Source of the DNA: Akkermansiaceae bacterium
GTDB lineage: Bacteria; Verrucomicrobiota; Verrucomicrobiia; Verrucomicrobiales; Akkermansiaceae
NCBI GenBank assembly: GCA_017857425.1
Contig: JAFMDE010000004.1
Span: forward strand, 1-34,194
Length of the DNA stretch: 34,194 nucleotides
Reading direction: 5' to 3'
Of the stretch, positions 1 to 34,194 are shown piece by piece. The notes below the pieces were generated by a model. The model was not told the DNA's origin. It searched no databases and saw only the letters and a list, made by a program, of their open reading frames with translations. The translations under genes were made by a program, and so were the position numbers. How positions within the stretch are numbered: position 1 is the stretch's first letter; each line of letters opens with the position of its first letter.

Positions 1-797
1 TGCGTGGATTTACTCAGGACGACGCCCACCTATTCTGCACACCAGACCAGGTGGCGGAAGAAGTGCAGGAGTGTCTGGGTTTGGTGAAAACTGTGCTGCA
101 GACGCTTGGTATGGAGGATTACAGTGTGCGTCTTTCTCTGCGTGATCCTGATAGTGATAAATACGTAGGTGATGCTGCCAACTGGGATAAGGCCGAGGCT
201 GCCCTGCGTCAGGCCGTGCAAACACTGGGTGTGGACTACATCGAGGAAGAAGGCGAGGCCGCGTTTTACGGGCCAAAAATCGACTTTGTGGTCAAGGATG
301 TCATCGGCCGTGACTGGCAACTGGGCACCGTTCAGGTCGACTACAATCTCCCCGAGCGTTTTGACCTGACTTACATTGGGTCTGACAACAAACCGCACCG
401 TCCGGTAATGATCCACCGAGCTCCGTTTGGTTCGTTGGAGAGGTTCGTTGGCCTTCTCATTGAGCATTTCGAAGGCAAGTTTCCAACCTGGCTTGCGCCT
501 GAGCAGGTGCGTGTATTGCCGATCTCTGAGAAATTCAATGAGGCAGCTGATGAAGCAGTCAAATTGCTCTCTAATGCTGGAGTTAGGGTTTCCTGTGATC
601 GTAATGCTGACAAGGTTGGTGCTAAGATTCGCCTTGCCAGATTGGATCGTGTGCCTTATATGCTGGTCATCGGAGCGCGGGAAGCTGAAAGCGGCACCGT
701 CTCTGTGAGGCACCGAGATCGGGATGATCTAGGTTCCATGCCACTTAATGAATTTGTTTCAAACATCCAAACGGAAATTGCCAGTCGGTCACTCTAG
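1..797 (+). CDS. thrS: Threonine-tRNA ligase, C-terminal part (5' end outside window)
   Basis: This enzyme charges tRNA-Thr with threonine in the cytoplasm. The frame is open from base 3 to the TAG at 795-797, giving 264 residues: the end of the class II catalytic core plus the anticodon-binding domain. Near the window start is RGFTQDDAH, typical of ThrRS motif 2. The MIHR stretch carries the histidine that serves as a zinc ligand in E. coli ThrRS, and [16 protein letters not shown] is class II motif 3. The following [10 protein letters not shown] begins the anticodon-binding domain. The N-terminal editing part cannot be judged. infC follows on the same strand after about 160 bases, a common bacterial arrangement. 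Identity is very secure. Confidence 0.97.
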
Positions 798-831
798 TAT
801 GACGATGAGATTGGTCATACCTTGATTGCCC

Positions 832-865
832 TGCCGCATGGATTATTTTTCCGGCATATTTTTGA
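832..865 (+). terminator. Candidate weak hairpin with T-run between thrS and infC
   Basis: TGCCG (832-836) pairs with CGGCA (852-856) across a 15-base loop, and a T-rich run follows at 857-863. A second small inverted repeat, TATGAC (798-803) with GTCATA (814-819), sits directly after the thrS stop. The stem is short and the loop long, so it could be a weak terminator, a leader structure for infC, or chance. Confidence 0.25.
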
Positions 866-945
866 CTACCACACGTTCCAATGACGTGAGTCTTGGTAAG
901 CATTATTACGGTGCTGCCACCCCATACTAAAACCCCTAACTAACC

Positions 946-961
946 AAAGGAGAACACCATA
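946..961 (+). promoter_or_regulatory. Strong Shine-Dalgarno and AUA start of infC
   Basis: AAAGGAG (946-952), a 6-base spacer, then ATA (959-961). Most genes in this window have no recognisable Shine-Dalgarno, so this site stands out. It fixes the infC start because no ATG, GTG, TTG or CTG lies in the open frame between the upstream TAA (941-943) and the ATG at 1001. Confidence 0.8.
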
Positions 962-1612
962 GCTAAGTCTAAGAAAAAACCATTCCGTCCACGTCGTGAC
1001 ATGACACGTGTCAACGAACGTATCCGTGCACCCAAAGTGCGTGTTGTATATGAAGATCAGCAACTCGGAGTAATGAGTTCGCGTGAAGCCGTGGAAAAGG
1101 CGAAAGCCGTCGGTATGGATCTTGTGGAGGTTGCACCAAACGCTAGCCCGCCAGTGTGCCGTGTTTGCAACTACGGAAAATACAAATACGAACAGGCAAA
1201 GCTGAAAAAGAAGTCGCCTAAAACCGTCAATAAGATCAAGGAGATTAAGCTCCGCGTCGGTACGGATACACACGACTACAACATCAAGCTTGCTCGCGCT
1301 GAGCAGTTCCTCGATGAGGGCAATAAAGTTCGCGTTCGTCTTCAGTTCCGTGGTCGGGAAAATGCTCACCGTGAAATTGGATTTGAGGTGCTGCAAAAAG
1401 TGGCTCTAGATCTCAAAGAAATAGCCAATGTCGATCAGCAGGCTCGCCTTGCTGGACGTGCTGTTAACATGATGCTTTCACCACTGCCCAAAGAGCAGCG
1501 TAAGCGTAAGTTCTACCTCAGCCACGGCAATCTTGTTGATCCTGATGATGAGGGTGATGAGGATGTTGAGTTTGATGATGATGACTCTGGCGCACCCGAA
1601 GGTGAGCAGTAG
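959..1612 (+). CDS. infC: Translation initiation factor IF-3, AUA start codon
   Basis: IF3 binds the 30S subunit, keeps it apart from 50S, and rejects non-AUG start codons. The protein (217 residues from this start) has the IF3 N domain (VNERIRAPKVRVV, residues 16-28), a lysine-rich linker, and the C domain (RVRLQFRGREN). A strongly acidic tail of about 22 residues is rich in Asp and Glu. The first in-frame ATG is at 1001 and would remove 14 basic residues. In the open frame between the TAA at 941-943 and that ATG, the only start-like codon is ATA at 959-961. It sits 6 bases behind AAAGGAG (946-952), a strong Shine-Dalgarno. E. coli infC uses AUU for autoregulation, so AUA here probably does the same job. 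rpmI and rplT do not follow; a HAD gene does. Confidence 0.93.
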   Translation: MAKSKKKPFRPRRDMTRVNERIRAPKVRVVYEDQQLGVMSSREAVEKAKAVGMDLVEVAPNASPPVCRVCNYGKYKYEQAKLKKKSPKTVNKIKEIKLRVGTDTHDYNIKLARAEQFLDEGNKVRVRLQFRGRENAHREIGFEVLQKVALDLKEIANVDQQARLAGRAVNMMLSPLPKEQRKRKFYLSHGNLVDPDDEGDEDVEFDDDDSGAPEGEQ

Positions 1613-1649
1613 TCTGATCATTTTCTGCTAAGATTTAGTTGCTGACACT

Positions 1650-2312
1650 GTGTCGCGTCTTCTCCTTTTTGATATCGACTGTACCCTGATTGATACAGGA
1701 GGTGCAGGGATGGCGGCATTAAAGCAGACAGCTTGCGATCTGTTTGGGGCGGAAGGCCCCGAGCTTGACTTGGCGGGCAGCACGGACTGGGGAATTGTCC
1801 GTGGCATGCTTGAGCATTTTGAGAGCGACATAGAGCTCGAGGAATTCTACCGAGTTTATTTACAAAAGCTCTCACCCAACTTGGCATCGTTTGCGGGGAA
1901 AGTACTCCCAGGGGTTACCTCGCTTCTGGATGATATTGCCGACTCTGATGCCGTTTTAGGATTGTTGACTGGCAATATTGCACAGGGGGCCAAGGCGAAA
2001 ATCGACCACTATGGCTTAGCTGGATATTTCTCGATCGAGGTTGGTGCCTATGGTGATGACCATCACGATAGAAATCAGCTTGGGCCAGTTGCGCTCGAGC
2101 GTGCTAGTTCCAAGCATGGAATTGATTTTCAAGCAGAGCAGTCGGTGGTGATTGGCGATACCCCTAAAGACATTGCCTGTGGTCAGGCGATGGGAGCCGC
2201 AACCCTGGCTGTCGCAACGGGGCGATTTTCGATAGCAGAGCTTGAAGGTTTTGGCGCGGATCTCACTGTAGCAGATTTATGTGACCCGCGGGTGCGATCA
2301 TTTTTACAGTAG
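1650..2312 (+). CDS. HAD-superfamily hydrolase, phosphoglycolate-phosphatase-like
   Basis: This is a probable cytoplasmic small-molecule phosphatase of 220 residues, normal for the Gph/beta-phosphoglucomutase-like HAD group. Motif I is FDIDCTLIDT (residues 7-16) with the nucleophile Asp8 and acid/base Asp10; the residue after Asp10 is Cys instead of the usual Gly. Motif II is LLTGN, and motif IV is VVIGDTPKDIACG, with the metal-binding Asp. Between motifs I and II lies an all-helical cap of the C1 type. The start is a GTG at 1650 without a clear Shine-Dalgarno. It begins 37 bases after infC and may be cotranscribed. The substrate cannot be told; phosphoglycolate is the family default. Confidence 0.85.
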   Translation: MSRLLLFDIDCTLIDTGGAGMAALKQTACDLFGAEGPELDLAGSTDWGIVRGMLEHFESDIELEEFYRVYLQKLSPNLASFAGKVLPGVTSLLDDIADSDAVLGLLTGNIAQGAKAKIDHYGLAGYFSIEVGAYGDDHHDRNQLGPVALERASSKHGIDFQAEQSVVIGDTPKDIACGQAMGAATLAVATGRFSIAELEGFGADLTVADLCDPRVRSFLQ

Positions 2313-2335
2313 TTGAGCTGCGGGTTGCAGATCAC

Positions 2336-2364
2336 AAAAAAAGGCACGGCGAGTGCCGTGCCTT
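2336..2364 (-). terminator. Intrinsic terminator of the HMA selenoprotein gene
   Basis: A perfect 10-bp stem, AAGGCACGGC (2341-2350) with GCCGTGCCTT (2355-2364), encloses a 4-base loop. On the minus strand it is followed by a run of seven T. It begins 26 bases after the second stop codon (2390-2392) of the HMA gene, not after the internal TGA at 2564-2566, so the transcription unit extends to the second stop. It may also act weakly on the plus strand for the HAD gene. Confidence 0.88.
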
Positions 2365-2389
2365 CCTATTTGTTGATAATGATCAATAA

Positions 2390-2722
2390 CTACTTGGTGA
2401 CTGAGGCGCCGAAGCCGGCATCTTTGACTGCTTTGACCAAGTCCTTATCAGAAACACTGCTTTTGGCGGTGACTACCGCTGAGTCAGGCATGCTTACTGC
2501 GGCTTTAGAAACTCCTTCAACCCCTTCAAGTGCGGACCGCACTTTATTAACGCAACCCACGCCTCAGGTCATGCCTGTGATTTTAAGATTTACCGTTTTT
2601 GTTTCCTCATCTTCGGCTTTGACTTCATGAGGTGTCTTAGTGGGCAGCTCTACTGCTGCTACAGTGCCAATAGGAAGCGCTGCTAGGGCACCGAGTGCCA
2701 TTAGTTTTTGAATAGTTTTCAT
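2390..2722 (-). CDS. Exported HMA-domain protein with in-frame UGA, predicted selenoprotein
   Basis: A MerP/CopZ-like heavy-metal-associated protein, probably periplasmic. From the ATG at 2720-2722 it begins with a basic, hydrophobic signal peptide (MKTIQKLMALGALAALPIG) with a likely cleavage at the VAA site, then a charged linker. The HMA domain reads KITGMT-TGA-GVGCVNKVRSALEGVEGV, with the in-frame TGA (2564-2566) as codon 53 and Cys57. It continues through SKAAVSMPDSAVV to a normal HMA end, VKAVKDAGFGASV, and stops at TAG (2390-2392). The product is 110 residues counting residue 53. HMA domains carry GMTCxxC, and a known variant carries GMTCxxGC, so TGA replaces exactly the first metal-binding cysteine. 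A SECIS-like hairpin follows. TGA is a normal stop in other genes here. A frameshift is excluded because the frame is intact; a Cys-to-stop mutation remains possible. Confidence 0.82.
2528..2544 (-). promoter_or_regulatory. Candidate bacterial SECIS stem-loop
   Basis: On the minus strand the RNA AAGUGC-GGUCC-GCACUU forms a perfect 6-bp stem, with one more possible G-C pair inside the loop. The apical GU lies 26 nt after the UGA. Bacterial SECIS elements have a G at the start of a small apical loop about 16-37 nt after the UGA. The E. coli fdhF element has the similar core GCAGGUCUGC. The hairpin lies wholly within the coding sequence, as bacterial SECIS elements do. Confidence 0.75.
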
Positions 2723-2759
2723 GTTTATTGTTGTTGGTTTAGGTTGAAGCAAAAATCGC

Positions 2760-2781
2760 TTACCCGTAAATGCACGGGTAA
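2760..2781 (-). promoter_or_regulatory. Inverted repeat upstream of the HMA selenoprotein gene
   Basis: TTACCCGT (2760-2767) and ACGGGTAA (2774-2781) form a perfect 8-bp inverted repeat with a 6-base spacer, 38 bases upstream of the ATG at 2722. It may be an operator for a metal- or redox-sensing regulator, or an mRNA leader hairpin. A second short palindrome, ATGTTAACAT, lies at 2794-2803. Confidence 0.45.
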
Positions 2782-2879
2782 TACATAATCAACATGTTAA
2801 CATAGGCAGTATTTCTACTGGATGCAAACGGGAAAATCCAGAGGTCAAGCTAACCAGCTGTTTGATGCTAATGCTAATG

Positions 2880-4148
2880 CTAACCCTGCGTTTTTCCTGC
2901 GGCTGCGGTGCCGGCGAGATGCCCTGTTGTCCAGGCATTTTGGAAGTTGAAGCCACCGGTAATGCCATCGATATCGAGAACCTCACCAGCAAAGTAGAGG
3001 CCAGGGGTGATTTTGCTCTGCAGGGTCGTCATATTGACGTCATTGAGTTTCACTCCGCCGCAGGTGACAAACTCGTCCTTGTTGATGCTTTTTCCTAAAA
3101 CCTCAAACTGACCGCCGATCAGCTCTTGACTGAGGCGTCGAATGTTCTCCTTGCTGAGTTGTGACCAGATGCAGTCATCAGCTATGCCAGAGGCTATACA
3201 GAGGCGCTTCCAAAGACGCTTGGGAAAATGCTCAAAGGGTGCTCTGCCGCATACCTTGCGTTTGCCATGATGGCTACGTTCTTGATTGAGGGTTTGGGCA
3301 ACATTGACATCCGGTAGCCAGTTGATGCTGACTGTGAATTGATAATTGAGCTGGTGCAGGTGACGCGCACCCCAAGCTGAGAGCTTGAGAATACCAGGTC
3401 CACTAAGGCCATGATGAGTAATCAGCAGAGGGCCCTTGGCCTGTAACTTGATGCCCATAAGTGACACCGAGGCATTGGCTACGGATACCCCAGCGAGAGA
3501 TTCAAGACGATCATCGTCAATATTGAAGGCAAAGAGGGAGGGGACATTGGGCACTAGCTCATGACCGAGGGACTCGCTTAAGCGTGCTCCAGATGCAAGA
3601 CGGGTTCCGCCAGTGGCAAGAAGGAGAGATCGGGTCTTGAGCTTTTCTCCTGTATTGGTTGTGACGGTAAAAACGGTGTCGCCAATAGTATCTGGAACGT
3701 CATCAGCCTCGTCAGCGGTAACCGAAACTACAGCGGTTGATGTTTTGAGGATAACGCCCGCTTTTTGAGCAGAGCTCTGAAGGCAGTCGATGATGGTCTG
3801 GGAGCTGTCTGTGGTGGGAAACATTCTGCCATCGGCTTCGGTCTTGAGCTCAACACCGTGCTCTTGGAACCAGTTGACGGTATCCTGAGCTCCCCAGCGG
3901 TGAAAGGGGCCGATCAATGATTTGCCGCCTCGTGGGTAATGTTCTGTCAGAGCTTTGGCTTCAAAGCAGGCGTGGGTGACATTGCAGCGACCGCCGCCAG
4001 AGATCTTGACCTTGCCAAGAGTATGGGCTGTTTTTTCAAGAATCAGCACAGCTGCTCCAGGTGCTTTTTCAGCACAGGTGATTGCGGCAAAAAAGCCGGC
4101 GGCACCACCGCCGATGACCACCAGATCCCAGGGGTCTTGATTAGACAT
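2880..4148 (-). CDS. HI0933/YhiN-family FAD flavoprotein
   Basis: A cytoplasmic FAD-binding oxidoreductase of the HI0933 (YhiN/BaiN) family; the in vivo reaction is not settled for most members. The 422 residues match the family's usual 400. An N-terminal Rossmann site, VVIGGGAAGFFAA (residues 10-22), binds FAD. The family hallmark KISGGGRCNVTH follows at about residue 50. Near the C-terminus, GLYFAGEVLDIDGITGGFN and NAWTTG form the second conserved FAD block. The start ATG (4146-4148) overlaps the end of the upstream 155-residue gene by 8 bases, implying translational coupling. It is the last gene of a run from abcF at 6856. Family call is secure, function is not. Confidence 0.92.
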   Translation of the reverse strand: MSNQDPWDLVVIGGGAAGFFAAITCAEKAPGAAVLILEKTAHTLGKVKISGGGRCNVTHACFEAKALTEHYPRGGKSLIGPFHRWGAQDTVNWFQEHGVELKTEADGRMFPTTDSSQTIIDCLQSSAQKAGVILKTSTAVVSVTADEADDVPDTIGDTVFTVTTNTGEKLKTRSLLLATGGTRLASGARLSESLGHELVPNVPSLFAFNIDDDRLESLAGVSVANASVSLMGIKLQAKGPLLITHHGLSGPGILKLSAWGARHLHQLNYQFTVSINWLPDVNVAQTLNQERSHHGKRKVCGRAPFEHFPKRLWKRLCIASGIADDCIWSQLSKENIRRLSQELIGGQFEVLGKSINKDEFVTCGGVKLNDVNMTTLQSKITPGLYFAGEVLDIDGITGGFNFQNAWTTGHLAGTAAAGKTQG

Positions 4149-4608
4149 CTTCTTCTAGCTCAAACTCGGCCCAGCCTACGGACTCGTTCAGGGCAGCTAC
4201 GGAATCGTGTATCAGTAAATCAAGATCGGGTTCTTGGCCTTCGCTGTTGAAGCCGAGGAGGGGGCCGCCATGCTCTACTTCTGGAGGATCTTTATCGATG
4301 CCTGAGTGCCGCACGTAAAACCAATCGAGAATGCCCTCGCCTGTATCTGGTAGCCATTGAACGATGAGCTCGATGGTGGCAATGGGGTCTTCGTCACCGA
4401 GTTCACGTTGATTGCTCATGTCTTCCTCATCACAGTCGATGCCCGCGATTACTTCAAGCTGGGTGTCGTCTTTGTGTTCACCGAGAGAAGATTCGATTTT
4501 TTGGAAAACAGCATCTTTTGGGGAAATGATTCTCATGCCTGAAGGGTTGTTGAGGGCGGCAGCTTTGGCAAGGAGATAGCGAGTAGACTTTGTCTGTTTT
4601 GGGTGCAC
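4141..4608 (-). CDS. Hypothetical acidic protein (155 aa)
   Basis: Not recognised. The protein is acidic, with stretches such as GIDCDEEDMSNQ and a C-terminus FELEEDV, and has no signal peptide or membrane segment. The motif IELIVQWLPDTGEGILDWFY suggests a compact folded core. The GTG at 4606-4608 gives the full length; an ATG at 4534-4536 (MRIISPKD) would give 131 residues, and neither has a clear Shine-Dalgarno. It overlaps the flavoprotein by 8 bases and follows another small acidic gene by 25 bases, so it is probably part of the abcF operon. A real gene is likely because of the tight overlap and the length of the open frame. Confidence 0.6.
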   Translation of the reverse strand: MHPKQTKSTRYLLAKAAALNNPSGMRIISPKDAVFQKIESSLGEHKDDTQLEVIAGIDCDEEDMSNQRELGDEDPIATIELIVQWLPDTGEGILDWFYVRHSGIDKDPPEVEHGGPLLGFNSEGQEPDLDLLIHDSVAALNESVGWAEFELEEDV

Positions 4609-4633
4609 TGGATGGATTCAGATGCTGAGTAAA

Positions 4634-4933
4634 TCAGTCTAATCTAAATTCGCCTTCTTCGTCAGATCCCATCCAGCCAAGTTTGCCGAAGGCGGAGAGG
4701 ATCTGCATGTTGATGTCATCGCCATCATCCTCGGCATGTTCGACGGTGGCAGAGCTGGCCAAACCACGCATGGATTCGATGCTGATGACCGTTTGCTTGC
4801 CCGGGAAAGTAATCCAGTCACCCCAGTCTTTTTTCTCGTGCTTGGGCTCGAGCTTCTTGCTGCGGAGTGCAAGGATCACTTCGGTAATACTTGCAGGGGG
4901 CTCCATATCGGGCAGGTGAACGCGGGTTTCCAT
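4634..4933 (-). CDS. Hypothetical acidic protein (99 aa)
   Basis: Not recognised. From the ATG at 4931-4933 (METRVHLPDMEPP) it is a small soluble protein with a KKDWGDWITFPG segment, a SIESMRGLASS segment and an acidic C-terminal half ending MGSDEEGEFRLD. The frame is open upstream to a TTG at 4967-4969, but the methionine is the more plausible start. It begins 39 bases after the abcF stop and is followed 25 bases later by another acidic protein, so the two may form a linked pair. No function is suggested. Confidence 0.6.
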   Translation of the reverse strand: METRVHLPDMEPPASITEVILALRSKKLEPKHEKKDWGDWITFPGKQTVISIESMRGLASSATVEHAEDDGDDINMQILSAFGKLGWMGSDEEGEFRLD

Positions 4934-4972
4934 GAGTTGATTATATAAGGGTGGGGCTAAGTTTGCCAATAA

Positions 4973-6856
4973 CTAGGGAGCTTCGGAGGCTGTTTTGATA
5001 GCCTCAAGTTCTTCCCAGCGGCTGTAGAGCTTGGGAACCTTCGCCTTGGCTTCGTTGAGCTCAGTTTCTAGGGCTTGCCAGTTGTCACCGTGTTTTTCGT
5101 AGAAGTCCGGAGCGTTGAACTGAGCCTCTAGCTGGGCGAGGGTTTGCTCGGCGGCGAGGATGTCTTCCTCGATGGTTTCGAGCTCCTTTGCCTCAGCCCA
5201 CTTAAGTTTACGCGGGCGTTCTTTACGCTCTGGCTTCTTACTTGTTGGATTGCTTTTATAAAGCTTGCTGGTGGCGGCACGGGCGGCTTTTTTTTCTAAG
5301 TAGTAATCGTAGTTACCCACTTGGTAGTCGACGACGCCATCACCCTCGAAGGCCAAGATGTCTGTGCACACGCGGTTGAGGAAATAGCGATCATGGCTGA
5401 CGACAATCACACTGCCCTTGAATGCGAAGAGGGCTTCTTCGAGTAGTCTGAGTGTATTGAGGTCGAGATCGTTGGTGGGCTCGTCCAATACAATAACATT
5501 ACCGCCCTTTTTGAGGATTTTCGCGAGCATCACGCGGCTGCGCTCGCCACCACTGAGTAGTCCGATTTTGGTGTTGATCCGTTCTTCGGTGAACAGGAAA
5601 CGTCTCAAGTAGGCGCGCAGGCCAATGGTTTCCTTGCCGAGCTGCACATTTTCTTGGCCTTCGCCGACTTCTTCGAAAACCGATTTGTCGTCATCGAGTA
5701 GGAGGCGGTTTTGGTCAATGAAGTTGATGTCGGTCTTCATTCCAATATCGACCTTACCCTGCAGGGGTTCGAGCTGGCCGAGCATGATATTGAGCAGGGT
5801 GGATTTACCCATGCCGTTGCGGCCGACAATGCCGAGCCGTTGACCACCTTCGATTTTTAGACTGACATTAGAAAATAGCCATGGCCCGTCATTGTATGCC
5901 ATACCGACATCCTCGACCTCAATGATTTTGTTGCCCAGCTTAGGAGGGGCGGGGATAATGAGATCGACGTCGAGTTCTTGCTCGGGAGCTTTCTGATCAG
6001 CAACTTCAAAATAGCGATCCATGCGGTCCTTTGCCTTGGTCGATCGGGCCTTGGGGCCTCGCCGTACCCATTCGAGTTCACGACTCAGAAAGCGTTGGCG
6101 TTTGTGCTCATTCCTGGCATCAGCCATGTCACGTTCAGCCCGTGAGAGCAGGTAATCGGTATAATTTCCTTGGTAGCTGTCACACTTTCCTTGTCGGATT
6201 TCCACGATGCGTGTGGCGATGCGATCGAGGAAATAGCGGTCGTGTGTAACAAAGAGGCAGGTGCCAGTGTAACGAGCGAGAAATTTTTCCAACCACTCGA
6301 TGGACTCGGTGTCGAGGTGGTTAGTCGGTTCGTCGAGGATTAGGAAATCAGGTTTTGCGAGCAGCGCCCGGCAGAGTGAGACACGTCGTTTTTCACCACC
6401 GGAAAGAGTACCTACGATGCGCTCGGCATCAGGTGCATGCAGGTGGGATAGCAGGGTGGTTGCGCGGTGTTCGAGGTCCCATCCCTCGAGGTGGGTGATT
6501 TCATCAAGCACCTCAGCGCTGCGGTCGCTATCGGCTGGGATGGTTTCATATTCGTTAATCAGGTCGAGGGTGTACTGAGCGCCGGCCAGCACGTTATCAT
6601 AGACGTTAGCCTCATCATTGAGTTCGAAATTCTGCGGCAGATAGCCGGTGACGAGTCCTCGTTTGCAGTTCACCTCACCGCTGTCACCTACAGCTTCACC
6701 CGCAAGGATTTTTAAGAAGGTAGATTTACCACAGCCGTTCCTGCCTACCAGGCCGATGCGGTCACCTTTCTGGATGGCGAGAGTGGCGCCATCGAGTACG
6801 GTGTGTGAGCTATAGCTGACGCAGAGTTCGCTGGCGCTGACGATGGAATCGGACAT
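4973..6856 (-). CDS. ABC-F family ATPase, Uup-like, with C-terminal coiled coil
   Basis: A soluble twin-ATPase of the ABC-F class, which act on ribosomes rather than in membranes. Two ABC domains are visible, with Walker A GRNGCGKST and GRNGMGKST, signatures LSGGEKRRVSL and LSGGERSRVML, and Walker B ILDEPTNHLD and VLDEPTNDLD. Between them lies a charged linker rich in Arg (RELEWVRRGPKAR). A C-terminal coiled-coil domain (ELETIEEDILAAEQTL, then NAPDFYEKH) is characteristic of Uup rather than EttA. I start at the ATG at 6854-6856 (627 residues); an in-frame GTG three codons upstream is possible. It faces rapA across a 165-base divergent region and heads a four-gene run. Uup proteins bind branched DNA and ribosomes; the exact role is unknown. 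Confidence 0.93.
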   Translation of the reverse strand: MSDSIVSASELCVSYSSHTVLDGATLAIQKGDRIGLVGRNGCGKSTFLKILAGEAVGDSGEVNCKRGLVTGYLPQNFELNDEANVYDNVLAGAQYTLDLINEYETIPADSDRSAEVLDEITHLEGWDLEHRATTLLSHLHAPDAERIVGTLSGGEKRRVSLCRALLAKPDFLILDEPTNHLDTESIEWLEKFLARYTGTCLFVTHDRYFLDRIATRIVEIRQGKCDSYQGNYTDYLLSRAERDMADARNEHKRQRFLSRELEWVRRGPKARSTKAKDRMDRYFEVADQKAPEQELDVDLIIPAPPKLGNKIIEVEDVGMAYNDGPWLFSNVSLKIEGGQRLGIVGRNGMGKSTLLNIMLGQLEPLQGKVDIGMKTDINFIDQNRLLLDDDKSVFEEVGEGQENVQLGKETIGLRAYLRRFLFTEERINTKIGLLSGGERSRVMLAKILKKGGNVIVLDEPTNDLDLNTLRLLEEALFAFKGSVIVVSHDRYFLNRVCTDILAFEGDGVVDYQVGNYDYYLEKKAARAATSKLYKSNPTSKKPERKERPRKLKWAEAKELETIEEDILAAEQTLAQLEAQFNAPDFYEKHGDNWQALETELNEAKAKVPKLYSRWEELEAIKTASEAP

Positions 6857-7021
6857 GCGCGGCACTATACGTAGGGATGGCGTCTTGTCATGCTTTTTGC
6901 CAATACAAGTGCTCTACAGCTGCATGCAAGAGCATGATGAGCCCATGAAGTGGATACGGCAAATGGCATATGAATAGCTTGCAGGATTAGCATGGAGATG
7001 TAGTCTGCGCCGCCTCGACCG
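6857..7021. promoter_or_regulatory. Divergent intergenic promoter region between abcF and rapA-like gene
   Basis: The 165 bases must hold promoters for both directions. On the minus strand a TATAGT -10-like hexamer (6864-6869) lies only 7 bases from the abcF ATG, so the message may have a very short leader. No clear -35 and -10 pair or operator was identified for the plus strand. Confidence 0.35.
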
Positions 7022-9745
7022 ATGTCTCTGCGCTCTCAAATAAAACCTGGCCAAAGATGGATTAGTGAAACCGAACCTGAATTAGGTGTCGGGATCATGC
7101 TTAAGGTCGAGTTCAAGCGTGTTGAGGTGATGTTTCCAGCTGCCAATGAGCGCCGGCAATATGCTTTGGATAGCGCGCCGCTGCGCAGGGTGGCGCTGAA
7201 AGTAGGGGAGATACTAGAGACTCACGAGGGTGATGTGATCGAAGTCAATGAGGTGCTGGAACGTGATGGTTTATTAGTCTATGTCTGCGGAGATCGTCAG
7301 GTTGAGGAGTCAGGCTTATCTGACACGATGAGCTTTAATAAACCGGAGGATCGTTTGCTTGGAGGCCATGTGGATGCGCTGCACACCTATGATTTACGGG
7401 TCGAGGCTTTGCAGCGTCAATGCGAGGTGATGAAGTCGCCAGCGCGTGGTTTTGCAGGTGCCCGAATGGATTTGATCCCTCATCAGCTTTATATCGCAGA
7501 TGAGGTGACATCACGGCTTGCTCCGCGTGTCTTATTAGCGGATGAGGTTGGCCTTGGTAAGACGATCGAGGCCTGTCTGATTATGCATCGGTTGCATTTG
7601 ACCGGCCGGGCCGACCGAGTGCTGATCTTAGTGCCTGAGCCTCTACTGCATCAGTGGTTTGTGGAGCTGCTGAGACGGTTTAATATGCTGTTCAGTCTAT
7701 TTGATGAGTCGAGGTGCGTGGCCATCGAACAGGGTGGCGAGGGTGAAGAGAATCCGTTTTTAGACAGTCAGCTTGTTTTGTGCAGTGTTGATTTTTTGGC
7801 CAGTGACGATCAACGCGCCCATCAGGCTGTGGCAGCCGGTTGGGATATGCTTATTGTCGATGAGGCGCATCACTTGGAGTGGAATACAGATGCTCCCAGC
7901 GTAGCCTATCAAGTGGTGGAATCACTAGCGCGGCAAACTGAGGGTTTGTTACTGCTCACGGCGACACCGCGCCAGCTTGGTCCAGATGGCCATTTTGCCC
8001 GCTTACGTTTACTCGATCCAGAGCGCTATGTGGATATTGAGACCTTTCAGCAGGAGGCAAATCACTACGAGGAAGTAGCCGATGCAGTAGGCAGGTTGGT
8101 GGAAGGTTCTACTCTAAGCTCAGAGGACCGTGCTTTATTTGCCTCACAATCTGAGCGCATCCATGGTCATTGCCTTGCCCTGGATAGTGGTGACGAGTCC
8201 GCACGTGAGTTGTTGATCCGTGAGCTGCTCGATACCTTTGGCACGGGGCGGGTCATGCTTCGCAATACACGGCAGGCCTTGACGGGTTTCCCAGATAGAA
8301 AAGCCTCACTGGTGCCATTGGATAATGAGGCGGAAAAAATGAGCTGGCTGGTAAAGCTACTCCAAGAACTGGGTGAGGCGAAGGTGTTGCTGATTTGCCG
8401 GACCCGGGAACTCGCTGAAGAAATTCTCGAGAAGCTTCAAAGCATCATCAATATCAATTGTGGTTTTTTCCACGAAGGCATGACCTTGTTGCAGCGTGAT
8501 CGCTCCGCCGCATACTTTTCTGAGGAAGAGGGAGCCCGCCTTCTGGTTTGTTCTGAGATAGGCAGTGAGGGCCGCAACTTCCAATTTGCACATCACCTGG
8601 TGTTGTTTGATTTGCCTGACGATCCAGAGCTTTTGGAACAGCGCATCGGTCGTCTAGATAGGATTGGCCAGGAACAGACGATTAATATTCACGTGCCCTA
8701 TGTGAAGGGGACACACGGTGAGGTTTTGGCCCGTTGGTATCACGATGGCCTGGGGGCCTTTGAGCACAGCTTGCATGGTTCGAGTGAAATCGTGCGCGAG
8801 CTCGGTGGTAAACCAGCTCATGAGGGCATGGATGAACAGGCATTGCAGGCATTGATTGATGCTTCCAAGGATTGCCGTGCACGGGTTTCTGAACGATTAA
8901 AACGCGGCTATGACCGGCTTCTGGAGCTGAACTCAAGCAGGCCAGAGCTGGTGGCTGATCTCATTGATGAAATGAATGCCATGGATGCCGATAGGTCATC
9001 AGAGGCTTTTTTAGTGCGATTGTGGGATCATTTTGGTCTTCATATCGATGAGCTGACAGATCGTTCTTATCTGCTGCTTCCCGGTCATTTGATCACAGAC
9101 TCTTTTCCGGCACTTCCAGATGATGGACTTAATGTGACCTTTGATCGAACACGGGCACTTTCACGAGAGGATGCCACCTTTATGAGTTGGGATCATCCGG
9201 TGGCGCGCACCGCACTTGAGCTGCTGCTCACCTCAGAGGCTGGCAACGCATCATTCGGCGTCTGGGAAGGAGCTCCCGAGAAAGGAATTCTGCTTGAGAC
9301 CTATTTTGTGGTGGAATGCGTGGCTCCGGCATCTTTGCACAGTGACCGATTTTTACCTGCGACACCCATTCGAGTGCAGGTAGACCACCAAAGCAATAAC
9401 CGCAGCCATGAAAAACCTTTAAGCGCAGATCATCTCCGCGTTGGCAATTTACATCAACTCCTTGGGCAGGAAAAATTCCGCCGTTTGATGTTGCCCGCTA
9501 TGTTGGAGATGTGTCAGAACATTGCAGCCGAGCAGATCATCTCAGTGGTAGCAAAAGCGTCCGCAGAATGCAGTAGCAAACTGGGTGCTGAAATTGATCG
9601 TTTGGTTGCCCTCGGTGAAATCAATGACCATGTCAGTGAGGATGAGATTACAGCTCTGCGCAGCCAGCATGACACCTTGAGTGCAGCCATTGGTAAATCA
9701 CGCCTGCGATTGGATTCGGTAAGGGTGATTTTTTGCCAACCGTGA
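7022..9745 (+). CDS. rapA: RapA/HepA-like SNF2 ATPase
   Basis: RapA is a Swi2/Snf2 ATPase that binds RNA polymerase and helps recycle it after termination. The 907 residues compare with 968 in E. coli. The N-terminus (LRSQIKPGQRWISETEPELGVG) matches the RapA Tudor-like region. The helicase core shows motif I LADEVGLGKTIEA (about residue 172), motif II DEAHH (about 279), motif III LLLTATP, and motif VI QRIGRLDRIGQ. The order and the RapA-specific phrase EQRIGRLDRIGQ support RapA over a generic SNF2 protein. A long C-terminal region with a predicted coiled coil follows. The ATG at 7022 has no Shine-Dalgarno. The yebC-like gene begins 85 bases later. Confidence 0.88.
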   Translation: MSLRSQIKPGQRWISETEPELGVGIMLKVEFKRVEVMFPAANERRQYALDSAPLRRVALKVGEILETHEGDVIEVNEVLERDGLLVYVCGDRQVEESGLSDTMSFNKPEDRLLGGHVDALHTYDLRVEALQRQCEVMKSPARGFAGARMDLIPHQLYIADEVTSRLAPRVLLADEVGLGKTIEACLIMHRLHLTGRADRVLILVPEPLLHQWFVELLRRFNMLFSLFDESRCVAIEQGGEGEENPFLDSQLVLCSVDFLASDDQRAHQAVAAGWDMLIVDEAHHLEWNTDAPSVAYQVVESLARQTEGLLLLTATPRQLGPDGHFARLRLLDPERYVDIETFQQEANHYEEVADAVGRLVEGSTLSSEDRALFASQSERIHGHCLALDSGDESARELLIRELLDTFGTGRVMLRNTRQALTGFPDRKASLVPLDNEAEKMSWLVKLLQELGEAKVLLICRTRELAEEILEKLQSIININCGFFHEGMTLLQRDRSAAYFSEEEGARLLVCSEIGSEGRNFQFAHHLVLFDLPDDPELLEQRIGRLDRIGQEQTINIHVPYVKGTHGEVLARWYHDGLGAFEHSLHGSSEIVRELGGKPAHEGMDEQALQALIDASKDCRARVSERLKRGYDRLLELNSSRPELVADLIDEMNAMDADRSSEAFLVRLWDHFGLHIDELTDRSYLLLPGHLITDSFPALPDDGLNVTFDRTRALSREDATFMSWDHPVARTALELLLTSEAGNASFGVWEGAPEKGILLETYFVVECVAPASLHSDRFLPATPIRVQVDHQSNNRSHEKPLSADHLRVGNLHQLLGQEKFRRLMLPAMLEMCQNIAAEQIISVVAKASAECSSKLGAEIDRLVALGEINDHVSEDEITALRSQHDTLSAAIGKSRLRLDSVRVIFCQP

Positions 9746-9830
9746 AGAAAGCTTGAGCAGCTGCTGAAACCATCTACTTTGGGGGGCGGATACCTTACAC
9801 GAAAACCACTAATTAAACTATTTAATCATT

Positions 9831-10541
9831 ATGGGAAGAGCCTTTGAAGCACGCCGAGCAGGGAAAGAAAAACGTTGGGGCGAGATGTCCAGATTGTACC
9901 CTAAATTAGGAAAAATCATCACCATGGCAGCTAAGGCTGGTGGTTCGGATCCTAACTCCAATACGGCACTGAAGACCGCGGTGAACAATGCCAAGGCTCA
10001 GAACATGCCTAAGGACAACATCGATAAGGCCATCAAGCGCGCTACTGCAGCTGATGCCGCCAACTACGATGAGGTCAGCTACGAAGGCAAGGGGCCTCAT
10101 GGGTCTTTGTTATGGGTCGAGTGCGCTACGGATAACACCACCCGCACGGTGGCGAACGTCAAAACAGCCTTCAACAAAGGCGGCGGGCAGGTCGTCAATA
10201 GCGGATCTCTTGACTTCATGTTCACCCGCAAGGCGGTGATTGAATTTGCAAAAACAGACAGCCTTGATCTCGAAGAGCTTGAGCTCAACCTCATCGACTT
10301 CGGCTTAGAAGAAATGGATGTGCAAGATGATCGAGTCATCGTTTATGGAGAGTTCACCAGTTTTGGGGAATTAACCAAGGCATGTGAAGACATGGGCATT
10401 GAAGGTTTTAAGGCGAATCTTCAGCGTATTGCCAATAGTCCCGTTGAGCTCAGCGAGGCCCAGATTGAGGAGGTGGAAGCGCTGGTGGATAAACTCGAGG
10501 AGGACGACGACGTTCAAGCGGTGTTTACCAACCTAGCGTAA
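9831..10541 (+). CDS. YebC/PmpR family protein
   Basis: A cytoplasmic YebC/PmpR protein of 236 residues, the standard family length. The N-terminus MGRAFEARRAGKEKRW and the following IITMAAKAGGSDPNSN and AKAQNMPKDNIDKAIKRA are the most conserved family stretches. The middle YEGKGPHG motif is also present. The family was first described as transcriptional regulators (for example RuvC and Pqs control), and recent work links some members to translation of proline-rich stretches, so a regulator label should be used with care. The ATG has no Shine-Dalgarno. It converges on cusA, with the stops only 14 bases apart. Confidence 0.95.
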   Translation: MGRAFEARRAGKEKRWGEMSRLYPKLGKIITMAAKAGGSDPNSNTALKTAVNNAKAQNMPKDNIDKAIKRATAADAANYDEVSYEGKGPHGSLLWVECATDNTTRTVANVKTAFNKGGGQVVNSGSLDFMFTRKAVIEFAKTDSLDLEELELNLIDFGLEEMDVQDDRVIVYGEFTSFGELTKACEDMGIEGFKANLQRIANSPVELSEAQIEEVEALVDKLEEDDDVQAVFTNLA

Positions 10542-10574
10542 GCACACTGGTTAGCTTATTTTCTGTTGTGTGCT
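10541..10574. terminator. Candidate hairpin between convergent yebC-like and cusA genes
   Basis: AGCACAC (10541-10547) and GTGTGCT (10568-10574) are a perfect 7-bp inverted repeat with a 20-base loop, spanning both gene ends. On the plus strand only a short T-rich run (ATTTCTT) follows. It may serve as a shared terminator, but the loop is long. Confidence 0.35.
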
Positions 10575-13500
10575 ATTTCTTGCCACAAACAGAAGATGAC
10601 AGGCACGACAAACATACTGAGTAATACGACGATTACTCCACCGAAGATGGGCACAGCCATGGGCCCCATGATGTCGGCTCCTCGTCCTTTAGAGGTGAGC
10701 ACTGGCAGTAGTGCTAAGATGGTGGTTGCGGAGGTCATCAGGCATGGTCGGCAGCGGCGTTTGCCAGCGAGGATGGTAGTGGCCCTGATTTGCCCGATGG
10801 TTTGGGGGAGGTCTTTTTTGAAGCGTTGGCGGAGGTAGGTGGAGATGACGACACCATCGTCGGTGGCAATGCCGAACAGGGCGATGAAGCCGACCCATAC
10901 CGCGGTGGAAAGGTTGATGGGTTGAATCTTGAAAATGGCACGCAGATTGTGACCGAAGATCTCGATATTCATAAAGCCTGGTTGAGCGTAAAGCCAGAGC
11001 AAGAGGAACCCGCCAGAGAAGGCTACGGCGATGCCGCTGAAAATAATGATGGTGTTGATCACAGAGCGGTTTTGTAGATAGAGGATGAAGAAGATGGCCA
11101 GTAGGGCGAGGGGCATCATGACCATCATGTTTTGATCAAATTCGAGAGCCGACTGATAGTTGCCGGCGAATTCATAACGAGTGCCTCCGCTGCGTTTGAG
11201 CTTGCCTGCCTTTTCCTGTGCTTCGAGGTAGGCCTGGACATCCTCGACCACATCAACTTCTGCGAATCCTGGGTTAGAGCCAAAGGTGACGTAAGCGGTC
11301 AGGAACGTATCCTCGCTTTTAATGACCTGTGGACCTCGCACATACTCGATGTCGACGAGTTGCCCAAGCGGGACTTGTGCACCTTCACGGGTGGTGGTGA
11401 GGATTTTCTTAATCGCTTCAATCGAGTCACGGGCTTCACGAGCGTAGCGGACCTGGACGCCGTAACGTTCCCGTCCTTCGACGGTGGTGGTGACAATTTC
11501 GCCGCCGATTGCGGTTTGGATGGTTTGGTGGATGTCGATGACATTCAGGCCGTAGCGTTTGGCGGCCTCGCGGTCGGGGTGGATTTCGAGGTAGGGTTTG
11601 CCGACGATACGGTCCGCATTGATGCTGTTGATGTCGAGTCCGGGGATATTGCTCTCGCGCATGAGACGCTCAAGTTGAAGGCCGAAGTCCTCGAGGGTCA
11701 ACAGGGTGGGGGCTTTGATTTTGATGCCCATGGGAGCGCGCATGCCGGTACGTAGCATTACGAGGCGGGTCTCGATAGGTTGAAGCTTCGGCGCACCGGT
11801 CACTCCGGGAAGCTCGATGACTTTGCTTATTTCATGCCAGATGTCATCGGCACTTTTGATGTGCGGTCGCCATTGCCTGAAAGGTTTTCCTTTTTTATCT
11901 GGAACAAGTTTGCCCTTGTTATCGTAGATGTAGTCTCCTTGCTCATTGACTTTGAATGTGAGCACACGCCCTTGGCTATCAGCGCGAAATTCGGAGCGGT
12001 AATTGACGATCGTCTCGATCATGGAAATGGGTGCGGGGTCGAGTGCGGATTCTGCACGGCCAATTTTGCCGACGACCTGATAGACCTCGGGGATGGTGGC
12101 GATGGCGGCATCGAGCGTTCGCAGTGAATCAGTGGCTTCATCGATTGACGCGTGTGGGCTGACCGTGGGCATGACGAGGAACGAGCCTTCGTCGAGTGCT
12201 GGCCGGAATTCTTTGCCGAGGCCGGGGAATTTCCGATCGATGTCCTGATAGAGTGAGGTGTTTTTGATGCCCTCGGGTAAGCCGGCGGTGAGTTGTCCAA
12301 AGCCAAGCCAAATACACCCTGCCACGGCGAGCATCATCAGGGGGATACTCAGAAAGATGATTTTGTGATCAAGAATCCAGCTTAGGATGCGGGTGTAGGC
12401 GAGCTCGGCAAACTTGAACGTGAGTAGCAGGCCACCGAGAATGATGATGACAAAGACGAAGTTGGTGAAGGTGGCAGAGTCAAGGCCAAGCGGCATCCAG
12501 TGTTTGGCCAACAGCCAGCCAACGATTAGAGCGGTAACGATGTTGATGCTGAGTCCGCCTATTTTTTGCAGGTGAGGGGGTAGTTTTGCATGGTAGGCAT
12601 TGATGAGAGCGAGGGCAGCTAACACCAGAGCTATAGCGATCGAGAAACCGAATGCGATTCCCGCGCCGATACCTAGAAGTGCGGTGATCAGACCCTTGCG
12701 ACTGAGCATTTTAACGGACGCTTGCGAGGCTTTGTTTTTTTCCGAGGCGAGCCATTTCGGAAAGACCCCTAATAGGAGGTGGGCGATCGGCGGGATGATG
12801 GTCAGGGCGACGATAATGGAGGCGATCAGGGCAAAGGCTATGGTGGAAGCGAGTGGTCGATAAAGCCTGCCGGCTTCGCCGGCCATGGTGAAGACAGGAA
12901 TGAAGCTAACGATGGTGGTCATCACAGAGGTGGTGACGGCACCAGAGACCTCGGTTACAGCTTCGTAGATAATGGCTGCTGAGCTTGTCTTTGAGCTGTT
13001 TTCCCGAGCTTGCTGCAGATGTTTAATGATATTTTCTGTGAGCACGATGCCAACGTCGACCACCGTGCCGATGGCAATAGCGATGCCCGAAAGAGCTACG
13101 ATGTTGGCGTCCACCTTGAATAGCTTCATGGCGATGAAGGTGATCAGCACGGCAAGGGGCAGCATGGCGGAGATCAGGATGCTGCTGCGTAGGTGCAGGA
13201 TCATGATGACAACCACGATAATGGTGACCAAGATCTGTTCGAGGAGTGCGGAGTCGAGCGTGTTGAGCGTCTCGGCGATGAGGGCTGAGCGGTCGTAGAA
13301 CGGCACGATAGTGACCTTGGAAGTGTTCATCCATTCCGGCCAATGGTCGCGCTCATGGGTGTTGGTCCAGGGTAGCCAGGCGTCTTGCTTGAGTGTGGTG
13401 TCTGCGGGTGCTTCGCTGGCAAATGCTGGGCTGATGTTATGATCCGCAGCAAATTTTTCCACAGCGGCTCGATCTGTTTGTTGCCAATCAATGGTCACTT

Positions 13501-14497
13501 TGGTGGGTAGCGCTGCTGAGATTTCCTTGATCTTGGCTTTGGTGTTTTTGATCGTGGCCATCGGGTTGGCGCCATAGCGGGCGACGACAATTCCTCCGGC
13601 AGCGTCGGCTCCATTCACGTCAATGACACCGCGTCTCATACTGGGACCGAGCTGCACGGTGGCGACTTGGGCAACGGTGATCGGCGTGTTGTCACGGACG
13701 GCTACCACGGCATCGCGCAGGTCATCGAGTTCGCGGATGTATCCTGTGCCTCGCAGGATGTATTCCACGCCGTTAATGGCGAGGTTGCGCGCTCCAGTTT
13801 CCATGTTGCTTTTGCGAACGGCATTGGCAACTTCGGCCAGGGTCACATTCCAGGCCTGCAGTTTCATCGGGTCGACCTCGACCTGGTATTGTTTGACGAA
13901 TCCGCCGACCGAGGCGACTTCAGCAACACCATTGGCACCGAGCAGCGAGTAGCGAACATACCAGTCCTGGAGCGAGCGGAGCTCCTCAGGGTTCCATCCT
14001 GGGGCTGAATTACCATCGGGGTCTTGGCCCTCAAGGAAGTATTGATAAATCTGTCCCAGACCGGTGGCATCGGGGCCTAGTGCCGGCATGGCTCCATCTG
14101 GGAGTAAGCCGACGGGCAGGCTGTTGAGTTTTTCTAGAATCCGGCTGCGGCTCCAGTAGTAATCGATATCTTCCTCGAAAATGAGATAAACATAGGAAAA
14201 ACCAAACATGGAGTAGCTGCGGACTTCCTTCACACCGGGGATGCCCAGCAACGAGACGGTAAGCGGGTAGCTTATCTGATCCTCAATATCTTGTGGCGAG
14301 CGTCCCATGTACTCGGTGAAGACGATTTGTTGGTTGTCGCCGAGATCGGGGATGGCATCGACAGCCACGGGGTCACGCGGGAAACTGCCGGTGTCCCAGT
14401 CGAAGGGGGCGACTCGCACGCCCCAACCGATGACAAAGGTGAGCAGAATAAAAACAACTAGTTTTTGATTCAGGCAGAAGTGGATCAGGCGGTGCAT
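10556..14497 (-). CDS. cusA: CusA-type heavy-metal RND efflux pump, enlarged
   Basis: Inner-membrane proton-driven pump of a Cu(I)/Ag(I) CusCBA complex. It has 1313 residues against 1047 in E. coli. CusA features include AVDAIPDLGDNQQIVF near residue 45, the TM4 proton-relay Asp in GTVVDVGIVL (about 481), and the relay methionines in LVMPT (776), SMIET (826) and VMLRTG (914). Three insertions explain the length. One is at about residues 335-393, before TIVPFYDRS. One at about 590-700 contains roughly three or four extra hydrophobic helices. A hydrophilic one is at about 835-875, before RQWRP. It is the last gene of the operon, 21 bases after cusB. The copper/silver preference is inferred from the retained methionines and the cusB metal-binding domains. 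Confidence 0.93.
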   Translation of the reverse strand: MHRLIHFCLNQKLVVFILLTFVIGWGVRVAPFDWDTGSFPRDPVAVDAIPDLGDNQQIVFTEYMGRSPQDIEDQISYPLTVSLLGIPGVKEVRSYSMFGFSYVYLIFEEDIDYYWSRSRILEKLNSLPVGLLPDGAMPALGPDATGLGQIYQYFLEGQDPDGNSAPGWNPEELRSLQDWYVRYSLLGANGVAEVASVGGFVKQYQVEVDPMKLQAWNVTLAEVANAVRKSNMETGARNLAINGVEYILRGTGYIRELDDLRDAVVAVRDNTPITVAQVATVQLGPSMRRGVIDVNGADAAGGIVVARYGANPMATIKNTKAKIKEISAALPTKVTIDWQQTDRAAVEKFAADHNISPAFASEAPADTTLKQDAWLPWTNTHERDHWPEWMNTSKVTIVPFYDRSALIAETLNTLDSALLEQILVTIIVVVIMILHLRSSILISAMLPLAVLITFIAMKLFKVDANIVALSGIAIAIGTVVDVGIVLTENIIKHLQQARENSSKTSSAAIIYEAVTEVSGAVTTSVMTTIVSFIPVFTMAGEAGRLYRPLASTIAFALIASIIVALTIIPPIAHLLLGVFPKWLASEKNKASQASVKMLSRKGLITALLGIGAGIAFGFSIAIALVLAALALINAYHAKLPPHLQKIGGLSINIVTALIVGWLLAKHWMPLGLDSATFTNFVFVIIILGGLLLTFKFAELAYTRILSWILDHKIIFLSIPLMMLAVAGCIWLGFGQLTAGLPEGIKNTSLYQDIDRKFPGLGKEFRPALDEGSFLVMPTVSPHASIDEATDSLRTLDAAIATIPEVYQVVGKIGRAESALDPAPISMIETIVNYRSEFRADSQGRVLTFKVNEQGDYIYDNKGKLVPDKKGKPFRQWRPHIKSADDIWHEISKVIELPGVTGAPKLQPIETRLVMLRTGMRAPMGIKIKAPTLLTLEDFGLQLERLMRESNIPGLDINSINADRIVGKPYLEIHPDREAAKRYGLNVIDIHQTIQTAIGGEIVTTTVEGRERYGVQVRYAREARDSIEAIKKILTTTREGAQVPLGQLVDIEYVRGPQVIKSEDTFLTAYVTFGSNPGFAEVDVVEDVQAYLEAQEKAGKLKRSGGTRYEFAGNYQSALEFDQNMMVMMPLALLAIFFILYLQNRSVINTIIIFSGIAVAFSGGFLLLWLYAQPGFMNIEIFGHNLRAIFKIQPINLSTAVWVGFIALFGIATDDGVVISTYLRQRFKKDLPQTIGQIRATTILAGKRRCRPCLMTSATTILALLPVLTSKGRGADIMGPMAVPIFGGVIVVLLSMFVVPVIFCLWQEIAHNRK

Positions 14498-14518
14498 TGG
14501 GTGATGAGCTTTGCGGGT

Positions 14519-16729
14519 TTAGTCTTTGCTTTCCAGCGACAGGGTGTCGGTAACGTCTCCGCAGCTATACATTCCGCTGCCGAAGTAGGGGTTCTGGACC
14601 TTGGGAATGGGGGAGAGCCAATCGGCACCTTTAGCTCCGTCGGCCATGGGGCAGTGAACGACGTAGAGGTTGCCGAGCTGGTTGATGCCGTGTTTTCTGA
14701 TTAGAGAAATGAGATGTTTTGAAACGGCAGGGAGTTTTTCGCGAAGGGCTTTGATTTCGGTGGTTTGTTCGAGTTGCTGAGTGGCGCTTAGCAGTTTTCC
14801 CTTATTCTCGTCTTCGGGAAGTGTGGCGATGGCCTCGAGCAGGGCTGGGATGGCCTGGCTGGCAGGTTTTGCCTGGTCCTCGGCAAGGGCTTGGGAGATT
14901 TGCAGGTAGGCGGCGGTGGTTTTTTGCAATGGCAGGATCCATGTAGGATCGACTTGGGTGGCTGGGATGGCTTGCCATGGCAGCCCGGTGAAGCGTCCGG
15001 TTTCAGACATTTGGTGGCGGATTTTTCTCAGTGATGCATGATTGGGGGAGGTGATGGCGGCGAGGGTGTTTTCAAGGCGCATGGAAAATTCATTCCAGAG
15101 AGCGAATTCCTTAGGCTGGAGTTGGTCTGTTTTAATGTTGGCGAGAGCGGATTTCATCGAGTTCAGGTGGCTATTGGCCGGCTCGATCTGATCGTCTTGG
15201 ATCGCTTGTTCGAGCTCTCCGAATGCACGCAGCACGGGTGGCCACTGGGCGAGAATTTGTTGCGGGGCATTGATGGCGGATCGTTCTACCAGGCCGGCAT
15301 TAGGATTCATCATCGATGGGCGGGCCTTGATCTGGAGTTCGCTGTCGAGTTTGTAGGCGCCTCGGGTGACGACGAGTTCACCTGCATCGAGGCCGTGATC
15401 GACGATGAAATAGTCACCCGTTTTCGGTCCTAACACAATTTCCCGACCTTCGAAGACGGGCTCGGTTTTTTCGGGGATGCGGACGTAGACGATGGCGCGT
15501 TTGCCAGTGCGGAGCACGGCGGATGCGGGAACGAGTATGGGGTTTTCCGTGGCTTGGACTGAGGGGATGAAGCCGAATTCCTCAGCGGGCACCAGGGCCA
15601 TGCCGCAGATGTCACATTCTCCGGGGCCATCTTTGACAATTTCAGGGTGCATCGGGCTGATCCACTTGCCTGCGAGGTCAGCACTGAGCACTCGTCCGTG
15701 CAGGGCAACGTTTGCTTCGGCGGATGCGTTGGCAAACATGCCAGGTTTGAGCAGAAGGTCTTTATTGTCGACATTGACCCGGACTTTGACGATGCGGCGT
15801 TTTGGGTCGAGTTGAGGGTCGATAAAGGCGATGCGCCCGTAGAAGGTTTTTCCGGGTATGGCTTCGACGGTGAAAGAGACTTTCTGGGCGTAACGCAGCC
15901 ATGGTAGGTCAGATTCGTAGGCCTCCATTTTGAGCCAGACCGAGCTGAGCTTGGCGATGCCAAACAGCGGGTCGCCGGTTTTAAGATACTGGCCTTGTTT
16001 GGCGTTGAGTTTGACAATGATGCCGTCTTGTTGTGCCGTCAGGGTGATTTGATTGCTTGGTTTGCGCTGTGTTTCGATGGCGGCAATCTGTTGCTCGGTG
16101 AGTTCTAATAGGTGAAGTTTTTCGCGTGCGGCGGCGAGTAGGTTGAGGCGGAGACTGCGCACGGCGGGCGATGATGAGCTGCTGACTGATTGAACGGCCT
16201 GGATGAGTTCTTGTTGGGCGACGTAGAGTTCCGGACTGTAGATTTCAGCAATGGCGTCACCTTTACTGACAGTGGTTCCGGTGAAGTCAGCGTAGAGTCG
16301 GTCAAGCCTGCCACTCATGCGGGCGGTGGTGGTGACAATGGTGCGTTCGTCGTAGTCGATTTTGCCAAACAGCTTTACGTTTACCTGTGCTGGAGCGCGA
16401 AGCACTGGGCTAACGCGTAGATCGAGTAGTGCGGCGGCTTGCTCGCTGATGGTGATTTCACGGAGACCACCATCGCCATTTCCAACTTGGAGCGGGATGA
16501 GGTCCATGTTGCAGATCGGGCATAGGCCTGGGTTGGGTTGGCGGATTTGGGGGTGCATGGAGCAGGTCCAGACCTCGGCGGCTGCTGTTGTCAATGATCC
16601 TTGGGCGGCCTCTTTTTTCGAGGGCAGAGCGAACCACCAACCTGCGAAAAAGAAGATCAAGGGGATCAAAATCACAGCTGGTTTTTTAATCAGAAAAGTG
16701 AGCGCTTGGAGTATCTTATTGTTTTTCAT
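14519..16729 (-). CDS. cusB: CusB-type periplasmic adaptor with two heavy-metal-binding motifs and DUF3347
   Basis: Membrane-fusion protein that links CusA to the outer-membrane channel and hands over metal. The 736 residues are far longer than E. coli CusB (about 400). The N-terminus has a hydrophobic anchor (AVILIPLIFFFAGWW), then a metal-binding motif WTCSMHP with CPICNMDL (residues 54-80). The barrel-sandwich and beta-barrel core follow, then a second metal-binding motif SPMHPEI with CDICGMALVP (about 355-380). The C-terminal 120 residues match DUF3347: VVHCPMADGAKGADWLS, NPYFG and MYSCGDV. The two methionine/cysteine-rich motifs may gather copper in the periplasm. It lies 36 bases after cusC. 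The ATG lacks a Shine-Dalgarno. Confidence 0.93.
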   Translation of the reverse strand: MKNNKILQALTFLIKKPAVILIPLIFFFAGWWFALPSKKEAAQGSLTTAAAEVWTCSMHPQIRQPNPGLCPICNMDLIPLQVGNGDGGLREITISEQAAALLDLRVSPVLRAPAQVNVKLFGKIDYDERTIVTTTARMSGRLDRLYADFTGTTVSKGDAIAEIYSPELYVAQQELIQAVQSVSSSSSPAVRSLRLNLLAAAREKLHLLELTEQQIAAIETQRKPSNQITLTAQQDGIIVKLNAKQGQYLKTGDPLFGIAKLSSVWLKMEAYESDLPWLRYAQKVSFTVEAIPGKTFYGRIAFIDPQLDPKRRIVKVRVNVDNKDLLLKPGMFANASAEANVALHGRVLSADLAGKWISPMHPEIVKDGPGECDICGMALVPAEEFGFIPSVQATENPILVPASAVLRTGKRAIVYVRIPEKTEPVFEGREIVLGPKTGDYFIVDHGLDAGELVVTRGAYKLDSELQIKARPSMMNPNAGLVERSAINAPQQILAQWPPVLRAFGELEQAIQDDQIEPANSHLNSMKSALANIKTDQLQPKEFALWNEFSMRLENTLAAITSPNHASLRKIRHQMSETGRFTGLPWQAIPATQVDPTWILPLQKTTAAYLQISQALAEDQAKPASQAIPALLEAIATLPEDENKGKLLSATQQLEQTTEIKALREKLPAVSKHLISLIRKHGINQLGNLYVVHCPMADGAKGADWLSPIPKVQNPYFGSGMYSCGDVTDTLSLESKD

Positions 16730-16765
16730 GGCTGTCTTGGAAATGGATGGTTGGATAGAGTTTTT

Positions 16766-18088
16766 TTAATGAATGGCGGCCGCACTTTTCAGGGAAGCGT
16801 ATGCTTTTCCGAGTGACGCATGATTGCCTTCCTGCTGGAATTGTAGGGTGAGCAGCAGGCGCCAGGTATCGAGTACGTCGACAAAGGATTGTTCGCCGGC
16901 GCTATAGGATTGGAGTGATAATTCGTGAGCTTGGCGGGCATCTGGGAGAAGGCGCTCATCGAACAGCTTGATAATCTTGCGGGAAGCCTCGGCTCGGAAC
17001 CATGCATCCTCGACACGTTGTCTGAGTTCGGCACGTGAATGGGCCACTCCGGCCTGCATTTCTGCGATGCCAGCCTGGGCTTCTCGAATTTTCGCACGGC
17101 GCGGTTTTTGCCAGATGGGTAGAGTAATACCTAGAGTGAACATGGTCTGATCTTCGCCATTGGCTACGGGGGAGAGTCCTGAGTTTGAGACCCAAGCGTG
17201 CTGAGCACCGATGAGGAAATCAGGGTAGGCATCGAGGCGAGCTTTTTGAAGGCGGTGTTCGAATGCGTCGAGGCGATTTTGGTTGGCCTTGATACTTGGG
17301 TGTGAGGATTCAGCTCTGGAGATGAGCTTGCTAAGACTACTCGAGCTGGGAGTTGATGAGCGTTTTGGCAGGGGCAAACTCGATCCAGTTGGGCGATTGA
17401 GCAAGGCGTTCAAGCGGGATTTGTGACTATTGATCTGTTGCTTTGCGGTGATGAGTTGCTGGTCGATTTTACTCATCTCTGTGGCGATTCTTAGCAGGTC
17501 GGCTTGCGTGCCTTGGTTTGCTTTGACACGTGCTTGCACGACTTCCTGAACGGTTTGTAGAATCTCATGATTCTCCCGACTGATGCGTCGGTTCTGATGG
17601 GCGAGGTAGTAATCCCAGTAGGCAAAACGCACACGCTCGGCGATCTGGAGCTTGAGGCTGTTCAGTTCGGAGCGAGCGGCATCGCTTTCTTTTTGGGCGG
17701 TGAGCGCCATGGCCCTGCGTTTGCCAGGGAAGGGGATTTGTTGTTCGAGGCCAGCCATGGTGTCGATTTGACCTGCAGCAGTCTCAGCGAGATTTCCCGC
17801 GCTGATCCGTGCCCGAGGGTCTGGCAGTGAGCCCTCTTGCGCTACCTTTGCTTGAAGACGGTCAATCTTGTGCTGTGCTGCGGTGAGTGACGGATGGTGG
17901 CTGAGGGCTTGAGATACGAGTTGTTCGACATTGGCATCGGCTGGGATGCGGTAGTTGCTCGCTTTGCTTTGCGACTCGGAAAGTTCGTGGGTCAATGAGG
18001 ACAGGTGCTTTGGGGAGTCAGATGTCTGACAACCCGCTAAAAGAGCGACGAGAACAGGGATAAGTCGCATGTATTTTTTGATAGTCAT
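16766..18088 (-). CDS. cusC: CusC-type outer-membrane efflux lipoprotein (TolC family)
   Basis: Outer-membrane channel for the Cus complex. From the ATG at 18086-18088 (440 residues) the N-terminus is a lipoprotein signal with lipobox LLAGC (Cys20). The frame is open further to 18196, but the extra residues precede a signal peptide and are unlikely to be translated. The rest has the two-fold repeated helical hairpins of TolC-like proteins, for example GQIDTMAGLEQQIPFPGKRRAMA, followed later by LGITLPIWQKPRRAKIREA. The IPFPGKR phrase is common in metal-type channels. It precedes cusB by 36 bases and follows the Cys-rich gene by about 190 bases. Confidence 0.9.
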   Translation of the reverse strand: MTIKKYMRLIPVLVALLAGCQTSDSPKHLSSLTHELSESQSKASNYRIPADANVEQLVSQALSHHPSLTAAQHKIDRLQAKVAQEGSLPDPRARISAGNLAETAAGQIDTMAGLEQQIPFPGKRRAMALTAQKESDAARSELNSLKLQIAERVRFAYWDYYLAHQNRRISRENHEILQTVQEVVQARVKANQGTQADLLRIATEMSKIDQQLITAKQQINSHKSRLNALLNRPTGSSLPLPKRSSTPSSSSLSKLISRAESSHPSIKANQNRLDAFEHRLQKARLDAYPDFLIGAQHAWVSNSGLSPVANGEDQTMFTLGITLPIWQKPRRAKIREAQAGIAEMQAGVAHSRAELRQRVEDAWFRAEASRKIIKLFDERLLPDARQAHELSLQSYSAGEQSFVDVLDTWRLLLTLQFQQEGNHASLGKAYASLKSAAAIH

Positions 18089-18249
18089 AAAAGAGGTTGC
18101 TAGAATGTTTTGGTCGCCGCTAAATCTGTTAGATTGATGGGCAGGGCATAGTATAGTTATTGCGTAGTTCAGATAGGGACGTGACGAAGTTGGCAAGCTT
18201 GCCCGGTATCTTGTTCCTTGGGCGATTGAGCAATGCTCACGCCATTCGA

Positions 18250-18267
18250 CTCACACCTGGGTGTGAG
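18250..18267 (-). other. Hairpin between Cys-rich gene and cusC
   Basis: CTCACACC (18250-18257) and GGTGTGAG (18260-18267) are a perfect inverted repeat, folding as a 7-bp stem with a 4-base loop. It begins 13 bases after the Cys-rich gene stop on the minus strand, and no T-run follows. It may stabilise the upstream message or set differential expression within the cus operon. Confidence 0.4.
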
Positions 18268-18279
18268 CTTATTCCGTAA

Positions 18280-18657
18280 TCAAAGTAGGAAGATCGAATA
18301 AAGAATACGCAGGGTATTCTCGGGTGGTGGGTGTATCGGTGTCGCCAGTATCAGGGGGGGCGTGTAGCAATGATTACTGGTGTTGAGTAATGCAGTAGGA
18401 GGGCTGGCCTCATACGCATAATCAGTTACTTGGAAGTGAAAGGACTTAAAGTCAGGGTAATCCTTGTTTTGTGCACACATGCAGGTGTGATCATCTCCCT
18501 TGTTTTTTCCGCTCTCATCTTGATCAACTGATGATGAACAACACGATGCAACCGGTTTTTGTTGGGAAGTGCAGGAGTCACTGAATGAGCAGCAGCAGGC
18601 GGGATTAGCCAGCAGCAGCACAAGCATGAACGTGACAGTGTTTTTGAATAAAAGCAT
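18280..18657 (-). CDS. Cysteine-rich exported protein heading the cus operon
   Basis: Not assigned to a named family. From the ATG at 18655-18657 the protein has 125 residues. The first 20 form a hydrophobic signal (TFMLVLLLANPA), followed by a cluster of cysteines: CCCSFSDSC, VASCCSSSV, then HTCMCAQ. The rest is less biased, with a proline-rich segment (TPPLILATPIHPPPEN). Ten cysteines with a nearby histidine and methionine suggest Cu(I) or other soft-metal binding outside the inner membrane. It stands immediately upstream of cusC on the same strand, so a role in copper sensing, buffering or delivery is plausible but unproven. Confidence 0.7.
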   Translation of the reverse strand: MLLFKNTVTFMLVLLLANPACCCSFSDSCTSQQKPVASCCSSSVDQDESGKNKGDDHTCMCAQNKDYPDFKSFHFQVTDYAYEASPPTALLNTSNHCYTPPLILATPIHPPPENTLRILYSIFLL

Positions 18658-18685
18658 CAAGCTAAGGCTACATTATTACCTTAAA

Positions 18686-18706
18686 CCTACCATTGAGGGT
18701 GGTAGG
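18686..18706 (-). promoter_or_regulatory. Candidate operator upstream of the cus operon
   Basis: CCTACCA (18686-18692) and TGGTAGG (18700-18706) form a perfect 7-bp dyad with a 7-base spacer, about 30 bases upstream of the Cys-rich gene start. On the minus strand a TTGCCA -35-like hexamer lies just upstream of the dyad, and only weak -10 candidates follow. MerR-type metal regulators bind dyads placed between -35 and -10, so this may be the copper-response operator. No regulator gene is adjacent. Confidence 0.45.
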
Positions 18707-18793
18707 TGGCAAGTTGATTATAATGTCGGCCACTGGGCTATTTGACCATCCACTGCTTGGGGATGGTAAGCCGGCTCCAATGCTGTGCCAGTG

Positions 18794-19069
18794 TTAGGCT
18801 GAAATGATGAAGCCTTTGACGTTTTCGAGCAGCGGGATTTCTACGAGCTGCATCGTTTTGATGTAGTGAGATAGGGTGCTTTCCTCGACGATCTCGTTGA
18901 GAAACTCCGCCACTTCATCCTCTTCTCCCATAAGATTGAGTTCGACGGTGCCTTCGGGGAGGTTTTTGACGTTGCCGATTACATCAAAGCCTGTGGCAAG
19001 TTGTTTGACGGTATAGCGAAATCCGACGCCCTGGACTCTGCCCTCAAATGTAGCACGTTTAGCAATCAC
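18794..19069 (-). CDS. acyP: Acylphosphatase
   Basis: Hydrolyses carboxyl-phosphate bonds of acyl phosphates in the cytoplasm. The 91 residues are the family's standard size. The signature GRVQGVGFR holds the catalytic arginine (Arg18), and NVKNLPEGTVEL holds the catalytic asparagine (Asn36). The start is a GTG at 19067-19069 with no clear Shine-Dalgarno. It is divergent from menA and follows the same strand as the cus operon but is separated from it by about 136 bases, so it is probably an independent gene. Confidence 0.95.
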   Translation of the reverse strand: MIAKRATFEGRVQGVGFRYTVKQLATGFDVIGNVKNLPEGTVELNLMGEEDEVAEFLNEIVEESTLSHYIKTMQLVEIPLLENVKGFIISA

Positions 19070-19184
19070 GTCGGAATAATAGTGTAGCTTGTTGCATTAT
19101 GCCAGTCTGACCCTGGGTGAATGTGTAATTACTTATTTTTTCCTCGGAGTAAGAGGGCATTCTGGGTTTTATGTGGCTGCGCAC

Positions 19185-20057
19185 ATGAACTCTTACCTGC
19201 TTGCATCTCGCCCTAAAACCTTGCCCGCCGCGATCGTGCCAGTGGGGGTGGGCTGTGCTCTGGCGTATCGTCTGACTGGGGAGTGGCATGGCTGGCTGGC
19301 GTTTTGCACGCTGATGGCGGCTATCTGGATTCAGGTAGCGACGAACTTTTTTAATGATGCGATTGATTCCCAAAAAGGCGCCGATACGGATGCGCGCTTG
19401 GGACCGGTCAGGGCGACGGCTTCAGGCCAACTCTCAGTGAAAACGGTTTATATTGCGGCGCTGGTATGCCTGCTTTTTGCCGCGGCATTTGGCTTGCCTC
19501 TGTGCATAGCACGCGGCTGGCCGATGATTGCGATTGCGGTGCCCTCCTTTTACCTCACGTATGGATACACTGGGGGTCCGCTGCCTCTTGCTTACAAGGG
19601 GCTGGGTGAGTTGTTTGTGATTTTGTTTTTTGGTCTGGTGGCAGTGATGGGCACGGTCTTTGTCCAGACGGGGCTGTGGTATGTGGAGGCTCTGGTGGCA
19701 GGTTTGGGCATCGGTTGTTTGTCGGCTGTACTGATCTCGATTAACAACCTGCGTGATGTGGATGAGGACAGATCAAACGCTAAAAACACACTGGCAGTGA
19801 AGTGGGGCAGGGATGCTGCGCTCAATATTGTCTTGGTGATAAGTATCGTCGCCTACGCATGTGCTGTATGCTTGTTTGGTGCAGGCTTACAACTGCTCTA
19901 TTTTCTGCCGGCATTGTTGCTTGGCGCGCTGATTATGGCCAGCATCTACAAACACCCTCCCGGAAAAATCTATAATAAGTTTCTCGCTATGTCTGCGCTT
20001 CAGTTGATTCTCTATGCGCTTGCGTTTACGGTGAATTGCAGCGCTTGGATTCAATGA
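19185..20057 (+). CDS. menA: 1,4-dihydroxy-2-naphthoate prenyltransferase (MenA)
   Basis: A UbiA-family membrane enzyme that attaches the polyprenyl tail to DHNA in menaquinone synthesis. From the ATG at 19185 it has 290 residues with about eight or nine hydrophobic helices. The first Asp-rich motif is NFFNDAIDSQKGADTD followed by GPVRATASG, which is typical of MenA. The second is NLRDVDEDRSNAKNTLAVKWG. The frame is open back to 19089, but the extra residues look non-native and MNSYLLASRPKTLPAAIVP is the classic MenA start. It ends in ATGA overlapping menC. Its neighbours menC and menE support the pathway assignment. Confidence 0.93.
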   Translation: MNSYLLASRPKTLPAAIVPVGVGCALAYRLTGEWHGWLAFCTLMAAIWIQVATNFFNDAIDSQKGADTDARLGPVRATASGQLSVKTVYIAALVCLLFAAAFGLPLCIARGWPMIAIAVPSFYLTYGYTGGPLPLAYKGLGELFVILFFGLVAVMGTVFVQTGLWYVEALVAGLGIGCLSAVLISINNLRDVDEDRSNAKNTLAVKWGRDAALNIVLVISIVAYACAVCLFGAGLQLLYFLPALLLGALIMASIYKHPPGKIYNKFLAMSALQLILYALAFTVNCSAWIQ

Positions 20058-21022
20058 AAAACAAACTTTCCATTCACCAGTATGTGATGCGCAGCAGGGG
20101 TTCGCTGAATGCGAAGTCGGTGCGTTGCGTTCATCGGGGTGCTTTGGTTCGGGTCGATGATGAGGGCGGTTTCGGATATGGCTGTATCCATCCGTGGCCC
20201 GAGCTGGGAGATGAGGATTTGGACCAAATACTGACAATGCTGGCAGTTGGTGAACATACAGCTCTCAGCACCAGAGCTTTGCAATGTGCACAAGCGGATG
20301 CTGCGGCACGGAGGCGTGGTGTGAGCTTGTTTGATGGCCTTACGGTGCCACGTAGTCATGCCACGCTGATGATGGATGAGGCTGGTTTTCAGGCTGCTGT
20401 GGAGGCTGGTTTTACTGCAGTGAAGGTCAAGGTTGGCAGAAACCCTGCGTTAGAGGCTGAATTTATTCGTGGGCAAGCGAGGCGGTTTCCTGAACTTTTG
20501 TGGAGGCTTGATTTTAATGGCTCACTTGATGCGGCAGCCGTTGAGTCATTGCTCGCTGATCTGGGTGAGCAGGTGCGCGATAAGATTGATTTTTTAGAGG
20601 ATGCCTTTTTGCCGAATATCACGCCGTGGATTAATGCCTTGGGGCCTTATGACATTCCGATGGCTGTAGACCGTGAGGTGGAGGATGCCTGTGGTGGTTA
20701 TGGGGTGGCGGTCATTAAACCAGCGGTCAATGAGCTGGAGCCTATCTTGGAACGTGCCTCGGATGAGGGTAAACGAGTGGTGATTACCAGTTATATGGAT
20801 CACCCTGTCGGGCAGAGCTTTGCGGCGTGGGAGGCAGCTAAGGCATATCAGTCTTTTCCAGATGTCGTTGATACCTGCGGGCTGATCACCCACGGTTTGT
20901 TTGAGCCGGATGAATTTACCGTAGCCTTGGGCGAGCCTGGACCAGATTTCAACCCTTCGTGCGGCACGGGTCTTGGCTTTGACGAGTTATTAGAATCATT
21001 ACCATGGAAACCTCTGAGCTGA
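20054..21022 (+). CDS. menC: o-succinylbenzoate synthase (MenC)
   Basis: An enolase-superfamily enzyme that dehydrates SHCHC to o-succinylbenzoate in menaquinone synthesis. The protein has 322 residues from the ATG at 20054. The superfamily residues are visible: the KxK base pair in VKVKVG (Lys124, Lys126), metal-binding Asp153 in LDFNGS, acidic ligands in LEDAF (Glu182) and DRE (Asp206), and the second base Lys222 in IKPA. The ATG overlaps the menA TGA in an ATGA arrangement, which implies translational coupling. An earlier in-frame codon at 20036 is not needed. The last 19 bases overlap menE. Confidence 0.92.
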   Translation: MKNKLSIHQYVMRSRGSLNAKSVRCVHRGALVRVDDEGGFGYGCIHPWPELGDEDLDQILTMLAVGEHTALSTRALQCAQADAAARRRGVSLFDGLTVPRSHATLMMDEAGFQAAVEAGFTAVKVKVGRNPALEAEFIRGQARRFPELLWRLDFNGSLDAAAVESLLADLGEQVRDKIDFLEDAFLPNITPWINALGPYDIPMAVDREVEDACGGYGVAVIKPAVNELEPILERASDEGKRVVITSYMDHPVGQSFAAWEAAKAYQSFPDVVDTCGLITHGLFEPDEFTVALGEPGPDFNPSCGTGLGFDELLESLPWKPLS

Positions 21023-22158
21023 TATCTGCCGAGTTCTGGCAATCGGGACAATGCCACATCATGGCCAATCCGGGTGACGCGGCTGCGGTGAAGGAAGCTG
21101 GCTTGATGGAGTCGTGGCTTAAGCAGCAGCCGGAATTATCGCGGCATCTTATGTTTGCTACCTCGGGATCAAGTGGTGGTCGGAAATGGGTGGCGCTTTC
21201 CCGGGAGGCCTTATTGGCATCAGCGGCAATGGTGAACCGACATTTATCCGCTGGGGTGGATGATCGCTGGTTGATGGCATTGCCTGATTTTCACGTTGGT
21301 GGCATGGGCATTGGGGCCCGTTGTTATGACGCTGGCAGCGAGCTTGTGAAGCTGAGCGGTAAATGGGATCCCGAATTATACTATAGCACAATGGCCTCTG
21401 AGGATATCAGCCTATCATCTCTGGTGCCGGCACAGTTGTATGATCTTGTGCAGCGTGAATTACGCGCACCTCAAAGCTTGCGCGCTGTATTGATCGGCGG
21501 TGGGCGTTTAGGTGATGCTGTCTATGAGCGGGCAGTGGAGCTTGGCTGGCCAGTCATGGAGACCTATGGCATGACGGAGACGTGTTCCCAGGTGGCTACC
21601 ACATCTTTAGGAAGTCGCGATTTGAAAATTCTACCAGGCTGGCAGGTCAAGACGATCGACCATGACCGCTTGAGCATTAAAGGTGATGCCTTGCTGACTG
21701 GCTACGTGATCTGTGATGGCGATACATGTCAACTTGCCGATCCCAAGCAAGACGGTTGTTTTGTCAGTGAGGATGTTGCTGAGCTGGTGGCGGGTAAGAT
21801 TTCTATCAAGGGGCGGATGGATCGCTGTGTGAAAGTACTTGGTGAATTGGTCAACCTCTCTGGGCTGGAGGCAAAAATGGTCGACACGTTGGCCGTGCCC
21901 TTGCCGGAGCAGAGCTTTGCGGTGGTGGCTATCCAAGATCCAAGAAAAGGCTGCCGCTTGATACTCTGTGGCGACAAGTCGATCGATCTAGAACAAGTGC
22001 GTAAGGACTACAACCTGCAGTGTCACCCTGTTGAGAGACTCGATGGAGTATGCGTCGTGCCAGAAATCCCGCGCAGTCCCCTAGGCAAGGTTCGCCATGG
22101 CTTATTAGCAAGCAAGGTAACAGACCAACTAAAACAAATGAAACAAAACGAGCGTTGA
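21004..22158 (+). CDS. menE: o-succinylbenzoate-CoA ligase (MenE)
   Basis: An ANL-superfamily adenylating enzyme that makes OSB-CoA. At 384 residues it is short; many MenE proteins are 450-490. The phosphate-binding loop is FATSGSSGGRKWVAL (residues 51-65), and the second core motif is ETYGMTETCSQVA (about 188-200). A C-terminal GRMDRCVKVLGE hinge (KIKG-like) and the catalytic-lysine region PRSPLGKVRHG follow. The MenE call rests on both motifs and on the overlap with menC (21004-21022). menB, menD, menF and menH are not in this window and are presumably elsewhere. Confidence 0.9.
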   Translation: METSELISAEFWQSGQCHIMANPGDAAAVKEAGLMESWLKQQPELSRHLMFATSGSSGGRKWVALSREALLASAAMVNRHLSAGVDDRWLMALPDFHVGGMGIGARCYDAGSELVKLSGKWDPELYYSTMASEDISLSSLVPAQLYDLVQRELRAPQSLRAVLIGGGRLGDAVYERAVELGWPVMETYGMTETCSQVATTSLGSRDLKILPGWQVKTIDHDRLSIKGDALLTGYVICDGDTCQLADPKQDGCFVSEDVAELVAGKISIKGRMDRCVKVLGELVNLSGLEAKMVDTLAVPLPEQSFAVVAIQDPRKGCRLILCGDKSIDLEQVRKDYNLQCHPVERLDGVCVVPEIPRSPLGKVRHGLLASKVTDQLKQMKQNER

Positions 22159-22253
22159 CGCAGTTGGGTGCAATATCTTAATTTCGAGCAACCTACAATA
22201 TATAGAGTGAAAAAGCTCTTTTATGTGGCTCTGACATCACCCAACCTATCTTT

Positions 22254-23669
22254 GTGAATATTTTTAAATCTCGTCTTAGCTCTCTTTGTCCGGTCATCGC
22301 TTTTTCATCTGCGGTAATACTTATTTCAACTACTGGGTGTGTCACCCTTCCCAAGGCGCCTAGTGGCCAGGAGCTTCTCAACGCCAGCCTACCGAATTCG
22401 GACCAGGTTAGAGAGCAGTGGGCATATCGATCCAAGAAAGGTGGTGTTGATTCCGCTTGGATCAAGTCCTTCAGAGACCCCGCCCTTGAGTCTTATATTG
22501 GCGAGGTAGTCGCTGGCAACATAGAGCTAGGCGCAGCCCTTCATGCAGTAGAAGCTGCGGCTGGCAGCGCTCGCCAGGCGGGTGCCTTGCTACGGCCTCA
22601 GCTCAATGCGGCCGGTATGTCAAATCATCTTGACCGCTCCGGAGGTGACAGCAGTGACAGCTCTGATCTGAGTGCCCAGCTTTCCTGGGAGCTAGATCTC
22701 TGGGGCAGGGTGCGCGCGGCGCGTGCAGCAGCAGGGGCTAATTACCGTGCTACGGAAGCCGAGTACCAGGACGCCCGCTTATCACTGGCAGCGGTGGCAG
22801 CCAAGGCATGGTATCTGGCCACTGAGACATACCAACAGCTGGAATTCGCCAGAGAGATTGTCAACATTCAGCAAAAGCGTCTTGATCTGGTGACTATTAA
22901 GTTTGAGGAAGGTGAGCTCAGCCCGAAGGAGAAACACCTCGCTGGTGCGGATCTCAACGCAGCCAAGGATCGGCTTCAGCAGGTGTCCCTCGCGCACCGT
23001 AACGCGCTGCGAACGCTGGAAGTCCTCGCCGGTAGATATCCCGCGGCCAAGCAACAGATAGCGCGGCGCTATGTGCCCGTTCCTCCTTCAGTATCTGCCG
23101 GGGTTCCTTCAGCACTCATTGAACGCCGCCCGGATCTGAGGGCCGCCGGTGAGCAGGTTGCGGTCGCCTTTAATCTGGTGACGGAGGCCAAGGCCGCGCG
23201 CCTGCCGCGTATCAGCCTGACGGCTGCTGCGGGACGTTCCAGTAATGACCTTCTTGACTTGATTGACCAGGGCCCGGGTTTCTGGAGCGCGGGCGGGAAT
23301 TTCATCGCGCCTATTTATCAGGGTGGTGCGCTCAAGGAGCAGGTGGTCATCAGAACTGCTGAGCAGAAGGCGGCACTATCCCTCTTCGGCCAGAAGTCAC
23401 TCAACGCCTTCAATGAGGTGGAGACAGCACTCGACGGCGAGGCCATTTTCAGGAATCGGGAGCGTTTCCTCAAGGGGGCTTTGGATGATAACCAGAAGGC
23501 GCTCGATATTGCCCAGAAGCAGTTTGATGCCGGTAAGCTCGACTTGCTCAGTGTGCTCCAGATGCAGGAGCGTGTTATCTCCTCAAAGATCGCCTGGATT
23601 AATATCCGCAGCACACGCCTCGCCCAGAGGATCGAGCTTCACCTCGCCCTTGGGGGTAGCTTTGAATAG
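22254..23669 (+). CDS. Outer-membrane efflux lipoprotein, NodT/OprM-like
   Basis: Outer-membrane channel of a tripartite RND pump. It has 471 residues, starting at a GTG (22254) since no ATG lies nearby. The signal peptide ends in the lipobox STTGC. Two OEP repeats follow, with the conserved ALIERRPDLRAAGEQV and the later FDAGKLDLLSVLQMQERV. The first repeat has SWELDLWGRVRAARAAAGA, typical of NodT-type lipoproteins. It is the first of four genes in line: channel, adaptor, pump and potassium channel. Base composition looks richer in G+C than in flanking genes. Substrate cannot be told. Confidence 0.92.
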   Translation: MNIFKSRLSSLCPVIAFSSAVILISTTGCVTLPKAPSGQELLNASLPNSDQVREQWAYRSKKGGVDSAWIKSFRDPALESYIGEVVAGNIELGAALHAVEAAAGSARQAGALLRPQLNAAGMSNHLDRSGGDSSDSSDLSAQLSWELDLWGRVRAARAAAGANYRATEAEYQDARLSLAAVAAKAWYLATETYQQLEFAREIVNIQQKRLDLVTIKFEEGELSPKEKHLAGADLNAAKDRLQQVSLAHRNALRTLEVLAGRYPAAKQQIARRYVPVPPSVSAGVPSALIERRPDLRAAGEQVAVAFNLVTEAKAARLPRISLTAAAGRSSNDLLDLIDQGPGFWSAGGNFIAPIYQGGALKEQVVIRTAEQKAALSLFGQKSLNAFNEVETALDGEAIFRNRERFLKGALDDNQKALDIAQKQFDAGKLDLLSVLQMQERVISSKIAWINIRSTRLAQRIELHLALGGSFE

Positions 23670-23753
23670 TCACTCATCTTCCGTCCTTGTCCAGTCATCC
23701 CATTATAGTTCATCCATTATCTGTCACTTGCTCTAACAAAGAAACCATTCACT

Positions 23754-24887
23754 ATGAAAAGAACATTCAAGATCCCGCCAGCAGCCACCCAGGTGCTACC
23801 CACCTCACTGAAAGCACTCGCCACATTGAGCGCCATTCTTGCCCCGGCACTGTTCACCGCCTGCGGTGACAAGGAAACTGCTCCGGAAAAAAATTACGTG
23901 CGGCCTGTGAAGGTGGTGGAGATTGATTCCTCCACGATGGAGAGAATCTATGAGTTCCCCGGCCAGATCCAGGCGGGCCAGCAGCTTGACCTCGCTTTTG
24001 AAGTGCCCGGTAAGCTCACCACCATTAATGTGAAGGAGGGTGACTTCCTCAAGAAGGGCGAGCTTGTGGCGACTCTTGATACACGTGACTACCAGTCCAC
24101 GCTCAACTCCGCGAAGGCGACTCTGGAGGAGGCCAAGCTGGAGCGGGACCGTAACCAGAGGCTCTTTGACCAGCAGGCAGGATCCAAGGAGGCGGTGGAG
24201 AAGTCCATCCGCACAGTACAAACCGCGCAGGCGAGTTATGAAAAAGCGAAGAAGGCCTTTGAAGACACCAGTCTGAAAGCTCCCTTCTCAGGGGTGGTGG
24301 CGAAGGTCTTTGTCGATGATTTCCAGAACGTAAGTGCTAACCAAGACATCGTGGTGATGCAGGATACGACGACTTTTGAAGCGGTGATCGATATTCCGGA
24401 GACTCTCTGGGTGCTCGCCAAGCCGGGCTTGAGTAACGAGAAGCGCACCAAGCGCTCCCGTCCGGAGATCCGCCTCACTGCACTTCGCGGGGCGAGCTTC
24501 CCGGCAAAGATTTCCGAGACCTCCATGCTCGCGGACCCGAAGACGCGCACTTTCCAGGTGACGCTCACTTTCTCTCCACCCGCGGATCTCAACATCAGCC
24601 CGGGCATGACGGCGGCTGCGGTTATTCACTGGGCAGGCGAGGCACCGGGTGGGGCAGCCATGTTCACCGTTCCGGTGGGCGCAGTTGGCTTTGATGATGC
24701 GGGCAAGGCCTACATCTGGAAAATCGACGGGGAGAAAATGACTGCCGGCCGCGTGGAAGTCCAGGCGGGTGAGGTGACTGATGGCAGTATCGGTATTTCC
24801 GGTGAACTCACAGTGGGGGATATGCTGGCGGCGTCCGGCATTGCCCAAATACGTGAGGGCATGGTGCTGAAGCGCTGGCAGCCCTAA
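23754..24887 (+). CDS. RND periplasmic adaptor lipoprotein (AcrA-like)
   Basis: Membrane-fusion protein of 377 residues linking the pump and outer-membrane channel. The N-terminus is a lipoprotein signal with a cysteine in ALFTACGDKE. The lipoyl half-motif EVPGKLTTINVKEGDFLKKGELVATLD is followed by a coiled-coil hairpin (NSAKATLEEAKLERD) and the returning half LKAPFSGVVAKVFVDD. The stop codon directly abuts the possible GTG start of the pump. It carries no metal-binding motif like that in cusB, so it is probably a drug or organic-solute adaptor. Confidence 0.93.
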   Translation: MKRTFKIPPAATQVLPTSLKALATLSAILAPALFTACGDKETAPEKNYVRPVKVVEIDSSTMERIYEFPGQIQAGQQLDLAFEVPGKLTTINVKEGDFLKKGELVATLDTRDYQSTLNSAKATLEEAKLERDRNQRLFDQQAGSKEAVEKSIRTVQTAQASYEKAKKAFEDTSLKAPFSGVVAKVFVDDFQNVSANQDIVVMQDTTTFEAVIDIPETLWVLAKPGLSNEKRTKRSRPEIRLTALRGASFPAKISETSMLADPKTRTFQVTLTFSPPADLNISPGMTAAAVIHWAGEAPGGAAMFTVPVGAVGFDDAGKAYIWKIDGEKMTAGRVEVQAGEVTDGSIGISGELTVGDMLAASGIAQIREGMVLKRWQP

Positions 24888-24929
24888 GTGCCCATTGAAG
24901 CCACCTACTCATCCATTATTTCCGTCCCA

Positions 24930-27900
24930 ATGAATATTGCAAAGTTTAGTATCGAGCGAAAGACAATCACCCTGGTGCTGACAGCGGCGCTCGTGCTTGG
25001 AGGTGCCATTGGCTACCAGAACATGAGCCGCCTTGAGGACCCTGAGTTCACCATCAAGGATGCTCTGGTCATCACCCCCTACGCCGGGGCGACTGCCCGT
25101 GAGGTGGAGGAGGAGGTCACTGATGAGATGGAGGTGGCCGTGCAGAAGATGTCCCAGCTGGATGAAATCCAATCCCGCTCTGAGCGTGGTCTGTCCACCC
25201 TGACGGTCACGATGCAGGACAAGTATGACAAGTCCTCGCTACCCCAGATCTGGGACGAGCTGCGCCGCAAGGTCAATGATGCCCAGAAGAATCTGCCACC
25301 CGGTGCGGGCCCGTCGATCGTGGTTGATGACTACGGTGACGTCTACGGGGTCTTCATTGTTTTCTATGGTAAGGACTACAGCTACGCGGAGCTCAAAAAA
25401 GTCACCGACATGCTCCGGCGTGAGCTCTTACTCGTTGAGGATGTCGCCAAGATCGATAGCTTCGGGGAGCGCAGGGAGGCGGTTTACATTGAGCTGGATC
25501 GTGACCGCATCGCCCAGCTCGGGGTGCCTCCGGCGATGATTATCAGGGAACTGCAGTCCAAGAACCTTGTCAGTGACGCGGGCAGGGCCAAGGTGGGTTC
25601 TGAGTTTATTACCCTGAACCCGACCGGGGAATACACCACGGTGGAGGACTTCAACGGCTTACTGCTCAACGCGGATGACAAGCAGTTCTACCTGCGGGAT
25701 GTCGGTAGAGTGGTGCGGGGCTATGTCGACCCTTATGACAGTGGGATTCTTTATGATGGCAAGAATGCCATTGGGCTCGGTATTTCCACGGTGTCAGGGG
25801 GTAATGTGGTGACCATGGGTGAGGCCCTGGAGGCAAGGCTCGCGGAACTTCAGACCGAGATCCCGCTGGGGGTCAAGGTAGGCGTTGTTTCCCTGCAGTC
25901 CGAGGCGGTTAACATCGCGATCAAGGGTTTTGTGGTTAGTTTGTTAGAGGCAGTGGCGATTGTCGTTGTGGTGTTGCTCTTTTTCATGGGCGCGCGCAGT
26001 GGCCTGCTCATTGGTGCGGTGCTCACGATCACCATCATCGGGTCCTTGTTCTTTCTTGAGCGCATGGGCGTGGCCCTTGAACGCATCTCGCTGGGAGCAC
26101 TCATCATCGCGCTCGGCATGCTGGTGGATAATGCCATCGTGGTGGTTGATGGCATTCTGGTCGGGCTCCAAAAAGGCAAGAGTGCCGTGAATGCGGCCAT
26201 TGATGTGGTCAAGCAGTCCGCCATTCCGCTGTTAGGTGCTACTGTTATTGCCATTATGGCTTTCGCCGCGATTGGTACTTCACAGGACTCGACCGGTGAA
26301 TTCTGCCGTTCGCTCTTCCAGGTGATCATGGTTTCGCTACTGCTGAGCTGGGTGACGGCGGTGACACTGACGCCACTGCTCGGGACGATGTTTCTCAAAG
26401 GACCCAAGGCGAAAAATGATGCGAAGAATGATGCAGGAGAGGATGCCAAGGATGAGGGCGAGAAGGATCCATACGATACCGCGTTCTATCGCCGTTACCG
26501 TGGGCTGCTTTCCACCTGTATCCGCTTCCGTTGGATTACAGTTGCTGCGGTGGCTGGGATCTTCATTGCCGCTGTGTTTGGCTTTGGATTTGTGAAGCAG
26601 AGTTTCTTCCCGCCATCGACACGGCCGCAGTTCATGGTCGATCTCTGGCTTCCCCAGGGCACTCACATCAATGAGACCGAGGCTAAGGCCAAGGAGCTCG
26701 AGGCGGGTGTCAGGAAGATGGAGGGCGTTACCCACGTTTCCAGCTTGATTGGCAAAGGTGGATTACGCTTCCTGCTGACTTATTCACCGGAGCGCACGAA
26801 CTCCGCCTACGCGCAGCTCTTGGTGGATGTTGAGGACGCCACCCAAGTGGATAAACTCATCCCGGAGATTGATGCCTACATTAAGAAGAACTTCCCAGCC
26901 ACGCTGGGCTACGGCTACAAGTTTGAGCTCGGTCCCGGCTCGAAGGGCAAAGTGCAGGCGCAATTCATTGGCTCGGATAGTGACGTGCTGCGCAATCTTG
27001 CCAACCAGGCCCGTGACATTATGGAGGCCAACTCCAAGGCCAAAGCGGTGCGGACGGACTGGCGCCAGCGTGCCAAGGTGATCCGGCCCTTGATTATTGA
27101 TGAGCAGGCCAATCTGATGGGTATTGATCGCAAGGAAATTGCCGATGCGGTCAGGCGCGCATTCCAGGGTCAGTCGATCGGGGTTTATCGTGAGGGTGAC
27201 TTGTTATTACCCATGATCATGCGCGCTCCTGAATTTGAGCGGGATAGCATTGACTCACTGCGCAGTATCCAGATCTGGAGCTGGTCTGCCCGCCGCCACA
27301 TTCCGATCATGGAGGTGGTATCCGGCTTTGAGACCAGCTACGAGGATGAGATCATCATTCGCAAGGACCGGAAACGTACGATTACCACCTTCTGTGACCC
27401 GGCATCGGGAACCGCGAATGAGTTGCTCGCGGAGCTCATGCCCAAGATTGAGGAGATCGAGCTGCCTGATGGATATAAATTACACTGGGCTGGTGAGTAT
27501 GAGGACTCGGGCGAGGCCCAGGGATCTCTGATGGCAAGTATTCCGGTGTTTATCGGCTTAATGATTCTCGCTACGATTTGCCTGTTTAATAATTTGCGCC
27601 AGCCTTTGGTGATATGGCTCTGCGTGCCACTGGCACTCATTGGTGTTTCCGCTGGTCTGCTTTCCACCGGCCAGCCATTCGGCTTCATGGCGCTACTTGG
27701 TTTCCTGAGTCTTTCCGGAATGCTTATCAAGAATGCCATTGTGCTTATTGATGAGATCAATGCCCAACTTGCCACAGGAGCCGGCCCGATGGAGGCTATC
27801 CTTGCCTCGGGCGCGAGCAGATTGCGTCCCGTTGCTATGGCGGCTTCCACCACAGCGCTCGGTATGCTGCCACTGTTCTTTGACGCGTTCTTTGTCTCCA

Positions 27901-27995
27901 TGGCAGTGACTATCGTCTTTGGTCTGGTCTGTGCCACGGTATTGACGATGATTGTGGTGCCGGTCTTTTACGCGATCGTTTACCGGGTGAAGTAA
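24930..27995 (+). CDS. RND efflux pump (AcrB-like)
   Basis: Proton-driven inner-membrane efflux pump. From the ATG at 24930 (MNIAKFSIERKT) it has 1021 residues; the open frame reaches back to a GTG at 24888. It has the expected twelve-helix layout with two large periplasmic loops. The TM4 relay region reads GMLVDNAIVVV: the first of the two AcrB aspartates is kept and the second is Asn, a variant seen in other RND groups. The TM10 lysine lies in GMLIKNAIVLIDE. A hydrophilic Asp/Glu/Lys-rich insertion (about residues 490-520) precedes TM7. It follows the adaptor with almost no gap and is followed by a channel gene 10 bases later. Confidence 0.94.
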   Translation: MNIAKFSIERKTITLVLTAALVLGGAIGYQNMSRLEDPEFTIKDALVITPYAGATAREVEEEVTDEMEVAVQKMSQLDEIQSRSERGLSTLTVTMQDKYDKSSLPQIWDELRRKVNDAQKNLPPGAGPSIVVDDYGDVYGVFIVFYGKDYSYAELKKVTDMLRRELLLVEDVAKIDSFGERREAVYIELDRDRIAQLGVPPAMIIRELQSKNLVSDAGRAKVGSEFITLNPTGEYTTVEDFNGLLLNADDKQFYLRDVGRVVRGYVDPYDSGILYDGKNAIGLGISTVSGGNVVTMGEALEARLAELQTEIPLGVKVGVVSLQSEAVNIAIKGFVVSLLEAVAIVVVVLLFFMGARSGLLIGAVLTITIIGSLFFLERMGVALERISLGALIIALGMLVDNAIVVVDGILVGLQKGKSAVNAAIDVVKQSAIPLLGATVIAIMAFAAIGTSQDSTGEFCRSLFQVIMVSLLLSWVTAVTLTPLLGTMFLKGPKAKNDAKNDAGEDAKDEGEKDPYDTAFYRRYRGLLSTCIRFRWITVAAVAGIFIAAVFGFGFVKQSFFPPSTRPQFMVDLWLPQGTHINETEAKAKELEAGVRKMEGVTHVSSLIGKGGLRFLLTYSPERTNSAYAQLLVDVEDATQVDKLIPEIDAYIKKNFPATLGYGYKFELGPGSKGKVQAQFIGSDSDVLRNLANQARDIMEANSKAKAVRTDWRQRAKVIRPLIIDEQANLMGIDRKEIADAVRRAFQGQSIGVYREGDLLLPMIMRAPEFERDSIDSLRSIQIWSWSARRHIPIMEVVSGFETSYEDEIIIRKDRKRTITTFCDPASGTANELLAELMPKIEEIELPDGYKLHWAGEYEDSGEAQGSLMASIPVFIGLMILATICLFNNLRQPLVIWLCVPLALIGVSAGLLSTGQPFGFMALLGFLSLSGMLIKNAIVLIDEINAQLATGAGPMEAILASGASRLRPVAMAASTTALGMLPLFFDAFFVSMAVTIVFGLVCATVLTMIVVPVFYAIVYRVK

Positions 27996-28005
27996 CTTAC
28001 TTACC

Positions 28006-28689
28006 ATGTTCGCTTCAAAGCAATTTTCCAACAAAGCAGGGCGTCACACCCTACTGCTGGTTTGCCTGCTTGTCACTATGGTTTGCCTGCCGTTGCTCGA
28101 GCACTTGCCCATTGGCCGTATTTTACTCAGTGTTTGGTTTCTGCTGACTTCCGGCGTGTTGCTTGCCTCCTTCTCCGGTAAAGGGCGCCAACATCGTATC
28201 CTGCTGGTAGCCGGGGGGATTTTTTCTGCCCTGCTGTTGGCTAATCTGGTGATCCAATCAGCGGGCTGGAGCTCGACCGCGTTTCAGATGATCGCTTTCC
28301 CGTATGGCCTGATCTTTCTCTCCTGGGTCACCGGGCTACTGCTCTATTCCATCTTTCAGGCGGAGCGAGTCACACCCGATCTCATTTCCGGAGCTGTGGT
28401 ATCCTACCTGCTACTCGGCATTTGCTGGGGCGGGCTCTACTCGCTCATCGAGCTGACTCAGCCTGGCTCGTTCTCGTTTTCAGGTGAGGGTGGTGAGGAG
28501 CTTTCCTCCCTGTTTTATTTCAGCTTTGTCACCCTGACGACCCTCGGCTACGGGGATATCTTGCCCTTGAGTAAAATCGCCCGAACCAGCGCTTACCTTG
28601 AGGCAGTCACGGGGGTCATGTTCACGGCTATTCTCATCGCCGGTCTGGTGGGAAGCGTTCGCATGGGCCGAACGAAGGGCGAAGACTGA
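28006..28689 (+). CDS. Potassium-channel-like membrane protein
   Basis: A 227-residue membrane protein with about five to six hydrophobic helices and a C-terminal pore module. The selectivity filter TLTTLGYGD matches the K+ channel consensus TxGYGD exactly. No cytoplasmic RCK or cyclic-nucleotide domain follows, and the chain ends in RMGRTKGED. It starts 10 bases after the pump gene, so it is probably cotranscribed with the efflux operon. Direct functional linkage to efflux, for example charge balance, is speculation. The alternative is a simple voltage-insensitive Kch-type channel. Confidence 0.85.
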   Translation: MFASKQFSNKAGRHTLLLVCLLVTMVCLPLLEHLPIGRILLSVWFLLTSGVLLASFSGKGRQHRILLVAGGIFSALLLANLVIQSAGWSSTAFQMIAFPYGLIFLSWVTGLLLYSIFQAERVTPDLISGAVVSYLLLGICWGGLYSLIELTQPGSFSFSGEGGEELSSLFYFSFVTLTTLGYGDILPLSKIARTSAYLEAVTGVMFTAILIAGLVGSVRMGRTKGED

Positions 28690-29061
28690 GCCGGCGGCTG
28701 GTGCATGTGAAATAAATGAGTTCGTCGCGGTGTGTTGGATGATGGAGCTGCATGATGCATTATTGTTCGCCATATCCGCAAATCGAGTCCGTTAGAGTTG
28801 TGCTGAAAAAAAGGATTGCCATCATCCGGAGTAGGCGTAATACTTAAGGTATCTTGATATTTAATTCACAAGATTATTCATTGTTCAATGAATTTGTAAT
28901 CCTAACCCGCGGAGGAGTATTTGGAGGCTCCCGATGCAAAAGCATCAACTGCGGAAACTTGTACTCACGCATTCGTGATCACGGATGGCAGCCGATAAAG
29001 TGGGCGGCTGTTGTCTGTAGTAAATTCACCCGCCACTTCACCGTCGTTAACCAACAACCCA
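28690..29061 (+). other. Non-coding stretch upstream of the PIN-PhoH gene, with a possible leader ORF
   Basis: These 372 bases hold no convincing large gene. A 14-codon ORF (28934-28978) begins 6 bases after GGAGG (28923-28927), one of the few Shine-Dalgarno-like sites in the window. A hairpin GATGC-AAAA-GCATC (28933-28946) covers its start, and a perfect palindrome CGTGATCACG lies at 28974-28983. This could be a leader peptide or attenuator, or a chance combination. Confidence 0.35.
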
Positions 29062-30588
29062 ATGATCCAACCCAACCACCCCGAGCAAAGTCATTCAACT
29101 GAAGAAGCAACAACTTCAACTAATCACAGAAAAACAACAGAGCCTCAGAAAAAGTCCCGCATTCAAGAATTTGGACTTCAGGCATCATCTAACGAAGTAA
29201 AGAACTTCGTTCTCGATACCAATGTGCTGTTACATGATCCAGAGTGTCTCAATCGTTTTAAGGATAATCATATATGCATACCCGTCGATGTACTTGCTGA
29301 ACTCGACAAGTTCAAGGGTGAGCAAAGTGAGCGTGGCGCCAATGCTCGTCGGGTGCACCGCAGGCTAACGGAGCTTTTTTCCTCAGGTGACAGAGTGACC
29401 TCTGGAGTGCCTACTGAGGGAGGGGGGACGATCAGGCTGGTTATTTATGATCCGGATTTCTGTGAAGAAAATTCTAAAGAACTCGGTCGGTTTCTCCGTG
29501 TCTTTCCTGATCGTGAGCGTGTGGATCATCGTATTTTAGCGGCAACGGTACTGCTGATGGAGCATAACGACGCTCCTGTGGTGCTGGTGACGAAGGACTT
29601 GAACATGCAACTCAAAGCGCGTGCGGTGGGTATCGAGTGTCAGGATTATCTGAATGATAAAGTCGATCCCGCTGAGATCAAAAGCTATGATATGCGCTGT
29701 GTTGATGTGGACCCTTCGGAGTTACAGTGCTTTGCCAGTTCAGGTGAGCTTGCCCTAGAACATCCGCGCCGGAAGGAGATTGTGCTCAACCAGTATGTTT
29801 TACTCAAGGGGGGTGAAAAGCAGACCATGCCAGCGCGGCTTGATGCGAATGGAACTTTTGTGCGACTTCAGATTCCTGAAGTGCTGCGTATTCCCGATGG
29901 ACATCACCTCAAGCCTCTGAACCTAGGACAGAAATGCTTGATTGATGCATTGCTCAACCCGGATATTTCCTTGGTGACTTGCTATGGTCAGGCGGGAACA
30001 GGTAAGACGCTTGTGGCAGTCGCCGCAGGACTGCACGAAATGTTCAACCGCCGTTATAACGGGTTGACCATCAGCAGGCCAGTGGTCTCCATGGGCGACC
30101 AATTAGGTTTTCTGCCCGGCACCTTGGATGAGAAGATGAAGCCGTGGCTGCAGCCTATTTACGATGCGCTCGATCTGCTCATGCAGCCAAGTAGTAATCA
30201 GGGTCCACGCCGTAAGCAGCAGAAGAAAGAGAATAATAACGAGCCTGCAAGTAAGCCTTACGATGATCTCATCGAACGTGGCATCATTGAAATTGAAGCC
30301 CTTTGTTATATCCGTGGGCGCTCGATTCCTAATCGTTTCTTCATCCTGGATGAAGCCCAGCAATTGACTCCACAAGAGGCTAAGACGGTGGTGACACGCA
30401 TGTCTCGTGGCTCAAAGCTGGTGCTTGTCGGAGATCCTGCTCAGATTGACAATCCGTATGTGGATAGCCGCAGTAACGGGCTCGTATTTACTCGTAACAG
30501 ACTCAAGGGTCAGCCATTTACCGCTCATGTTACTTTGCTGCGAGGTGAGCGCAGTCCATTGGCTGAGGCTGGAGCTCAGCTGATGTAG
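29062..30588 (+). CDS. PIN-PhoH fusion ATPase/RNase (YlaK-like)
   Basis: A cytoplasmic PhoH-like ATPase with an N-terminal PIN nuclease domain. From the ATG at 29062 it has 508 residues. The PIN domain begins with VLDTNVLLHDPE (catalytic Asp52) and contains LAELDKFK and NARRVHRRL. The PhoH half has Walker A GQAGTGKT (about residue 310), Walker B FFILDEAQQLTP (about 428), and the conserved LVGDPAQIDNPYV and GLVF. The order PIN-PhoH and the length match B. subtilis YlaK and mycobacterial PhoH2, for which RNA helicase and nuclease activity are reported. The frame is open back to a TTG at 29011; ATG is preferred. Confidence 0.92.
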   Translation: MIQPNHPEQSHSTEEATTSTNHRKTTEPQKKSRIQEFGLQASSNEVKNFVLDTNVLLHDPECLNRFKDNHICIPVDVLAELDKFKGEQSERGANARRVHRRLTELFSSGDRVTSGVPTEGGGTIRLVIYDPDFCEENSKELGRFLRVFPDRERVDHRILAATVLLMEHNDAPVVLVTKDLNMQLKARAVGIECQDYLNDKVDPAEIKSYDMRCVDVDPSELQCFASSGELALEHPRRKEIVLNQYVLLKGGEKQTMPARLDANGTFVRLQIPEVLRIPDGHHLKPLNLGQKCLIDALLNPDISLVTCYGQAGTGKTLVAVAAGLHEMFNRRYNGLTISRPVVSMGDQLGFLPGTLDEKMKPWLQPIYDALDLLMQPSSNQGPRRKQQKKENNNEPASKPYDDLIERGIIEIEALCYIRGRSIPNRFFILDEAQQLTPQEAKTVVTRMSRGSKLVLVGDPAQIDNPYVDSRSNGLVFTRNRLKGQPFTAHVTLLRGERSPLAEAGAQLM

Positions 30589-30658
30589 GCATGACGGTTA
30601 TTGAGATTGAATTTCTAGGAAATGTTATTCATCTAGAGCAAGTCCCCCGTGACCCAAG

Positions 30659-31219
30659 ATGACCTTGATGACGCGATCTATTTTACTGCTACTCATGGTC
30701 TTGCTTTCAGGCTGTGTTGGCAATGCGGACCGTGCCAGGCCCTGGTTGGGAACTCTACGCCATGAGTTGGGTTATTTAGGCGCCCGTAATTGGGTGGTTG
30801 TCGCTGAGGCGGCTTTTCCCATTCACAGCCGCCGAGGGCTGAGTGTGGTTCAACTTAACGGTGAGATCCCAGATATAGTGGATGCTGTGGAGCGTGTGAT
30901 TGAAGAGAAGTCTCACGTTAAGCCGCGTCTCTATGTCGCCACGGAGGCAGCCAGTGTGCCCTACGATTATGCTCCCGGAATTAAAAACTACCGCGATCAG
31001 CTTGAGGAGGCTTTGCATGGCCGAGAGACAGTCCAGCTTGATCATGTAATGTTATTGCGTATGCTTAATGACGCCAGCAAGACCTACCGGGTGCTTGTCA
31101 TCAAGACGCGAAGTGCGCTTCCATACACATCTGTGTTTATGGAATTAGGAAGCGGCTACTGGGATGCTGAGTCTGAATCTGCGCTCAGAGAGGTGATCGA
31201 GAACGAAAAGAATCCATAG
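30659..31219 (+). CDS. Lipoprotein with an RbsD/FucU-like fold
   Basis: A 186-residue protein that starts with a lipoprotein signal ending in LLSGCV. The mature part resembles the RbsD/FucU mutarotase family: LGARNWVVVAEAAFPI aligns with the RbsD LGH...VVCDAGLPI segment, and SALPYTSVFMELGSG aligns with the C-terminal SPYANIILCAG. In this alignment the catalytic His is replaced by Ala and the Asp by Glu. An active sugar mutarotase is therefore unlikely, and the role may be structural or binding. The assignment is by visual comparison and needs a profile search. It lies 70 bases after the PIN-PhoH gene and 17 before the RNase III-like gene. Confidence 0.55.
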   Translation: MTLMTRSILLLLMVLLSGCVGNADRARPWLGTLRHELGYLGARNWVVVAEAAFPIHSRRGLSVVQLNGEIPDIVDAVERVIEEKSHVKPRLYVATEAASVPYDYAPGIKNYRDQLEEALHGRETVQLDHVMLLRMLNDASKTYRVLVIKTRSALPYTSVFMELGSGYWDAESESALREVIENEKNP

Positions 31220-31236
31220 TTAATCATCACACTATT

Positions 31237-31581
31237 ATGGCAGCACCTAAAAAAATAGACGAGGAGCTCATGCGTGAGCGGGAAGAAGCATGGGTAGGTG
31301 ACGCCGTGCTGGCGCTGTTCATGCGTCGCTTGATTCTTAAGGAGCAAGGGAAAATGGACGGTGAGATGTTCATTCGCTGCACTTCGAACGATTTTCTTCG
31401 CAATATTGGTAATGCGACCTCTGTAGAGGCCTTAATAGGCCGAATTTATGAAGGTGAGGGGCTTGAAGCTGCTTTTGATTGGATGGAATTTCAATTGCTG
31501 CCTGTGTTTCGCGAGCAGGAGAAAAATTACCGTCACCGAGAAGCTCAGAAGCCATTGAAGCGGCAAAAAAAACGGGGCTAA
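31237..31581 (+). CDS. RNase III-domain protein, Mini-III-like
   Basis: A small 114-residue protein with a single RNase III catalytic domain and no dsRNA-binding domain, like Mini-III (MrnC), which matures 23S rRNA in Bacillus. The signature REEAWVGDAVLALFMR carries the catalytic Asp22. The second motif NATSVEALIGRIYEGEG carries Glu64. The Asp three residues before that Glu in standard RNase III is absent, as is usual in Mini-III. A basic C-terminus (PLKRQKKRG) may bind RNA. Start is the ATG at 31237, without a Shine-Dalgarno. Family confidence is good, substrate is inferred. Confidence 0.78.
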   Translation: MAAPKKIDEELMREREEAWVGDAVLALFMRRLILKEQGKMDGEMFIRCTSNDFLRNIGNATSVEALIGRIYEGEGLEAAFDWMEFQLLPVFREQEKNYRHREAQKPLKRQKKRG

Positions 31582-31597
31582 TTCGTTCAATGTAGTC

Positions 31598-32767
31598 ATG
31601 AACGTTTCTCCATACTTTCTGTTGACCGTGGGAGGCTTCTTGCTGCTAGGCTTGCTGGCATCTGCGATAGCACAAAAGACGATACTGCCTCGAGTAACGA
31701 TTCTGTTGCTGCTAGGGGTAGCTATCGGTGAAGATGGATTGGATGTAGTGCCGGCCTCGTTTGCAGACTATTTTCATGTTGTTGCGGACATCACTCTGGT
31801 GATGATCGGTTTTTTGATCGGCGGCAAGCTAACCTTGAAGAGTTTAAGGGGTAGCGGTTTATCAGTGTTATGGATATCGCTGGTTGCTGCAGTGGTGACC
31901 GTTTTTGTCGTTGCTTTGACCTTGAGTGTATGTGGCTTTGCCTTCGAGCTTGCTCTCATGCTTGGCTGTATTGCGGCGGCCACGGCACCAGCTGCTGTTT
32001 ATGATGTGGTGGCTCAGTTTCAGCCACAGGGAAAGTTTGCCAAAAGACTGTTATCGATTGTAGCCCTTGATGATATTTGGGGCTTGGTTCTCTTTGGCCT
32101 TGGCCTGGCCTATTTAAAGTCCTCTGCTGAAGGCGCTGGTAGCGCTATGGTTTTGCTCAATGTGTTGCGAGATTTGGGCGGGGCGCTTGTCTTGGGCTTA
32201 CTGATTGGTTTGCCTGCAGCTCATCTTACCGGACGTGCAAAAAAGGGGCAGCCGATGCTCAGTGAGGCCCTAGGCTTGGTGCTGGTCTGTGGTGGTATGG
32301 CACTCCTATTTGGGGTTTCCCACCTGATTGCAGCGATGATGATGGGATGTGTGATCGTCAATAGGGCGAAGCATCATAAGTATCCTTTCCATGCGCTGGA
32401 GGGGGTGGAGTCGATTTTTTTAGTGATCTTTTTTGTCTTAGCTGGAGTATCCCTCGATCTTGAGGCGCTCAAAGGTGTTGGGCTATTGGCGAGCTCCTAT
32501 GTTTTGGCGCGTATTTTTGGTAAATGCCTGGGAGGTTGGTTGGGTGGGCAGGTTGCGGGTGTTGATACCAAGACAAAGCGATGGATTGGGCCGGCCATGT
32601 TACCACAGGCCGGAGTGGCTATTGGCATGGCCTTAGTGGCCTGTGCAGAGCTGCCAGATTATGAACAGGTAATGTTACCGATCGTGATAAGCTCTACGGT
32701 CATCTTTGAGATCGTGGGACCCATTGTCACCAAGTTTGCCATTCGGCGTGTCGATGAGCAGCCTTAA
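31598..32767 (+). CDS. Cation/proton antiporter, CPA2/Kef type
   Basis: A 389-residue integral membrane protein with about eleven or twelve hydrophobic helices and no cytoplasmic RCK domain. The motif AAATAPAAVYDVV and the adjacent Asp pair in VALDDIWGLVLFG are typical of the CPA2 group (Kef and NapA-like), where the Asp pair carries protons and cations. No TrkA-N domain follows, so it is not a full KefB/C. It starts 16 bases after the Mini-III-like gene and converges on the M20 gene with only 19 bases between stops. Confidence 0.88.
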   Translation: MNVSPYFLLTVGGFLLLGLLASAIAQKTILPRVTILLLLGVAIGEDGLDVVPASFADYFHVVADITLVMIGFLIGGKLTLKSLRGSGLSVLWISLVAAVVTVFVVALTLSVCGFAFELALMLGCIAAATAPAAVYDVVAQFQPQGKFAKRLLSIVALDDIWGLVLFGLGLAYLKSSAEGAGSAMVLLNVLRDLGGALVLGLLIGLPAAHLTGRAKKGQPMLSEALGLVLVCGGMALLFGVSHLIAAMMMGCVIVNRAKHHKYPFHALEGVESIFLVIFFVLAGVSLDLEALKGVGLLASSYVLARIFGKCLGGWLGGQVAGVDTKTKRWIGPAMLPQAGVAIGMALVACAELPDYEQVMLPIVISSTVIFEIVGPIVTKFAIRRVDEQP

Positions 32768-32786
32768 AACAAGGCAAGTTGTATGC

Positions 32787-33926
32787 TTAGTTTGCCAGTG
32801 AGCGGATGAAGTTCTCGAAGTAATCGACACCTGCTTCCAAGTCATAAATATGGATAAATTCATCTTTGGTATGGGCCTGATTGATTGATCCCGGGCCGAT
32901 ACATATGGAGGGGATTCCGGCGGCGTTGAGATGTGCGGCATCTGAAAACCATGGAGCGCTCACGGCTTTTGATGCTGGGTTGGCGGCTTGCATACGCTGA
33001 ATCCATGGGTTGTCATCGGCGACCTCCATGGGCGGGTTTTCGTGGGGGTTAATGACCTGAAGGGGCAGTTGTTGCTCGTTGATGACTTTTTCTACCAGTG
33101 CCAGAGCACCTGCATCATGATAAAGGGCTGGGGTGGTCCTGATATCAATCTGAGCGGATGCGGAGTCAGGTACGATGTTGGCTTGTTTGCCACCGGTGAT
33201 GGTTCCAATATTGAGTGTTGAGTGGCTAAGCGTTGGGTGAGTGTAGCTGGCGAGTTGACTGGTGATGGCTTGGTCAAACTTATCGAGGGCACGGGCAATT
33301 TTGAGAATCGCGTTGTCGCCTGCCTCAGGTTGGGACGCGTGCGCGGCCTTTCCCGTGGCTTTGAGTGTTGCCCAGAGAGAGCCCTTGGTGACATTGACAA
33401 TGTCAAGAGAGGTGGGCTCGCCGGCGAGGCCGAACTGGTATTGCGCGGCGTGCTTTTCACCAAAGTGCTTGGAGCCATGCTGGGAGGCCTCTTCTCCCAT
33501 GAAACCGACAAAGTCGACAGCGACCGGCAGGCTAGGAAGAATGTCTGCACAGTTCGCTAGAGCCTGTAGCATCGCTGCCATGGGGCCTTTGGTGTCGGAT
33601 GCGCCACGCCCCAAAACACGGCCGTCATCTGTGATCGTGCCGAAGGTGTCCATGTCCATGCCCGCAACACTTACTGTATCCAAATGCGGGCAGAGCAGGA
33701 TGCGAGGCCGGTTGTCTTTTGCTGATGTTGCAGCCGGGCAGCGGCCAATCACATTGGGCCTATTTGGCAGCACTTCCTCCTGGGTGACGGTGAAATCGAT
33801 GTCCTTCAAGAAATCCTGGACGAAATTGGCCATGGCGGCCTCACCCTCGCCATCTGGGCTGCAGTCGGGGTTGACACTTGGAATGCGGATCAGTTTTTGG
33901 AGCAGTTTGACAACGTTGCTTGGCAT
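32787..33926 (-). CDS. M20 family deacylase (ArgE/DapE-like)
   Basis: A cytoplasmic dinuclear-zinc hydrolase of 379 residues, the size of acetylornithine deacetylase and succinyl-diaminopimelate desuccinylase. Zinc ligands are visible in LCPHLDTV (His81, with Asp83) and GASDTKG (Asp111); the catalytic pair is GEEASQ (Glu145, Glu146), and a C-terminal GPGSINQAHTKDEF supplies another histidine. A dimerisation insert lies between. ArgE and DapE cannot be separated by eye. The ATG at 33924-33926 lies 82 bases from the divergent hpt start. Confidence 0.88.
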   Translation of the reverse strand: MPSNVVKLLQKLIRIPSVNPDCSPDGEGEAAMANFVQDFLKDIDFTVTQEEVLPNRPNVIGRCPAATSAKDNRPRILLCPHLDTVSVAGMDMDTFGTITDDGRVLGRGASDTKGPMAAMLQALANCADILPSLPVAVDFVGFMGEEASQHGSKHFGEKHAAQYQFGLAGEPTSLDIVNVTKGSLWATLKATGKAAHASQPEAGDNAILKIARALDKFDQAITSQLASYTHPTLSHSTLNIGTITGGKQANIVPDSASAQIDIRTTPALYHDAGALALVEKVINEQQLPLQVINPHENPPMEVADDNPWIQRMQAANPASKAVSAPWFSDAAHLNAAGIPSICIGPGSINQAHTKDEFIHIYDLEAGVDYFENFIRSLAN

Positions 33927-34008
33927 GAAGTGGTGTTAACTACAAAACAGATGGAATACCCGCAAAAAATGACTGTGGTGATAACGGCTTTCCGTTTAAA
34001 CTCAACGC

Positions 34009-34194
34009 GTGCACCAAGATATTGAAAAAATATTGATTGATGAGGAGGTAATCCAAAAGAGATTGGTCGTCTTGGCTGAGAAAGTAACAACTGATTTTGA
34101 GGGTAAGCCGATCGTGGTGGTGGCTCTACTTAAAGGGGCGATTCTGTTTATGGCAGATTTATTGCGTAAGGTTCCCTTGCCGATGGAAATCGAG
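34009..34194 (+). CDS. hpt: Hypoxanthine phosphoribosyltransferase, N-terminal part (runs off window)
   Basis: Purine salvage enzyme converting hypoxanthine or guanine to IMP or GMP. Only the first 62 residues are present, from a GTG at 34009. The sequence HQDIEKILIDEEVIQKR and IVVVALLKGAILFMADLLR fits the N-terminal Hpt region, including the LKG loop that contacts PRPP. It is divergent from the M20 gene. The catalytic PRPP motif lies beyond the window end. Confidence 0.88.
   Translation, partial: MHQDIEKILIDEEVIQKRLVVLAEKVTTDFEGKPIVVVALLKGAILFMADLLRKVPLPMEIE

What the first reader, a model, noticed from the sequence alone, without database searches (positions are those of the whole stretch)
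2390..2722. HMA-domain protein with an in-frame UGA in place of the first metal-binding cysteine: likely exported selenoprotein
The frame reads KITGMT-TGA-GVGCVNKV and then a full normal HMA domain to a TAG and terminator. UGA is an ordinary stop elsewhere (for example the RapA-like gene and menA), so this is not a changed genetic code. The position matches Cys in GMTCxxGC-type HMA domains, giving a UxxxC site. A signal peptide places a selenol metal- or redox-site outside the cytoplasm, which would be unusual. I cannot confirm from memory that this family is described as a selenoprotein family.
Basis: partly seen in the sequence, partly recalled or inferred. Interest (0 to 1): 0.92.

Follow-up and report, generated by a model that had tools for sequence, protein, structure and literature searches.

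The report
Exported selenium-containing metal-binding protein family
The window encodes a small exported protein in which the first of two metal-gripping cysteines is replaced by the rare amino acid selenocysteine; the same unusual site, with its RNA recoding signal, recurs in about 70 other genomes of marine and related bacteria, so it is real and looks like an uncatalogued selenoprotein family.

Summary
Confirmed, on the minus strand. Window 2722-2390 encodes a 110-residue protein: signal peptide, linker, HMA domain (Pfam 40.8 bits). In-frame UGA is codon 53, in GMT-U-GVG-C. It is no sequencing error or pseudogene. Close homologues in 17 related genomes carry UGA at this codon. A 7-bp hairpin follows at fixed distance (loop 26 nt after UGA): 135/140 pairs formed against 86 (sd 4) after synonymous recoding, with covariation. 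The own genome has selA, selB and a UGA-containing selD; tRNA-Sec is missing from this incomplete draft but present in congeners. A DNA-pattern scan of 84,980 genomes found 78 loci; 73 encode this same exported protein (Verrucomicrobiota, Planctomycetota, Poribacteria), always UxxxC, many as lipoproteins. One Cys (CxxxC) homologue was found. HMA domains of solved structures have CxxC; the extra residue is a hallmark. Sec-HMA proteins are already known (UxxU family NF041115; MerP in ocean data), so this is a new variant: exported, stand-alone, UxxxC, below the cut-off of every NCBIfam model hit. Function is inferred: most likely soft-metal (Hg(II)/Cu(I)) capture outside the cytoplasm; a redox role is the main rival. 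No conserved operon supports either.

The parts
2390..2722 (-). Selenoprotein gene: exported HMA-domain protein, 110 aa, ATG to TAG, UGA read as Sec at codon 53
   Evidence: translation; Pfam; homologues
2654..2722 (-). Predicted signal peptide, about residues 1-23 (MKTIQK / hydrophobic core / VAA)
   Evidence: direct reading; an export-signal-like start was recognised in 76 of 78 homologous domains, 32 with a lipobox (heuristic)
2411..2587 (-). HMA domain, residues 46-104
   Evidence: Pfam PF00403 40.8 bits; AF2 core pLDDT about 91 with the expected strand-helix-strand-strand-helix-strand order; Foldseek to MerP 1osd and HMA7 3dxs
2564..2566 (-). UGA codon, Sec53
   Evidence: conserved in all near homologues
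2552..2554 (-). Codon of Cys57, second ligand of the UxxxC site
   Evidence: invariant in alignments A2 and A3
2528..2544 (-). Bacterial SECIS hairpin AAGUGCG-GUC-CGCACUU, loop 26 nt after the UGA
   Evidence: (135/140 pairs against 86.2, sd 4.2, after synonymous recoding)
2337..2363 (-). Likely intrinsic terminator of the gene (the convergent plus-strand gene ends on its other side)
   Evidence: sequence: AAGGCACGGCACTCGCCGTGCC followed by a T run

Best explanation
This is a genuine selenoprotein. SelB, bound to the hairpin just after the UGA, delivers Sec-tRNA-Sec, and the ribosome inserts selenocysteine at position 53 (strongly supported by sequence, about 0.97). The protein is exported by the Sec pathway and works outside the cytoplasm, as a soluble form here and as a lipoprotein in many relatives (sequence-supported, about 0.9). 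There the HMA fold presents a selenolate and a thiolate four residues apart in a loop one residue longer than in ordinary CxxC domains. The most likely function is high-affinity capture of a soft metal ion, Hg(II) or Cu(I)/Ag(I), for sequestration or hand-off (inferred, about 0.6).
For: UGA at the ligand position in all close homologues; 73 further loci in Verrucomicrobiota, Planctomycetota and Poribacteria. Downstream substitutions fall mostly at third codon positions. SECIS hairpin: 135/140 pairs against at most 102 in 5,000 synonymous recodings; inner pair AU/GC/GU covaries; outer pair, not part of the search pattern, 59/68 paired against at most 51 in shuffles. selA 505 bits, selB 328 bits, selD 368 bits with its own UGA; the selD UGA is followed by a similar hairpin with a GUU triloop. 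tRNA-Sec in congeners by ARAGORN. The UGA homologue co-occurs with selA (Fisher p = 2.3e-4), and 7 of 8 carriers tested in three phyla have selA. Metal-site reading: HMA family match and fold, both ligand positions invariant, Sec-HMA metal-binding family NF041115 as nearest NCBIfam hit.
Against: No direct evidence of selenium in the protein. tRNA-Sec is not found in this draft genome. No conserved mer, cop or other metal gene neighbour. The CusA-like pump 8 kb away is near the gene only in the closest relative among those checked. Most Sec residues in proteins serve redox chemistry.
Confidence: 0.6

Rival explanations
1. It is a selenoprotein, but the U-xxx-C pair is a redox couple: a selenenylsulfide-forming thiol oxidoreductase or peroxidase on an HMA scaffold, as Sec/Cys pairs are in thioredoxin-fold selenoproteins.
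For: Most catalogued bacterial selenoproteins are redox proteins (PMC13188914, PMC1088965). Sec and Cys are both invariant, and no metal genes are linked.
Against: The fold and family are those of metal-binding domains, with no redox enzyme acting through this domain among the hits; the GM motif of metal-binding loops is kept; no partner reductase is conserved nearby beyond the genus.
Confidence: 0.3
2. The gene is a pseudogene or the UGA a sequencing error; translation stops at codon 52 and leaves little more than a signal peptide.
For: A single in-frame stop; the host genome is a draft in which tRNA-Sec was not found.
Against: The same UGA in 17 related genomes and 73 further loci, protein-like evolution downstream, a conserved hairpin, Sec machinery present.
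Confidence: 0.01
3. UGA is decoded as another amino acid (Trp or Cys) by a changed code or suppressor tRNA.
For: Only the open frame itself.
Against: UGA ends 5 of 23 major ORFs in the window; the aligned residue in the Cys homologue and in ordinary HMA domains is Cys; a SECIS hairpin follows.
Confidence: 0.01
4. It is a periplasmic metallochaperone feeding the CusCBA-like heavy-metal pump encoded in the same window, analogous in role to CusF.
For: CusA/CzcA-type RND (687 bits, cut-off 701), CusB-like adaptor and TolC-like protein lie at 10556-18196 on the same strand.
Against: About 8 kb away with unrelated genes between; not near the gene in G001, G008 or other divergent relatives checked; the RND genes beside two planctomycete copies score best with multidrug-type models.
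Confidence: 0.06

Closest known systems
NCBIfam NF041115 UxxU_metal_bind, metal-binding (seleno)protein (listed as UxxU, two Sec, in PMC13188914)
   Same: HMA-like domain with Sec at the metal-ligand positions; the best NCBIfam hit of the window protein
   Different: UxxU with two Sec against UxxxC with one Sec and one extra loop residue; score 56 bits against a cut-off of 95
'Mercuric transport protein MerP' selenoprotein listed from Global Ocean Sampling (PMC2398784: 2 sequences, 0 Cys homologues, no motif given)
   Same: MerP-type protein with Sec, marine origin; could be the same group
   Different: Only a table line, no sequence available here to compare; not found by the words searched in the 2022 or 2026 catalogues
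MerP (TIGR02052; PDB 1afi, 1osd)
   Same: Exported single HMA domain; among the nearest solved folds
   Different: CxxC, encoded in mer operons; score 42.5 bits against a cut-off of 92.55; no mer genes near
MerT/CopZ fusion-like heavy metal transport selenoprotein (NF045683) and Sec-containing cation-transporting P-type ATPase (UxxC)
   Same: Sec in HMA-related or heavy-metal transport proteins
   Different: Membrane transporters or fusions; this protein is a stand-alone exported domain (table of PMC13188914)

Membership tests
Bacterial selenoprotein | In-frame UGA aligned with Cys or UGA in homologues | tested here: met
   UGA in all near homologues; Cys in L101 with the same CxxxC spacing
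Bacterial selenoprotein | SECIS hairpin directly downstream of the UGA | tested here: met
Bacterial selenoprotein | selA, selB, selD in the genome | tested here: met
Bacterial selenoprotein | tRNA-Sec in the genome | tested here: inconclusive
   Absent from the 92.6% complete draft; only the last ~19 nt at the syntenic place; intact in congeners G003 and G008
Bacterial selenoprotein | Selenium in the product | not testable with these tools
   needs 75Se labelling or mass spectrometry
HMA domain (Pfam PF00403) | Score over gathering cut-off, and fold | tested here: met
   40.8 bits against 24.8; model and Foldseek
HMA domain (Pfam PF00403) | Canonical CxxC metal site | tested here: not met
   UxxxC: Sec replaces the first Cys and one residue is added
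NF041115 UxxU metal-binding selenoprotein | Score over curated cut-off of 95 bits | tested here: not met
   56.3 bits; relatives 37-46 bits
NF041115 UxxU metal-binding selenoprotein | Two Sec spaced UxxU | tested here: not met
   one Sec per domain, UxxxC, in the window protein and in all domains collected
MerP (TIGR02052) | Score over curated cut-off of 92.55 bits | tested here: not met
   42.5 bits
MerP (TIGR02052) | Exported single HMA domain | tested here: met
MerP (TIGR02052) | Part of a mer operon | tested here: not met
   no mer genes among recurrent neighbours or annotated window neighbours
MerP (TIGR02052) | Binds Hg(II) | not testable with these tools
   needs a binding assay

The most novel reading that the evidence does not exclude
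An uncatalogued, widespread family of exported Sec-containing HMA proteins in which a selenolate-thiolate pair with a new UxxxC spacing forms a dedicated extracytoplasmic trap for a soft metal, evolved once in a shared ancestor or spread between Verrucomicrobiota, Planctomycetota and Poribacteria, and almost always kept as Sec rather than Cys.
Probability: 0.5. Interest if true: 0.72.

Novelty: new variant of a known kind. Interest (0 to 1): 0.62.

Why it matters
Selenium as a metal ligand in metallochaperone domains is little studied. Here the family keeps Sec in every close relative, and a Cys form with the same spacing was seen only once, so Sec itself seems to be required. The protein is small, exported, apparently monocistronic and present in a cultured strain (Rubritalea profundi SAORIC-165, locus L148, with selA), so metal affinity and phenotype can be tested directly. 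Standard gene finders stop at the UGA, so a family with members in more than 70 genomes is likely mis-annotated as a short signal peptide or missed (inference).

Tried and rejected
Plus-strand translation of the given coordinates: not coding. Rfam scan of the window and of the gene gave no meaningful hit. Single-sequence folding of 46 nt was not significant (z -0.65); the signal came only from comparison. An alignment search of named genomes failed for lack of conserved stretches and was replaced by a DNA pattern, whose five off-family hits (L136, L140, L144, L171, L206) are taken as chance. The phylum-wide HMM search beyond the order gave almost only CxxC domains, mostly in long frames such as P-type ATPases. 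Neighbour clustering gave no shared metal gene. CusA linkage was tested and is not conserved. Pseudogene, sequencing error and changed code were rejected. The 2007 Olavius paper and the 2025 Haft paper were not held.

Full report
Observation. On the minus strand, window 2722-2390 reads as a 110-codon frame from ATG to TAG with a single in-frame TGA at codon 53 (window 2566-2564). Residues 46-104 match the Pfam HMA domain at 40.8 bits. The start has a classical signal peptide (MKTIQK, hydrophobic core, VAA). A hairpin followed by a T run closes the gene. UGA is an ordinary stop elsewhere in the window: 5 of 23 major ORFs.

Recurrence. A read-through search of 98 related genomes found homologues carrying one in-frame TGA at the same codon in 17 genomes of the same genus, family and order. 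In the 20 such domains collected for the site is G[ML]xUxxxC. Between the window gene and its congeners, changes downstream of the UGA are concentrated at third codon positions (for example 11/7/32 by position against L024), so the downstream half is translated.

Recoding signal. Each domain has the hairpin AAGUGC[GA]-G[UG]Y-YGCACUU (the outermost pair is open in five) with its loop 26 nt after the UGA. Over 20 domains 135 of 140 stem pairs form; recoding the same amino acids with synonymous codons gives 86.2, sd 4.2, never above 102 in 5,000 trials. The innermost pair switches between A-U, G-C and G-U. Among 68 distinct rows from the genome scan, the outermost pair, which was not part of the search pattern, is paired in 59 against a maximum of 51 in shuffles, and the triloop is GUC or GGC in 66 of 68. 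The genome's own selD contains an in-frame UGA, followed by a similar hairpin with a GUU triloop. A single-sequence fold of the window alone was not significant, so the claim rests on comparison.

Machinery. The genome has selA (504.6 bits), selB (328.3) and selD (368.2), all above curated cut-offs. tRNA-Sec was not found in this 92.6% complete draft. The syntenic place near the start of contig C121 holds only its last ~19 nt, while congeners have an intact tRNA-Sec with anticodon UCA. Among 98 relatives the UGA homologue co-occurs with selA (15/17 against 32/81; Fisher p = 2.3e-4; 16/17 if tRNA-Sec also counts; related genomes are not independent, so the p-value is indicative). Of eight carriers from three phyla, seven have selA.

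Extent. A DNA pattern joining the UGA, the second Cys codon and the hairpin was run over 84,980 genomes. Of 78 loci, 73 (78 domains) encode an HMA-type protein with U-xxx-C, nearly all with an export signal. They are Akkermansiaceae, Rubritaleaceae and other Verrucomicrobiota, Planctomycetota and Candidatus Poribacteria, nearly all MAGs plus one cultured strain, Rubritalea profundi SAORIC-165 (L148). About 32 of 76 with a recognisable start have a lipobox (heuristic). A tree groups the Planctomycetota rows on one side of a well-supported branch and places Poribacteria inside the verrucomicrobial side, which may reflect transfer; the alignment is short and does not settle it. Because the pattern demanded UGA and the hairpin, it says nothing of Cys forms; HMM searches of the phylum found one CxxxC homologue with a signal peptide (L101, GMSCAVGCVGKV), and otherwise CxxC domains.

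Fold and site. The alignment-based model has a confident HMA core (pLDDT about 91) and resembles MerP and copper-ATPase domains. HMM alignment against solved structures shows one residue fewer between the two ligands in the HMA domains displayed. Thus the site is UxxxC where the standard is CxxC: the first ligand is Sec and the loop has one extra residue. The model was computed with Cys in place of Sec, so it says nothing about metal geometry.

Function. No neighbour is shared beyond close relatives. In the genus, an HI0933-type flavoprotein lies upstream on the same strand; planctomycete copies have other neighbours. A CusCBA-like metal efflux set lies 8 kb away in the window but is not near the gene in divergent relatives. 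Function therefore rests on the family: an exported single HMA domain whose ligand pair is selenolate plus thiolate. Selenolates bind Hg(II) and Cu(I) very tightly (general chemical knowledge, not tested here). I consider metal capture most likely and redox chemistry the main rival.

Comparison with what is known. NCBIfam holds NF041115 (UxxU) and a MerT/CopZ selenoprotein fusion; neither reaches its cut-off here (relatives). The 2026 catalogue (PMC13188914) lists the UxxU family, a mercuric transport protein of MerT type, a P-type ATPase with UxxC and others; searches of its text for PF00403, UxxxC, HMA, Verrucomicrobi and Planctomycet returned nothing. The 2008 ocean survey lists a 'Mercuric transport protein MerP' selenoprotein family with 2 sequences and no motif (PMC2398784), which may be an early sighting of this group. 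Only openly licensed papers could be searched, and two key papers were not held. Hence: new variant of a known kind.

Noticed in passing
L233 (own genome, contig C121) positions 113-131: Only the 3' end (~19 nt) of tRNA-Sec, with unrelated sequence upstream, at the place where congener G003 has an intact tRNA-Sec: an attachment-site remnant of an integrated element, or a contig artefact.
   Followed up: partly
L018 (own genome, contig C23) position 1531: selD is itself a UGA-containing selenoprotein gene (LASCAG-U-ASKL), with a SECIS-like hairpin CGCAG-GUU-CUGCG.
   Followed up: partly
L049/L160 and L147: Proteins with two tandem HMA domains, each with its own UGA and hairpin, so two Sec per protein.
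   Followed up: no
window 10556-18196, minus strand: CusA/CzcA-like RND pump with an unusually long 1313-aa permease, CusB-like adaptor with an extra C-terminal domain, and TolC-like protein.
   Followed up: partly
window 22254-27995, plus strand: A second RND tripartite efflux set, closest to multidrug-type models in NCBIfam.
   Followed up: no
G009 contig C52: selA matches in two separate frames, suggesting a frameshift or assembly error in that close relative.
   Followed up: no
L202: A contig labelled Akkermansia muciniphila carries a protein nearly identical to that of a Pedosphaera MAG (L168): probably a mislabelled MAG.
   Followed up: no
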